Assembly: GCA_900318275.1 (NCBI GenBank)
Contig: ONJY01000027.1
Span: 1 to 54,270, forward strand
Direction: 5' to 3'
DNA: 54,270 bases
From: an uncultured Bacteroidales bacterium
Lineage (GTDB): Bacteria; Bacteroidota; Bacteroidia; Bacteroidales; P3
Part shown: positions 1 to 54,270 of the stretch, piece by piece
Layout: every line of letters starts with the position of its first letter
How positions within the stretch are numbered: position 1 is the stretch's first letter
Made by a program: the position numbers and the translations under genes
The notes under the pieces: generated by a model
The model's database searches: none
The model's input: the letters and a program-made list of their open reading frames with translations, nothing else
What the model was told of the DNA's origin: nothing

Positions 1-94
<94 letters not shown>

Positions 95-101
95 TTTTTA
101 T

Positions 102-136
102 AAGGGAACTGCAGAAATGCGGTTCCCTTTTTTATT
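102..136 (+). terminator. Rho-independent terminator after 5S rRNA
   Basis: AAGGGAAC and GGTTCCCTT form the stem around a GCAGAAATGC loop, followed by a T-rich run. It lies directly after the 5S rRNA. The T run contains the stop codon of the convergent CPBP gene, so the hairpin probably ends transcription in both directions. Confidence 0.8.
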
Positions 137-950
137 TTTGGTGGCGAAGGTTGCTTATTATTAGCCAAATGCCGACAGAGGCTAATACGACACCTCCGAT
201 AAGGACTTTTGTGTCTGGCAGGAATATGACTGGTATCTTGGCTATCTGTGTGTCGCCAAGTCTTAGCCAGCAATAGATGGCCAGGAGCGTGACCGTAAGA
301 TTGTGCCCTGCATGGAGTGCGACACTATACCAGATATTTCGTGAAAAAATAAAGACCAATCCGTAAACTATGGCGCTAAGGAATGCTCCGGGGAAGTTGC
401 GCACATGAAGTACGCCAAACAGCAGAGCCATCACCACGCATACAACAATCTGTGTGCCCCTACGACGGAAGGGCGAGATGGCCATTTGGCGGAAGCACAA
501 CTCTTCGAGCACAGGTGCAAGTAGTACGGCATGGACGCTGGCCAGCAGGTCTTCACGCAGCTCTGCAGCCGTATAGGTTAGCGATTCTGTATGTACATCT
601 TTAACAAGCGACGTGAGGCCATAAACGATATATCCCTCGGATACAAGCCATAGCGGGGCAATCAGTAGTATTCCGGCGATGACGGATATCTTCGGCTTGT
701 TTTGAATGAAATGTAAAGAGGAGGGAAACAGTTTCGGCTCAACACGGTTTACGAGGAAAAACGTCAAGCCAATGCATACCAGCGTGAGCAGCATTGACAG
801 CAAATTATTGCCAATAGTATGGTTGTCGCCGTTCAGCGGCAATGCTGTCACATAGATGAGTGCAAAGCCGTATGTGGCAGCGAGTACTGGTATTAAGGGC
901 TTTAGAATGTTGGCTATTTTGTTCAAGTCTTTATTCTTTTGAACTCCCAT
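132..950 (-). CDS. CPBP family intramembrane metalloprotease
   Basis: The 272-residue, strongly hydrophobic protein carries the CPBP (Abi/CAAX protease) signature: EExxxR at residues 149-154 (EELCFR), FGVLH ending in His182, and HAGHN at 213-217. In this family the glutamates and histidines build a metal-assisted active site inside the membrane, used for prenyl-protein processing or for handling small peptides. The substrate here is unknown. About seven to eight membrane segments are visible. Its ATG lies inside the last codons of the upstream lipocalin-like gene (28-base overlap, other frame), so the two were probably translated together. The stop codon sits in the T run of the 5S terminator. 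Confidence 0.85.
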   Translation of the reverse strand: MGVQKNKDLNKIANILKPLIPVLAATYGFALIYVTALPLNGDNHTIGNNLLSMLLTLVCIGLTFFLVNRVEPKLFPSSLHFIQNKPKISVIAGILLIAPLWLVSEGYIVYGLTSLVKDVHTESLTYTAAELREDLLASVHAVLLAPVLEELCFRQMAISPFRRRGTQIVVCVVMALLFGVLHVRNFPGAFLSAIVYGLVFIFSRNIWYSVALHAGHNLTVTLLAIYCWLRLGDTQIAKIPVIFLPDTKVLIGGVVLASVGIWLIISNLRHQK

Positions 951-1375
951 GTGTCTTCGTATAGAAAGTCATCAACAGCTCCGTCGGCGTTGACACTCGT
1001 GTAAAGAATAAGATTGTTTGTGGTAAGTTTTTTTTATTTCAATATCTTTGTGATTACCATTGTCTGCGATCAGGATAAGTGTGTTTCCAGTGATTGAATA
1101 ATTACATTGTATCGTCGGTATTTCAGAGAAACCGCTTAACGTAGCTATCCCATCCTCGCTGAATTCAAATGTTCCACCGACATTTTTGTCATATGTGATA
1201 CTGCGCTCTTCGGACGGCGAATTGGCATACACATATTTGCTTGCCGTGCATTCCCATTTGCCTACGATGGATACGTCTATATTGTTGTTGCTGTTGTTGC
1301 TGTCTTTAGAGCAAAAGTTGCCATCCCCATTGCTACAATGAAGGACATTATTGCTAATACTTTTAATTTTCTCAT
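923..1375 (-). pseudogene. Lipocalin-like lipoprotein, broken by two frameshifts
   Basis: Only residues in the middle (972-1232) form an open frame, but both neighbours in other frames continue the same protein. From ATG at 1375 a signal peptide MRKLKVLAIMSFIVAMGMATF is read; one base is then missing in a T run near 1314, after which the frame gives CSKDSNNSNNN, a lipobox cysteine with a Ser/Asn linker. The core GKWECTASKYVY...GTFEFSEDG is typical of lipocalin-like domains. Near 1029-1036 a run of eight T (A on the coding strand) shifts the frame again; corrected, it continues as LTTNNLILYTSVNADGAV and ends WEFKRIKT at 923. Both breaks are at homopolymers, so sequencing error is possible. Function unknown; a surface-anchored protein is expected. 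Confidence 0.7.
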
Positions 1376-1465
1376 TTTATTGTGTTTTAGTTGTTTTGCT
1401 CGCCTACACTACCAAATGTAAGGTTCTAAAATTACCATTAGTATGACGAAGGAACAGTGCTTCGT

Positions 1466-1485
1466 TTGATTTCCTGTGAAATCAA
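1466..1485. promoter_or_regulatory. Inverted repeat at the transcription start, candidate operator
   Basis: TTGATTTC-CTGT-GAAATCAA is a perfect 8-base inverted repeat immediately downstream of the -7 box at 1489-1496, so it covers the expected transcription start of the lipoprotein-CPBP pair. It could be an operator or a 5' mRNA stem-loop. Confidence 0.4.
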
Positions 1486-1488
1486 GTG

Positions 1489-1521
1489 CAAAAGTACAAA
1501 TAATATCATAATATGAGCAAA
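1489..1521 (-). promoter_or_regulatory. Bacteroidota-type promoter for lipocalin-like/CPBP operon
   Basis: On the minus strand TACTTTTG (1489-1496) matches the -7 consensus TAnnTTTG, with TTTG (1518-1521) 21 bases upstream as the -33 element. The start codon at 1375 is about 107 bases downstream. Confidence 0.65.
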
Positions 1522-1578
1522 AAAACTTCTTGTGCTTGTGTGCTCAAGAAGTCTATGGCTTTGAAATATAGGGCGCTT

Positions 1579-2163
1579 TTACTGCTTTTTCAGCAGAGGG
1601 GAGCGGGAGAGGGCGGTGGGGTTGGTGCCGGGGAGGTCTTCGGGGATGGGGGTGCCGAGGCGACGGAAGTGGTCGAGCCAGTATTGAGGGATGGTGCCGT
1701 CGGGGGCGCGCCAGTTCATGGGGACGGCCTTGAAGAGGTGGTTGCAGAGGCTGTCGAGGTAGCACTCGTATATCAGCTCGGAGCAGTAGAGGGCGCCGTT
1801 GTCGTGCATGAAGGCATTGTCGTAGGGCTGTCCGAGGAAGTTGTGGGCACGGGTGATGACGGCTATGGTATCGAAGGGTATTGTGAGGCGGTAGATGTCT
1901 ATAGGCACGTTTGCGGCAGACAGCTGCTCGATAGGACGACGGACGACGCCGTAGCGTTGTGTGGCATCGATAATTAAGACCGTGTCGCCTGAGCGCTCAA
2001 CAATGGCCACATGCGTGTATTGGCCGGTTGTCTGCTGTACGGCCTGACCCATGCCTGAGGTATCGCGCACGAATATGAGGTCGCCGCTCTGCAGATGTTC
2101 CCATTGAGCGTTGGCTGTGGCTGCGAGCAGCAGGGCTAAGGCTAGGATGCTGTGTCTCTTCAT
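1579..2163 (-). CDS. YiiX/YebB-like NlpC/P60 superfamily cysteine peptidase
   Basis: The 194-residue protein starts with a cleavable signal peptide (MKRHSILALALLLAATANA) and then shows the permuted NlpC/P60 (YiiX/YebB-like) pattern. QSGDLIFVRD comes first, then YTHVAIVE with the catalytic-type histidine, and CSELIYECY with the catalytic-type cysteine. Order and spacing fit exported enzymes thought to act on cell-wall peptides or lipids; the substrate is not known. Length is normal for the family. The ATG lies directly behind the terminator of the upstream ferredoxin, so expression may depend on read-through or on a promoter I cannot see. Confidence 0.8.
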   Translation of the reverse strand: MKRHSILALALLLAATANAQWEHLQSGDLIFVRDTSGMGQAVQQTTGQYTHVAIVERSGDTVLIIDATQRYGVVRRPIEQLSAANVPIDIYRLTIPFDTIAVITRAHNFLGQPYDNAFMHDNGALYCSELIYECYLDSLCNHLFKAVPMNWRAPDGTIPQYWLDHFRRLGTPIPEDLPGTNPTALSRSPLLKKQ

Positions 2164-2172
2164 GGCTCAATT

Positions 2173-2207
2173 AAAAAAGCCGTCCTTGCGGGCGGCTCTT
2201 TTTCTTG
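2173..2207 (-). terminator. Terminator downstream of ferredoxin
   Basis: AGCCGTCC-TTGC-GGGCGGCT forms an 8-base stem with one G-U pair. On the minus strand it is followed by TTTTTT, and on the plus strand by CTCTTTTTC, so it may work both ways. It lies 16 bases after the ferredoxin stop. Confidence 0.75.
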
Positions 2208-2222
2208 TCAATCTGTGAGCGA

Positions 2223-2384
2223 TTAACCCTCCTGGATAGCGCCAGTGGGGCAAGCGCCAGCGCAGGTACCGCAGCTAACGCAAGCATTCTCGTCGATCTT
2301 GTAGATGTCGCCTTCGCTGATAGCTCCGACGGGGCACTCATCGATGCAGGTGCCGCAAGCAACACAGATGTCAGTGATTTTGTA
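2223..2384 (-). CDS. 2[4Fe-4S] ferredoxin, no recognisable start codon
   Basis: The minus strand reads YKITDICVACGTCIDECP, then AISEGDIYKIDENACVSC, then GTCAGACPTGAIQEG and stop: two CxxCxxCxxxCP motifs of a clostridial-type ferredoxin (electron carrier of about 55 residues in the cytoplasm). The expected N-terminus in this family is MAYKITD. Here the codon before TAC is AAT and no ATG, GTG or TTG occurs in frame back to the promoter at 2440. The text AAACAAAATTAC is what a 4-base loss (GGCT) from an ATGGCTTAC start would leave. Coordinates begin at the first codon of clear homology. It stands alone between a promoter and a terminator and may serve the nearby indolepyruvate oxidoreductase. 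Confidence 0.8.
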   Translation of the reverse strand, partial: YKITDICVACGTCIDECPVGAISEGDIYKIDENACVSCGTCAGACPTGAIQEG

Positions 2385-2439
2385 ATTTTGTTTCTTTTTT
2401 AGGATTAATATTGCAATATTTCTTTGCTTAAAGCGAGTG

Positions 2440-2470
2440 CAAAAGTACTACTTTTTTGCGACATGGCAAA
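2440..2470 (-). promoter_or_regulatory. Promoter of the ferredoxin gene
   Basis: Minus-strand TACTTTTG (2440-2447) with TTTG (2467-2470) exactly 19 bases upstream, a full match to the Bacteroidota consensus. Confidence 0.7.
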
Positions 2471-2475
2471 ATTAA

Positions 2476-2493
2476 ATCACCAATAATGGTGAT
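2476..2493 (-). terminator. Hairpin ATCACCA-N4-TGGTGAT: terminator or operator
   Basis: A perfect 7-base stem with a 4-base loop lies 25 bases after the symporter stop and is followed on the minus strand by TTAATTTTG, so it can end the iorA-iorB-symporter transcript. Almost the same hairpin (TCACCA-TTTT-TGGTGA) lies before the other ferredoxin promoter at 53.88 kb, so an operator role is also possible. Confidence 0.45.
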
Positions 2494-2517
2494 ATGAGTG
2501 GCGGTAGGTGTTGATTA

Positions 2518-4020
2518 TTAGTGTGATATGCGGTTCTTTTTTATGCCCATGAGCATCGCCAGAGAGGAGGCAAAGAGGCCATAGTACATGGGGTCGGCAG
2601 GCATTTTGAGCATACCGGCGGCAAGCATTGTTATGGTGCCTGCTATCATGCTCGCCGTCACCGCACGTGGGGTGAAGCGTTCCGGCAGCCAGAGAGCGAA
2701 ACTCAAAGGCAGCAGGAGTGCCGCTGCGCGGAGGCCGAGGGAGAGGAATCCGAGGTCGTTGAGGAAGGACCCTTGCACGAAGTGTGCGGCCACAACGCCA
2801 AGTAACAGCAGCAATAGTATGGAGAGGCGTGTCTGTGCCAGCAGGCTTACGCGGGAGGTGCGCTTCAATGCAGTTAGTATGTTGCCGTAGACGTCGCGTG
2901 TGAGTATCGTCGCCGCGCCGAGCACAAGGCCGCTGCCGCATCCGAGGATGTTGATGAGCATGGCGCCGAGGGCTATGCCGCCGAGCCAAGCGGGCAGGTG
3001 AGCCAGGATGAAGGTGGGGAAGGCCTGCAGGGAGTTCTCCAGCACGCCGATGCCTTCCGGGAGCTGACAGCCGGCTGCCTGCAGGGCAGCCAACTCGGAG
3101 GCGGTCACGTAATGGCCACGCATGTACATGCCTACAAGCGTGCAGGCGGCGCCGATGAGTGGTATGAGGGCAGCGCAGTAGACGGCGCCGCGCTTGGCCT
3201 TGCGTGTCGTCGCCGCCGACCAGATGCCCTGTGCGTAGGTCTGTGTGCACACCACGCCGAGCGTCAGCGAGAGGCATCCGCCGATGTCTTTCAGCGGTCC
3301 GCGAGCCAGGAAGGTGCCGTAGCGACGGTGGATGTCCTCGGCGCATGTGATGTCGTTCATCGCCGCCAGCTGCGGCGTCTCATAGATGGCGGCGATGCTT
3401 TCGCGGATGCCTGTGAGGCCGTCGCCTATCTTCCATACCGTCACGCCGGCTGCCAGAGAGCTGATATAGAGCAGCACCAGCTTCACTATGCCGCCCGCCC
3501 CAGCGCTTTTGATGCCGCCTGAGAGCACCATCGCCGCTATGAGTACGGCGCCTATGACCAGCGCCAGCGTCGTGGAGGCGCCGAAGAGGCTGCTGATCAT
3601 AGCCGACGAGGAGAGAAGCTGGGAGGTGATGCTGATGAAGATGCCTACGAGGAAGAGGGTAGAGCCAACTGTCTCGGCGCGACGGCCGTATTGCTTCTTC
3701 ACTATCTCCATTAGTGTGGAGCATCCGCTGCGCCGCAGGGGTGCGGCGTAGACGAGGCCCAGCACCAGGGCGCCGAGAGCGGCTCCGATGGTGAACCACC
3801 ATGCCGAGAGGCCGAAGGAGAATGCCAGCTGTGCGGTGCCGATGGTCGACTGTCCGCCCACGAGGGTGCCGAGGATGGCGCCGCACACCATCCAGGAGCC
3901 TGCGCGGCCGCCGGTGGTGAAGCTGCGGGCGTCCTTGACCTTGCGTCCAGAAAGTATACTCACCGCCAGCAGGACGCTGACGGTGAGTAGGATGCCTATG
4001 ATATGTACTGTTGTCAGCAC
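2518..4020 (-). CDS. Sodium:solute symporter (SSS family)
   Basis: The 500-residue protein has about 13 hydrophobic segments and the SSS-family layout: SILSGRKVKDARSFTTGGR after the first segment, then the glycine-rich GGQSTIGTAQLAFSFGLSAW in the second and third. It should import an organic solute with Na+ across the inner membrane; the solute cannot be read from sequence. The start is GTG at 4020, directly abutting the iorB stop (TAAGTG), which supports that start and translational coupling. Position behind iorA-iorB suggests it brings in an aromatic compound, amino acid or organic acid used by that enzyme; this is inference. The hairpin at 2476-2493 probably ends the operon. Confidence 0.85.
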   Translation of the reverse strand: MLTTVHIIGILLTVSVLLAVSILSGRKVKDARSFTTGGRAGSWMVCGAILGTLVGGQSTIGTAQLAFSFGLSAWWFTIGAALGALVLGLVYAAPLRRSGCSTLMEIVKKQYGRRAETVGSTLFLVGIFISITSQLLSSSAMISSLFGASTTLALVIGAVLIAAMVLSGGIKSAGAGGIVKLVLLYISSLAAGVTVWKIGDGLTGIRESIAAIYETPQLAAMNDITCAEDIHRRYGTFLARGPLKDIGGCLSLTLGVVCTQTYAQGIWSAATTRKAKRGAVYCAALIPLIGAACTLVGMYMRGHYVTASELAALQAAGCQLPEGIGVLENSLQAFPTFILAHLPAWLGGIALGAMLINILGCGSGLVLGAATILTRDVYGNILTALKRTSRVSLLAQTRLSILLLLLLGVVAAHFVQGSFLNDLGFLSLGLRAAALLLPLSFALWLPERFTPRAVTASMIAGTITMLAAGMLKMPADPMYYGLFASSLAMLMGIKKNRISH

Positions 4021-4584
4021 TTATTTGGCGTCGCGGCCGGCGCGGATGGCCTTGATGTTGGTCTCGACCACGGCGTCGCCCTTGCGGCCGAAGATGGCCT
4101 TGATGGCTTTCTCGAGTTCCTCGAAGGGGAGCTCAAGGTAGGGGGCGGCAGCACCGAGCAGCACCATGTTGCCGCGGGCGTTGAGCTCCTTGGCGATGGC
4201 GTTGGCGTTGAAGCTGACGCACTTCTTCAGCTTGGCGAGTTCGGCGTTTACCTTCTCGATGTCAGGATAGTTCTTGATGTTGATGAAGGGGTCGCTGTTG
4301 GTGATGACGGCGCCGTCGGGAGCCAGGAAGGGCAGGTAGCGCAGGGCCTCCATGGGCTCGGAGCTGAGGATGATGTCGGCCTTGCCTTCGGGGATGACGT
4401 CGGCGAAGATGGGGTCGGAGCTGATGCGGAGGTGGCTGAACACCGAACCGCCGCGCTGGCTCATACCGTGAATCTCGCTCTGCTTGACGTTCATGCCCAG
4501 GTTGAGGGCGGCGTCGCTGATGATCTTGGCCACGGAGACGATACCGTCGCCGCCTACGCCGCAAAGTATGATGTCTTTTTTCAT
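4021..4584 (-). CDS. iorB: Indolepyruvate:ferredoxin oxidoreductase, beta subunit
   Basis: The 187-residue protein reads MKKDIILCGVGGDGIVSVAKIISDAA, the conserved N-terminus of the gamma-domain family of 2-ketoacid oxidoreductases, followed by EIHGMSQRGGSVFSHLRIS. IorB joins IorA to oxidise aryl pyruvates (from Trp, Phe, Tyr) to aryl-acetyl-CoA, reducing ferredoxin in the cytoplasm. Length is as expected. It lies 135 bases after iorA, separated by an inverted array of 10-base repeats at 4601-4710 that might set the ratio of the two subunits. The next gene, a symporter, begins at the following base. Confidence 0.93.
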   Translation of the reverse strand: MKKDIILCGVGGDGIVSVAKIISDAALNLGMNVKQSEIHGMSQRGGSVFSHLRISSDPIFADVIPEGKADIILSSEPMEALRYLPFLAPDGAVITNSDPFINIKNYPDIEKVNAELAKLKKCVSFNANAIAKELNARGNMVLLGAAAPYLELPFEELEKAIKAIFGRKGDAVVETNIKAIRAGRDAK

Positions 4585-4600
4585 TGTTTTCTATTTTTTG

Positions 4601-4710
4601 GGAGTGAGAGGAAGTTATGGGGAGTGAGAGGGAGTGAGAGGACAAATGTCATCTGTTTGCTATTGTCATTTCACTCCTTTTCACTTCATTTCACTCCTTT
4701 TCACTCCATT
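4601..4710. repeat. Inverted array of 10-base repeats between iorA and iorB
   Basis: Three GGAGTGAGAG units (4601, 4621, 4631) face four units of the form TCACTCCTTT (4671, 4681, 4691, 4701) in strict 10-base steps. The two arms are complementary and can fold into a long imperfect hairpin with the loop at about 4641-4670. It sits within the iorA-iorB message. Confidence 0.75.
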
Positions 4711-4719
4711 ATTATTCAA

Positions 4720-6306
4720 TTATTTGTTTGCTGCGATTCTCTTCTTGTTCTCGACGATGCAGACGCGCTGCGGGATGATGACGCTGACGCCGTTGTAGGC
4801 GATTTCCTCTTCGAGGATTTTCATGAACTCGTCGTGGTTCTTGGGCAGTGGCACTATGGTGCGGATGTGGTCGGGGTCGACGCCGAGGCCCTTGCAGATG
4901 TTGAAGAGCTTCTGGTTGGCGCTGGAGGGCTGACCGCCGGTCATAGCGGTGATGTCGTTGTCGAGGATCATGATGATGACGTTGGCTTTCTCGTTGACGC
5001 AGTCGAGCAGACCCGTCATGCCGCTGTGGCCGAAGGTACCGTCGCCGATGACGCCGATGGCGGGGAAGATGCCCATCTCGGCGGCACCCTTGGCCATAGT
5101 CACCGAGGCGCCCATGCAGACGGTGGTGTCGATGGCACCCATGTTGAAGCCGAGGGTGTAGCATCCGATGTCACCGAAGACGCGGCCGTTGGGGTATTTC
5201 TTCATCACGTCGACAACAGCCTGGTAGCTGTCGATGTGGGGGCAGCCGACGCAGAGTGCGGGAGGACGGTTGGTGACCACCTCGGGCACAGCGGGACCCT
5301 TGGGCATGGGGTTGCCGAGGGCTATGGCCACCTTCTCGGCGTTGAGCTCGCCGTCGCGGCGGATGGTCTCGTCCAAGCGGCCGTGCACGGGCTTGCCTTT
5401 GCCCAGGAAGCCTTTGATGTGCTCCTCGACGAAGGGCTGGCCGTCCTCGAGCACGAGGATTTCGTCGACCTCGTCATAGAGCTTGCTCAGCATGTTGAAG
5501 GGCAGGGGGTACTGGGTGATTTTCACCACGGGGTAGGGGCAACGGCCGCCGGGGAAGTTCTCCTGCAGGTAGTTGAAGGCGATGCCGGTGGTGATGATGC
5601 CGCGCTTGTGGTCGGTGCCGGGGATATACTGGTTGAAGCCGTCCTCCTCGCTGTGTTTGGTGAAGGCGGGCTGCTTGTCGATGAGGTCGCGGTAGAGGCG
5701 CTTGGCGTTGACCGGCAGCAGCACGTAGCTCTTGGGGTCGCTGGGGCTGCTGAGGGGGTTCTGTGCGCGGACGGGCTTGCGCTCGACGCCGGCGCGGCTG
5801 TGTGCCAAGCGGGTGGGGATGCGCATGAGGATGGGAGTGCCGAGCTGCTCGCTGAGGTCGTAGCCGGCGAAGACCATGTCGTAGGCCTCCTGCTGGTTGC
5901 TGGGTTCGAGCATGGGGATCATGGCCCAGTGGCCGTAGTAGCGGCTGTCCTGCTCGTCCTGGCTGGAGAACATGCTGGGGTCGTCGGCCACGACGATGAT
6001 GACGCCCTTGGTGCCGATGATGGAGGCGTTCATGAAGGGGTCGCCGCAGACGTTGAGGCCGACGTGCTTCATGCAGGTCATGGCGCGTTTGCCGCTGTAG
6101 GCCACGCCGATGGAGGCCTCGAGGGCGGTTTTCTCGTTGGCGCACCAGTTGGCGACAACACCCTGCTCTTTGGCCTGTTTGCTCTTCATCACGTATTCGG
6201 TAATCTGGGTCGACGGGGTGCCCGGGTAGCTGTTGATGGCGCTACCGCCGGCATCGATAAATGCCTGAGCTATAGCCTCGTCGCCTAAAAGGAGGAGTTT
6301 TGACAT
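4720..6306 (-). CDS. iorA: Indolepyruvate:ferredoxin oxidoreductase, alpha subunit
   Basis: The 528-residue protein begins MSKLLLLGDEAIAQAFIDAG with the SYPGTPSTQI pyrimidine-binding segment, and carries the thiamine diphosphate site GDGTFGHSGMTGLLDCVNEK followed by LDNDITAMTGGQ. With IorB it oxidatively decarboxylates aryl pyruvates to acyl-CoA and passes electrons to ferredoxin. Archaeal IorA is longer and ends with two ferredoxin-like [4Fe-4S] motifs; this protein stops at IVENKKRIAANK without them, so electrons probably leave through a separate ferredoxin such as that at 2223-2384. The first gene of the iorA-iorB-symporter operon, with a TACCTTTG promoter 43 bases upstream. Confidence 0.93.
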   Translation of the reverse strand: MSKLLLLGDEAIAQAFIDAGGSAINSYPGTPSTQITEYVMKSKQAKEQGVVANWCANEKTALEASIGVAYSGKRAMTCMKHVGLNVCGDPFMNASIIGTKGVIIVVADDPSMFSSQDEQDSRYYGHWAMIPMLEPSNQQEAYDMVFAGYDLSEQLGTPILMRIPTRLAHSRAGVERKPVRAQNPLSSPSDPKSYVLLPVNAKRLYRDLIDKQPAFTKHSEEDGFNQYIPGTDHKRGIITTGIAFNYLQENFPGGRCPYPVVKITQYPLPFNMLSKLYDEVDEILVLEDGQPFVEEHIKGFLGKGKPVHGRLDETIRRDGELNAEKVAIALGNPMPKGPAVPEVVTNRPPALCVGCPHIDSYQAVVDVMKKYPNGRVFGDIGCYTLGFNMGAIDTTVCMGASVTMAKGAAEMGIFPAIGVIGDGTFGHSGMTGLLDCVNEKANVIIMILDNDITAMTGGQPSSANQKLFNICKGLGVDPDHIRTIVPLPKNHDEFMKILEEEIAYNGVSVIIPQRVCIVENKKRIAANK

Positions 6307-6348
6307 AATGCTTTATTTTTGTTATTATTAATAATCAATTTGGAATTG

Positions 6349-6356
6349 CAAAGGTA
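6349..6356 (-). promoter_or_regulatory. Promoter -7 box of iorA operon
   Basis: Minus-strand TACCTTTG matches TAnnTTTG. No good -33 TTTG is present at the usual distance. Confidence 0.55.
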
Positions 6357-6515
6357 AGAAAAAAAATCCATATAGCGGGATAATTTTTCTATTTTTCTGT
6401 AAATTGCTGAGTTATAAATTTCTATATTCTCCTGCTCGCTGCGCGAGCGAAATCTTGTAAATCTGGTAAATTATTTCCGGGTGCGGCGGGATGGCTGGTG
6501 GGTGGTTTTGTATGG

Positions 6516-6832
6516 GTCTTCAGTAGGTCTACTAGCCGTTTAGTAGCCGTTTAGTAGCCGTTAAGGACCTGCAAAGCCAATAAAAATGGGTAAAAGCGGA
6601 TTTTTGTCTTTGGTAGTAGCTGTATGCCAGCGTGTTATCGGCAGGGTGGTTGCGAAGTTGTAGTTGAGGCGTTACAGCGTTACAGCGTTACAGTTCGAAA
6701 TCTCCTATTTGAAAAGTCAAAAAAAAATTCTTATATCTATATCTATATATATATATAGATATAGATATAAGGTATAATTTGGGGTAGGAGGAAAAGCAAA
6801 ATGGGAACTGTAACGCTGTAACGCTGTAACGC
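6516..6832. repeat. Long palindromic intergenic element, copy 1
   Basis: Inside the 719-base gap 6307-7025. From left to right: a GTCTTCAGTAGGTCTACTAG block, three 11-base units ending in TAGCCGTT (6530-6562), a ~100-base spacer, then a 28-base terminal inverted repeat made of three 8-base units GCGTTACA ending in GTTC (6669-6696), a 42-base perfect palindrome of TATATCTA-type sequence (6730-6771), and the exact inverted copy of the terminal repeat (6805-6832). A related copy in the opposite orientation lies at 39127-39455. No open frame of note is inside. Confidence 0.85.
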
Positions 6833-6992
6833 TCGGGTGTTTTTCTGAACTTGGTTGGCGGTTTAATGTCCTTTTACTGAAGATGTTGGCTGGGATTGTG
6901 CTGGTGTTGTTGACAATTTCCCGACATTGACCTGTTGCTTATGGTGGCGGAGGGCTTTTTAACTTTTTTTTTCATGATTGAAAATTATTTCG

Positions 6993-7000
6993 TAATTTTG
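6993..7000 (+). promoter_or_regulatory. Promoter -7 box of the GT2 gene
   Basis: TAATTTTG matches TAnnTTTG, 26 bases before the ATG at 7026. A T run lies where the -33 element should be. Confidence 0.55.
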
Positions 7001-7025
7001 CAGCCAGTTATAAAGAATATATATT

Positions 7026-7751
7026 ATGTCCGACACACTTGTTATTACACCGACCTACAACGAGAAAGAGAACATCGAGGCCATTATCCGCAAGGTCTTC
7101 TCGCTCGGAAAAGAGTTCGATATGCTCATCATCGAGGACAACTCGCCCGACGGCACCGCCGACATTGTGAAGCGGCTGATGAAGGAGTTCCCCGAGCGCC
7201 TGTTCATTGTGGAACGCAAAGGCAAGCTGGGCCTCGGCACCGCCTATCTCGACGGTATGCGTTGGGGCAACGAGCACGGCTATGACTATATGATTGAGAT
7301 GGATGCCGATTTCTCGCACAATCCTGACGACCTGGTGCGGCTCTACGACGCCTGCGCCTCGGGCAAGGGCGACGTGGTGGTTGGCTCGCGCTACGTGGGC
7401 GGCAAGGTGTCGGTGGTCAACTGGCCAATCGGACGACTGCTGATGAGCTACTATGCCTCGAAGTATGTGCGTCTGGTCACCGGCATGAAGGTGTGCGACG
7501 CCACCGCCGGTTTCGTGTGCTGGAGCCGCAAGGTGCTGGAGCGCATGAAGTTCGACAAGGTGAAGTTCGTCGGCTACGCCTTCCAGATAGAGATGAAGTA
7601 TACCGCCACGCGTCTGGGCTTCAAGGTCTACGAGGTGCCCATCGTCTTCACCGACCGCGTGCTTGGCGTGAGCAAGATGAGTATGAAGATCTTCAAGGAG
7701 GCCTTCTTCGGGGTGTTCAACCTGCGCTTCCGCAACTGGCGGAATTACTGA
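7026..7751 (+). CDS. Polyprenol-phosphate mannosyltransferase-like GT2 glycosyltransferase
   Basis: The 241-residue protein is a close match in pattern to dolichyl/polyprenyl-phosphate mannose synthase: ITPTYNEKENIE at the N-terminus, IIEDNSPDGTADI, the metal-binding EMDADFSHNPDDL (DxD), VVGSRYVGG and the C-terminal VPIVFTDRVLGVSKMS. It should transfer a sugar from a GDP- or UDP-sugar to a polyprenyl phosphate at the inner face of the cytoplasmic membrane, for glycosylation of exported proteins or polymers. There are no membrane helices at the C-terminus, so it is the soluble single-domain form. Start ATG follows a consensus promoter. An inverted repeat array separates it from the peptidase gene downstream. 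Confidence 0.9.
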   Translation: MSDTLVITPTYNEKENIEAIIRKVFSLGKEFDMLIIEDNSPDGTADIVKRLMKEFPERLFIVERKGKLGLGTAYLDGMRWGNEHGYDYMIEMDADFSHNPDDLVRLYDACASGKGDVVVGSRYVGGKVSVVNWPIGRLLMSYYASKYVRLVTGMKVCDATAGFVCWSRKVLERMKFDKVKFVGYAFQIEMKYTATRLGFKVYEVPIVFTDRVLGVSKMSMKIFKEAFFGVFNLRFRNWRNY

Positions 7752-7754
7752 TTT

Positions 7755-7850
7755 TAACGTTAATTGTCGTAAATTGGTTCGTGAATTGCCGTTAGTTCAG
7801 AGACGGCTGATTTACGATAATTAACGGGATAATTCACGATAATTAACGTT
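7755..7850. repeat. Inverted array of ~11-base repeats between GT2 and peptidase genes
   Basis: Left arm 7755-7794 repeats CGTTAATTG-type units (CGTAAATTG, CGTGAATTG, CGTTAGTTC) at 10-12 base steps; right arm 7807-7850 carries the complementary GATAATTAACG/ATAATTCACG units. The arms pair imperfectly over about 40 bases and the right arm ends 10 bases before the next ATG. Confidence 0.65.
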
Positions 7851-7860
7851 CAAAAATAAG

Positions 7861-9858
7861 ATGAGAAAGATTCTACTGACCCTGGCGGCGGTGATGTGTG
7901 CCGCCACGATGATGGCGCAGGAAAAGCTCCTGCAGTGGGACCAGCTGATGGACCGCAGCCTGTATCCGCAGCGCGAGATGATGAGCTTCATCTTCGCCCC
8001 CGACGGCAAGACTGTGACCTACTACAAGGGTGGCGAGGACAAAGGTTTCTATGGCTTCGACGGCAAGAAGGAGTTCAAGCTCAGCGAAAAGCAGCAAGAC
8101 TGGCGCAAGCCGAAAGACAACGACCCCAAGCTGGAGGAACGTGTAGAGCTGAAGGAGGGCAACCTCTATGTCGACGGCAAGCTCGTGGAGCGCGGCGACG
8201 GCTACAATATTGTCCTTGGCGAGAGCGTGCACCGCAACGAGTTCGGCATCAACGGCGGCCTCTTCTGGTCGCCCAAGGCTTCGCGTCTGGCCTTCTACCG
8301 CATGGACCAGAGCATGGTGGAGGACTATCCTATCGTCAACACCAAGGCCCGCGAGGCAGAGGTGCGCAACATCAAGTACCCCATGGCCGGCATGAAGAGC
8401 CACGAGGTTACGGTGGGCGTGTGGGACTGTGCTACGCAGAAGCTCGTATACCTCAACACCGCCCGTGACACATCGGTGCACGAGCGCGAGATGTACCTCA
8501 CCAATCTCGCTTGGAGCCCTGACGAGAAGTATGTCTATATCGCCAAGGTGAACCGCGAGCAGAACCACATGTGGCTGGAGCAGTACAATGCTGAGTCGGG
8601 CGACTTTGTGAAAACTCTTTTCGAGGAGAGCAACCCCCGCTACGTCGAACCTTGCGAGCCGATGATATTCACCCCCAAAGGAGACCAGTTCCTCTGGTAC
8701 TCAATGCGCGACGGCTACAAGCACCTGTACCTCTATAGTATTGACGGCACACTGGTGAAGCAGGTTACCAAGGGCGAATATGAGGTCGAAGGCTTCATCC
8801 AGTTCGACAAGAAGGGCGAGAATATCTTCATCTACGCCAACAAGGACAACCTGGCCGGCCGCGACGCCTATCGTGTGAACCTCAAGAAGGGCACGATGGA
8901 GTGCATGACTATGACCGAAAACGGTCTGCACGGCACCCATAGCGTAGTGGTCAACGAGGCAGGCACCATGTGGGTCGATATGTGGAGCAGTGTCAATGTG
9001 CCCATGCGCGCCGACCTGCGCGACTGGAAGCACAAGAACCCCATAAAGACCTTCTTTGAGGCCGAGAACCCGATGAAGGACTATGCTATGCCTGGCGTGA
9101 AGCTCGGCACCATAAAGGCTGCTGACGGCAAGACCGACCTCTACTACCGTCTCATCACCCCTCCCAATATGGAGAAGGGCAGGAAATATCCCACGCTGGT
9201 GTATGTCTATGGAGGCCCGCATTCGCAGCTCGTCACCGACAGCTGGCTCGGCGGTGGCAACCTATACTTCATGTACCTTGCCCAGCAGGGCTATGTGGTC
9301 TTCACCCTTGACAACCGCGGCACAGACAACCGTGGCTTTGAGTTCGAGAGCTGCACGCACCGTCACCTCGGCGAGATAGAGATGGCCGACCAGATGGAGG
9401 GCGTCAAGTTCCTGAAGAGCCTTGCCTTCGTCGACCAGCAGCGCATGGGCGTGGAAGGTTGGAGCTTTGGCGGCTTCATGACCATCACCATGAAGCTGGC
9501 TCACCCCGAAGTGTTCAAGGTGGGTTGTGCCGGTGGCCCCGTCATCGACTGGAAGTGGTATGAGATAATGTATGGCGAGCGCTATATGGATACCCCGCAG
9601 GAGAATCCCGAAGGCTACGAGAACAACTGCCTGCTCAACAAGGCCAAGAACCTCGAAGGCCGCCTGCTGGTCATCCATGGCGCCGAGGACAACACTGTGG
9701 TGTGGCAGCACTCGCTTGAGTTCATTGAGCGCTGCATAAACAACTACAAGCAGGTCGACTACTTCGTCTACCCGCACCACGAGCACAATGTGCTGGGTCG
9801 CGAGCGCCTGCACCTCTACAAAAAGATGTTTGATTATTACGAAACCTTCCTGAAATAA
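7861..9858 (+). CDS. S9 family prolyl oligopeptidase, DPP-IV type
   Basis: The 665-residue protein has a signal peptide (MRKILLTLAAVMCAATMMAQ), a DPP-IV-type beta-propeller region, and a C-terminal alpha/beta hydrolase domain. The catalytic triad is visible: Ser535 in GWSFGG, Asp610 in GAEDN and His642 in HHEHN. YVYGGPHSQ and YFMYLAQQGYVV are typical of the family. It should cut dipeptides (X-Pro or X-Ala) from peptide N-termini in the periplasm. DPP-IV of human length is about 766 residues; 665-740 is usual in Bacteroidota. It lies 2 bases before the riboflavin synthase gene, so the two are probably co-transcribed. Confidence 0.9.
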   Translation: MRKILLTLAAVMCAATMMAQEKLLQWDQLMDRSLYPQREMMSFIFAPDGKTVTYYKGGEDKGFYGFDGKKEFKLSEKQQDWRKPKDNDPKLEERVELKEGNLYVDGKLVERGDGYNIVLGESVHRNEFGINGGLFWSPKASRLAFYRMDQSMVEDYPIVNTKAREAEVRNIKYPMAGMKSHEVTVGVWDCATQKLVYLNTARDTSVHEREMYLTNLAWSPDEKYVYIAKVNREQNHMWLEQYNAESGDFVKTLFEESNPRYVEPCEPMIFTPKGDQFLWYSMRDGYKHLYLYSIDGTLVKQVTKGEYEVEGFIQFDKKGENIFIYANKDNLAGRDAYRVNLKKGTMECMTMTENGLHGTHSVVVNEAGTMWVDMWSSVNVPMRADLRDWKHKNPIKTFFEAENPMKDYAMPGVKLGTIKAADGKTDLYYRLITPPNMEKGRKYPTLVYVYGGPHSQLVTDSWLGGGNLYFMYLAQQGYVVFTLDNRGTDNRGFEFESCTHRHLGEIEMADQMEGVKFLKSLAFVDQQRMGVEGWSFGGFMTITMKLAHPEVFKVGCAGGPVIDWKWYEIMYGERYMDTPQENPEGYENNCLLNKAKNLEGRLLVIHGAEDNTVVWQHSLEFIERCINNYKQVDYFVYPHHEHNVLGRERLHLYKKMFDYYETFLK

Positions 9859-9860
9859 CT

Positions 9861-10469
9861 ATGTTTACAGGCATTATAGAGACGACGGCCAAGGTCGTCA
9901 AGATAGAGAAAGAGAACACCAACTACCACTTCACGCTTGAGGTGCCCTTCGGCGACGAGCTGGCCATTGACCAAAGCATGGCGCACGACGGCTGCTGCCT
10001 GACGGTGGTGAAAGTGGACAAAGAGAAGAAACAGTATGTGGTCACCGCTATGGACGAGACCATGCTGAAGACCAACCTCGGCAGCTGGAAAGTCGGTGAC
10101 GAGGTCAACCTTGAACGCAGCATGCGCATGGACGGCCGCTTCGACGGGCACATCGTGCAAGGGCATGTCGATCAGACGGCCGTGTGCGAGAAGGTGGTCG
10201 ATGAGAACGGCAGCTGGCGGTTCTACTTCACCTACGACCCCGAAAAGAACAACTTCACCGTGCCCAAGGGCTCCATTTCCGTCAACGGCGTGAGCCTCAC
10301 CGTGGTCGATTCCGAGAAGGGCCGTTTCTCCGTGGCCATCATCCCCTACACCTACAAAGTGACCAACTTCCACAACTTCAAGCCCGGCACGGTGGTGAAC
10401 ATAGAGTTCGACGTTTTCGGCAAGTACGTGCAGCGTCTGCTGGAACAGTATATGGCTGCGCATAAATAA
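9861..10469 (+). CDS. ribE: Riboflavin synthase
   Basis: The 202-residue protein begins with MFTGIIETTAKV and shows the two tandem lumazine-binding repeats of riboflavin synthase alpha; the second begins near GHIVQGHVDQTA, and each holds a CLTV/SLTV motif (DGCCLTVV and VNGVSLTVVD). It converts two 6,7-dimethyl-8-ribityllumazine molecules to riboflavin. It follows the peptidase by 2 bases. No FMN riboswitch is visible before it, in contrast to many rib operons, and no other rib gene is in the window. Confidence 0.95.
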   Translation: MFTGIIETTAKVVKIEKENTNYHFTLEVPFGDELAIDQSMAHDGCCLTVVKVDKEKKQYVVTAMDETMLKTNLGSWKVGDEVNLERSMRMDGRFDGHIVQGHVDQTAVCEKVVDENGSWRFYFTYDPEKNNFTVPKGSISVNGVSLTVVDSEKGRFSVAIIPYTYKVTNFHNFKPGTVVNIEFDVFGKYVQRLLEQYMAAHK

Positions 10470-10497
10470 TAGTGTAACTATCAAAACAAACGATATC

Positions 10498-11541
10498 TTG
10501 AAAGCAAAACATACAATCCTGGCGACTCTGTTGCTGCTCGCAGCAATGCCTATCCAGGCCCAAGTGCAGTGGGACAACTTGATAAACAAACTGAAGGTGG
10601 AGGCCCGTGCCGACGGTGAGCTCTTCACCACCGACTCGACGCCGCAGTTCGGCTTCCACGGCAAGTATTTCAATCTGATGCTTGGCGGCGAGCTTGGTGG
10701 CGGTGTCAGCTACTACTTCAAACAGCGCATCGTTGCCAACCCCGGCTCTGTGATGTTCTTCGACAACACCGACTTCCTGTATATCGATTACAAGCCCACG
10801 CAGAACTGGCGCCTGCGCTTCGGTAAAGACGCAATGGCTATGGGTGGCTTCGAGTATGACGCTTCGCCCATCGACGTCTATTTCCCCACCACGCTGTGGA
10901 ACAGCATCTACTGCTTCCAGCTAGGCATTAGCGGAGCTTATATTAGCGACGACGGCAACCACACCATTGTTGCGCAGGTGACGAACTCGCCCTATATCAA
11001 CTCCACCGGCCTGAGCTACGACGCCGGTCTGGTGTCGTACAACCTCTGCTGGTACGGCACTGTGGGCCACTGGAACACCATCTGGAGCACCAGCATGATT
11101 GAACGCGAGTGGAGCAAGTTCATGAACCTTACGATGATCGGCAACAAGCTTGTCTTCGACAAATGGGACATATATGTCGACTTCATGCACCATGCGCTAT
11201 CCTTTGACGACTGGGGCAAGAATTTCGGTGTGGTGAGCTGCGCCAACTATTATTTCACCCCTCAATTCAACATCTTCGTCAAGGGTATGTATGAGCAGAA
11301 CAAGTCCGAGGTGGACCTCAACTCGGCGGTGGCTCTTGACCACCTGCTGCTTGCGGGCCACACCTATACACGCTATGGACTTGGCTTCGAGTGGTTCCCG
11401 ACCGAGCAGAAGAACGTGCGTCTGCACACCTACGTCTGCCGCATGGAAGAGTGGGACAGAAACACGCGGATTAGCGACACGTGGAACTTCAACATTGGTG
11501 CCACCTGGACGATGGACTTTTACAAACTCTTTAAGAAATAA
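10498..11541 (+). CDS. Outer-membrane porin, OprO/OprP-like
   Basis: The 347-residue protein starts at TTG 10498 and has a signal peptide (MKAKHTILATLLLLAAMPIQAQ). The rest alternates hydrophobic and polar residues with many aromatics, for example YIDYKPTQNWRLRFGKDAMA and WNIYCF-like strands, and ends with KLFKK after an aromatic C-terminal strand, as in the phosphate-selective porin O/P family of Bacteroidota. It should form a beta-barrel in the outer membrane; the solute is unknown. No ATG precedes the signal peptide in frame, so TTG is needed unless an upstream error exists. It ends 3 bases before the next gene. Confidence 0.75.
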   Translation: MKAKHTILATLLLLAAMPIQAQVQWDNLINKLKVEARADGELFTTDSTPQFGFHGKYFNLMLGGELGGGVSYYFKQRIVANPGSVMFFDNTDFLYIDYKPTQNWRLRFGKDAMAMGGFEYDASPIDVYFPTTLWNSIYCFQLGISGAYISDDGNHTIVAQVTNSPYINSTGLSYDAGLVSYNLCWYGTVGHWNTIWSTSMIEREWSKFMNLTMIGNKLVFDKWDIYVDFMHHALSFDDWGKNFGVVSCANYYFTPQFNIFVKGMYEQNKSEVDLNSAVALDHLLLAGHTYTRYGLGFEWFPTEQKNVRLHTYVCRMEEWDRNTRISDTWNFNIGATWTMDFYKLFKK

Positions 11542-11544
11542 GCT

Positions 11545-12801
11545 ATGGAAGAGAAGCACAACAACCATAACCTGCTGAACTCTTTGCTTTCGGTGGTCGA
11601 CCCGTTCCAGGTGTTCCGTCACCACGAGACCGACGCCAACAAGCGCAGTGGTAAGCCGCGCCGCCTGAAGTTCACCACCAGCCGCAGCCTCGAGGCCCTC
11701 ATCTTCCTCGTGTGCTTCTTCGGTTTCTTCGGCTTTCTGGCCTATAAGATGACGCTGCCGCACATGCTCAACACCTTCATGCAGACGGCCTACAGCCTGT
11801 TGCTCGAGACGGTGTTCTACATCATGGCCATCTGCGTCCTCATGGGTGCCATCAGCAAGCTGCTCACCGAGTTCGGCGTGGTGCGACTGATGGAGAACAT
11901 CCTGCGCCCGCTGATGAAGCCGCTATACAACCTGCCCGGTGTGGCTGCCCTGGGTGCCGTGATGACCTTCCTCAGCGACAATCCCGCCATCATATCGTTG
12001 GCCAAGGACAACAATTTCGCCCGCTACTTCAAGAAATACCAGCTGGTGTCGCTCACCAACTTCGGCACCGCTTTCGGCATGGGCCTTGTGGTCATAGCTT
12101 TCATGACCGGCAAGGGCTACGGCAGCGGAGCCCTTGTGGGCCTGCTGGGTGCCGTCATCGGAAGCATCGTCTCCACGCGCCTCATGCAGCGCTTCACGCT
12201 GAAGAGCTACCCCGAGATGGACAGCCCCGTCACCAATGAGGAGGGCACCGAGCAGAACATCTCCTTCAAGAGCGAGGGCAACGCTTTCCAGCGATTCCTC
12301 AACGCTATGCTCGACGGCGGCAAGAGCGGCGTCGGCATCGGTGTGGCCATCATCCCCGGCGTGCTCTGCATCTCCACCATCGTCATGATGCTCACCTTCG
12401 GCCCTGCTGGCGAGAACGGCGAGTACCTGGGTAAAGCCTATGAGGGTGTGCCCGTCATCACATGGCTGGCCGACAAGATTAACTTCGTCTTCTACTGGCT
12501 CTTCGGCTTCGAGAACGGTGCTTTGGTGGGCTTCCCCATCACGGCCCTCGGTGCCGTGGGTGCCGCCATCGGCTTGGTGCCGACATTCGACGCTATGGGC
12601 ATCATCAACAACAACGCCATCGCTGTCTTCACCGCCATGGGCATGTGCTGGAGCGGCTACCTGAGCACCCACACCGCCATGCTCGATAGCCTCGGTTACC
12701 GCAAGCTCATCGGCAAAGCCATAGGCGCCCACACCATCGGCGGCCTCTGCGCGGGTATCGCTGCCCACTGGCTCTGGGTGTTGCTGGCGCTGATATTCTA
12801 A
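11545..12801 (+). CDS. Gate (nucleoside-recognition) domain membrane protein
   Basis: The 418-residue protein has about nine membrane segments and the conserved Gate-domain stretch GAVMTFLSDNPAIISLAKDN followed by LTNFGTAFGMGLVVI. The pattern resembles the CD0519/CD1768 family, related to nucleoside-recognition and spore-maturation proteins; a transport role in the inner membrane is expected but the substrate is unknown. A second related segment (ENGALVGFPITALGAVGAAIG) occupies the C-terminal half, so the protein may be an internal duplication. It follows the porin by 3 bases, and a porin plus inner-membrane carrier pairing is plausible. Confidence 0.75.
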   Translation: MEEKHNNHNLLNSLLSVVDPFQVFRHHETDANKRSGKPRRLKFTTSRSLEALIFLVCFFGFFGFLAYKMTLPHMLNTFMQTAYSLLLETVFYIMAICVLMGAISKLLTEFGVVRLMENILRPLMKPLYNLPGVAALGAVMTFLSDNPAIISLAKDNNFARYFKKYQLVSLTNFGTAFGMGLVVIAFMTGKGYGSGALVGLLGAVIGSIVSTRLMQRFTLKSYPEMDSPVTNEEGTEQNISFKSEGNAFQRFLNAMLDGGKSGVGIGVAIIPGVLCISTIVMMLTFGPAGENGEYLGKAYEGVPVITWLADKINFVFYWLFGFENGALVGFPITALGAVGAAIGLVPTFDAMGIINNNAIAVFTAMGMCWSGYLSTHTAMLDSLGYRKLIGKAIGAHTIGGLCAGIAAHWLWVLLALIF

Positions 12802-12833
12802 GAGGCAGGCGTTAGACATGAAGTGTTGAGTAT

Positions 12834-13758
12834 ATGGGATTGAAGCAGCTTTGGACGCGTTCGTTTCCGCGCGTGGCAGAAGGAGGCCGTCCACTATTCG
12901 GACGAGAGCCTTGAGGTTCACCATTGTCCCAATTGCGGGCATGATTTCGAGGGCAGGTACTGCCCTGTGTGCCGTCAGGATGCCGGCGACGGACGCATCA
13001 CCTGGAAGTGGGTGTATAAATGTGTGATGGAAGTATGGGGTATGGACTCGCGCTCGCTGCCTCATACCTTGCTGCAGCTACTATTCCGTCCGGGACATCT
13101 CATCCACGACTACCTCAGTGGCCGCCGTCAGACGAGTTATACCCCGGTCAACATGCTTTTCATCGTCGCACTTGTCTTTGTCATCATCAAGCAGCTGATC
13201 GGTATTGAGCCGGCCAAGGTTGTCAATTATGATGGAACAAACTTAGAGGTTATAGGTAATGCCCTCAACTGGATGGCTAAGAATCCGGGGTGGGCCATGA
13301 TGTTCATGACCATGATATTGATACTGCCCACATGGTTCATCTTCCGCTTTTCGCCGCGTCACACGCGCCATACGCTGCCCGAGGGAATTATCATTCAAAT
13401 CTATATGAGTACGCTGATGCTCTTGGTGTCGCTGATCTCTGAAGCTATTCCTGTATTGGCTTTGCTCATCCCGTTCTATTATGTTGTCGTCTACCGCCAG
13501 CTCTTCGGTTACGGTCTTTGGGGCACCGTGTGGCGCCTCCTGCTGTGCTTTATAGTGTGGCTTCATGGTTTGCTGTTTTTCATTTCTTTGGCGACATTCG
13601 TTGATGAGAATGTGTGGGCGTTACGTGATGCCATAGGAATGTCTGTCGCTGTATTCTTTCTCCTTGTCATCCTCGTTTTGGCGGCCGTCATCATCTTCAT
13701 TGGCTGGGCGATAAGCAAACGCTTGGCCAAGAAGGCGCAAGATTCTTGTAGTGAATAA
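12834..13758 (+). pseudogene. DUF3667 protein with N-terminal frameshift
   Basis: From ATG 12834 the frame reads MGLKQLWTR, and after skipping one extra T at 12860/12861 continues RFRAWQKEAVHYSDESLEV and then a zinc ribbon HHCPNCGHDFEGRYCPVC, the usual start of DUF3667 proteins, followed by RQDAGDGRITWKW. Without the correction the first frame ends after 26 codons, and the remaining frame has no ATG before the zinc ribbon. The C-terminal part (residues after ~90) holds about four membrane segments and is intact to 13758. DUF3667 proteins are integral membrane proteins of unknown role. It may be a real lesion or a one-base sequencing insertion. Confidence 0.75.
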
Positions 13759-13760
13759 AT

Positions 13761-13804
13761 GCCAAAGAGGGGCCAAAGGGGCTCCGAAGGGACTCCGTAG
13801 AAAT
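13761..13804. repeat. Array of four 11-base degenerate units
   Basis: GCCAAAGAGGG, GCCAAAGGGGC, TCCGAAGGGAC and TCCGTAGAAAT follow each other in exact 11-base register from 3 bases after the DUF3667 stop. Confidence 0.65.
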
Positions 13805-13876
13805 ATAGGTTTACGAGGATGTTGTGGCTGCATGTTGGTGAAAAACAGCGTGTTGTGATTTTGTTTTGAAAAATAT

Positions 13877-13907
13877 TTTGCCAGTTTGCAAAATATTCGT
13901 ACTTTTG
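13877..13907 (+). promoter_or_regulatory. Promoter of tRNA-His
   Basis: TTTG (13877-13880), 19-base spacer, TACTTTTG (13900-13907): a full Bacteroidota consensus, 32 bases before the tRNA. Confidence 0.75.
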
Positions 13908-13939
13908 CACCCGATTTCGCCGCGGCGGAATCCCCGGAT

Positions 13940-14014
13940 GGTGGGCGTAGTTCAGCTGGTTAGAGCGCCAGATTGTGGATCTGGAGGTCGTGGGTTCGAA
14001 CCCCACCTCCCACC
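13940..14014 (+). tRNA. tRNA-His (GTG)
   Basis: Cloverleaf is complete: acceptor GTGGGCG with CTCCCAC (one mismatch), D-arm with AGTTCAGCTGGTTAGAGC, anticodon stem CCAGA/TCTGG around loop TTGTGGA (anticodon GTG), T-arm GTGGG-TTCGAAC-CCCAC. G at 13940 is the extra G-1 of tRNA-His and faces C73 at 14014. The 3' CCA is not encoded. Confidence 0.95.
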
Positions 14015-14028
14015 CTCTGAAAAAACGG

Positions 14029-14066
14029 AAAGAGCCTGTAGCATTGCTGCAGGCTCTTTGTTTTCA
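14029..14066. terminator. Strong hairpin between tRNA-His and convergent gene
   Basis: AAAGAGCCTGTAGC-ATT-GCTGCAGGCTCTTT gives a 14-base stem with one G-U pair, followed by GTTTTC on the plus strand and preceded by A-rich sequence (T-rich on minus). It can terminate both the tRNA and the convergent gene at 14082. Confidence 0.85.
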
Positions 14067-14081
14067 TTGTGTAGCTGTCGG

Positions 14082-14855
14082 CTATTGGCGGCCGCGCGGG
14101 AAGGCAGGGGTGGCTTTGATGAAGGCTTGGTAGTCCTTCATCATGTCGGTGTACATCTCCTTGCGGCTGTAGACATTGTAGCAGGGGTGGTACTGCTTGA
14201 CGACGGCAACGCCCGATGCGGGCGAGTACCAGCAGTGGTCGTTGACCTGCTCCAAGTCGGTGTATACGTGGTCGGTGAGGAACTTGACCATGATGCCTTG
14301 TCCGCCGATGCAGAGTATGATGTCGGCGTCGTATAGCTCGATCTGCTCTTTGAGCAGGTCGGCGTAGTTCTCCATGTATTTCTGCAACACGGTGTTGCTG
14401 GCGGCCTTGTTGTCGGGCTGCTTTTTGCAGTTGACGCGTGCGATGGGTGCATTCTCGTAGAAACCCTGCAGGCGGGTCTCGTTGTCGGCTTTGCCGAAGG
14501 GTATCACCTTGCGGTCGGGGATGTTGAGCAGGCCGTAGACCCACAGCTCGAGGTTGGGGAAGAAGCGGTAGGCGGTGCGGCAGGTGAGGCGTGGCGACGG
14601 CACGCGGCCGCTCTCGCCGCGGATGTCCCAGCCGTCCTCGTCGTAGAGCTCTTTGGAGAGCACCAGCAGGCGCATGTCGGCATCGTCCCACAGCTGCTCT
14701 TCGTTGGCTTTCTTGTGCACCTGGCAGTAGCCGTCGAACCACACGTCGCCGCGGTAGAGCAGGCCGTCCTTGGTGATGTCTTCGCTGTCGCGCAGCTTGC
14801 GGGCACGCTCGCCCCAGCGGGTGAATAGTTCTTCTTCTTTCTTGTGGTATTTCAT
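14082..14855 (-). CDS. Conserved hypothetical, possible uracil-DNA-glycosylase-like fold
   Basis: I do not recognise this 257-residue soluble protein with certainty. The N-terminus is charged (MKYHKKEEELFTRWGERARK). It has LLVLSKELYDEDGWDIRGE in the first third, DADIILCIGGQGIM in the middle and VVKQYHPCYN near the end. The order of a hydrophobic strand followed by an acidic loop, a 'DIILCIGG' strand and an 'HP' motif recalls uracil-DNA glycosylases of families 4/5, but the key GEAPG motif is not clear. The gene stands alone with its own promoter at 14934-14965 and ends at the hairpin shared with tRNA-His. Confidence 0.5.
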   Translation of the reverse strand: MKYHKKEEELFTRWGERARKLRDSEDITKDGLLYRGDVWFDGYCQVHKKANEEQLWDDADMRLLVLSKELYDEDGWDIRGESGRVPSPRLTCRTAYRFFPNLELWVYGLLNIPDRKVIPFGKADNETRLQGFYENAPIARVNCKKQPDNKAASNTVLQKYMENYADLLKEQIELYDADIILCIGGQGIMVKFLTDHVYTDLEQVNDHCWYSPASGVAVVKQYHPCYNVYSRKEMYTDMMKDYQAFIKATPAFPRGRQ

Positions 14856-14933
14856 GGGTGTGGGTGTGTTGTGTGTGACAATCTGTTAGTTATGCGGTCA
14901 AACGACGGTTGCGGTGCGTTTGTTTCCGACATG

Positions 14934-14965
14934 CAAATGTAGTCATAAAATACTGATATTCCAAA
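14934..14965 (-). promoter_or_regulatory. Promoter of the gene at 14082-14855
   Basis: Minus-strand TACATTTG (14934-14941) with TTTG (14962-14965) 20 bases upstream. Confidence 0.65.
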
Positions 14966-15058
14966 TAATTTGCATTATTTAACATTTCGGCTGCGTTGGC
15001 ACAATAATTCCGGCCGTCTTGCGTTATGATAGTTAGTAATCAACAAATACAACACGAT

Positions 15059-16294
15059 ATGCAAAACATTCAGCACATAGGCAACGACCTGATATATGTC
15101 GGCGCCAGCGACCGCCGGCTGGCTCTCTTCGAGAACGTCTACCCCATACCGCGCGGGGTCTCCTACAACAGTTATGTGATGCTCGACGATAAGAATGTGC
15201 TCTTCGACACGTGCGACAGCTCGGTGAGCGGGCAGTTTTTCGAGAACGTGAAGGAAGCCCTTGAAGGCCGCATGCTTGACTATGTGGTGGTGCACCATAT
15301 GGAGCCCGACCACGCCGCCACGCTGATGGATATATTGATACCTTTCCCCGAGGCTACGGTGGTGTGCACCGCCAAGGCGGCACAGATGATCGAGCAGTTC
15401 TTCGCCTACAAACCGGAAAAGATGCAGGTCGTGAAAGAGGGCGACGAGATTGTTACCGGTCGCCATCGCCTTCAGTTCATCATGGCTCCCATGGTGCATT
15501 GGCCCGAGGTGATGATGACCTACGACGCCACCGACAAAGTGCTCTTCAGCGCCGACGCCTTCGGCACCTTCGGAGCCCTCTCCGGCAACATCTTTGCCGA
15601 CGAGGTGGACTTTGAGCGCGAGTGGATTGACGACGCCCGCCGCTATTACACCAACATCGTGGGCAAATACGGCGTGCAGGTGCAGAATGTGCTGAAGAAG
15701 GCTGCAGCCCTTGACATCAAGATGATATGCCCGCTGCACGGCCCTGTGTGGCGTTCCAAAGAGCAGGTTGTCGGCCAAGCCGACACCAACTCTTTAGGCT
15801 GGTTCATCGGCAAGCACGACCTCTGGAGCCGCTACGAGCCCGAGGATAGGGGAGTGGTCATTATCTACGGCAGCATCTATGGACATACCGAAGCCGCCGC
15901 CATGCGTCTGGGCACTCTGCTCGCCCAGTGTGGCGTGAAGAACATCAAGGCCTACGATGCCAGCCACACGCACGTCAGCGAGCTGGTCAGCGAGTGTTTC
16001 CGCGCCAGCCATGTGGTCTTTGCTTCCAGCACCTACAACAACGGCATCTTCACCCCGATGGAGAACCTCCTGCTCGACCTCAAGGCCCACGCCTGGCAGC
16101 GCCGCACGGTGGCCCTCATCGAGAACGGCAGCTGGGCCGCACAGAGCGGCAAGCTGATGCGCGCCGAGCTGGAGCAGATGAAGGACATCACCATCGTCGG
16201 CGAAACGGTCTCTCTCAAGAGCGCCGCCACCGCCGCCCAGGAAGAGCAGCTCGCCGACCTCGCCGATGCGATAGCAAATAGCTGTAAGCTGTGA
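15059..16294 (+). CDS. fprA: A-type flavoprotein (FprA), O2/NO reductase
   Basis: The protein of 411 residues has a metallo-beta-lactamase-type diiron domain with the HxExDH motif at about residues 80-85 (HMEPDH) and further ligands in HWPEVMMTYD and CPLHGPVW. It continues with a flavodoxin domain from about residue 265 (IIYGSIYGHTEAAA). Such proteins reduce O2 to water or NO to N2O with electrons from rubredoxin, protecting anaerobes. An in-frame ATG at 15026 would add 11 residues, but homologues start near MQNIQHIGNDLIYVG, so 15059 is preferred. The rubredoxin-fused flavin reductase 85 bases downstream is its likely electron donor. Confidence 0.92.
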   Translation: MQNIQHIGNDLIYVGASDRRLALFENVYPIPRGVSYNSYVMLDDKNVLFDTCDSSVSGQFFENVKEALEGRMLDYVVVHHMEPDHAATLMDILIPFPEATVVCTAKAAQMIEQFFAYKPEKMQVVKEGDEIVTGRHRLQFIMAPMVHWPEVMMTYDATDKVLFSADAFGTFGALSGNIFADEVDFEREWIDDARRYYTNIVGKYGVQVQNVLKKAAALDIKMICPLHGPVWRSKEQVVGQADTNSLGWFIGKHDLWSRYEPEDRGVVIIYGSIYGHTEAAAMRLGTLLAQCGVKNIKAYDASHTHVSELVSECFRASHVVFASSTYNNGIFTPMENLLLDLKAHAWQRRTVALIENGSWAAQSGKLMRAELEQMKDITIVGETVSLKSAATAAQEEQLADLADAIANSCKL

Positions 16295-16376
16295 GTTTTA
16301 AGTTTTAAGTGGCTGACGCGACAAAAAAGACTGCGTAGCTACTTAAAACTTACAGTTTAAAACTTAAAACTAAAGA
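16289..16376. repeat. Inverted tandem-repeat hairpin between fprA and flavin reductase
   Basis: AGTTTTAAGTTTTAAGT follows the fprA stop; after a 35-base loop the complementary ACTTAAAACTTACAG and TTTAAAACTTAAAACT follow, ending a few bases before the next ATG. The arms are built from AGTTTTA-type units and pair over about 17-30 bases. Confidence 0.7.
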
Positions 16377-16379
16377 AAT

Positions 16380-17000
16380 ATGATCGACAACAAAGCCATC
16401 TTCAATATCAGCTACGGCCTCTATGTGCTCGTGGCTCGTCAGGGCGACAAAGACAACGCCTGCATCATCAATGTGGCGCAGCAGGTCACCAGCGACCCGC
16501 TGCAGCTTATGATATGCGTCAACAAGCAGAACCTGACGCACGACATGATACTCCGCACGCTGAAGTTCAATCTCTGTCCGCTCAGCGAGGAAGCCACCAT
16601 GAAGCCCTTCCAGCATTTCGGCTTCCAGAGCGGCAAGACTGTCGACAAGTTCGCCGAATGCGAGACAGAGCTCCGCACGGAGAACGGCCTGCGCTATCTG
16701 CCCAAGTACATCAATAGCGTCATCAGCTGTGTCGTCACCAAGAGCATCGACCTCGGCACCCACACCATGTTCATCGCCATGCCTATGGAGGCCCGTGTGC
16801 TGAGCGACAGCCCCAGCATCACCTACGCCTACTACCAGCAGCACATCAAGCCCAAGCCCGCCGCCGCTCCCGCCGCAGGCGGCAAGAAGAAATGGGTCTG
16901 CGAAGTCTGCGGCTACGTCTACGAGGGCGACGAACTCCCCGCCGACTTCATCTGCCCCTGGTGCAAGCACCCCGCCAGCGATTTCAAGCTGGTGGAATAA
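16380..17000 (+). CDS. Flavin reductase with C-terminal rubredoxin domain (Hrb-like)
   Basis: The 206-residue protein has two parts. Residues 1-150 are a flavin reductase-like FMN-binding domain (ISYGLYVLVARQGDKDNACIINVAQQVTSDPLQL). An Ala/Pro linker (KPKPAAAPAAGGKK) follows, then a rubredoxin domain with CxxC pairs in WVCEVCGYVYEGDELP and FICPWCKHPAS. This is the layout of high-molecular-weight rubredoxin, known in acetogens as the NADH-driven electron donor to FprA. Location right after fprA supports that role. The rubredoxin part is a shortened version (the insertion between the two CxxC pairs is small). It ends at the strong hairpin at 17047. Confidence 0.9.
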   Translation: MIDNKAIFNISYGLYVLVARQGDKDNACIINVAQQVTSDPLQLMICVNKQNLTHDMILRTLKFNLCPLSEEATMKPFQHFGFQSGKTVDKFAECETELRTENGLRYLPKYINSVISCVVTKSIDLGTHTMFIAMPMEARVLSDSPSITYAYYQQHIKPKPAAAPAAGGKKKWVCEVCGYVYEGDELPADFICPWCKHPASDFKLVE

Positions 17001-17046
17001 GGAATCCGTCCTATTATTTTAGCCTCACTTGTGATGCTGACAGGAT

Positions 17047-17088
17047 AAAAAAATGAAGAAAAAGCAGTTTTTCTTCATTTTTTTTGTG
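17047..17088 (+). terminator. Terminator of the fprA operon
   Basis: A run of A followed by TGAAGAAAAA, a GCAG loop and the exact complement TTTTTCTTCA followed by T give a perfect 17-base stem ending in a T run. Confidence 0.85.
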
Positions 17089-17132
17089 TCCTTGAGTAAG
17101 ATTTGGGGCAAAATATACGTCTTTTATTATAG

Positions 17133-17630
17133 ATGGAGCAACATAGCAGACAGCGATACGAGGACTACAAGTCCTTTATGCGGCGGCACCAGGCGACGGT
17201 GTGGCGCGTCTGCTACGACTTTGCCCGTGGCGACATACCGCGCTGCGAGGACATGGTGCAGGAGGTGTGGATTATGCTCTGGCTCAAGTTCGGCACCATG
17301 ACGGGTCGGTCGGAGTGGCAGCAGAGAGTATGGGTGCGGAGGGTGACACGCAGCGTCCTGGTCGACCTCTATCGAAAGAAACATCCTGACTTGGAACCAG
17401 TCACCGAAGAGATGTCAGAGTCTGTCTTCACCGAAGAGAGCGATGTCGCCGAACGCATCGACGACCTCTTCTCGTTCCTCACCCCCGACGAGCAACGCTT
17501 GATGCGTATGCGACTTGAAGGCTACTCGGCCGAGGAGATAGCTGCAGGGCTTAAAATGGAACCCAACGCTGTATATCAGCGCGTAAACCGAATAATGAAT
17601 AAACTGAGACAATATGCAACAAGACTATAA
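17133..17630 (+). CDS. ECF RNA polymerase sigma factor
   Basis: The 165-residue protein has sigma region 2 (RVCYDFARGDIPRCEDMVQEVWIMLW, with the usual acidic DxxQE-like motif) and region 4 (FLTPDEQRLMRMRLEGYSAEEIAAGL, a helix-turn-helix). It should direct RNA polymerase to a small regulon, probably including the genes that follow. The next gene overlaps its end by 17 bases and encodes a small single-span membrane protein, which takes the usual place of an anti-sigma factor. Confidence 0.9.
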   Translation: MEQHSRQRYEDYKSFMRRHQATVWRVCYDFARGDIPRCEDMVQEVWIMLWLKFGTMTGRSEWQQRVWVRRVTRSVLVDLYRKKHPDLEPVTEEMSESVFTEESDVAERIDDLFSFLTPDEQRLMRMRLEGYSAEEIAAGLKMEPNAVYQRVNRIMNKLRQYATRL

Positions 17631-17853
17631 AACCGAGATGCGGGCGATGACCGAAGGCCTTGCCGAATGGTGCCACCGACGGGAACGCCAGCGCCAGAGG
17701 GCCACGCGCACCCTCATCGGCGCCGCTGCGGTGGTGGCCGTCATAGCCATTGCGGCGACGCCCGACCCCGACGGCCATTACGTCAGCAGCGCCCAAGCAC
17801 GCACCGCAACCATCAACACACTCGAACAGACAACCCTCATCGCCAAACTATGA
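17614..17853 (+). CDS. Small single-span membrane protein, putative anti-sigma partner
   Basis: The 79-residue protein has a charged cytoplasmic N-terminus (MQQDYKTEMRAMTEGLAEWCHRRERQRQRA), one membrane segment (TLIGAAAVVAVIAIAA) and a short periplasmic tail. The gene begins inside the sigma-factor gene and its stop overlaps the next ATG (ATGA), so the three are translationally coupled. By position and topology it could hold the sigma factor at the membrane; there is no recognisable anti-sigma domain, so this is inference. Confidence 0.7.
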   Translation: MQQDYKTEMRAMTEGLAEWCHRRERQRQRATRTLIGAAAVVAVIAIAATPDPDGHYVSSAQARTATINTLEQTTLIAKL

Positions 17854-18458
17854 GACACCGCACGCTCATAATCATAATCTTGTCCCTGCTCCTCGTGGGC
17901 GGCGCGGCAGCGTGGAAGTTCCTGCCGCACACGTTGAGCTACGACGAGTGCAGTGACGTCTACCGCCACTTCGCCGACATGCGGCTCCCCGGCGTGCGCG
18001 TCACATACGTACAGGACAAGGTTATTAACGACCCCCTGCGCCTCCCGGTCACCGTGCTCCAGGCCGAGACCGACGAGGGCTGGGCAGCCATCGACAGCCT
18101 CTTCGGCCTCACGGCAGACAGAAACAAACTCATCAACGACACAACTATCCCCGACGAGGCAAAAAGGCTATTCCTCAGCAACGCCCCCCAATTCACTTTA
18201 TATCGCGCCCATCGCAAAACGCCATACAAGAGTATTGCGCCTGGTGATACCCGTCCCGACGATGTCACCGTCTACATCTTCCACGACCTGCGCTGCGTCA
18301 CCATCTACGAAACCGGCATCGTAGAAGAGGAAGCGCAGATACTCTTTCAGAACCATAAGGAACTCAAAGAGCGAAGCCGCACCCAGCAATGGAATGCCAC
18401 CTCCGACATCGCTTTCGACCACCTCGACTCCCTCGATGCCGCCCGCAAAGAGAAATAA
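17850..18458 (+). CDS. Membrane-anchored protein of ECF operon, unknown function
   Basis: A 202-residue protein starting at ATG 17850, chosen because it overlaps the upstream stop as ATGA; a longer frame reaching to 17667 would run inside the previous gene. After an N-terminal signal-anchor (MRHRTLIIIILSLLLVGGAAA) the protein is soluble and periplasmic. It contains YDECSDVYRHFADMRLPGVRVTY and DDVTVYIFHDLRCVTIYETG. I do not recognise a family. It probably takes part in the signal handled by the sigma factor. Confidence 0.7.
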   Translation: MRHRTLIIIILSLLLVGGAAAWKFLPHTLSYDECSDVYRHFADMRLPGVRVTYVQDKVINDPLRLPVTVLQAETDEGWAAIDSLFGLTADRNKLINDTTIPDEAKRLFLSNAPQFTLYRAHRKTPYKSIAPGDTRPDDVTVYIFHDLRCVTIYETGIVEEEAQILFQNHKELKERSRTQQWNATSDIAFDHLDSLDAARKEK

Positions 18459-18481
18459 CAAACCTTTAACAATATAAAACA

Positions 18482-19006
18482 ATGAAACATCACATCATCA
18501 AATCCCTCGCCGCCCTCGCCTTGGGCGCGATGCTGATGGCTTTCGGAATCCATTCAAGCAGCGACAATGCCAAGACGGATGCCATGTATGGCAACAAGAT
18601 TATGACTATCGACTACCACAAGGAAGGAGGGAAACAACTGCTTTTCGGCACGATAGGATACTATCATTGCCATAGCAAACTCGTCCTTATGGACAATTGC
18701 TGGGAAGGTACCGTCACCTGCCAAGGTGAGGGCTGGGCCACCAGCTGGCGCAACTGGGAATTGTCGGACATTGAGACCTCAAAAGGTATGGTAAACGGCA
18801 AGGTTCTGAGAAAAAACGAGAAACGTATGCTACGGGCCGTCGACCGCAAACTGCGCAAAGGCGAGGCCGAAGGCAAAATGATCCGCAGTGTGCGCTGTAA
18901 AGCCGAAGAAGGAATGGTAGACCTGGCCTTCATCGTCAACTGGAGCAACGGAAAACCCAACGGCGACGCAGACATCACGCTGACTGTTACGGAGGTAATT
19001 GAGTAG
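18482..19006 (+). CDS. Secreted protein of unknown function
   Basis: A 174-residue protein with a signal peptide MKHHIIKSLAALALGAMLMAFG, nearly the same as that of the next gene (MKHHILKSLAILALGAML), although the mature parts are unrelated. The mature part contains CHSKLVLMDNCWEGTVTCQGEGW and a basic segment (LRKNEKRMLRAVDRKLRKGEAEGK). No family recognised. It lies 23 bases after the previous gene in the ECF operon. Confidence 0.7.
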   Translation: MKHHIIKSLAALALGAMLMAFGIHSSSDNAKTDAMYGNKIMTIDYHKEGGKQLLFGTIGYYHCHSKLVLMDNCWEGTVTCQGEGWATSWRNWELSDIETSKGMVNGKVLRKNEKRMLRAVDRKLRKGEAEGKMIRSVRCKAEEGMVDLAFIVNWSNGKPNGDADITLTVTEVIE

Positions 19007-19040
19007 AAATGGGCACCGCAGCCACAAAAACACATCCAAT

Positions 19041-20276
19041 ATGAAACACCACATCCTCAAATCCCTCGCCATCCTCGCTTTGGGCGCAATGCTGCTGACC
19101 ACCACAGCATGTGCCCAAAGCAATGATGAGGCGAAGAACGTCCTCCGTCTCTCGCGCGAGAAATGCCAGTCCATACAGCAAGGGCATTATGTGATGGAGC
19201 ACTGGAAGAAATTCGTGTCGGACAAGGACACCAACCTGACCATCTATACGTGCGACTTCCGCAAGGTGCGCCGAGACAGGCTGTTCGGAAAGGTCTTTGC
19301 GATGCAAGACGAAACTCCAGGCCATCCCGAATGGAACGGATACACGCTCTACACCGGCGAGGAGTTTGTGAACTACTCTGATTCAACCGGCGAGGTTATG
19401 TCTTGCAAAAAATGGAAGAACGAGATAAAGAGCATCCGCCACAATTACACCTTCTACGAAGCATTGACTGAACGCAACAGCCATCCGCTCCCCGACAATA
19501 AGCAGCTGGCCGACAACAGTTACACCTATTCTATCTCCGACACAATGCTCGATGACAAGCCCTGTCACCTTGTCGGCTACCGCAAGACGGACTGGGAACC
19601 GAACAAAGTCTTCGGCACGCAGACCATACGCGTCGAGGTGCAATTGTGGATAGAGAAATTGAGCATGCTGCCCATCCAATATACCATAGAAATCGATATC
19701 GTGGAACAGGCGGACACCCTCCATCAATACGATCGCTTCAAGCTACTCTCTTTCGACACAGTGATTGACGAAAGCAAACTGGCCTTGGCTTCCATCCCCG
19801 CCAACGTGAAACTGAAGGACTACGAACCCTACGAGGAACCAGAACCCCTCGCCGAAGGTACTCCGGCACCCGACTGGTCGCTGCCCACGCTGAAGGGCGA
19901 CACCGTGCGCCTCGCCGACCTGCGAGGTAAGGTAGTTCTCCTCGACTTCTTCTACAAGAGTTGTGCCCCCTGTTGCGCCGCGTTGCCGTTTCTGCAAAGC
20001 ATCCACGAGAAATACAAGGATCAGGGCGTCGTGCTCCTCGGCATCGACCCCATCGATGACCCCGTAAAGGACGAGATGGCCGACTTCCTCGTCAAGCGCA
20101 GTGTCACTTACACCGTCCTCTTCTCCGACCGCGAACTCTCAAGCACCTACCACATAGTCGGCTACCCGACGCTCTTCTTCATCGACCACGACGGCAAGAT
20201 CGCCAAGGTGCAGAGCGGCTACCACCCGACGCTGGAAGCCACCATCGAGGAACAACTACAGAAACTACTTGAATAA
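19041..20276 (+). CDS. TlpA-like thiol-disulfide oxidoreductase lipoprotein
   Basis: A 411-residue protein. The signal peptide MKHHILKSLAILALGAMLLTTTAC ends in a possible lipobox cysteine. Residues 30-270 form an unrecognised substrate or carrier domain. From about residue 270 there is a TlpA/AhpC-type thioredoxin fold: GTPAPDWSLPTLKGDTVRLADLRGK, then the redox motif CAPC in FFYKSCAPCCAALPFL, and HIVGYPTLFFIDHDGKI with the cis-proline. It should act in the periplasm on cysteines of exported proteins. The longer frame beginning at 18999 overlaps the previous gene and lacks a signal peptide at its start, so 19041 is preferred. Confidence 0.85.
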   Translation: MKHHILKSLAILALGAMLLTTTACAQSNDEAKNVLRLSREKCQSIQQGHYVMEHWKKFVSDKDTNLTIYTCDFRKVRRDRLFGKVFAMQDETPGHPEWNGYTLYTGEEFVNYSDSTGEVMSCKKWKNEIKSIRHNYTFYEALTERNSHPLPDNKQLADNSYTYSISDTMLDDKPCHLVGYRKTDWEPNKVFGTQTIRVEVQLWIEKLSMLPIQYTIEIDIVEQADTLHQYDRFKLLSFDTVIDESKLALASIPANVKLKDYEPYEEPEPLAEGTPAPDWSLPTLKGDTVRLADLRGKVVLLDFFYKSCAPCCAALPFLQSIHEKYKDQGVVLLGIDPIDDPVKDEMADFLVKRSVTYTVLFSDRELSSTYHIVGYPTLFFIDHDGKIAKVQSGYHPTLEATIEEQLQKLLE

Positions 20277-20294
20277 CATTTTAAAACATCCAAT

Positions 20295-20416
20295 ATGCAA
20301 CACCACATCATCAAATCCCTCGCCGTCCTCGCTTTGGCGCGATGCTACTGATGGTCTGCAGCGCAAGCAAATCTTTGAAATCATGCTCATGGTTTTTGGG
20401 GGAATCATGGGCATGA
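20295..20416 (+). pseudogene. Third copy of the signal-peptide module, frameshifted and truncated
   Basis: From ATG 20295 the sequence reads MQHHIIKSLAVLAL and then, with one missing G near 20336, GAMLLMVCSASKSLKSCSW and a stop at 20414. It matches the signal peptides of the two preceding genes, including the upstream CATCCAAT before the ATG, but no mature protein follows. Confidence 0.65.
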
Positions 20417-20472
20417 TTTGTGTGTGGTTGGAGGTATTGTGTCGGCAATATCGCCAGTGTATTGCCATTGCC

Positions 20473-20549
20473 TTACCACAGGGCTACCACAGCCTTACCA
20501 CCTTAGAGTTACCATAGAATTACCCTAGGGTTACCATATAATTACGATA
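20473..20549. repeat. Array of seven 11-base units (TTACC core)
   Basis: Exact 11-base register over 77 bases: TTACCACAGGG, CTACCACAGCC, TTACCACCTTA, GAGTTACCATA, GAATTACCCTA, GGGTTACCATA, TAATTACGATA. The TTACC core shifts by 3 bases after the third unit while the register of units is kept. Confidence 0.75.
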
Positions 20550-20576
20550 GAGTTTCTTGTGATGCATAACGGGTTG

Positions 20577-20601
20577 ATTATTATATCGAAGATATAATAA
20601 T
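20577..20601. repeat. AT-rich perfect stem-loop
   Basis: ATTATTATATC-GAA-GATATAATAAT: 11-base perfect stem with a GAA loop, between the 11-base array and the promoter of the toxin-antitoxin pair. The rest of the gap 20417-20669 shows nothing else I can name. Confidence 0.7.
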
Positions 20602-20669
20602 ACGTCATCATTATCAAAGCACCGCCGACAAGCATACACATTTGTTTTGCCGCCGTATGAAAAATATTT

Positions 20670-20700
20670 TTTGCCATATAAGAAAATAGTCGTATCTTTG
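20670..20700 (+). promoter_or_regulatory. Promoter of the toxin-antitoxin pair
   Basis: TTTG (20670-20673), 19-base spacer, TATCTTTG (20693-20700); ATG follows at 20728. Confidence 0.75.
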
Positions 20701-20727
20701 CAGTCGAATATAAAAAATAATAGGACT

Positions 20728-20952
20728 ATGGAACAAAGCATGGAATTGAATCGTGCACAGTTAGGTATTCTAAGGCTTCTGGGAAGAATGAAGACTATGG
20801 AACAGGTGGAGGAATTACGGCAGGTGATATCAAACTACTATGCCCAGAAGGCTACCGACGAGATGGACAAACTATGGGATAGCGGTGAATGGGGTGAGGA
20901 TCAGAACTACGCCGTCCTTAACGAGCATCTCCGCACACCTTACCGTGTATGA
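20728..20952 (+). CDS. Putative antitoxin of a PIN toxin-antitoxin pair
   Basis: A 74-residue, acidic and mostly helical protein (MEQSMELNRAQLGILRLLGRMK...MDKLWDSGEWGEDQNYAVLNEH). The C-terminal acidic tail is of the kind that wraps around a PIN toxin. ATG 20728 is 28 bases after the promoter and is preferred over a longer frame from 20647 that includes the promoter. Its stop overlaps the toxin start as ATGA. No DNA-binding fold is obvious from sequence. The role is inferred from its partner. Confidence 0.75.
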   Translation: MEQSMELNRAQLGILRLLGRMKTMEQVEELRQVISNYYAQKATDEMDKLWDSGEWGEDQNYAVLNEHLRTPYRV

Positions 20953-21359
20953 AACGAGTAGTGCTTGACACCAACTGCCTTTTGGCAAGCATCTCCTCTC
21001 GCAGTGTTTTTTTCGTTGTGTGGCGAGGACTGCACGAGGGGAAATATATCCTTTGTGTGTCTAACGATATACTGGCAGAGTATGAGGAAGTTATTGCTTC
21101 CAAAGCCACCCCTATTGTAGCAAAGCATGTTGTTGATGCTTTGGTGGATAGTGACTATGTGGAGTTTTTTGACCCCCAGTTTAAATTAGGGTTAATCACC
21201 CAAGACCCTGATGACAACAAGTTCGTTGACTGTGCATTTGCAGCCAACGCCACCTTTATTGTTTCCCAAGATCACCACTTCGATGTACTCAAGACCATTG
21301 AATTTCCAAAGATTGCAGTAATGAGACTACAATCGTTTGCCTCAATGCTAAAAAAGTGA
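20949..21359 (+). CDS. PIN-domain toxin (putative ribonuclease)
   Basis: The 136-residue protein has the COG1569-type PIN layout: VVLDTNCLLASI at the N-terminus (first acidic residue and Asn), NDILAEYEEVIAS with a conserved Glu, and DPDDNKFVDCAFAANATFIVSQD with the paired aspartates and the C-terminal strand. PIN domains are Mg2+-dependent RNases; toxins of this class cut tRNA or mRNA when the antitoxin is lost. The ATGA overlap with the upstream gene is typical of toxin-antitoxin pairs. The locus is AT-richer than the neighbouring housekeeping genes, which suits acquisition by transfer. Confidence 0.85.
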   Translation: MKRVVLDTNCLLASISSRSVFFVVWRGLHEGKYILCVSNDILAEYEEVIASKATPIVAKHVVDALVDSDYVEFFDPQFKLGLITQDPDDNKFVDCAFAANATFIVSQDHHFDVLKTIEFPKIAVMRLQSFASMLKK

Positions 21360-21399
21360 TTGTTTCTATAGAATTATTAACCCTAAAATCTAAGACAAT

Positions 21400-21558
21400 A
21401 TGGAAAAGTATGTTTGCAACGTCTGCGGGTATGAATATGACCCCGCAAAAGGTGACCCCGACAACGGCATAGCTCCCGGCACCAAGTTCGAGGACCTGCC
21501 CGCCGACTGGGTGTGCCCCCTCTGCTCGGTCGACAAAACACATTTTGAAAAACAATAA
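21400..21558 (+). CDS. Rubredoxin
   Basis: A 52-residue protein: [19 protein letters not shown], then [14 protein letters not shown], then [17 protein letters not shown]. Two CxxC pairs bind one iron; length and the [14 protein letters not shown] motifs are those of a standard rubredoxin. It carries single electrons in the cytoplasm, for example to FprA (15.06 kb) or rubrerythrin-type enzymes. It lies 40 bases after the PIN toxin and 18 before ferritin, with which it is probably co-transcribed. Confidence 0.95.
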
Positions 21559-21576
21559 TCAATAAAATCAATAATT

Positions 21577-22092
21577 ATGCTTAACAAGAAAGTTTCCGAC
21601 CTGCTCAACGAGCAGATCAACAAGGAGCTCTACAGCGGCTACCTGTACCTCGACATGAACAACTATTTCGACAAACGCGGCCTCGCCGGCTTCGCCAACT
21701 GGTACATGATCCAGGCCCAGGAAGAGCGCGACCACGCCATGCTCATCTACAAGTACATGCAGAACAACGACTGCCCCATCGTCCTCAACGCCATAGCCAA
21801 GCCCGACAAGAAATACAAGAAAGACATGGACGTGCTGAAGGCTGGCCTGGAGCACGAGGAGTATGTCACCGCCAGCATCCACACCATCTATGACGCAGCC
21901 TACAAGGTGAAGGACTTCCGCACCATGCAGTTCCTCGACTGGTTCGTCAAGGAGCAGGGCGAGGAGGAGACCAACGCCCGCGACATGATCACCAAGATGG
22001 AGCTGTTCGGCAGCGACCCCAAGAGCCTCTACATGCTCAACCAGGAGCTCGCCGCCCGCACCTACAATGCTCCGAGCCTGGTGCTCGACTGA
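21577..22092 (+). CDS. ftnA: Non-haem ferritin
   Basis: The 171-residue protein is a bacterial ferritin: LLNEQINKELYSGYLYLDM with the first Glu ligand, GFANWYMIQAQEERDHAMLI with the ExxH iron pair, and the C-terminal helix FLDWFVKEQGEEETNARDM. It oxidises Fe2+ and stores iron in a 24-subunit shell in the cytoplasm, limiting radical chemistry. Together with the adjacent rubredoxin it forms an oxidative-stress and iron pair common in anaerobes. Confidence 0.95.
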   Translation: MLNKKVSDLLNEQINKELYSGYLYLDMNNYFDKRGLAGFANWYMIQAQEERDHAMLIYKYMQNNDCPIVLNAIAKPDKKYKKDMDVLKAGLEHEEYVTASIHTIYDAAYKVKDFRTMQFLDWFVKEQGEEETNARDMITKMELFGSDPKSLYMLNQELAARTYNAPSLVLD

Positions 22093-22122
22093 TTGTCGGC
22101 AGACATAAGACAGCAGCTTTTA

Positions 22123-22154
22123 AGCCCTCGGGAGAGCGTCCCGAGGGCTTTCTT
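22123..22154 (+). terminator. Terminator after ferritin
   Basis: AGCCCTCGGGA-GAGCG-TCCCGAGGGCT: perfect 11-base GC-rich stem followed by TTCTTGT. Confidence 0.85.
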
Positions 22155-22234
22155 GTATCAATGGGTTATGGTATCTGCGACCAAAAGTGATGCAATACCT
22201 TTGGCGCCTCCTTCCACCCACCTTCCTTCGGCAG

Positions 22235-22323
22235 TTCGACCATCGTTCAACCATCGTTCGACCATCCTTCGACCATTTATTATGGTTAAACGATGGTCGA
22301 ACGATGGTTGAAGGATGGTCGAA
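22235..22323. repeat. Palindromic array, four plus four 11-base units
   Basis: TTCGACCATCG, TTCAACCATCG, TTCGACCATCC, TTCGACCATTT (22235-22278) are followed after one base by the complementary units TTATGGTTAAA, CGATGGTCGAA, CGATGGTTGAA, GGATGGTCGAA (22280-22323), all in 11-base register. The array can fold into a ~44-base-pair hairpin. Confidence 0.85.
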
Positions 22324-22336
22324 GTGTCTGTGGAAA

Positions 22337-22386
22337 ACGGGGGCAAAGACGAGGGAAAAGACGGGGGAAAAGACGAGGGAAAAGAG
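22337..22386. repeat. Tandem 12-base repeat
   Basis: AAAGACGAGGGA-type units repeat about four times with a 12-base step, directly after the palindromic array and before the glmS promoter. Confidence 0.6.
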
Positions 22387-22393
22387 AATTTTT

Positions 22394-22424
22394 TTTGTCG
22401 GTTCAAGAATTATTCGTATTTTTG
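22394..22424 (+). promoter_or_regulatory. Promoter of glmS
   Basis: TTTG (22394-22397), 19-base spacer, TATTTTTG (22417-22424), 23 bases before the ATG. Confidence 0.75.
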
Positions 22425-22447
22425 CAAATCATTAAAATATATAAACT

Positions 22448-24307
22448 ATGTGTGGAATTGTAGGATATATCGGAGAAGCAGAGGCCTATCCCATTCTGAT
22501 AAAGGGTCTTCATCGACTGGAATATCGCGGCTATGACTCGGCCGGCGTCAGTATGATCAACGCCAAAGGCGACTTGAATGTGTACAAGGCTACCGGCAAG
22601 GTGGCTGCGTTGGAGGAGAAGTGTGCCGCCGAGGACACTACCGGCAGCATCGGCATCGCCCATACGCGTTGGGCCACCCACGGCGAGCCCAACACGGTGA
22701 ACGCCCACCCGCACCTGAGCCAGAGCAAGAATCTCTCGCTGGTGCACAACGGCATCATCGAGAACTACAAGACGTTGCGCGCCAAGCTGGAGAAGGAGGG
22801 CTACGACTTCTGCTCCGACACCGACACCGAGGTGCTGGTGCAGCTCATAGAGTACACGCAGAAGACCGAGAAGTGCGACCTCTTCACCGCCGTGCAGCGC
22901 GCCCTGAAGAACGTCATCGGCGCCTATGCCATAGCCATCCTGCAGAAGGATCATCCCGACCAGCTGGTGTGCGCCCGCAAGGGTTCGCCGCTGGTGATAG
23001 GTGTCGGCACCGACGCCCGTGGGCAGAAGGAGTTTTACCTGGGCAGCGACGCCACGCCCATCGTGGAGTACACGAAGCAGGTCATTTACCTCAAGGACGA
23101 GGAGATTGCCTACATGGATCGCAGCGGCAAGATTGACATCGTCAACCTGCAGAAGGTGCACCAGACGCCGGAGATGCACACCCTCAGCCTTTCGCTCGAC
23201 GAGCTGGAGAAGGGCGGTTTCCCGCACTTCATGCTGAAGGAGATTTGGGAGCAGCCCAGCGCCCTGCGCACCTGCATCAAGGGCCGCCTGCATCCCAAGC
23301 GCAAGGAGATTACGCTGAGCGGCATCATCGAGCATCGCGACAAGTTCATCAACGCCCGCCGCATCATCATCTGCGCCTGCGGCACCTCGTGGCACTCGGC
23401 GCTCATAGGCAAGTACTTCATCGAGGAGGCGGCGCAGATACCCGTCGAGGTTGAGTATGCCTCGGAGTTCCGCTACCGCAACCCCGTCATCTATCCCGAC
23501 GATGTGGTCATCGCTGTGTCGCAGAGCGGCGAGACGGCCGACACGTTGGCCGCCATCCAGCTGGCCGAGCAGAAGGGTGCTTTCCTTTACGGCATCTGCA
23601 ACGTCATCGGCTCCAGCATCGCCCGCGCCACCCACAGCGGCACCTACCTGCATGTGGGTCCTGAAATCGGTGTGGCCTCCACCAAGGCGTTCACCGGCCA
23701 GGTCATCACGCTGTGCCTGCTGGGTTTGGCCATAGCCAAGGAGAAGCACTCTCTCAGCGACGAGATGTACCACATGCTTGTCGACGAGCTCTACCAGATT
23801 CCCGACAAGATGCAATGGACGCTTGAGAACAACAAGAATATCGACCAGTTTGCGCAGATGTTCACCTACTGCCGCAACTTCATCTTCCTCGGACGCGGCT
23901 ACAACTACCCTGTGGCCCTCGAGGGTGCCTTGAAGCTGAAAGAGATCAGCTACCTGCACGCCGAAGGCTATCCCGCAGCAGAGATGAAACACGGCCCCAT
24001 AGCCCTCGTCGACGAGGAGATGCCCGTCGTCTTCATCGCCCCCAAGCGCGGCATGTACGACAAGATAGTCAGCAACATCCAGGAGATCAAGTCCCGCAAG
24101 GGCAAGATTATATCTGTGGTCACCGAGGGCGACACCACCGTGCGCAACATGAGCGACTACGTCTTCACCATCCCCGACACACGCGACTGCTACGTGCCCC
24201 TGCTGTCGGTCATCCCGCTGCAGCTGCTGGCCTACTACATAGCCACCGCCAAGGGCCGCAACGTCGACCAACCCCGCAACCTCGCCAAGAGCGTTACCGT
24301 TGAGTGA
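22448..24307 (+). CDS. glmS: Glutamine-fructose-6-phosphate aminotransferase
   Basis: The 619-residue protein begins MCGIVGYIGEAEAYPILIKGL, with Cys2 as the N-terminal nucleophile of the glutaminase domain, then HTRWATHGEPN and VHNGIIENY. Two SIS domains follow (ACGTSWHSAL and SQSGETADT; LGRGYNYPVALEGALKLKE) and the end is PRNLAKSVTVE. It makes glucosamine-6-phosphate for peptidoglycan and lipopolysaccharide. No glmS ribozyme is visible upstream, as expected outside Gram-positives. Its stop overlaps the start of the next gene (TGATG). Confidence 0.97.
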   Translation: MCGIVGYIGEAEAYPILIKGLHRLEYRGYDSAGVSMINAKGDLNVYKATGKVAALEEKCAAEDTTGSIGIAHTRWATHGEPNTVNAHPHLSQSKNLSLVHNGIIENYKTLRAKLEKEGYDFCSDTDTEVLVQLIEYTQKTEKCDLFTAVQRALKNVIGAYAIAILQKDHPDQLVCARKGSPLVIGVGTDARGQKEFYLGSDATPIVEYTKQVIYLKDEEIAYMDRSGKIDIVNLQKVHQTPEMHTLSLSLDELEKGGFPHFMLKEIWEQPSALRTCIKGRLHPKRKEITLSGIIEHRDKFINARRIIICACGTSWHSALIGKYFIEEAAQIPVEVEYASEFRYRNPVIYPDDVVIAVSQSGETADTLAAIQLAEQKGAFLYGICNVIGSSIARATHSGTYLHVGPEIGVASTKAFTGQVITLCLLGLAIAKEKHSLSDEMYHMLVDELYQIPDKMQWTLENNKNIDQFAQMFTYCRNFIFLGRGYNYPVALEGALKLKEISYLHAEGYPAAEMKHGPIALVDEEMPVVFIAPKRGMYDKIVSNIQEIKSRKGKIISVVTEGDTTVRNMSDYVFTIPDTRDCYVPLLSVIPLQLLAYYIATAKGRNVDQPRNLAKSVTVE

Positions 24308-24990
24308 TGGAAGGCTTCATTCTTGCCGCCGGACTTGGTACGCGGCTGCGTCCGCTTACCGACGACCGCCCCAAAGCTCTTGTGGAGGTTGGCGGCAAGA
24401 CCTTGTTGCAATACGCTATAGAAAAGCTTGAGGCAACAGGCATCAGCCACCTTGTCGTCAATGTACACCACTTTGCCGACAAGGTGGTTGACTTTATCCG
24501 CAGCCGCCAATGGCAATGCACCATCGACATCAGCGACGAGCGTACCCTGCTGCTCGACACCGGCGGCGGCCTCAAGCATGCGGCGCCCCTATTCTCCGGC
24601 CGGGAGAACGTGCTTGTGCACAATGTCGATATCTTCTCCGACATCGACCTGCGCGACGTCGAAGCTGCGCACCGCCGCGACGGCAACCTCGTCACCCTCT
24701 GCGTCAGCAGGCGCAAGAATGATCGCCCCTTGGAGTTCAACGACGAAGGCCTGTTTGTAGGGCGTGCCAAGGAAGGCCTTGCTTTCAGCGGTGTCTCCGT
24801 CGTAAGCCCCGAGCTGTTCGCCATGCTGCCCGAAGCCGACCATCCTTACTCTATTATCGACGAATACATCCGGCTTGGCCGCGACCACCGCATAGGCTGC
24901 TACATCCATGACTGGAAGCGTTGGCTGGACGTGGGCAAGCCCGAAACCCTCGAAGAGGCAAAGCAATGGATACGTTCCTCCGCCAAGTAG
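24307..24990 (+). CDS. Sugar-1-phosphate nucleotidyltransferase, MurU-like
   Basis: A 227-residue protein beginning MEGFILAAGLGTRLRPLTDDRPKALVEVGG, the nucleotide-binding signature of NTP-transferases. VHNVDIFSDIDL holds the metal-binding Asp and the protein ends with DWKRWLDVGKPETLEEA. The short length, without a left-handed helix domain, resembles MurU (MurNAc-1-phosphate uridylyltransferase) or mannose-1-phosphate guanylyltransferase. ATG 24307 shares bases with the glmS stop; a GTG one codon earlier is less likely. Coupling to glmS suits cell-wall amino-sugar recycling; the exact substrate is inference. Confidence 0.8.
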   Translation: MEGFILAAGLGTRLRPLTDDRPKALVEVGGKTLLQYAIEKLEATGISHLVVNVHHFADKVVDFIRSRQWQCTIDISDERTLLLDTGGGLKHAAPLFSGRENVLVHNVDIFSDIDLRDVEAAHRRDGNLVTLCVSRRKNDRPLEFNDEGLFVGRAKEGLAFSGVSVVSPELFAMLPEADHPYSIIDEYIRLGRDHRIGCYIHDWKRWLDVGKPETLEEAKQWIRSSAK

Positions 24991-27767
24991 CGTCGCGCAT
25001 ACTGCGTGAGCACCCGCGCAATACCGACCGGGTCCTCGTTGTATTCAACAACCATCGCTCCGAGCTCTTCCTCTGCCGCGCTTTCGAGCAGCTCTCCGCC
25101 GAGAACGGCTCCACCTTCTTCCTGCCGCAGATTACAGTCATCGACGACCTCGTGGCACAGCTCGGCGGCCTCAGGATTATCCCCAACGAGTTCCTGCTCT
25201 TTCAGCTTTACCGCATACACATGGCTATCGGCGGCGACGACCGCAAGTACCAGACCTTCGAGGACTTCATAGCCTTCGGCGACATGATGCTCGCCGACTT
25301 CTCCGAGATAGACCGCTATTGTGTCGACGCCCGTCAGCTCTTCGTCAACCTGCACGACATAAAGGACATCCTTGAGTGGGATGTGGAGAACCCCGACATG
25401 AGCCCCTTCCAGCGCAACTATCTGGAGTTCTACCATTCGCTCTTCGAGTACTACACGAAGCTGCGCGCCCTCCTCGCCGAGCGGGGCGAGGCCTACGGCG
25501 GCATGGCCTACCGCCATGTGGCCGAGAACATAGCCACCCTTGCCGACGGCTGCCCTTACGAGGCCCTCTACTTCGTCGGCTTCAACGCCCTGTCGGAATG
25601 CGAGAGGCGCATCATAGCGGAATATGTGCGGCGCGGAATAGGTACGCTGCTCACCGACGCCGACACCTACTACTATGCCGACCCCATGCAGGAGGCCGGC
25701 CGTTTCCTGCGCGCCCACGACAAGGACTTCCCCGAGATAGTTCCCCACGGGCCTTCGCTCTTCAGTCAGGGCGAGCGTAAGGTGCACATCGTCGAGTGTC
25801 CGGAGAATGTGCTGCAATGCAAGTATGCCGGCCAGCTCCTCACCGACCACCCCGACTGGCTCACCGATCCCGAGAGCACGGCCATCGTCCTCGCCGACGA
25901 GAGCCTCCTCATACCCACCCTCGGCGCCCTGCCTGCCGTCAATGCCGACTACCGCATCAACGTCACTATGGGCTATCCCTTTGCCGACAGCGGCATCCAC
26001 GCCCTTGTGCTGCGCCTGCTGGCCCTCTACCGTCAGGCCAACGCCTCGGGCTATTACCACACCGACCTCGTCGAGGTGCTGGGCAACCACCTCGTAGGCC
26101 GCCTTCTTGGTCGCAACGACTTGCGCCAGAGTACGGCCGACCATCTGCGCCGCGAGAACCGCATACGCTCTACGGCGGCCGAGGTCTCCGCGATGCTCGG
26201 CACCGACAAGCTTGACTTCCTGTTCCCCGATGCGGTGCCCACTCCCGACGGGGTCCTCGCCATACTGCGCCGTCTGGGCGAGGCTATGGTGGCCGAAGGC
26301 ATCGTGGAGAACAACAAAAAGGAAAAACAGGCCCTCGGCGGCCTGGCCGAAATCCTCGACCACTTCGACCAGCTGCAGGCCGAGTTCCACCTCATCGCCG
26401 ACCTCGTCACCCTTGAAAAGGTATACACACGCATAGCGCAGCGCCACAGCATAGCCTTCCTTGGCCAACCCTTGTCTGGCCTCCAGATACTCGGCGTACT
26501 TGAGACCCGCAACCTAGACTTCCGTCGCGTCATACTCCTCTCGGCCAACGAGGGCATCATCCCTGCTGGCCACGGGCAGGCCACACTCATCCCCTTCGAG
26601 CTGCAGCGCCACTTCCATCTGCCCACCTACGAGGAGAAAGACTCCGTGTACGCCTACAACTTCTACCGGCTGCTGCAGCGTGCCGAGGAGGTGTACCTGC
26701 TTTACAGCTCCGAGAACTCCGGTATGGGCAAGGGCGAGGAGAGTCGTTTCCTGAAGCAGGTGCGCTTCGAGCTCACCAACCGCTTCCCCGGACACGTCGA
26801 GGTCGACGACAGCGTCGTGGAGATGCCGCCCGACCTGCATGTCTCCACGCTTCCCGCTGTGGCCACCAAGGACGATGCCGCCATGCGGCGGATAGCCGAC
26901 CTCGCCGAGCGTGGTTTCTCGCCCTCGGCTCTCAACGTATACATCGGCTGCCCGCTGAGCTATCACTACCAGTATATTATGGGTCTGCGCGACGACAGCC
27001 TCGACGACAGCCTCGACGCCTCGCAGTTCGGCACATGTGTGCACAGCGTCCTGCAGCGCATCTACACGCCTTACATAGGCTCGCGTGTCGACCCGCGCGG
27101 GCTTCGCGACGCCCTCGCCAACCTCAAGCCCCTCATGGACGAAGCCTTCGACGAGTTCTATCGCCACGGACGTCCCACCGAAGGCCGCAACCGTTTCCTC
27201 TACTCTGTGGCCGAAAGCCAGCTGCAGCACATGCTCCGCAAGGAGATTGCCCTCATCGACGGCGGCTCGCGCATCGAGATTGTGGCCTTGGAACAGGACA
27301 TCACCATGCCGCTGTCCGAAGGGGTCAACCTCAAGGGCGTGGTGGATCGCATCGACTGCCTCAACGGTCGTCTGCGCGTCATCGACTACAAGACCGGCTC
27401 GGTGAAAGACAGCGACATAGCCGTCAAGGCTGCCAAGCTTGAGGAAGGGAACGCTATGCCTGGCAAGTGGCTCCAGCTCATGTGCTACGCACTTATGTAC
27501 AGCCATGTACACCCTCTCGATGAGCCCCTTGTGACCGGCATCTATCCCTTGCGCTCGCTGCGCTCCGATGTGCGCATGGCCACCATCGACGGCAGGACCG
27601 AGATCACCGTCCAGGACCTTGCCTGGTTCCGCGACCACCTTGACGCCACACTCGCCGAGCTCATGGACCCTGCTGTCCCGTTCGCCCCGCCTGCGCATCC
27701 GTTGGGGTGCGGATTCTGCCCCGCCAAAGGTTTTTGCCCCTCGGCGCAGGTTCCGGTGTTCAACTGA
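24966..27767 (+). CDS. AddB-like PD-(D/E)XK nuclease, DNA repair
   Basis: A 933-residue protein; ATG 24966 overlaps the preceding gene by 25 bases. The N-terminal helicase-like part has VLVVFNNHRSELFL where active helicases have a Walker A loop, as in AddB proteins whose motor is inactive. ETRNLDFRRVILLSANEGIIP is a helicase-like motif. The C-terminal nuclease has GVVDRIDCLNGRLRVIDYKTG with the D...DYK catalytic set. Four cysteines, one in YIGCPLSYHYQY and three in CGFCPAKGFC, match the iron-sulfur staple of AddB. It should work with an AddA partner (not in the window) to process double-strand breaks. Confidence 0.85.
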   Translation: MDTFLRQVASRILREHPRNTDRVLVVFNNHRSELFLCRAFEQLSAENGSTFFLPQITVIDDLVAQLGGLRIIPNEFLLFQLYRIHMAIGGDDRKYQTFEDFIAFGDMMLADFSEIDRYCVDARQLFVNLHDIKDILEWDVENPDMSPFQRNYLEFYHSLFEYYTKLRALLAERGEAYGGMAYRHVAENIATLADGCPYEALYFVGFNALSECERRIIAEYVRRGIGTLLTDADTYYYADPMQEAGRFLRAHDKDFPEIVPHGPSLFSQGERKVHIVECPENVLQCKYAGQLLTDHPDWLTDPESTAIVLADESLLIPTLGALPAVNADYRINVTMGYPFADSGIHALVLRLLALYRQANASGYYHTDLVEVLGNHLVGRLLGRNDLRQSTADHLRRENRIRSTAAEVSAMLGTDKLDFLFPDAVPTPDGVLAILRRLGEAMVAEGIVENNKKEKQALGGLAEILDHFDQLQAEFHLIADLVTLEKVYTRIAQRHSIAFLGQPLSGLQILGVLETRNLDFRRVILLSANEGIIPAGHGQATLIPFELQRHFHLPTYEEKDSVYAYNFYRLLQRAEEVYLLYSSENSGMGKGEESRFLKQVRFELTNRFPGHVEVDDSVVEMPPDLHVSTLPAVATKDDAAMRRIADLAERGFSPSALNVYIGCPLSYHYQYIMGLRDDSLDDSLDASQFGTCVHSVLQRIYTPYIGSRVDPRGLRDALANLKPLMDEAFDEFYRHGRPTEGRNRFLYSVAESQLQHMLRKEIALIDGGSRIEIVALEQDITMPLSEGVNLKGVVDRIDCLNGRLRVIDYKTGSVKDSDIAVKAAKLEEGNAMPGKWLQLMCYALMYSHVHPLDEPLVTGIYPLRSLRSDVRMATIDGRTEITVQDLAWFRDHLDATLAELMDPAVPFAPPAHPLGCGFCPAKGFCPSAQVPVFN

Positions 27768-27803
27768 TAGGCACTCATACCCTTGGCTCGCTTGCGGCAA
27801 AGG

Positions 27804-27831
27804 CTGCATGAAAAAATGCAGTTTTTTTTTG
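27804..27831 (+). terminator. Terminator after the addB-like gene
   Basis: CTGCAT-GAAAAA-ATGCAG followed by ten T. The end of the T run supplies the TTTG of the next promoter. Confidence 0.8.
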
Positions 27832-27858
27832 CCAGTCCAAAATAAATGGCTATATTTG
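27828..27858 (+). promoter_or_regulatory. Promoter of the TPR lipoprotein operon
   Basis: TTTG (27828-27831), 19-base spacer, TATATTTG (27851-27858); the -33 element overlaps the T run of the preceding terminator. Confidence 0.75.
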
Positions 27859-27932
27859 CACGTTATTAATCATACCTTAAAAAGGGTATGCAATGCGTCT
27901 ATGACGCTGTAAATGTGTAAATAAAACAAAGA

Positions 27933-29777
27933 ATGCAACATACAATGAGAAGAACTCTTTTTGTAATGGCCCTTGTGTCGGTGCTGCTCACCGGCTGCAA
28001 CGGTCTGTCGAAAATGAAATCGAACTCCAATAAAGTGCGCTACCAGGCCAACCCCAATCCCGTGGAGACAATGGACGAGAAGGTGGTGGTGAAGTTCACC
28101 GGCCAGATTCCGCAGAAATATTTCGACAAAGGCTGTGTGATGTTCATCCAGCCGGTTTTCTCGTGGGAGGGTGGCAACATACCGTTGGAGCCCATGACCC
28201 TCAAGGGTGAGAAGGTCGAAGGCGACGGCACAATCATCAACTACGAGAAGGGCGGCCGCTTCACCTACAGCGATATGTTCGACTTCAAGCCCGGCATGGA
28301 GACCGGCCGTGTGACGCTGACCCCTGTGGGCTACAAGTCGCGCCGCACCAACGAGGATGCCCGTTTCGCCGAGGACATACTGCGCGACAACAGCGGCAAG
28401 GAGTTCTCGCCGGTGCTCATCTCCGACGGTGTCAACAACACCTCGTCGATGATCGACATCAAGGGTAACATTTCCATCTCGCCCATCAACTACAACAAGA
28501 CCCAGGGCATTGTGGAGACCGCCGACATCTACTTCCTCAACGGCACGTCGGAGCTTGACTGGAACTTCTCGATGAACCAGAAGTTCGATGCCTACAACAG
28601 CCTGCAGCAGTTGAAGCGCATCATGCTCGAGCAGGGTCTGCCCAAGCAGATAAGCATCACCGGCTGGGCATCGCCTGAAGGCGAGGAGACCGACAACGTG
28701 GGTGTGTCGAAGAACCGTGCCGATGTCGCTACCGCGCAGCTCAACAAGATACTTGACGAGGTGCTCACCGTGATGGCCCGTCGTGCCAAGGTGAAGCCCC
28801 AGGATGTGGACTACTACAAGTACGAGCAGCTGAAGAAACTGGTCATTACCACCCGCGCCGCCGGCGAGGACTGGGTGCACTTCGTGGTGATGGTCGAGGC
28901 AAGCGACATACAGGACAAACACGCCATCATCAACATCGTGGAGACGCAGCAGAACCTCGTGAAGCGCGAGCAGATGATACGCAACATGGCCGAGGTGTAT
29001 GGCGAGCTCAACGAAGAGATATTCCCTAACCTGCGCCGTGCCCAGATAGCCCTCTACTACAGCGAGGCCCGCAAGACCGACGCCGAGCTGGCCAAGCTGG
29101 CTTCCACCAAGCCCGAGAAGCTTAGCTTCGACGAGCTGATGTATGCCGCCTACATCAACTACAACTACGACACCAAGCTCAAATACTACAAGTGGGCCAC
29201 CGAGAACCACAGCTCAGAGTGGGGCGCCTGGAACAACGCCGGCGCTGTGGCCTTCTATCTGGACGACTATGACGAGGCCGAGCGTTACCTCAACGTGGCC
29301 CGCGATATGAACCCCCACAACCCCGATGTGCTTAACAACACCGGCCTGCTCTTCCTCGCCAAGAAGGACTACGCCCTTGCCAAGTACTACTTCGAGGAGG
29401 CCAAGCGCCAGGGTAGCAACGACGCCGACGCCAACATCCCCATCCTTAACCTCAAGCGCGGCAACTACAGCGAGGCCCAGAAGGCCATGAAGGGCAATCC
29501 CTGCACCTACAACCTCGCCTTCGCCCAGCTGATGAACGACGAGACCGGCACCGCCGTGCGCACGCTCGACTGCTGCCTCGACCAGAACGCCGATGTCAAG
29601 TACCTGCGCGCTGTCTGCTACGCCCGTCTCGGCGACAAGACCAACTGCCTGAAGAACCTCAAGGCTTCGATTGACGACAACTACGAGTACAAACGCAAGG
29701 CCGCCGTGGACACCGAGTTCAAGGACTACTGGGACGACCCCGAGTTTAAGCTCATCATCAAGCTCTACAACAACTGA
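27933..29777 (+). CDS. TPR-containing lipoprotein with OmpA-like region
   Basis: A 614-residue protein (602 after residue 12 if the second ATG at 27945 is used; MRRTLFVMALVSVLLTGC is then a compact lipoprotein signal). The lipobox LTGC predicts an outer-membrane lipoprotein. The first half has beta-rich segments and FLNGTSELDWNFSMNQ...ITGWASPEGEETDNVGVSKNRAD, resembling an OmpA-type peptidoglycan-binding fold. The second half has tetratricopeptide-like repeats (AVAFYLDDYDEAERYLNVARDMNPHNPDVLNNTGLLFLAKKDYALAKYYFEEA, here quoted only as a type). It is probably a scaffold in the periplasm. pssA starts at its stop codon. Confidence 0.8.
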   Translation: MQHTMRRTLFVMALVSVLLTGCNGLSKMKSNSNKVRYQANPNPVETMDEKVVVKFTGQIPQKYFDKGCVMFIQPVFSWEGGNIPLEPMTLKGEKVEGDGTIINYEKGGRFTYSDMFDFKPGMETGRVTLTPVGYKSRRTNEDARFAEDILRDNSGKEFSPVLISDGVNNTSSMIDIKGNISISPINYNKTQGIVETADIYFLNGTSELDWNFSMNQKFDAYNSLQQLKRIMLEQGLPKQISITGWASPEGEETDNVGVSKNRADVATAQLNKILDEVLTVMARRAKVKPQDVDYYKYEQLKKLVITTRAAGEDWVHFVVMVEASDIQDKHAIINIVETQQNLVKREQMIRNMAEVYGELNEEIFPNLRRAQIALYYSEARKTDAELAKLASTKPEKLSFDELMYAAYINYNYDTKLKYYKWATENHSSEWGAWNNAGAVAFYLDDYDEAERYLNVARDMNPHNPDVLNNTGLLFLAKKDYALAKYYFEEAKRQGSNDADANIPILNLKRGNYSEAQKAMKGNPCTYNLAFAQLMNDETGTAVRTLDCCLDQNADVKYLRAVCYARLGDKTNCLKNLKASIDDNYEYKRKAAVDTEFKDYWDDPEFKLIIKLYNN

Positions 29778-30511
29778 TGATAAAAAAACAGATACCCAAC
29801 CTGCTGACGCTCTGCAACCTCATTTGCGGAGCGTTGGCTGCCTATATGGCTGTCATGGGCTGGCTGCACCGTGCGGCCATGTTTATGATGCTCGGCATTG
29901 TGTTCGACTTCCTCGACGGCTTCGCCGCACGTATGCTTGGCGTCAGCTCGCCTGTGGGCAAGGAGCTCGACTCGCTGGCCGACGTTGTCACCAGCGGCGT
30001 TGCCCCTGCCTTCATCTTGTTCCGTATGCTCATGTGCTTCCAAGGATGGAAATACTGGGCGCTGCTGGCATTCTTGATGCCCGCTTTCGCCGCCTACCGT
30101 CTGGCGAAGTTCAACCTTGACGAGCGGCAGCATGAGTCGTTCCTCGGCCTCCCCGTGCCCTCCAATGCCCTGATATGGGCTTCGCTGGGTCTCTGTGTGG
30201 CGCACCCCGACTGGGCGCATGTGGCTTTGCTGCCGGTGCCGTTCATCCAATGGGTGCTGCTGTCGAACACGTCGCTGATTGTCATGGCGTGTCTCAGCAT
30301 GCTGACCAATGTGCTTATGGTCTCCGAGGTGCCTATGCTGGGCCTCAAGTTCAAGAGCTTCGGATGGCATGGCAACGAGCAGAGATACATCCTCCTGATA
30401 GGGGCTGCGGTGCTGATAGTGCTCTTCGGCATCTTCGGCATCGCCATTGCCATACTGTGGTACATACTGCTTTCATTGATTTGTGGCCGTAGGCAATGCT
30501 CGAAGAGCTGA
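29777..30511 (+). CDS. pssA: CDP-diacylglycerol-serine O-phosphatidyltransferase
   Basis: A 244-residue integral membrane protein with about seven segments. It carries the CDP-alcohol phosphatidyltransferase motif D-x2-DG-x2-AR-x8-G-x3-D-x3-D in DFLDGFAARML...GKELDSLADVV. MIKKQIPNLLTLCNLICG at the N-terminus is typical of the serine enzyme. It makes phosphatidylserine, the precursor of phosphatidylethanolamine. The ATG overlaps the previous stop by one base, and its 3' end overlaps queA by 16 bases. No psd gene is in the window. Confidence 0.92.
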   Translation: MIKKQIPNLLTLCNLICGALAAYMAVMGWLHRAAMFMMLGIVFDFLDGFAARMLGVSSPVGKELDSLADVVTSGVAPAFILFRMLMCFQGWKYWALLAFLMPAFAAYRLAKFNLDERQHESFLGLPVPSNALIWASLGLCVAHPDWAHVALLPVPFIQWVLLSNTSLIVMACLSMLTNVLMVSEVPMLGLKFKSFGWHGNEQRYILLIGAAVLIVLFGIFGIAIAILWYILLSLICGRRQCSKS

Positions 30512-31710
30512 AACACATACCTATAGCCGACTACGACTATCCGCTGCCCGACGAGCGCATAGCGCGCTATCCGTTGGCCGAGCGCGACCAGTCGAAGTTG
30601 CTTGCCGTCACGTCAGACGGCATCGCCGAACACCGTTTCTTTGAGTTGCCGCAGCTGCTGCCTGCCGACACGCTGCTGGTCTTCAACGACACCAAGGTGA
30701 TTCACGCCCGTCTGCTGTTCCGCAAGGAGACCGGGGCGACGATAGAGATATTCTGCCTGGAACCCTACCGGATGGCCATCAGCGAGTCTTTCGAGCAGCG
30801 TGAGCGGTGCTCATGGGTCTGCTTCATAGGCAACAACAAGAAGTGGAAAGAGGGTGTGTTGAGTGGACGATGGCAGGCTGATGGTGGTGAGTTTGTGCTC
30901 TCGGCAACGCGCCGTGAGGCTGTGGGCAACGCCTGGGTGGTGGATTTCAACTGGACCGGTGGCGCCAGTTTCGCGGAGGTGATAGAGAAGGCCGGCGTGA
31001 TACCGCTGCCGCCTTATCTCGGCCGTGATGCCGAGGAAAGCGACGCCACGCGCTACCAGACCGTCTACGCCCACTACGAGGGCTCGGTGGCCGCCCCTAC
31101 GGCAGGTTTGCATTTCACCGACCGAGTGATTGGCCGGCTGCACGACAAAGGCATAGACACCGAATACCTGACGTTGCACGTAGGTGCCGGTACCTTCAAG
31201 CCGGTGAGCAGCGAGCATATCGGCGACCACGAGATGCACGTGGAGAAGATACACGTGACGGCAGACAACCTGCGCCATATCTGCGCTCATCGCGACACAG
31301 CACGTGTGGCTGTCGGCACCACCAGCGTGCGCACCATGGAGAGCCTCTATTGGTTCGGAGTGCAACTTCGGCACAATGCAGAGTTAGAATACATGCATGT
31401 GTCGCAATGGGACCCTTATACGCTCGACGACTGCGGCATGGACTATGCCGAAGCTTACGGTAACATACTGGAGTGGATGGAACGCAAAGGCGTGGATGAC
31501 ATGATGGGGGAGACACAGCTGATGATAGCGCCGGGCTACCGTTACCGCACCATTACCGGTATGGTGACCAACTTCCACCAGCCCAAGAGCACGTTGCTGC
31601 TGCTTGTGTCGGCATTCATCGGCGACCGATGGAAGGAGGCCTACCGCTACGCCCTCGATCATGGGTTCCGCTTCCTTAGTTACGGCGACAGCTGTCTCTT
31701 CATGCCGTAG
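30496..31710 (+). CDS. queA: tRNA preQ1(34) S-adenosylmethionine ribosyltransferase-isomerase
   Basis: A 404-residue protein with the QueA landmarks: YDYPLPDERIARYPLAERDQSKLL, VFNDTKVIHARLLF, GSVAAPTAGLHFTDRV, YLTLHVGAGTFKPV, and TSVRTMESLYW. It transfers and rearranges the ribosyl part of SAM onto preQ1 in the tRNA wobble position, giving epoxyqueuosine. It begins inside the end of pssA. Slightly longer than the E. coli enzyme (356), as usual in Bacteroidota. Confidence 0.95.
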   Translation: MLEELKHIPIADYDYPLPDERIARYPLAERDQSKLLAVTSDGIAEHRFFELPQLLPADTLLVFNDTKVIHARLLFRKETGATIEIFCLEPYRMAISESFEQRERCSWVCFIGNNKKWKEGVLSGRWQADGGEFVLSATRREAVGNAWVVDFNWTGGASFAEVIEKAGVIPLPPYLGRDAEESDATRYQTVYAHYEGSVAAPTAGLHFTDRVIGRLHDKGIDTEYLTLHVGAGTFKPVSSEHIGDHEMHVEKIHVTADNLRHICAHRDTARVAVGTTSVRTMESLYWFGVQLRHNAELEYMHVSQWDPYTLDDCGMDYAEAYGNILEWMERKGVDDMMGETQLMIAPGYRYRTITGMVTNFHQPKSTLLLLVSAFIGDRWKEAYRYALDHGFRFLSYGDSCLFMP

Positions 31711-31713
31711 GCG

Positions 31714-32400
31714 ATGTCTCCCTTTTCGGCCATACTTCAAGTGCTTTTCCCCACCACCTGCGCCTGTTGCGGCGAGGTTCTGGTGCGTGGCGAGAAGCAG
31801 CTGTGCATCAACTGTCTGTGCGATATGGCAGCAACGGCTTTCAGCAGTATGGACGACAATCCTGTGGAGCGCCGCCTTGCAGGGCTGCGGGGGTTGCGGC
31901 ATGCCACAGCGGTCTACCTGTTCCGCAAAGAGAGCACGGTGAGGAAGGTGGTGCACGCCATGAAGTTCCATGGTAACACCGAGTTATGTCTGATGATGGG
32001 TAGGCAGATGGGGTTGGACCTGTTGGCCAGCGGCCGCTTCGACGATGTCGATCTTCTGGTGCCGGTGCCGCTGCATTGGTTGCGCAAACTGTGGCGCGGA
32101 TACAACCAGAGTGAGTTGCTCTGCCGTGGGATAGGGGAGGTGCTGAAAGTGCCCGTATGTACAGATGCTGTTGTGCGCCACCGCTATACGCGTCAGCAGA
32201 GCCTGCAGCAGGGTCAGCAGCGCAGCGACAATGTGGCCGATGCCTTCGGCCTGCGCAAGGCATCGAAGTTGGCAGGGAAACATGTGTTGCTGGTTGACGA
32301 TGTCCTCACCACCGGAGCTACATTGGCGGCCTGCGCCGACGTCATCGCCGATGCCGACGGCGTCAGCATAAGTGTCGCCGCCTTCTCGATGGCGTTATAG
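31714..32400 (+). CDS. comF: ComF family phosphoribosyltransferase-like protein
   Basis: A 228-residue protein with an N-terminal zinc ribbon (FPTTCACCGEVLVRGEKQLCINCL) and a phosphoribosyltransferase domain containing HAMKFHGNTEL and the PRPP-binding VLLVDDVLTTGATLAAC. ComF proteins are tied to DNA uptake and repair of stalled forks; the enzyme activity is not established. It follows queA by 3 bases and ends 2 bases before a convergent gene, with no terminator between. Confidence 0.9.
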   Translation: MSPFSAILQVLFPTTCACCGEVLVRGEKQLCINCLCDMAATAFSSMDDNPVERRLAGLRGLRHATAVYLFRKESTVRKVVHAMKFHGNTELCLMMGRQMGLDLLASGRFDDVDLLVPVPLHWLRKLWRGYNQSELLCRGIGEVLKVPVCTDAVVRHRYTRQQSLQQGQQRSDNVADAFGLRKASKLAGKHVLLVDDVLTTGATLAACADVIADADGVSISVAAFSMAL

Positions 32401-32402
32401 CG

Positions 32403-33395
32403 CTATTTCTTGATGTAAGAGAGGAAGTCGAGGTCGATGCTCAGCGAGACGAAGGGCTTGACAAGCCACGCTTTGGCGGTGACGTCTTCAATGCTCAGGT
32501 TCGGTCCAATCACCTCGCCGCTCTCATAGCCAGACTTCAGTACCTGGTATTCGGCGATGTTGACGCCGATGGTCAGATAGAAGAAGTCCACGAAGCGAAA
32601 ACTGGTGCCTACGTAGAAGTTGCGGAACAGGTTGCTGCCGCCGAAGCCCACGTATATGCCGATGTCGTAGTTGAACTGCTGGTCGAAACGTTTGATGCCT
32701 TTGCCGTTGCTGCCTATGTTGTGGTCCTTGTTGAAGTATTCGGTGAGGTCCCACAGCATCACCGACGCACCGGTGACGTAGTCGAAGTCAACCTTGCCGG
32801 CGTTGCGGTTGCTGATGTATTTGTCGTAGGTGCCTGATGTCGCACCGCTCTTTAGGCGTATCTCCCAGTCGGGTGCGCGGTAGAAGCGGAGCGCCACACC
32901 CTGTATCGGGCGTATCTTCTTTTTCTTGTTGGTGGTTTGTGCTATGCGTTCCTCTGCGGCTCTGGCTCGCTCTTCGAGGTATTTGTTGGCCTCTTCCTTG
33001 CGCACGGCCTCTATCTCGGCTATGCGCACTATGGCACGCAGCGAGTCGACCATGTGGATGTAGTAGTTGCGCTCGGCTTCAAGCTTCTCCTTGTCGACGC
33101 CGTTGTTGCTTAGTATCTCGCGGTAGAAGGCCTCTTTCTCGCGCAGCGCGCTGAGGGCTGCGGTGTCGGCCACGCGCTTGATGACGGTGTCGGTGCGTAC
33201 GATGTAGACCGAGTCTACACGCAGCAGGGTGACGGTGTCGGTGTGGAAGAGGTATACTGTGTCATGTGCAGGGCGCCAGCGTCCGATACCTACCTCGTCG
33301 ATGCTGTCGGCCACAGGCGCCACACGCAGGGTGTCCTGGGCGTTGATGCCGACGGCGGCGGCGAGAAGTGCGACTATGAGCAACAGACGTTTCAT
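32403..33395 (-). CDS. Envelope protein with coiled coil and beta-barrel-like C-terminus
   Basis: A 330-residue protein with a signal peptide ([20 protein letters not shown]). Residues 40-80 repeat [27 protein letters not shown] in a beta pattern. Residues 85-165 form a charged coiled coil ([24 protein letters not shown], quoted in part as [15 protein letters not shown]). A C-terminal region has aromatic beta strands ([32 protein letters not shown]). I do not recognise a family; an outer-membrane protein with a periplasmic coiled coil is likely. Its ATG overlaps the hisS stop as ATGA, so they form an operon. Confidence 0.7.
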
Positions 33396-34744
33396 CTCAA
33401 TGTCTCAATGAGGGCGTCGATGGTCAGGGTCTGCTGCGTTCCGTCGGTCATGTTCTTCAGGGTGACGGTGCCGTCCTTCATCTCGCTCTCACCCACGAAG
33501 GCCACGAAGGGCACAGCCTTGCGGTTGGCGTAATCCATCTGTTTCTTCATCTTGGCGGCGTCAGGATATATCAGCGTGCTGATGCCTTCTGCACGCAGTC
33601 GGGCAGCTATGGCTATGCATGCGGCCTGCTCTGTAGGTCCGAAGTTGATGAAGAGCACGCGGGCGGCCTGTTCAAGTCCCTGCGGCCAGCTGCCGAGTTC
33701 CGTCAGCACGTCGTAGATGCGGTCGGCACCGAAGGAGATGCCTACGCCGCTGACGCCGGGCATGCCGAAGATGCCCGTGAGGTTGTCGTAGCGGCCACCA
33801 CCACAGATGCTGCCAATCTGAACGTCCTTGGCCTTGACTTCGAAGATGGCGCCGGTGTAGTAGTTCAGGCCGCGTGCCAAGGTGAGGTCAAGTTCCACCT
33901 CGGCTTTCATGTTGCAGGCCTGCACCATCGTGAAGAGTTCTTCCAGCTCGAGGGCACCGGCCATGCCTACCTCGATGTTGGCAAACAGGGCTTTGAGCTG
34001 CTGTATCTTCTCGGTGGCGTTGCCGTTGAGCGAGAAGACCGGGTCGAGAGCCGCAATCTGCTCTGCCGTGAGGCCGCGCTCGGCCAGCTCGGCGCGCACA
34101 TTGTCAAGGCCTATCTTGTCGAGTTTGTCTATGGCTACGGTGATGTCTACCAGCTTGTCCGGCGCACCAATCATCTCGGCGATACCGGCCAGCACCTTGC
34201 GGTTGTTGATTTTTACGCATACGTTGATGCCCAGCTTGCCGAACACCATGTCTATCATCTGCACCAGCTCCAGCTCGTTGAGCAGCGAGGTGGAGCCTAT
34301 CATGTCGGCGTCGCACTGGTAGAACTCGCGGTAGCGGCCTTTCTGCGGACGGTCGGCACGCCACACGGGCTGCAGCTGGTAGCGGCGGAACGGCAGCTGC
34401 ACCTGGTCGCGATGCTGCACCACGAAGCGTGCGAAAGGCACCGTGAGGTCGTAGCGCAAGCCGCGTTCGCAAATCTGGGGAGCCACCTTGTGGTAGTCTT
34501 GGTTGAAGTCGACACCTTCCATGAAATCGCCCGAATTGAGCACCTTGAAGAGCAGTTTGTCGCCCTCTTCGCCGTATTTGCCCATCAGGGTCGACAGGTT
34601 TTCAAGCGAGGGTGTCTCTATCGGCTCAAAGGCAAAGGTGCGGAACACGGAGCGGATAGTATCGAAAATATAGTTGCGGCGCGCCATCTCCATGGGCAGG
34701 AAGTCGCGCGTACCCTTTGGTATTGAACACTTAACGGTGGCCAT
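33392..34744 (-). CDS. hisS: Histidyl-tRNA synthetase
   Basis: A 450-residue class II synthetase: [21 protein letters not shown] (motif 1 region), [20 protein letters not shown] (motif 2), the HisA motif in [18 protein letters not shown], and [12 protein letters not shown] (motif 3), followed by an anticodon-binding domain. It charges tRNA-His, whose gene lies 20 kb away. A consensus promoter lies 21 bases upstream of the ATG. It is followed by the overlapping envelope gene. Confidence 0.97.
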
Positions 34745-34764
34745 ATTGTTTCGTATTTAGGTTA

Positions 34765-34796
34765 CAAAAATACTTCTTTTTTTGAATATGGGCAAA
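34765..34796 (-). promoter_or_regulatory. Promoter of hisS
   Basis: Minus-strand TATTTTTG (34765-34772) with TTTG (34793-34796) 20 bases upstream. Confidence 0.7.
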
Positions 34797-34852
34797 TCTT
34801 TCTTACAATATTTCTTTCGGCCTTGCGTTCTACTATGAAAAACCGTCGTATA

Positions 34853-36022
34853 ATGTCAAAGAAAGAAATACCCGTACTGCTGCTCACAGGCTATCTCGGC
34901 AGCGGCAAGACGACCCTCCTCAACCGCATACTCTCCAACCGTCGCGGCATACGCTTCGCCGTCATCGTCAACGACATCGGCGAGGTGAACATCGACGCCA
35001 CACTTATCCAGCAAGGCGGTGTGGTCAACCAGAGCGACGACAGCCTCGTGGCCCTCCAGAACGGCTGCATCTGCTGCACGCTGAAGAGCGACCTCGTCAA
35101 CCAGATGCGCGACATCGCCAACGCCGAACGCTTCGACTATATCGTCATCGAGGCCAGCGGCATCTGCGAGCCCGAGCCTATAGCGCAGACGCTCATCTCA
35201 ATACCCACTATGGCCGAAGGCTTCAACGTGATGCCGCGACTCGACTGTATCGTCACCGTCGTCGACACTCTGCGCATGCGCGACGAGTTCGATGCCGGAC
35301 AGCTCCTCATCCGTCCGGGTATCGACGACGAAGACATCGAGAATCTGGTGGTGCAGCAGATCGAGTTCTGCAACATCGTGCTGCTCAACAAGGCCGCCGA
35401 GGTGTCGCCCGAGGAACTGGGCCGCACACGCCAGATCGTACGCACCCTGCAGCCTAAGGCGGAAATCATTGAATGCAACTATGGCGATGTGGACTTCGAC
35501 AGGATTCTCAATACAAACCTCTTCGACTTCGACGATGTGGCCACTTCGGCTACATGGATTCAGGAGGTGGAGAGCGGCGCCGACACCCACCATCACGACC
35601 ACGACGAGCATCATCACGAGCACCATCACGACCACGACGATGAGGGCGAGGCAGAAGAGTATGGCATCGGCACATACGTGTACTTCCGCCGCCGCGCCTT
35701 CGACTTGCGGGCTTTCGACAACTGGGTGGCTCGCCGTTGGCCCAAGGGCATCATACGCACCAAGGGCATCTGCTATTTCGACGACGAGCAGGACAAGTGC
35801 TACCTTTTCGAGCAGGCAGGCAAGCAGGTGAGCCTGCGCGATGCCGGACGCTGGTTCGCCACCATGCCGCCCGACGAGCTGCGCGAGGCGCTGGAGCGCG
35901 ACGCTCAGCTGCAGCGCGACTGGGACGACTTCTACGGCGACCGCATGCAGAAGCTCGTCTTCATCGGTCAGCATCTCGACAAGGAGCTCATCGAGCGCAC
36001 CCTCGACGAGTGCTTGGTGTAA
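34853..36022 (+). CDS. CobW/ZNG-family GTP-dependent metallochaperone
   Basis: A protein of 389 residues (ATG 34853; ATG 34835 would add 6). The GTPase domain has the P-loop GYLGSGKTTLLN, the metal site NGCICCTL (CxCC), IEASGICEPEP and LLNKAAE. A histidine-rich loop at about residues 242-263 (HHHDHDEHHHEHHHDHD) should bind zinc or nickel. A CobW C-terminal domain follows (RRRAFDLRAFDNWV). Such proteins deliver Zn2+ to client enzymes. No zinc-responsive operator is evident upstream. It is divergent from hisS. Confidence 0.9.
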   Translation: MSKKEIPVLLLTGYLGSGKTTLLNRILSNRRGIRFAVIVNDIGEVNIDATLIQQGGVVNQSDDSLVALQNGCICCTLKSDLVNQMRDIANAERFDYIVIEASGICEPEPIAQTLISIPTMAEGFNVMPRLDCIVTVVDTLRMRDEFDAGQLLIRPGIDDEDIENLVVQQIEFCNIVLLNKAAEVSPEELGRTRQIVRTLQPKAEIIECNYGDVDFDRILNTNLFDFDDVATSATWIQEVESGADTHHHDHDEHHHEHHHDHDDEGEAEEYGIGTYVYFRRRAFDLRAFDNWVARRWPKGIIRTKGICYFDDEQDKCYLFEQAGKQVSLRDAGRWFATMPPDELREALERDAQLQRDWDDFYGDRMQKLVFIGQHLDKELIERTLDECLV

Positions 36023-36042
36023 AATCCGTACCGTAACATACC

Positions 36043-36077
36043 AAGGGCGGACTCATGCCAATCATGTGTCCGCCCTT
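36043..36077. terminator. Hairpin between convergent cobW-like and porin genes
   Basis: AAGGGCGGAC and GTCCGCCCTT form a perfect 10-base stem around a 15-base loop that itself contains CATG pairs. There is no long T run, but the position between two convergent genes suggests a bidirectional terminator. Confidence 0.6.
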
Positions 36078-36126
36078 GTCGCATCACGCCGATTGTGGGC
36101 GCGCGCCTCCCGTCAGAGTCAGTTGT

Positions 36127-37479
36127 TTACCATATCTTCGAGAATATCCTCGGGTTGGCGTTCAGCGACACCCACAACCAGCGCAGGTTGTGGTCGTCCG
36201 AGGCTCGCTTCAACAGCTCCATGGTTCGCGTGCCGGTCATGTACGACATGCCTACCGACAACGAGAGGTCTTCCAGGATGGCGTACGACACCGAGGCTTC
36301 CAGCTCGTGGCCGAGTGTCTTCTCCATGTCTTTCAGCTCCAAGGATGTGGCCAGGTAGTGATATGACAGGTCTACACGCAACCCCTTGATGGGCGTGGTA
36401 TATGCACCGATGTAGGCGTTCTGAAGGCCCGGCGTGAAGCCGTTGACATAGGTGCTGAGGTAGAAGAAGTCCATCGCTCCATAGAACTTGTGGTGTGAGC
36501 CGAAGATGGAACTGAAGCCTTTGATGACTTTGTGCTGCGGTAGGCCTATCATGCCAGCCGAAGGCACCGCCATATAGTCGTCGCCGCTCAGAAAGTCATA
36601 GCCGGCCTCGAAACCATAGTATTTCGATGGCTTGAGTTTCGCTTTGGCGCTGGCCATCCAGGCGTCTATCTTTATACCTTTCTCCGATTTGCCCGACTGT
36701 TTGTAGTATGCTCCCTCGAAGCTCACTATCTCGTGGTGGAAGTTGAGGTATCCGCCCGCCACCTGCTGCCATTCCACATGCTCGTTCACACCTGCGATGC
36801 CGGCCTGCATGCCTATGTTCATGTACAGCAGCGATAGGCCGAGCGGAAACCACGGGGCCTCGAAGTGGTACCACGCATTCTGCATGGTCTTGCAAGGGAA
36901 TGCGCCTGCATAGTAGGTGCCGCCAAAGTCCATGTTCTCGTCGTTCTGGTTGTAGGTCAGCATGACATGCAGGCTGTTCATCTTTCCGTTGAAGCCGAGG
37001 GTTATGGCATCGTGGGTGTTGCCCGTCATCGCCCAGTCGTCGGCACCGAGAATACGCTCGTCGTCGTATGACAGCACCTGGCGTCCGAGCTTGGCAAAGA
37101 AGACCATAGAGTCCAGTATCGGCGAGCTGCTGAGCATCGCCCATCCCTCGTTGATAGCTATGCTCCCGCTGCCCGACTGGCCCCAGAGCGACGCATGCTG
37201 CACCGAGAGCTTGGTGGTCAGGTGCGGCCTCTCGTAGCCGAAGTTTATCCTCGAGCGTCCTATGATGAATGCCGCACGGTCATCCACCGACTGTTCGCCG
37301 GCAGCAAGTCCACCATTGCGGTACTCGCCGCGCGACATGAACTGGAACTCTGTCGTGAAATGATTCTCCTTCTCAGGCTCCTGTCCCATCGCTGCAAATG
37401 ACAAAGACAGGAACATTACCGGCAGTAAAAACCTTATTCTCATTGTCAACATTACCGGCAGTAAAAACCTTATTCTCAT
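36127..37479 (-). CDS. Alginate-export-like outer-membrane porin with duplicated start
   Basis: A 450-residue beta-barrel protein (438 from the second start). The N-terminus reads MRIRFLLPVMLT and then again MRIRFLLPVMFLSLSFAAMGQ, because a 36-base segment including the start codon is duplicated in tandem (37412-37483). The mature part has alternating aromatic strands such as GWAMLSSSPILDSMVFFAKLGRQ, and DDWAMTGNTHDAITLGFNGK, as in alginate-export/OprD-like porins; the solute is unknown. Initiation could use either ATG; the second (37443) gives a normal signal peptide. A TATATTTG promoter lies upstream. Confidence 0.75.
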   Translation of the reverse strand: MRIRFLLPVMLTMRIRFLLPVMFLSLSFAAMGQEPEKENHFTTEFQFMSRGEYRNGGLAAGEQSVDDRAAFIIGRSRINFGYERPHLTTKLSVQHASLWGQSGSGSIAINEGWAMLSSSPILDSMVFFAKLGRQVLSYDDERILGADDWAMTGNTHDAITLGFNGKMNSLHVMLTYNQNDENMDFGGTYYAGAFPCKTMQNAWYHFEAPWFPLGLSLLYMNIGMQAGIAGVNEHVEWQQVAGGYLNFHHEIVSFEGAYYKQSGKSEKGIKIDAWMASAKAKLKPSKYYGFEAGYDFLSGDDYMAVPSAGMIGLPQHKVIKGFSSIFGSHHKFYGAMDFFYLSTYVNGFTPGLQNAYIGAYTTPIKGLRVDLSYHYLATSLELKDMEKTLGHELEASVSYAILEDLSLSVGMSYMTGTRTMELLKRASDDHNLRWLWVSLNANPRIFSKIW

Positions 37480-37483
37480 TGTC
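37412..37483. repeat. Perfect 36-base tandem duplication covering the porin start
   Basis: The segment 37412-37447 is repeated exactly at 37448-37483. Each unit carries the start codon, the first codons and the 5 bases before the ATG, so two equivalent in-frame starts lie 12 codons apart. Confidence 0.95.
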
Positions 37484-37524
37484 TATTAGTGTTTTGTGTT
37501 GTGGCGTTTATGCTGTTTGTGTTG

Positions 37525-37532
37525 CAAATATA
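37525..37532 (-). promoter_or_regulatory. Promoter -7 box of the porin gene
   Basis: Minus-strand TATATTTG, 45 bases before the first start codon; TTGC stands about 22 bases further upstream as a weak -33. Confidence 0.6.
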
Positions 37533-37615
37533 CACTTTTTTATACAATAGAATGCAACAATCTCCGTTATGCAACAAACTTTCACCTTTTTGATGACCGC
37601 CTGCCCTGACCGCCT

Positions 37616-38434
37616 ATGAGAACCGTCGAGAAAGCCATCCTTAACCGCACCGCCTTGCTGGTGGGCGACGCCGCTATGGAACGTATAGCAGCCGCCCGGG
37701 TCATCATCTTCGGCGTCGGCGGCGTGGGCTCCTGGTGCGCCGAAAGCCTGGTGCGCAGCGGCATACGCCAGCTCACTATCGTCGACTCCGACTGCGTGTG
37801 CATCACCAACGTCAACCGCCAAGCGATGGCCACCACACGCACCGTGGGCCGGGTCAAGGTGGAGGCCCTCAAAGAACGTCTGCTCGAGATAAACCCCGCA
37901 GCCGACATCGTCGCTGTGCAAGAGATATTCAGCGCCGACACCGCCGACAGCTTCCATCTCGCCGAATACGACTACATCATCGACGCCATCGACAGCCTTA
38001 AGGACAAGCTCGAGCTTATCATCCGTTGCACACAGAAAGGACAACAGCCGCAGCCCACGTTCTACTCCTCGATGGGCGCCGCCCTTAAGATGGACCCTAC
38101 GCAGGTCCATGTCAGCGAGTTCTGGCAGGTCGACGGATGCCCCTTGGCCGCAGTACTGCGGCGCCGCATGCGCAAGCAGAAACGCTTCCCCGAACGCAAG
38201 TTCCAATGCGTGTGGGGCCCCGAGGTGCTGCCCAACCTGGGGCAGGCACGCTCCTGCGGCACCGACGCATGCATGTGCCCCAAGGCCGCTTCAGGCGACG
38301 GCCGCCCCGACCTCCTCAACCACGAATGGTGCTCCTCAAAAGCCCAGATCAACGGCACCACAGCACACATCACAGCCCTCTTCGGCTTCACCCTCGCCGG
38401 CCTCGTCATCCAAGACCTCTACCGCAAGGCTTAA
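37616..38434 (+). CDS. tcdA: tRNA threonylcarbamoyladenosine dehydratase (TcdA/CsdL)
   Basis: A 272-residue ThiF/E1-like protein: RTALLVGDAAMERIAAARVIIFGVGGVGSW (quoted as VIIFGVGGVGS) for ATP binding, VDSDCVCITNVNRQ, YIIDAIDSLKDKLELI, and a C-terminal Cys-rich part (RSCGTDACMCPKAA). It cyclises t6A37 in ANN-decoding tRNAs to ct6A using ATP. It is divergent from the porin gene, with which it shares a 136-base intergenic region. Length matches the E. coli protein (268). Confidence 0.92.
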   Translation: MRTVEKAILNRTALLVGDAAMERIAAARVIIFGVGGVGSWCAESLVRSGIRQLTIVDSDCVCITNVNRQAMATTRTVGRVKVEALKERLLEINPAADIVAVQEIFSADTADSFHLAEYDYIIDAIDSLKDKLELIIRCTQKGQQPQPTFYSSMGAALKMDPTQVHVSEFWQVDGCPLAAVLRRRMRKQKRFPERKFQCVWGPEVLPNLGQARSCGTDACMCPKAASGDGRPDLLNHEWCSSKAQINGTTAHITALFGFTLAGLVIQDLYRKA

Positions 38435-38587
38435 CCTGCTCTCCCTTTCGCCAACCTCTCGCCGATAGTTCGCTGAGACTCTGAGACTGAGACTGCCGGA
38501 CGGCCTTCGTCGGCATCATACAATCCATAACAGCTTGTGCCTCATAGGGAAAAAGACTCGAAAAAATATCCCACCCATAACAACCTC

Positions 38588-38731
38588 ATCACAATCACAG
38601 TATCACAATTAAAAAAATGGATATCAATCACCCCTTTATATACTATATAACTAATTAATAATTAATAATATATATAAAGAATAGAGGAATTGATACCACT
38701 CAAAAAACAAACTGTGATACTGTGATTGTGA
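38588..38731. repeat. Terminal-inverted-repeat element with AT-rich core
   Basis: In the 1.1 kb gene-free stretch 38435-39529. Left end 38588-38610 (ATCACAATCACAG + TATCACAATT) and right end 38709-38731 are inverted copies, 22 of 23 bases identical. The ~98-base core is AT-rich with partial palindromes (TAATTAATAATTAATAATA). It has the same plan as the elements at 6516 and 39127 but a different end sequence. Confidence 0.8.
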
Positions 38732-39126
38732 TTCTCAAAATTGGATTAAATCACCTAAAAGGCAAAGAAACAACGAAATACGGCATCGCCATACCTTCCG
38801 CACCCCAGCTGTCAACCTTCAGAAACGTGACAAAAAACATCCAAATCCTCCTCTAAAAGGCCGTAAAACACCCTCCGCATCCCTCCGTCCAGCACCTTTC
38901 TCCCTCCCCAGCGCTCACATTCGTGCTCCCGAATCACGCCATCAATACCTCATTCCAAAGCCTCTTTTGTGCCAAACCGACTACTCTCACCGCCAAAAAT
39001 GATGTGTCCCCATCCGTAACCCCTAACTCATAACTCTCACCCCCTTCCTCCTGATTTCGCCCGTTGGCTTTATGTCATTGAATATCTATCACATCCAACG
39101 TCCAAAGCGCCACTCATCCCCAACCA

Positions 39127-39455
39127 GCGTAACAGCGTAACAGCGTAACAGTTCCCATTCCCCTATTTCCTCTACCCAAAATCAGGCCTTATATCTATAT
39201 ATCTATATATATAAATATATATAGATATATAGATATAAGAATTCATTTTTGACTTTTGGAATACCGTATTTCGAACTGTTACGCTGTTACGCTGTTACGC
39301 CTCAACCACATATTACAGCGTCATCATTCCGTAACCCCCTGTCATATAGCCATTACCAAGCACGCCTACCCATCCGTACTCCATTTCTACTGACAAAACA
39401 CCCTCTAAACGGCTACTAAACGGCTACAAGACGGCTAGTAGACCTACTGAAGACG
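39127..39455. repeat. Long palindromic intergenic element, copy 2 (inverted)
   Basis: Reverse-oriented relative of the element at 6516-6832. A 28-base end of three GCGTAACA units plus GTTC (39127-39154), a 52-base palindrome of TATATCTA type with one central mismatch (39188-39239), the exact inverted end (39273-39300), a ~105-base spacer, then the complement of the GTCTTCAGTAGGTCTACTAG block with the 11-base AAACGGCTACT units (39407-39455). Between 38732 and 39126 I see nothing I can name. Confidence 0.85.
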
Positions 39456-39467
39456 GCCACAAGACGG

Positions 39468-39530
39468 CCACTAACCACTGCCCACTAACCACTAACCACT
39501 GCCCACTAACCACTAGCCACTGACCACTAT
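39468..39530. repeat. Nine 7-base units touching the permease stop codon
   Basis: CCACTAA, CCACTGC, CCACTAA, CCACTAA, CCACTGC, CCACTAA, CCACTAG, CCACTGA, CCACTAT in exact 7-base register; the last unit includes the first base of the permease stop codon (minus strand). Confidence 0.85.
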
Positions 39531-40900
39531 CATATAAAGATATATCTCAGCACAAAGAGCGCCGCCAGCACCCACATGGTGGGGGTGATGCTCTTGATGT
39601 TGCCGCACAGGGCGTTGAGGAGCACATAGCTTATCAGACCTATGAGGATGCCGTCGCTGATGCTGAAGCTGAAGGGCATCACCACCATCGTGATGAAGGC
39701 CGGAAGCGCCTCGACGGGGTCTTTCCAGTCGATCTTCAACACGGGCGTCATCATCATCATGCCCACCACGATAAGCGCAGGGGCTGTGGCGGCTGACGGG
39801 ATGGCGAGGAAGAGCGGCGCGAAGAGGAGCGCTATGGCGAAGAAGATGGCGGTGGAGAAGGCGGTGAGACCCGTACGGCCTCCGTCGGACACACCGGCGG
39901 CGCTCTCCACATAGGTGGTCGTGGTGCTGGTGCCGAGGGCGGCGCCGCAGATGGTGCCTATCGAGTCGGCCATGAAGCATTCGTTGATACCGTCGACATT
40001 GCCCTCCTTGTCGACGTAACCGGCCTTCTCGCTCACGCCGATGACGGTGCCCATCGTGTCGAAGATGTCGAGGAAAAGGAAGGTGAAGAGCACCACTATC
40101 ATGTCAAGAATGCCTTTGGCGCTGGTGAGCTCGCTCCAAGTAAACTGGAAGGCAATGTTTTCTATGCTCGGCGGCACCGAGATGATGCCGTCCAGCGAGG
40201 TGAGGGCCACACGGCTCACGGCGCCGTCCGCCCCCACCACATTGTACATGGGGATGAGTCCCAGCGCCGTGGTGGCGAGGATACCCCAGAGGATGCTGCC
40301 GCGGACACCTTTCATCACCAACGCCCCCGTGACGACAAGTCCCAGGATGCCCAGCAGGGCGGTGCCGCTGAAGGACCCGTCGGGCAGCTTGAAGGCGAGG
40401 GTCACCAAGGTGGGCCCTTGACCTACGATACCGGCGTTTTGGAAGCCAAGGAAGGCAATGATAAGGCCGATGCCCGCGCCCACGGCATATTTCAGCGACA
40501 GCGGGAGGGCGTCGACAATCCACTTGCGCACATTGGTGAGCGTGAGGATGACGAACACAATACCTTCGATGAACACCGCCGTCAGCGCGAACTGCCAGCT
40601 ATGCCCCATAGCTATGCAGACGGTATAGACGAAGAACGTGTTGAGCCCCATGCCGGGAGCGAGGGCGAAGGGCTTCTTGGCGATGAAGGCCATCGCCAGC
40701 GTGCCTATGATGGCGGCGAGGGCTGTGGCGGTGAAAACGGCGCCGTTGGCCTTCGACATCTCTCCGCCCAGCGTATCGAAGACATTGGGATTCACGGCCA
40801 AGATATAGGCCATCGTGAGGAACGTGGTCAAGCCGGCGAGAATCTCCGTCCTGACGCTATGCTTTTCGGGGTCAAACCCCAGCCATTTCAAGAATTTCAT
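39530..40900 (-). CDS. NCS2 family purine permease, AzgA-like
   Basis: A 456-residue protein with about 12-14 membrane segments. The start MKFLKWLGFDPEKHSVRTEILAG and LTTFLTMAYILAVNP is that of the AzgA subgroup of NCS2 (guanine, hypoxanthine or adenine:H+ symport). FALAPGMGLNTFFVYTVC and LGTSTTTTYVESAAGVSDGGRTGLTA (quoted in part) are the family's substrate-site segments. It should import purine bases into the cytoplasm. It stands alone; I see no clear TAnnTTTG promoter or PurR-like or purine riboswitch in the 311 bases upstream. Confidence 0.92.
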   Translation of the reverse strand: MKFLKWLGFDPEKHSVRTEILAGLTTFLTMAYILAVNPNVFDTLGGEMSKANGAVFTATALAAIIGTLAMAFIAKKPFALAPGMGLNTFFVYTVCIAMGHSWQFALTAVFIEGIVFVILTLTNVRKWIVDALPLSLKYAVGAGIGLIIAFLGFQNAGIVGQGPTLVTLAFKLPDGSFSGTALLGILGLVVTGALVMKGVRGSILWGILATTALGLIPMYNVVGADGAVSRVALTSLDGIISVPPSIENIAFQFTWSELTSAKGILDMIVVLFTFLFLDIFDTMGTVIGVSEKAGYVDKEGNVDGINECFMADSIGTICGAALGTSTTTTYVESAAGVSDGGRTGLTAFSTAIFFAIALLFAPLFLAIPSAATAPALIVVGMMMMTPVLKIDWKDPVEALPAFITMVVMPFSFSISDGILIGLISYVLLNALCGNIKSITPTMWVLAALFVLRYIFI

Positions 40901-40989
40901 AGTTGCTTATTTCGTCGCTTACAACAACGACATAATCCCCCGTTTATTGCACAACCATACAATGAAACTGCCCATTAGCAAATCCCCTT

Positions 40990-41190
40990 ACTAACGAATT
41001 CACGAATTAACACATTCACGAATACACTAACGCATTCTGCCTGCTTCGCAGGCTTTGTGGTATGCCTGCGAGCACCGCTGAATAAATCTAATGCAGCGAG
41101 TCAGCACCACTGAAATTAATCAAATCAAGCGAAAAACACATTCTCACATTCACGAATTCATTCACACATTTTTAAAGCGCATTCCCACAT
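40990..41190. repeat. Degenerate CACATTCACGAAT repeats and a short hairpin
   Basis: The gap 40901-41211 holds at least four copies of an ACATTCACGAAT-like unit in the same orientation (near 40998, 41012, 41140, 41165) and a GCCTGC-TTC-GCAGGC hairpin (41039-41053). A CCGTTTATTGCACAACCA string near 40938 recurs near 42750. Confidence 0.5.
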
Positions 41191-41211
41191 TCTGACCCTC
41201 ATCCTATTTTT

Positions 41212-42537
41212 TTACCGTCGGCTTTCCATCCATCGTTTCAACAAGAAAGAGCAACAGTACGGAAACGTGTAGAACTTGCCGTTGAAGCCAATGTTTTGGT
41301 GGCTCAGTTTGATTCCCCATTTCACATCAGGATAGCTGTCTCTGTCGATTAGTTTGTTCAATGACGGAGTGGCACCCGTAGTGGCTTTCACTTCCACAGG
41401 GATAAGCGTCGTGCTGTCGCGGACAAAGAAATCCATCTCCAGCTGGGCATTCTCCGTCTTGTAGTAATAAAGCTGGTAGCCCTGCTTGGCCAACGCTTCC
41501 GATACGATGTTCTCATACACGGCACCTTTGTACACACCGAGATTGCGGTTCTGCCGAAGGTCCATGCTCGATTCCTCGTCCAATGCCGCCATCAGCAGCC
41601 CGTTGTCGTGGTAGTAGAGTTTATACTTGCTTTCGTCATAGTTGCCTTTCAGCGGCAACTCTGGAAAATTCAGGCAGTGGCACACATTGACAATGCCGGC
41701 ATCCCTCAACCAATCCACACATCCTGCATACTCGCGGCTGCGGGCGTTTTTGGCCACCTTGGTTATCTGGAATTTCTTGTTTTCTTTGGCCAGAAACACG
41801 GGAATGTTCCTGTAAACACTTCTTATTTTGGCTTTGTCGAGACCTTGGGCGTATTTGATAATATCTTCCTCGTAGTCGGCCAACAACTGACGTTGCAGCG
41901 GCAGGACGTTCGAGAAATTCCCCTCATTGATGAAGGTGGCAACCACATCCGGCATTCCGCCCGTGACAACGTAGTCAAGAAACAGAGAATCCAGTCGTCG
42001 CATCTCAAGGTCGTTGAAAGGCCGAAGGTCAATCAGGTGCGACAGCAGCATCTCAACAAATTCTTCGTCATATCCTTTCGCCCACAGAAACTCCTCGAAG
42101 TCCATCGAATACATCATAACATCAGTCTTGTACCCTACGCTGTTTGAGGTGATGTCCTTGTAGTTCAGTCCCATCATCGAACCGGAGCAGATAACATCAT
42201 ATCGCCCATCCTCCTTAAAGAACTTGAGCGATGTAGCGCAGTCGGGATATTCCTGTAGTTCATCAAAGAAAATCAACGTATCTCCTTCGATGAACTTGGC
42301 ATTGGGATTGAGAAACGATATTTGCTTGACGACAGCATCCACATTGTACCCTTCTGAGAAGATCTGTTTGTAGAAAGGCTGTGTAATGAAGTTAATCTCT
42401 ATAAACGAGTTATACGAACGTCCAAACTCACGGACAGAATATGTCTTCCCTACCTGTCTTGCACCACCAATAATCAGAGGCTTTTTCTCCATGCTGCTCC
42501 TCCAATTCAGCAATTGCTTGTATATCTTCCTTTTCAT
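41212..42537 (-). CDS. AAA-family ATPase with DUF4143 domain
   Basis: A 441-residue protein of the common AAA_14 + DUF4143 type: IIGGARQVGKTYSV (P-loop), TLIFFDELQEYPD (Walker B), a sensor region YDVICSGSMMGLN, and the C-terminal DUF4143 domain ending in a PD-(D/E)XK-like strand pair (QLEMDFFVRDSTTLIPVEVKATTG, quoted in parts: EMDFFVRD and IPVEVKATTG). These proteins are frequent accessory genes of unknown role, possibly DNA-binding or toxin-like. It has its own promoter and three regularly spaced repeats in front, and is the first gene of the AT-richer island. Confidence 0.85.
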   Translation of the reverse strand: MKRKIYKQLLNWRSSMEKKPLIIGGARQVGKTYSVREFGRSYNSFIEINFITQPFYKQIFSEGYNVDAVVKQISFLNPNAKFIEGDTLIFFDELQEYPDCATSLKFFKEDGRYDVICSGSMMGLNYKDITSNSVGYKTDVMMYSMDFEEFLWAKGYDEEFVEMLLSHLIDLRPFNDLEMRRLDSLFLDYVVTGGMPDVVATFINEGNFSNVLPLQRQLLADYEEDIIKYAQGLDKAKIRSVYRNIPVFLAKENKKFQITKVAKNARSREYAGCVDWLRDAGIVNVCHCLNFPELPLKGNYDESKYKLYYHDNGLLMAALDEESSMDLRQNRNLGVYKGAVYENIVSEALAKQGYQLYYYKTENAQLEMDFFVRDSTTLIPVEVKATTGATPSLNKLIDRDSYPDVKWGIKLSHQNIGFNGKFYTFPYCCSFLLKRWMESRR

Positions 42538-42545
42538 ATTCTATT

Positions 42546-42622
42546 TACACATTTTTATATTATTTTCCGATGCAAATATACACATTTTTCTAATATTGAA
42601 CACTGTAAAATTACACATTTTT
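42546..42622. promoter_or_regulatory. Three TACACATTTTT direct repeats at 33-base steps, candidate operator
   Basis: TACACATTTTT occurs at 42546-42556, 42579-42589 and 42612-42622, i.e. exactly 33 bases (three helical turns) apart, on one face of the helix. The middle repeat overlaps the upstream edge of the -7 box at 42573-42580, so a protein bound here would control the AAA/DUF4143 gene. Confidence 0.65.
42573..42580 (-). promoter_or_regulatory. Promoter -7 box of the AAA/DUF4143 gene
   Basis: Minus-strand TATATTTG, 35 bases before the ATG. No clear TTTG at -33. From 42623 to 42900 I see no gene; the plus-strand text there is AT-rich and unassigned. Confidence 0.6.
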
Positions 42623-42900
42623 ACGCAAATAATAAACAATCTACTGATAATCAAGCTATTCCTATCGGTGATTATCCTCCTGAAGATATACAAAATGTAA
42701 GTAAAAAAAGTCATACTCAATCCGAAAAATCACAAACGTTGCAATCCTCCGTTTATTGCACAACCACACAAGGATTCTTTGTGCCTTCTATGTGAGTTCT
42801 ATGTGCCTTCTTCGAAACGGCTGCAACCTGTTGATAACCAACAAAAAAACGGAATTGTACTCTTGTGGTAATGCAAAACGTTAAATCTCAACAATTAGTC

Positions 42901-45900
42901 TCATGACCCTTCGGCGACCCTTCGACAGTCGTTCGACGATGTCTTAAGAGTCAAGTTGGCGAGACAGACAGCAACCTCCTGTGGCTCTTCACGCGGACGC
43001 CAAGCGAGAATGTAACTCACTTCTGCATCAATAACTTGATATCCTTTTTCTTCATAATCCTTCATCCGGTCGCGCATGGCATTGGAGAGACTTGCAATGT
43101 ATTCACCATTCTCCGACAGCAAATAGCCATTGCGATAAGTCATTTTGTCTCCGCTGCGCAAATGTAATACCGATTCTTTTCTATCACGGAAAAAGTCTAA
43201 TTTCACATCTCGCATCGATAGCGAAAGAACTATTGTTGGTTGTGAAGTGAGGAATGAAGTGTCATTATAGATGAACAGATTGTGCTTGGCACGAGTAATA
43301 CCCACATAGATTGCACGCAACATATCATTGTCCATCCCTACAATACCACCAAGAACCAGATGGACGTTGTCAAATTCCCGACCTTTGGCTTTATGGATTG
43401 TACTTACAAATACTGTTTTGTCTTCGGTAGCAATAAAATCTTCAATACCTGATTCGAGGGCAAACTCACGAAGGTCACTACGAAAGTAGGTTTTATGTGT
43501 GGCCTCAAAGTCTGCAAGAAATTGTTTCATCGCTTCAAGGCACCGACTTGTACTGTATGCATTTTCGGTTCGACGTTTAGCCTCTCCCCACTGTTCTTTA
43601 CTGATTACGCCATCTTTGGAATTTCCAAGTTGTTTGAAAAAATAACGTACTTCAGCAAGGTTAACGAAACGGAAACCATCGGTAGCTTGAATAAGTCGAA
43701 CATGAATACCCTGCTGACGCAACAGGTGGGCAACCTGAAGAGATTGCTCATTTGTGATTGTAAGGACGGCCGTTGTGCCAGGCAGTTTGGTATCTGGGAA
43801 TAGTTGTAAGGAACTGGCTGAAGTATCCACAACGCCTTCATATTTGCTGACTGCTGTAATAGGCGTTTGCTTCATGCGGTTGGGAATCCTCTGAACAAAA
43901 CGGTTGGCAAACTCAACAATGGCGTGGTCGGAGCGATAGTTGTCTGTCAGTTCGTATAGCGTGGCATTGTAGTCGGTAATGAGCGAGCGCAGATGTGCAG
44001 AATTACTTCCACGGAAAGCGTAGATGTTCTGGTCGTCATCGCCTACTGCGATGACGCGCATATCCTCATTGCGATGCATCAGCGCTTTCACCAGACGGAA
44101 ATCGTCGGCACCCATATCCTGAGCCTCATCAACAACTAGTACGCTTTTTGCAATCTTGTTCTCCTCCACCTCTCCAGAATCTATCATATCGGCAGCGCGA
44201 GCCACCACACTGTCAGCCTCCTCGAGTGAACCCTGTCTCCCCAGCAGGTCGAAACTATACGAATGGAAGGTTTTTATATCGACAAAATGGGCTGCACCTC
44301 CATCCAATTCTATGAGACGTTTCTTGAATTCTGTTGCCGCCGCACGGGAGAATGTGAGCATCAGCAGTTGCTCGTGTTTCACATCTTCCATCCGTAACAG
44401 CGAGGCCAGTTTATGAACCAATACGCGTGTCTTTCCACTTCCCGGGCCAGCAGCCACAACAATATATTTGTTTTCCTTGTCGTCAATAATTTGACGCTGT
44501 CGTTCACTAAGGCCACCAAATATTTGCTCGTATTTTGCGGGGGTTATGTTTTTGGTAATTTGAGTGTGGCGTTCTCCTCGGAAGTATTTCCTTATGAAGA
44601 CTGCATAGTCCATCAGGAAGTAGTCGCTAACAAACTGCGTGGCAGCGTTGTAGTCACGCACCATCATGTTGGCATATTCGCCCACGATGTGAATCTGCTG
44701 GATTCGTTGTTTATAGAATTCGTCAAGCAGGCGATACTGTTCTTTCCCATAGCGTCGCGCACGTTCTACTAAACGGTGAATCTGCATGGTGCTGTATATC
44801 ACCATAAATCCACCTTCAATCTTCAACAACCCCATTCGGGAAAGGTAGAGCAGAGCCTCTTCCATATCGTTAAGAGACGGCTTCTCCTTGGAACCAAATG
44901 AGAATCCCTGCAGAGTAACATTATACTGCTCTAGCAACTCAACCATCGAGAAGGTTATCATCTTGTTGTTTGATGCTGAGATTTCCCCAAGCGACTTTGC
45001 TGCAAATCGGCATAATTCCACACGTCGTTCAAATCTGGTGAAAGTCGTCTCTCGATCAACCTGCAGGCGTATGCTTACACTTTCAGCTGTTCCACGGTGC
45101 TCATGCTTGTAGATATATCCTTTTGTGCTTAAGAAATGTAATAATGTGCGTAGCGTCTTTACCGTGCAACGAGAGTTACCTATTGTCTGGGCTTCAGCAT
45201 TGAGCAGCTTATAGTTAAATGTTTGAATATCTGTCGAAAGGTGTTCCAGTATAAAACGTTCAATTCGAAGAACCTCTTCCAATCCACGTGACACATTGGC
45301 GCGGTCGACATAGGCTTTCATATCCTGTGCGTCTGCCAATATCCCCTCTTGACGCATGAGGTTAACATTTCTAATTACGGTCTCTTTCGTCATTCCGAGG
45401 ATATCTGCCAAATAGTCAATTCGACTCTCGGCATCTGCTCCTCTACCGCCAGCCGTTGCTCGACTGCTGATAAGCGACCCGATAATTCGGGCAGCTTCTT
45501 CTCGTGTAGTCTCATCAAAAAGTGATGATGCCGTTAATCGACTACGTGCCTCGTCCATGGAACGCACTTTGATACCTGTAGCGAAAATATGAGGTGCATT
45601 GCTTCCCCGATGAATAAATCCAGCTTCTTCTAATGCCGTAACCGCACCTTTCACTCTCGTCTCAATATCGTTTCCTTCGTCTTCATTCCATCCCGCTTGC
45701 CGTGCTATTTCCAAAGGAGAGCAACTAACATAGTCTCGTTTGGCAGTAAGGTCTTTGATGGCTTTCCAAACCTGCTGAATCTCGCTAATGGAGAGTTTCG
45801 TCTGATTGAGAAGGATAAAATGCTTGTCCAAGTCGCTGTCACCAAATAGAACATAACATTCGGCCTCCATATTTGGGTCTCGTCCTGCACGTCCAGCCTC

Positions 45901-47913
45901 TTGGACGTAGTTCTCCAGGGAGTCGCTGATATCATAGTGAACAACTAACCCAACATCTTTCTTGTCTACACCCATACCAAATGCAGAAGTAGCCACAATA
46001 ACCTGTACCTCGCCGCCCATAAAGGCGTTTTGGTTGGTCACTTTTTCTGCCGACTCCATCTTACCGTTGAACGGCAATGCCAGAATACCATCACGCCTTA
46101 ATCGACCAGCAATTTCCATTGTCCGTCTGGTTCGGCTCACGTAAACGATAGTAGAACATCGATGTCCTATAATAAGGTTACGCAATTCGGAGTATTTTTC
46201 GTCTTCAGTTTCGGCATGAAGCACAGAATATCGAAGGTTCTTTCGTTCCGCACTAGCCGCAAAGATTTTCAATTCTAGGCCAAGTTTTTGCCTGAAATAC
46301 TCGCAGATATCACTCACCACCTTTTGCTTAGCAGTGGCCGTAAAACAAGAAACCGCTATGGGCTGTAACAGTTTTTTCTTCTCTTGAAGGCTGCGTATAA
46401 AATCACCAATATAAAGATAATCTGTGCGGAAATCCTGTCCCCAAGCTGAGAAGCAGTGGGCCTCGTCAATAACAAAACGCACCACATTACGGATTAGCAA
46501 CAACCGCTCAATGGTTTTGCTACGCAACATTTCGGGAGCGATATAGAGCAGATTGGCTGTTCCATCAGCTACCTGCTCTATTGCCGAAGCACGTTCTATG
46601 GGGTCAAGCAAGCCATTGATGGTCACAACGTCACTAATACCATGCTTGGCAAGATTATCTACCTGGTCTTTCATCAGGCTTTGGAGTGGCGAGATGACTA
46701 CCGTAAGCCCATGAATATTGCGCCCAGCCATAAGCGCTGGCAGCTGGAAAGTAAGGCTTTTGCCTCCTCCTGTGGGAAAGATGGTTAATAACGACTCTCC
46801 CCGGATAGCTGCTTCTACGGCCTGCTGCTGCATAGGGATACCATCGAATTGTCGGAATTCATCGTAACCGAAGAAATCCCTTAACCCGCTGTGGGCATCA
46901 AGTCGTCGCTTGCAGTATTCGCATTGTCCACAAGGTGTGTTTCGGATGAAATTCATTACATTGGTCACCTTGGGATAACTATGCATCACCCAAGCGGGTG
47001 TAATAGACGTCATATCGTCGGTACCTATCAAAGCCAACGAATAGGCCAATTCCACAGGATAATGCTTCACCACCGCTTCTATATTTGCATTCTCGCAAAT
47101 CATCCCATGGTATTCTTGTCGAATCAAAGCTCCGATGCTTTGATTCGCGCGAGGCGATTCTTCTGTCTTAATATAATCAAAGAATCCTCCAAATTCCTTA
47201 GTTTCCTTCAGTAGGCTGCTATAAATCTCATGTCTTTCAGGAGACAATAATCGCCAGCCTTCCAATTCATCATAAAACAAAGCTTGTGCTTTCTTAGCGT
47301 CATTGACGGGATTGTTCAACTCGTCCACCTGAAGTTTGTCGTCCTTCAATAGTCGATGATATGGCTTTCTCGGAAACAATAGCGGTGAGAGTGGTAGCGT
47401 GTCGATTACAGTGAAATCACCCGACAATTGAAGGTATTTCAAATCATGGTTAATGATATTGTGCCCACATAATGTGTTGCACGTTGATACGAAAGATCTG
47501 AACTCCTGCGCTGACTGCGTATGCAATACCGCACCATCCCCCCGCACGGCTCCATAGTCTTGTACCTTCTGTCTGTCAACACCAACCTCTGTGTCAATAA
47601 AAACTATATTCTCACTCTCATCATTTCCGTCTAAGGAAATATTGTATTTATTAGCGAGCCAATTAATAGATTCAACAAAATTATAATTTTTGTACTTCTT
47701 AAGAAATGCTATAACATCCCCACCCTCTCCACACGTAAAACACTTAAAAATACCCTTTTGAGGTGAAACATAAAGACTAGGAGTCCGTCCTCCATGAAAA
47801 GGACAAATGCCAACAAGGTTTGCCCCACGTTTCTTTAATGGTATAAATTCCCCTATCACATCTTCGATGCGGGAGCTATCCATTACTTGTTTTATTATTC
47901 GTTGGTCTAACAA
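42901..47913 (-). CDS. Fusion: DnaG-type CHC2 zinc finger, DEDD exonuclease, RecQ helicase, UvrD helicase
   Basis: A 1,670-residue protein. Start TTG 47913 is chosen because it gives MLDQRIIKQVMDSS, like DnaG, and because the -7 box at 47941 lies inside the longer frame. Residues 1-95: primase zinc finger with C37, H40, C58, C61, the same spacing as E. coli DnaG, but no TOPRIM follows. About 103-270: DnaQ-like exonuclease, FIDTEVG (D107, E109), HNIINHD (H156-D157), NPVNDAKKA. About 360-720: RecQ, TGGGKS, VIDEAHCFSAWGQDFR, QEAGRAGRDP. About 1140-1560: UvrD, GPGSGKTRV, VVDEAQD, GDDDQNIYAFRG, YVGITRAK. RecQ-UvrD proteins with a DEDD domain occur in Bacteroidota; the zinc finger is the unusual addition. 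Probable DNA repair or anti-phage role. Confidence 0.9.
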   Translation of the reverse strand: MLDQRIIKQVMDSSRIEDVIGEFIPLKKRGANLVGICPFHGGRTPSLYVSPQKGIFKCFTCGEGGDVIAFLKKYKNYNFVESINWLANKYNISLDGNDESENIVFIDTEVGVDRQKVQDYGAVRGDGAVLHTQSAQEFRSFVSTCNTLCGHNIINHDLKYLQLSGDFTVIDTLPLSPLLFPRKPYHRLLKDDKLQVDELNNPVNDAKKAQALFYDELEGWRLLSPERHEIYSSLLKETKEFGGFFDYIKTEESPRANQSIGALIRQEYHGMICENANIEAVVKHYPVELAYSLALIGTDDMTSITPAWVMHSYPKVTNVMNFIRNTPCGQCEYCKRRLDAHSGLRDFFGYDEFRQFDGIPMQQQAVEAAIRGESLLTIFPTGGGKSLTFQLPALMAGRNIHGLTVVISPLQSLMKDQVDNLAKHGISDVVTINGLLDPIERASAIEQVADGTANLLYIAPEMLRSKTIERLLLIRNVVRFVIDEAHCFSAWGQDFRTDYLYIGDFIRSLQEKKKLLQPIAVSCFTATAKQKVVSDICEYFRQKLGLELKIFAASAERKNLRYSVLHAETEDEKYSELRNLIIGHRCSTIVYVSRTRRTMEIAGRLRRDGILALPFNGKMESAEKVTNQNAFMGGEVQVIVATSAFGMGVDKKDVGLVVHYDISDSLENYVQEAGRAGRDPNMEAECYVLFGDSDLDKHFILLNQTKLSISEIQQVWKAIKDLTAKRDYVSCSPLEIARQAGWNEDEGNDIETRVKGAVTALEEAGFIHRGSNAPHIFATGIKVRSMDEARSRLTASSLFDETTREEAARIIGSLISSRATAGGRGADAESRIDYLADILGMTKETVIRNVNLMRQEGILADAQDMKAYVDRANVSRGLEEVLRIERFILEHLSTDIQTFNYKLLNAEAQTIGNSRCTVKTLRTLLHFLSTKGYIYKHEHRGTAESVSIRLQVDRETTFTRFERRVELCRFAAKSLGEISASNNKMITFSMVELLEQYNVTLQGFSFGSKEKPSLNDMEEALLYLSRMGLLKIEGGFMVIYSTMQIHRLVERARRYGKEQYRLLDEFYKQRIQQIHIVGEYANMMVRDYNAATQFVSDYFLMDYAVFIRKYFRGERHTQITKNITPAKYEQIFGGLSERQRQIIDDKENKYIVVAAGPGSGKTRVLVHKLASLLRMEDVKHEQLLMLTFSRAAATEFKKRLIELDGGAAHFVDIKTFHSYSFDLLGRQGSLEEADSVVARAADMIDSGEVEENKIAKSVLVVDEAQDMGADDFRLVKALMHRNEDMRVIAVGDDDQNIYAFRGSNSAHLRSLITDYNATLYELTDNYRSDHAIVEFANRFVQRIPNRMKQTPITAVSKYEGVVDTSASSLQLFPDTKLPGTTAVLTITNEQSLQVAHLLRQQGIHVRLIQATDGFRFVNLAEVRYFFKQLGNSKDGVISKEQWGEAKRRTENAYSTSRCLEAMKQFLADFEATHKTYFRSDLREFALESGIEDFIATEDKTVFVSTIHKAKGREFDNVHLVLGGIVGMDNDMLRAIYVGITRAKHNLFIYNDTSFLTSQPTIVLSLSMRDVKLDFFRDRKESVLHLRSGDKMTYRNGYLLSENGEYIASLSNAMRDRMKDYEEKGYQVIDAEVSYILAWRPREEPQEVAVCLANLTLKTSSNDCRRVAEGS
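42905..42937. repeat. Three 11-base units in the 3' end of the helicase fusion gene
   Basis: GACCCTTCGGC, GACCCTTCGAC, AGTCGTTCGAC in 11-base register just before the stop (minus strand) of the fusion gene; they encode the final residues and resemble the TTCGACCATCG units of the intergenic array at 22235. Confidence 0.6.
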
Positions 47914-47940
47914 TCCTTTATAGATAATAATTTTAATTTG

Positions 47941-47970
47941 CAAAGATACGAAGTATTTTTGGATTGGCAA
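47941..47970 (-). promoter_or_regulatory. Promoter of the helicase fusion gene
   Basis: Minus-strand TATCTTTG (47941-47948) with TTG (47968-47970) 19 bases upstream. Its place rules out start codons upstream of about 47935. Confidence 0.7.
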
Positions 47971-48038
47971 CATATTATTTCATTCATAGCCGAAAACGAT
48001 AGGAAAGAGAGAGACACCTGACAGGCAGAGCAATAGAA

Positions 48039-48067
48039 AAAGGGTACCCATGAAGTGGATACCCTTT
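48039..48067 (-). terminator. Terminator hairpin
   Basis: AAAGGGTA and TACCCTTT form the stem; on the minus strand it is followed by TTTTTC. It lies about 28 bases after the EF-G2 tail remnant, the same distance as the EF-G2 terminator from the EF-G2 stop, and may be its duplicate. Confidence 0.65.
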
Positions 48068-48094
48068 GCTGTTTCCGCTTTGCGGAGCAGAGGA

Positions 48095-48168
48095 CTATTC
48101 TTCCTCGGCGGCGGCAAAGCATCACTGGTGCTTTGCTCATCGTAGGCCTTGAGGAGAGCCTGCTGTAG
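48095..48168 (-). pseudogene. Duplicated 3' end of the EF-G2 gene
   Basis: 48095-48114 matches the last 20 bases of EF-G2 (49190-49209) at 19 of 20 positions, including the stop codon; 48136-48168 matches 49210-49241 (about 26 of 30). Between them is a 21-base near-perfect palindrome (CAAAGCATCA-C-TGGTGCTTTG). On the minus strand the text reads LLQQALLKAYDE, compared with VQQALLKAYEE in EF-G2. Confidence 0.75.
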
Positions 48169-48180
48169 TGTGCTTAAGAA

Positions 48181-49002
48181 CTACATTCCCCCAATTAATT
48201 CCTCCTTCGGCATCTCCATTTTAGTGAAGGCAAACCACTTCTTGCCGAGGTCTTTCAGCGAGGCTCCTATGTGATAGACGGTATTGTCGATGCAGAGGAA
48301 GCGGTCATGGACTTTGCCAAACTCCTTCACCTCAATAGGCTGATACTGGGAATTGTGTTTTGTTAGGTCGAGAGAGAATTGTTTCGAGATGCTTTTGGTG
48401 TAAATGGTGGCTAATACTTTCTTCTTCCGCTTGTCCAGCATCGTCAGCACTGTGTCGTCCACATAGTTGTCGAACAACACTATGCTCTTCTTCGCCGACC
48501 GGATAAGGTCGGAAACAAAAGTGTAGGCATCAAATATCTGCCCATCATAGAAAATGCCCTCCACTGGCGGCAACGAGGTTTTTACAAAGAAATCAATCTT
48601 TTTATCGTGTTCCTCTATCTTACGTTCTATGTTTGTCAAACGCTGATTTATAGCATACCCCTTCAATAAATAGTCTTTTAATACAGCGTTTGCCCATTTG
48701 CGGAATAAGACACCTCGTTGGGACTTTACTCTATAACCAACTGAAATAATGACATCAAGATTATAGTATTCAACTTGATATGTTTTACCGTCAGCAGCAG
48801 TTGTCGCAAATTTTGCGACAACTGGAGTTCCATTCAGTTCTTCTGAGAGTGCATTCGCAATGTGCTTGCCAACAGTTTTTACATCGCGCTGGAAAAGTGC
48901 AGCCATTTGCTGACGATTGAGCCAAACCGTTTCTTCGTTCAAACGGACCTCCAATTTAACATCATTATCCGGCTGATAGAGTATTATCTCTCCTTTATCC
49001 AT
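48181..49002 (-). CDS. RhuM-family protein with PLD-like C-terminus
   Basis: A 273-residue protein. Residues 1-125 are the RhuM domain: ILYQPDNDVKLEVRLNEETVWLNRQQMAALFQRD, quoted as LNEETVWLNRQQMAALF; VEYYNLDVIISVGYRV and RFRKWA-like VLFRKWANAVLKDYLLKGY. Residues 145-265 resemble a phospholipase-D-type fold: YDGQIFDAYTFVSDLIRSAKKSIVLFDNYVDD and VHDRFLCIDNTVYHIGASLKDLG, where HDRFLCID is an HKD-like motif with Arg for Lys. RhuM genes are scattered accessory genes in islands and phages; DNA binding by the first part is likely. The coding sequence holds one of two identical palindromes. Confidence 0.85.
   Translation of the reverse strand: MDKGEIILYQPDNDVKLEVRLNEETVWLNRQQMAALFQRDVKTVGKHIANALSEELNGTPVVAKFATTAADGKTYQVEYYNLDVIISVGYRVKSQRGVLFRKWANAVLKDYLLKGYAINQRLTNIERKIEEHDKKIDFFVKTSLPPVEGIFYDGQIFDAYTFVSDLIRSAKKSIVLFDNYVDDTVLTMLDKRKKKVLATIYTKSISKQFSLDLTKHNSQYQPIEVKEFGKVHDRFLCIDNTVYHIGASLKDLGKKWFAFTKMEMPKEELIGGM
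48799..48823. repeat. 25-base palindrome inside the RhuM gene
   Basis: Arms AGTTGTCGCAAA and TTTGCGACAACT with one central base. It encodes VVAKFATT. The identical palindrome recurs at 49062-49086. Confidence 0.95.
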
Positions 49003-49061
49003 TTGTTTTTCTTTTGTTTGAACTTGTGCATTTTTTGCACGGGTTCACTTGTTTTCTAATG

Positions 49062-49086
49062 AGTTGTCGCAAAATTTGCGACAACT
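49062..49086. promoter_or_regulatory. 25-base palindrome upstream of the RhuM gene, candidate operator
   Basis: Same 12-base arms AGTTGTCGCAAA/TTTGCGACAACT with one central base, 60 bases before the RhuM ATG. On the minus strand the right half contains AAATTTTG, one mismatch from a -7 box (TAnnTTTG), so it overlaps the likely promoter. Confidence 0.7.
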
Positions 49087-49133
49087 GAACATTACTAATA
49101 ACGCATTTCTCTCTGGTTTATTGCGCAAAAGAA

Positions 49134-49167
49134 AAAGAGGATGCCTGATACACAGGACATCCTCTTT
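49134..49167 (-). terminator. Terminator of the EF-G2 gene
   Basis: AAAGAGGATG and CATCCTCTTT form a 10-base stem; on the minus strand it is followed by TTCTTTTGC. It starts 23 bases after the stop codon. Confidence 0.85.
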
Positions 49168-49189
49168 CGTGTTAAGTAGAAACTGACGG

Positions 49190-51322
49190 CTATTCTTCCT
49201 CAGCGGCGGCTTCCTCGTAGGCCTTGAGTAGGGCCTGCTGGACGTCGGCGGGGACGAGCTCGTAGCTGCTGAAGGTCATGGTGAAGGTACCGCGGCCGCT
49301 GGTGAGGGAACTCAGGGCGGTGCAGTAGCGGTTCATCTCGGCCAAGGGGGCCTTGGCTTTCAGCGTGGTGTACTTGCCTTCGGCATCCATGCCCATGACG
49401 ATGGCGCGGCGACCCTGCAGGTCGGTCATCACACCACCCTGTGCCTCGGTGGGCACGGTGACGGCGATGTCGTAGATAGGCTCCTTGATCTTCGGGGCTG
49501 CCTGCTTGAAGGCCTCGCGGAAGGCGGTACGGCCGGCGATCTTGAAGGCCGTTTCGTTGGAGTCGACGGGGTGCATCTTACCGTCGTAGATGTTGACGAC
49601 GATGTCGCGGGCGTAGCTGCCGGTCAGAGGACCCTGCTCCATCTTCTCCATGATACCCTTGAGGATGGCGGGCATGAAGCGGGCGTCGATCGAACCACCC
49701 ACGATGCAGTTGTTGAAGACCAGCTTGCCGCCCCACTCCAGAGGATACTCCTGGGTGTCGCGGATGGGGTACTTGGTCTGGTTGGGCATGCCGTCGTAGT
49801 AGGGCTCGATGAGCATGTGAACCTCGCCGAACTGGCCGCTACCACCCGACTGTTTCTTGTGGCGGTACATGGCCTCGGCGCTCTTGGTGATGGTCTCGCG
49901 GTAGGGGATGTTGGGGGCGGTGAAGTTGACGGCCAGCTTGTACTGGTTCTCGAAGTACCACTTCACGGTGTTGAGGTGGAGCTCACCCTGGCAGCCAAGG
50001 ATGACCTGGCGCAGCTCGCGGCTGTTCTCGAGCGTGAGGCTGCGGTCGTAGGTCACGAGGTCTTTCAGAGCGGCGCCGACCTTCTCGTCGTCGTTGCTGT
50101 TGGCGGCCTTCACGGCGACGGTGTAGATGGGAGTCGGGAACTCGATCTCGCAGACGGCGTCGTCGGTGTTCTTCGGGGTGGTGAGGGTATGGTTGATCTT
50201 GACATCCTTGAGCTTGATGGTGCAGACGATGTCGCCGGCGCAAGCCTTCTCGACGCGCTGGCGGTTGCTGCCGCTGCACACGAGGACCTGGCTGACGCGC
50301 TCCTTGCTCTGGTTGCAGGCGTTGACCACATCCTGGGCCTCGGCCAGCTCGCCATCGTAGATACGGAGGTAGCTGATCTCACCGAGGTTCTTGTCCTTGG
50401 CGCTCTTGAAGCAGAAGGCCACGGTGGGGTTGGCATTGTTGCACTTCAGCTCTTTGCCGCCTTTGGTCTTCTTGGCATCGGCCACCTCGCAGGGGGCGGG
50501 GACGTTCTGGCAGATGAACTCGAGCAGACGGTTGACGCCAAAGTTCTCCTTGGCGCTGGTGCAGAGGATGGGGAAGAGGTCGCGCTTGTCGATGGCGAGC
50601 TTCAAAGCTTGGGTCAGCTCTTCAGCGGTCAGGTCGCCATTCTCAAAATATTTCTCCATGAGGGCGTCGTCGGCAGCGGCGGCTTCCTCGACGAGGGCCA
50701 TGCGCATCTCCTCGGCCTTGTCGGCATACTGGCTGGGGATGTCGGCCTCGGTGTACTTACCGTCGGTGAAGGTGTACATCTTGTTGGCCACAATGTCGAC
50801 CACCTGGTTGAAGCCGAGACCGGCGTTGGTGGGGAACTGGAGCACGGTGCACTTGCCACCGAAGTAGTCCTTCAGCTGGTTGACGGCTTCGTCGAAGTTG
50901 GCCTTCTCGGCGTCGAGGTGGTTGACGACGAAGAGCATCGGGGTGTCGAGCTTGGCAGCGTAGCGGTTGGCTATCTCGGTGCCGACCTCGACGCCGCTCT
51001 GGGCGTTGACCACGACGACGGCAGCCTCGACCACGTTGAGGGCGCTGTCGAGCTCACCCTGGTAGTCGGCGAAGCCGGGCACATCGAGGATGTTCACCTT
51101 CTTGCCACCGAACTCGGTGTACATGAGGGTGTTCTCCACGGAGTAGCCGCGGTCGTGCTCGATGTCGCGATAGTCGCTGATGGTGTTCTTGCTGTCCACG
51201 GAGCCACGACGGTTGATGAGGCCGCCGCAGAAAGCCATAGCTTCAGCCATAGAGGTCTTGCCGGATTTGGCGCCGCCCACGAGGGCGATGTTGCGGATGT
51301 CCTGAGTCTGATAAATTTTCAT
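49190..51322 (-). CDS. fusA2: Elongation factor G paralogue EF-G2, catalytic His replaced
   Basis: A 710-residue protein with the five-domain EF-G layout. The G domain is altered: GGAKSGKTS in place of GHIDAGKTT, HDRGYSV in place of ERGITI, and DVPGF (residues 80-84) in place of DTPGH, so the histidine needed for GTP hydrolysis is Phe84. Domain IV has GSGQFGEVHMLIEP, then GSIDARFMPAILKG. In Bacteroides the EF-G2 paralogue supports slow translation without GTP hydrolysis under carbon starvation; this protein has the features expected of that group. A promoter and a leader hairpin lie upstream, a terminator downstream. Confidence 0.9.
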   Translation of the reverse strand: MKIYQTQDIRNIALVGGAKSGKTSMAEAMAFCGGLINRRGSVDSKNTISDYRDIEHDRGYSVENTLMYTEFGGKKVNILDVPGFADYQGELDSALNVVEAAVVVVNAQSGVEVGTEIANRYAAKLDTPMLFVVNHLDAEKANFDEAVNQLKDYFGGKCTVLQFPTNAGLGFNQVVDIVANKMYTFTDGKYTEADIPSQYADKAEEMRMALVEEAAAADDALMEKYFENGDLTAEELTQALKLAIDKRDLFPILCTSAKENFGVNRLLEFICQNVPAPCEVADAKKTKGGKELKCNNANPTVAFCFKSAKDKNLGEISYLRIYDGELAEAQDVVNACNQSKERVSQVLVCSGSNRQRVEKACAGDIVCTIKLKDVKINHTLTTPKNTDDAVCEIEFPTPIYTVAVKAANSNDDEKVGAALKDLVTYDRSLTLENSRELRQVILGCQGELHLNTVKWYFENQYKLAVNFTAPNIPYRETITKSAEAMYRHKKQSGGSGQFGEVHMLIEPYYDGMPNQTKYPIRDTQEYPLEWGGKLVFNNCIVGGSIDARFMPAILKGIMEKMEQGPLTGSYARDIVVNIYDGKMHPVDSNETAFKIAGRTAFREAFKQAAPKIKEPIYDIAVTVPTEAQGGVMTDLQGRRAIVMGMDAEGKYTTLKAKAPLAEMNRYCTALSSLTSGRGTFTMTFSSYELVPADVQQALLKAYEEAAAEEE

Positions 51323-51378
51323 TGTTATTGCTATTATTTATTTATTTTCTATTTTCTTAATCGTTAGAATATTACACC

Positions 51379-51399
51379 TCGCCGACAGCATCTCGGCGA
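51379..51399. promoter_or_regulatory. Leader hairpin of the EF-G2 mRNA
   Basis: TCGCCGA-CAGCATC-TCGGCGA: perfect 7-base stem starting about 9 bases after the expected transcription start, within a ~85-base leader. Confidence 0.5.
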
Positions 51400-51414
51400 C
51401 GTGCAACGTGGCGG

Positions 51415-51422
51415 CAAAGATA
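51415..51422 (-). promoter_or_regulatory. Promoter -7 box of EF-G2
   Basis: Minus-strand TATCTTTG, 93 bases before the ATG. The -33 position lacks TTTG, which would fit dependence on an activator. Confidence 0.6.
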
Positions 51423-51457
51423 CAAACTTTTTTTGAACTGCGGGAAAATATTTTTGT

Positions 51458-52765
51458 TTACCGCACTATCATGTCGAGGTTTTCCAAGGCGGTGCGGGCG
51501 GTGAGCCATTGGCGCATCTTCTGGCGGTCGGCGGCATTGAGGCTGCTGCCCTTGCGGAGGGTGACGATAGCCACTGTGCCGTCTTTGGTGCGTGCCACGT
51601 CGATGGTGCGCACCTGCGGGAAGATGGGCTCGGCCTCTTTGGCCAGGCTTAGCGAGAGCTGTTCGTAACTGCGGTAGGCGGTGAGCTCGTCCTCGAGGGT
51701 GGCCACCTGGGCACCGAGGCGCAACACCTCGTCGTTGGCGGCGCTGACGCGCGAGTTGAAGGATGCCGCCAGATTCTCCACGCCCTCAATGTCGGCACCC
51801 TGTATCACCGACAGGGTCAGCCCCTTGAGCTTGTACGCTGCCATGCTCGCCTGTGCGGCTGCTATCTCGGCGTCGCTGATGGAGCGCCCCACGGCGACCA
51901 CGCGCAGCGTGTCGTGCTCGGCGCGGTGGTCGATGATCTGGGTGCCGCTCTGCGCCAGCTCGCTGTCGACGAAGGCCTTGATGTTGCGCGCCAGGATGTC
52001 TTTCTTGACGATGTCTACCGTCATCACGGCGGCGGGAATCATGGCCACCACAACGACGATAGTGACGAGGCGCTTGCCGCGCCTGGCCAGCTCGGGCATG
52101 AGGTTGGCGTAGCTGTGGAAGCGCAGCATCTTGACGCCTAGGAAGGTGCTGAGTGCGATGAAGACGGTATTGATGAAGAAGAGGTAGAAGGCGCCGAAGA
52201 AGTAGTTCCACTGTGCTGTGGCGAGGCCGTAGCCTGCGGTGCAGAGCGGCGGCATGAGGGCTGTGGCTATGGCCACGCCCGGGATGACCTGCCCTTTGCT
52301 CTTGGTGGTCAGCGCCAGCACGCCGGCGGCGCCGCCGCAGAAGGCTATGAGCACGTCGTAGAGGGTGGGGGAGGTGCGTGCCAGCAACTCGCTGCGCGCC
52401 TCGCTCAGGGGCGAGATGAAGAAGTAGAGCGTAGCCGTGAGCACCGAGATGACGGTGGCCACACCGTAGTTGCGCAACGCGCGCCGCAACAGCTCGAAGT
52501 CGCCGATGCCCACGCCAAGCCCCATGCCGATGATGGGTCCCATGAGCGGAGAGACGAGCATGGCGCCGATGATGACCGCCGTCGAGTTGACGTTGAGCCC
52601 CAGCGAGGCTATCAGTATGGCGAACATGAGAATCCACAGGTTGGTGCCGCGGAAGACAACGCCGGCGCTCACCTGCTCTATCACCTCGCGCTCGTCCTCG
52701 CGGTCGCCCGTCAGGCGGAAGTAGTGGCTGAGAATGCGGACTATCGGTTTGAGGTTTATTCCCAT
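51458..52765 (-). CDS. DUF389 membrane protein
   Basis: A 435-residue protein. Residues 35-275 hold about six membrane segments with the DUF389 signature: NLWILMFAILIASLGLNVNSTAVIIGAMLVSPLMGPIIGMG (quoted as VIIGAMLVSPLMGPI) and GVAIATALMPPLCTAGYGLA. The C-terminal 150 residues are soluble, probably periplasmic, with a coiled-coil-like stretch (AANDEVLRLGAQVATLEDELTAYR, here in part VLRLGAQVATLEDEL). Function of the family is unknown; transport has been suggested. A gene with its own transcription; no consensus promoter found upstream. Confidence 0.88.
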   Translation of the reverse strand: MGINLKPIVRILSHYFRLTGDREDEREVIEQVSAGVVFRGTNLWILMFAILIASLGLNVNSTAVIIGAMLVSPLMGPIIGMGLGVGIGDFELLRRALRNYGVATVISVLTATLYFFISPLSEARSELLARTSPTLYDVLIAFCGGAAGVLALTTKSKGQVIPGVAIATALMPPLCTAGYGLATAQWNYFFGAFYLFFINTVFIALSTFLGVKMLRFHSYANLMPELARRGKRLVTIVVVVAMIPAAVMTVDIVKKDILARNIKAFVDSELAQSGTQIIDHRAEHDTLRVVAVGRSISDAEIAAAQASMAAYKLKGLTLSVIQGADIEGVENLAASFNSRVSAANDEVLRLGAQVATLEDELTAYRSYEQLSLSLAKEAEPIFPQVRTIDVARTKDGTVAIVTLRKGSSLNAADRQKMRQWLTARTALENLDMIVR

Positions 52766-52872
52766 GGCTCTTTTTTGCTGTCATAACGCTCAGCGTCGCA
52801 TTTTATTGCGCACCGGGCCGCCGCAGCATGCAAAAAAAAATGCCCAAGTGCTTGCATGTTACAAAAAATGTG

Positions 52873-52880
52873 TATATTTG
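52873..52880 (+). promoter_or_regulatory. Promoter -7 box in the gap before 53075
   Basis: TATATTTG with TTG (52852-52854) 18 bases upstream. It lies 195 bases before the next ATG, with a hairpin in between. Confidence 0.6.
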
Positions 52881-52886
52881 CATCAC

Positions 52887-52938
52887 CGCCCGAAAGTGGC
52901 CCCATCGGTGCAAGTATCTATCCGATAGGGCATTTCTT
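52887..52938 (+). ncRNA. Candidate short RNA or leader with terminator-like hairpin
   Basis: From the predicted start the RNA would hold GCCC-ATCGG pairing with CCGAT-GGGC (52899-52931, one mismatch inside), followed by ATTTCTTT. An alternative stem CACCG/CGGTG overlaps it. It could be a small RNA or an attenuator for the gene at 53075. Confidence 0.3.
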
Positions 52939-52957
52939 TAGTAGTATTTCAGTGCAA

Positions 52958-53023
52958 TACTGAAGAACTACTGAAGAACTGTCATACCGACTCCGTAGGG
53001 CTGCTGTAGGGGCAGGGAAGGGG
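52958..53023. repeat. Array of six 11-base units
   Basis: TACTGAAGAAC, TACTGAAGAAC, TGTCATACCGA, CTCCGTAGGGC, TGCTGTAGGGG, CAGGGAAGGGG in 11-base register. CTCCGTAG also occurs in the array at 13761. Confidence 0.6.
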
Positions 53024-53074
53024 GCCGGAGAGGGTGTGAAAGAGGATAAGTTATTAACATTCAAACATAGAGAC

Positions 53075-53824
53075 ATGGCAAAACAGAAATCGACAGGACT
53101 GCTGGTGAACGGCAGCGTGAAAGCGGCGGGGGTGACCTTCTACACCCGTCATGGACAGACCGTGGTGCGTTCGGCACGCAGCGTGCAGCCGGAGCGCCGC
53201 AGCCGTGGACAGTTCGACCAGCGTATGCGTATGCGCCACACCATAGCTTTGTGGCACGTCTTCAGAGCTTCGGGCCCACTCTTCGGCGAGGGCGTGACGG
53301 CCTACCGCCGTTTTGCGTCGGCGGCCAACCGCCTGACCCCCGTCTATGTGCCCTGCAACGGCCCGCTGGGCACGGCCACCTTCCTGCTGCCGGGCATCCC
53401 GGTGAGTGCCGGCCCGACGGCGTCAATCAAGGAGTGGTTCGGCAATGTTGACGGCGAGGATGTGCTGCTCACCAACCTGCGTCCGGCCGACCTCGAGCGC
53501 CACGAGGAGCTGCGTCTGTGCTGCCTGCGTCAGAGCCTTGAGGGCGCTGCCCCGCAGATTGTCGTCAGCTGGCGCACTTTGGCCTTGCCCAACGGCGACG
53601 AGAGCCACAGCGGCGGCGAGCCCCACCTGCGTCTGGTCGACGGCAAACTGGCCGTCTTCGGAGGTGCCCTGGCCGACCCGATGTTCGGCTGGGCGCTGGT
53701 GCGCGTCGACGGCGACCGCTGCTCAACGCAGGCTGCCGTCACCCGTTGCACCTACTACGAGCGCTTCACCACAGACAATGCGCTGAACACCGCCGCCGAA
53801 TCATACGGCGGATTGACCAAATGA
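53075..53824 (+). CDS. Conserved hypothetical, DUF6266-like N-terminus
   Basis: A 249-residue protein without signal peptide or membrane segment. ATG 53075 is preferred over 53036 because MAKQKSTGLLVNGSVKAAGV looks like a natural start. The N-terminus TFYTRHGQTVVRSARSVQPERRSRGQFDQRMRM (in part GQTVVRSARSVQPERRS) resembles the small DUF6266-type proteins of Bacteroidota, which start MGK...G..G.VG...R.G..VVR. The rest (residues 110-249) is beta-rich, with ALPNGDESHSGGEPHLRL and LADPMFGWALVRVDG. No function can be given. Confidence 0.65.
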   Translation: MAKQKSTGLLVNGSVKAAGVTFYTRHGQTVVRSARSVQPERRSRGQFDQRMRMRHTIALWHVFRASGPLFGEGVTAYRRFASAANRLTPVYVPCNGPLGTATFLLPGIPVSAGPTASIKEWFGNVDGEDVLLTNLRPADLERHEELRLCCLRQSLEGAAPQIVVSWRTLALPNGDESHSGGEPHLRLVDGKLAVFGGALADPMFGWALVRVDGDRCSTQAAVTRCTYYERFTTDNALNTAAESYGGLTK

Positions 53825-53876
53825 GCGGCTGCAGGCGGCTGACAGACAGGGTGTTGGCTGTGTGTAAAAAATATTT

Positions 53877-53920
53877 GTCACCATTTTTGGTGATTATATG
53901 GATTTTATTTTGTATCTTTG
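53877..53920 (+). promoter_or_regulatory. Promoter of the korD operon with adjacent hairpin
   Basis: TATCTTTG (53913-53920) is the -7 box. TCACCA-TTTT-TGGTGA (53878-53893) lies just upstream, covers the -33 region and contains TTTG (53886-53889). The hairpin may terminate the previous gene or bind a regulator. Confidence 0.55.
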
Positions 53921-53976
53921 CAGCCTGATACCCCAAGAAAGGCTTTTAAAATTATTAATCTTATAACATTAAAATT

Positions 53977-54195
53977 ATGGCATTTAAAGGACAAATCATT
54001 ATCGATACCGAGCACTGCAAAGGCTGCGGAGTGTGTGTACCCGTGTGCCCGATGAAGTGCATCGAGTTGTCGAAAGAGGTAAACGGCAAGGGCTATAACT
54101 TCACCCATACCGTCAACGACAGTTGCATCGGCTGCGCCAGCTGCGCCATGGTGTGCCCCGACGGCGTCATTTCCGTTTACAAGAAAAAAATCTAA
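53977..54195 (+). CDS. korD: 4Fe-4S ferredoxin-type subunit of 2-oxoacid:ferredoxin oxidoreductase
   Basis: A 72-residue protein with two cluster motifs, CKGCGVCVPVCP and CIGCASCAMVCP, the delta-subunit type of 2-oxoglutarate or 3-methyl-2-oxobutanoate:ferredoxin oxidoreductase. It passes electrons from the catalytic subunits to soluble ferredoxin. The following gene starts 24 bases later and encodes the VorB/KorA-type subunit, confirming the assignment. The substrate (2-oxoglutarate or branched-chain oxoacid) cannot be settled from this part. Confidence 0.9.
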   Translation: MAFKGQIIIDTEHCKGCGVCVPVCPMKCIELSKEVNGKGYNFTHTVNDSCIGCASCAMVCPDGVISVYKKKI

Positions 54196-54219
54196 ACGAA
54201 AAAGAAAGAAAGGAATACT

Positions 54220-54270
54220 ATGGCAAGAGAACTTCAACTGATGAAGGGCAATGAAGCTATTGCCCGCGCA
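54220..54270 (+). CDS. vorB: 2-oxoacid:ferredoxin oxidoreductase alpha-type subunit (VorB/KorA), 5' end only
   Basis: The first 17 codons read MARELQLMKGNEAIARA before the window ends. This matches the start of VorB/KorA-type alpha subunits (MKGNEAIAxAA), and the position after korD agrees. AGGAATACT before the ATG offers a modest ribosome-binding site. Confidence 0.8.
   Translation, partial: MARELQLMKGNEAIARA

Follow-up and report, generated by a model that had tools for sequence, protein, structure and literature searches.

Gene architecture and genomic setting

The window, by which we mean the whole stretch of 54,270 nucleotides analysed here, stems from a rumen-type Bacteroidales host and encodes a protein in which a CHC2 finger, a DEDD-fold exonuclease, a RecQ-type helicase and a UvrD-type helicase follow each other in a single frame (Table 1). 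A first-pass annotation had read the four modules in this order from the DNA, and domain matches bore this out, the DnaG-type finger included. The catalytic motifs searched for were present in the window protein. Among the other fused proteins, the linker between finger and exonuclease varies in sequence and length. An alternative in-frame ATG is found at 47973, upstream of the TTG start, and the reverse-strand segment 47941..47970, also upstream of the TTG start, contains a candidate promoter-like sequence of the Bacteroidales type (TTG ... TATCTTTG).

Table 1. Position of the gene for the fused protein, its parts and its neighbours in the window.
Feature	Coordinates	Strand	Details
Whole gene (CHC2 finger, DEDD-fold exonuclease, RecQ, UvrD)	42901..47913	-	1,670 aa; TTG start at 47913
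DnaG-type zinc-binding domain	47620..47913	-	residues 1-98; zinc ligands C37, H40, C58, C61
Short finger-exonuclease linker	47608..47619	-	residues 99-102
DEDD-fold exonuclease domain and linking helices	46894..47607	-	residues 103-340; D107, E109, D157, D205
CGQCEYC cluster			residues 328-334, within the exonuclease/linking-helix segment
RecQ-type helicase core	45634..46893	-	approx. residues 341-760; Walker A 381-386, DEAH 482-487, motif VI 671-679
UvrD-type helicase core	43264..44508	-	approx. residues 1136-1550; Walker A 1156-1162, DEAQD 1262-1266, GITRA 1538-1542
Neighbour, AAA_14 and DUF4143 ATPase	41212..42537	-	PADLOC candidate PDC-S01
Neighbour, RhuM-family protein	48181..49002	-	PADLOC candidate PDC-S05

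The gene lies in an island of approximately 41.2–49.0 kb that is flanked by an elongation-factor-G-like gene and a permease. With a GC content of 0.40–0.48 between 41 and 49 kb, compared to 0.50–0.65 in most other kilobases, and with the matches of both neighbours to PADLOC candidate families, the AT-rich island with RhuM and DUF4143 neighbours that had been proposed earlier was confirmed.

Exonuclease and helicase modules

The four acidic residues of the DEDD motif, which was assigned by eye, were invariant in all 45 rows of a hand-chosen exonuclease alignment. In the predicted structure, the exonuclease part matched RNase H-like exonuclease folds, most closely one of the DinG kind, and the accompanying structure alignment comprised 51 of the 71 family proteins and 16 DnaG fingers, again chosen by hand. 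A search of PDB sequences with an exonuclease profile returned chance hits only and no residue-level alignment. The place of the DEDDh histidine, five residues before the last Asp as judged by motif spacing only, is taken by Asn in the window protein (NNP[VL]ND), which could change or abolish the activity of the exonuclease; an invariant histidine, His186 (PYH), sits elsewhere in the domain. Residues 182–205 (window 47299-47370) form a PYHxLxKDDK...NNP[VL]ND stretch, highly conserved across the exonuclease family, where the DEDDh histidine motif is usual.

The helicase motifs were conserved in 70 or all of the 71 family proteins. With 274.2 bits against TIGR00614 (cut-off 219.8), the first motor qualifies as a RecQ-type SF2 helicase core; it did not reach the canonical RecQ equivalog TIGR01389 (302.6 of 640.2 bits), and RQC and HRDC were absent among the Pfam matches at E 0.1. 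The second motor matched PF00580 with 116.5 bits and contains the Walker A, DEAQD and motif VI elements of the UvrD/Rep/PcrA group of SF1A helicases.

RecBCD and AddAB likewise bring together a nuclease and motors that work on DNA ends, and the window protein resembles them in this working mode, but their nuclease fold is different and their subunits are separate, and it is not a member of either group. PADLOC profiles for DpdF, PsyrT and GajB, listed without cut-offs, matched the helicase cores of the window protein, with the best stretches confined to helicase parts, and the NCBIfam profile for DpdF was matched with 194 bits compared to a cut-off of 550. For the Dpd, Gabija and PsyrTA systems, the PADLOC matches were to helicases only, and the immediate neighbours of the gene are RhuM and DUF4143 proteins. 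DinG of Staphylococcus aureus and Bacillus subtilis likewise joins a DEDD exonuclease to a helicase of superfamily SF2, whose motor is however of the XPD type instead of the RecQ type, and it is not known to contain a UvrD motor or a finger. B. subtilis DinG is reported to degrade linear single-stranded DNA from 3' to 5' (PMC12525004).

The exonuclease-RecQ-UvrD family and its neighbours

Among 120 genomes of the genus, at least 64 gave a match to the exonuclease part, some of these matches being fragments; the same was true of at least 30 of 393 genomes sampled from the order and, at E 1e-20, of 15 of 395 genomes sampled from the phylum, the genome of the window being counted each time. The best 80 of 466 relatives included, besides Bacteroidota, records named Clostridia, Treponema, Desulfosporosinus, Cloacimonadota and others. 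Four plasmid records cover at least 80% of the whole protein, while a search of viral contigs with six peptide patterns found no relative. In two plasmid proteins, both annotated as 'RecQ family ATP-dependent DNA helicase' (NZ_OY725908.1, 54.6% identity; NZ_CP043858.1, 33.9%), exonuclease, RecQ and UvrD align over 91–92% of the window protein; both lack the CHC2 finger, and the alignments begin at the exonuclease. The core of three modules represents a family that is widespread and has moved horizontally. Within the open-licence PubMed Central literature it seems to be functionally uncharacterised, and no description of the fusion was recognised there.

Four pairs of fused and unfused genes were compared with flanks of up to 6 kb, the upstream part being limited to 0.7–1.4 kb for L088, L090 and L093. 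DNA similarity did not extend beyond the gene, except for two matches of 29–34 bases that lie over 4 kb downstream in one pair. It therefore appears that the gene moves as a one-gene unit.

Of the best 80 loci, four were removed by hand (L103, L129, L149 and L161) and six more because of internal stops, leaving 70 loci plus the window. No constant neighbour of the family emerged from these 71 loci. The suggestion that RhuM and DUF4143 proteins accompany the gene did not hold: a DUF4143-type relative was found within 4.5 kb in 3 of 71 loci, including the window, and RhuM was not among the neighbours common to at least three loci. A Schlafen-group-3 helicase gene (PADLOC PDC-S41) adjoins the exonuclease-RecQ-UvrD gene in 5 of 71 loci (L088:6138-8267, L094:14777-16900, L096, L097 and L098, two of which are near-copies), in four cases within approximately 20 bases, and we regard it as the most telling neighbour of the family.

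The proteins of the nearest neighbours matched more PADLOC families than distant ones, namely 86 families by 115 proteins compared to 14 families by 75 proteins, a tally that counts families instead of proteins, compares sets of unequal size and covers 115 of 131 near and 75 of 79 far open reading frames, the omitted ones being mostly short. This contrast is a hint of defence company. Many flanks consist of ordinary housekeeping genes, among them ClpB-, MnmG- and DnaE-like core genes recognised by eye at several loci, and a gene for a NUDIX hydrolase overlaps the fused gene at its end in one relative (L090:6469-6864) and lies two genes downstream in another (L088:8267-8653, by blastp likeness only). 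Such company, together with the fact that every module has relatives in DNA repair, would fit an accessory enzyme for end resection or fork rescue of the housekeeping type, whose finger binds single-stranded gaps and whose patchiness reflects ordinary gene turnover. Its listing in little more than half of the genus genomes, the unrelated flanks in the four pairs, the excess of PADLOC families close to the gene and the presence of other RecQ-like and UvrD-like frames in the host genome argue against this explanation, which we consider somewhat unlikely.

Descent of the finger from DnaG

The CHC2 zinc-binding domain, a feature of DnaG, is present in the fused protein. The first-pass annotation had noted that a TOPRIM core is missing, and indeed neither Toprim nor DNAG_N was matched in any of the four fused proteins in a Pfam search at E 0.1, whereas the same search detected both domains in four of seven other long CHC2 frames. 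The NCBIfam dnaG match was limited to residues 23–121 of a 1,690-aa frame and reached 113.7 of 283.6 bits. In comparison with DnaG primase (PDB 1d0q, zinc-binding domain), the fused protein thus differs by the lack of a TOPRIM match and by a largely changed NEKTPSF motif. Priming is not expected of it, as a TOPRIM core was not detected.

The seven other frames (L217-L223) are from the genus, comprise 1,004–1,116 aa and carry N-terminal CHC2 fingers. Four of them are DnaG-type primases with extra C-terminal parts; the other three show a weak CHC2 match (two below the Pfam cut-off) and no Toprim, two of them with a sub-cut-off DUF3854 match, so that finger frames without Toprim are not strictly unique to the fusion. 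None of the seven matched RecQ or UvrD.

A tree was calculated from 46 fingers, the four fused ones and 42 others collected by motif pattern from the available loci, with identical fingers used once. The fused fingers formed one clade (support 100/98) inside the DnaG fingers of the genus, on branches that the tree program flags as long. They are 54–62% identical to six DnaG fingers of the host genus, and phage fingers among the matches listed reached at most 48%. By sequence, the finger is derived from the DnaG fingers of the host's genus. Of 42 positions that are at least 97% conserved in 40 DnaG fingers (two of the 42 were left out of this count), 19 are kept in all four fused proteins, including every zinc ligand. 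T6I, E42G, H74Y and E75K, all at DnaG-conserved positions, are common to the four, which indicates a single origin. The DnaG finger helps to recognise a template trinucleotide (PMC6163395); because most of the NEKTPSF motif is altered in the fused fingers, template reading may not be conserved.

In the six pairs of fused proteins, pN of the finger was 0.18–0.29 and pS 0.70–0.86. The dN/dS ratio was approximately 0.1 in the two pairs where it was computable, a rough value because synonymous sites are saturated. With pN far below pS, the finger looks as if it is maintained by selection, although it evolves approximately 1.5–2 times as fast as the core. A chance fusion that left a passive finger without function might explain why the finger is rare, with four cases found, and missing from sisters of 88–90% identity. 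However, the C, H, C, C ligands and the open frame are kept in 4 of 4 proteins over saturating synonymous divergence, and finger and core trees divide the four identically. This explanation is already disfavoured and, in our estimate, improbable.

The finger could also serve as an integrated bait: foreign proteins that target the DnaG of the host would bind this copy of its finger and thereby trigger the nuclease-helicase. Its grouping with DnaG fingers of the host genus instead of phage fingers, its faster evolution and its gain or loss between close relatives are consistent with such a role. Fast evolution has duller causes, such as relaxed constraint, and a phage protein directed against the DnaG finger in these hosts is not known to us; a bait function by itself appears hardly probable.

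Distribution, gain and loss of the finger

The fusion was found in four assemblies, whose fused genes are closely related: the window, G014 (= L087), G141 (= L090) and L088. Within the genus, three of the 64 carriers listed contain the finger and 61 lack it (120 genomes), and in the genome collection it occurred in three of the best 80 of 466 relatives, the record of the window itself possibly being absent there. No other carrier among the matches listed for the order and phylum samples had a finger, and no record of the plasmid and phage collections covered 80% of a finger-exonuclease query. The named relatives are metagenome assemblies, a point in favour of an assembly chimera of a dnaG fragment and the helicase gene. 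Contrary to the possibility, raised in the first-pass annotation, that the fusion is unique to this assembly, it recurs in three others, and each of the fused genomes searched (G000, G014 and G141, 3 of 3) has a separate DnaG-type frame. As the same architecture exists in four separate assemblies with differing linkers and flanks, and as the fused fingers are just 54–62% identical to the DnaG fingers compared, mis-assembly is very unlikely, to the point that we consider the chimera practically ruled out.

In core trees of 21 and 22 hand-chosen rows, each fused protein was sister to an unfused one, with identities of 88%, 88%, 90% and 88%, and at least four changes of the finger state are forced. 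If the finger had been gained once, at the base of the clade of 12 rows, eight losses would have to follow (hand count). Since the fused fingers form one clade and each fused protein has such a close finger-less sister, the finger arose once here and was later lost or exchanged several times. In most unfused sisters a methionine directly precedes the exonuclease; read by eye, this placement agrees with exchange no less than with repeated loss.

Inspection of the DNA upstream of unfused relatives by eye and by profile revealed no finger remnants. With stops masked, the finger profile detected only the window, G141 and G014 in 85 loci from genus, order and phylum, besides a chance hit with E 0.09. 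Some tblastn matches in unfused relatives begin before the exonuclease (residues 29–95), several of them with stops. A finger supplied in trans near unfused sisters was not found either, as judged by a profile search of eight unfused loci. Because the fusion comes and goes between close relatives, the finger looks like an optional plug-in module that may aim the enzyme at DNA.

Possible function of the fused protein

Our preferred, albeit tentative, explanation is an all-in-one enzyme for DNA unwinding and degradation, in which the finger aids the engagement of single-stranded or primed DNA; its role is probably defensive. RecQ-type and UvrD-type motors move from 3' to 5', and both motors of the fused protein would do the same, while the exonuclease would remove 3' ends. 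Given this polarity and end removal, the protein would unwind and degrade free or nicked DNA in a manner similar to RecBCD or AddAB. Joined to a nuclease and two motors, the finger most likely provides a further contact with DNA, which could serve as an extra hold on single strands or forks and load the machine onto replicating foreign DNA. At least 61 of the 64 carriers listed in the genus manage without a finger, which speaks against this explanation.

A more elaborate and rather unlikely scenario starts from a duplication that placed the primase finger of the host on a defence nuclease-helicase. There the finger would work as a sensing module that can be removed: it would either steer the enzyme to single-stranded or primed DNA on the lagging strand of an invader or serve as bait for attackers of DnaG, and lineages would toggle it by losing or exchanging the 5' end of the gene. 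In the preferred reading of an unwinding and degrading enzyme as well as in the repair alternative, a domain of replication initiation has been relocated to a motor that degrades or repairs DNA; what is rare is the finger, and the exonuclease-RecQ-UvrD core is common. Since close finger-less sisters constitute natural controls, the job of a DnaG finger outside priming becomes testable.

At the RhuM end of the island, the 3' end of the elongation-factor-G-like gene (49190-51322) is repeated approximately 1.08–1.1 kb away, beyond the RhuM gene (48090-48165 and 49185-49240), as if RhuM had been inserted with duplication of the gene end. A 26-base palindrome occurs twice with 96% likeness, inside the RhuM gene (48798-48824) and upstream of it (49062-49087), and possibly represents a candidate operator.
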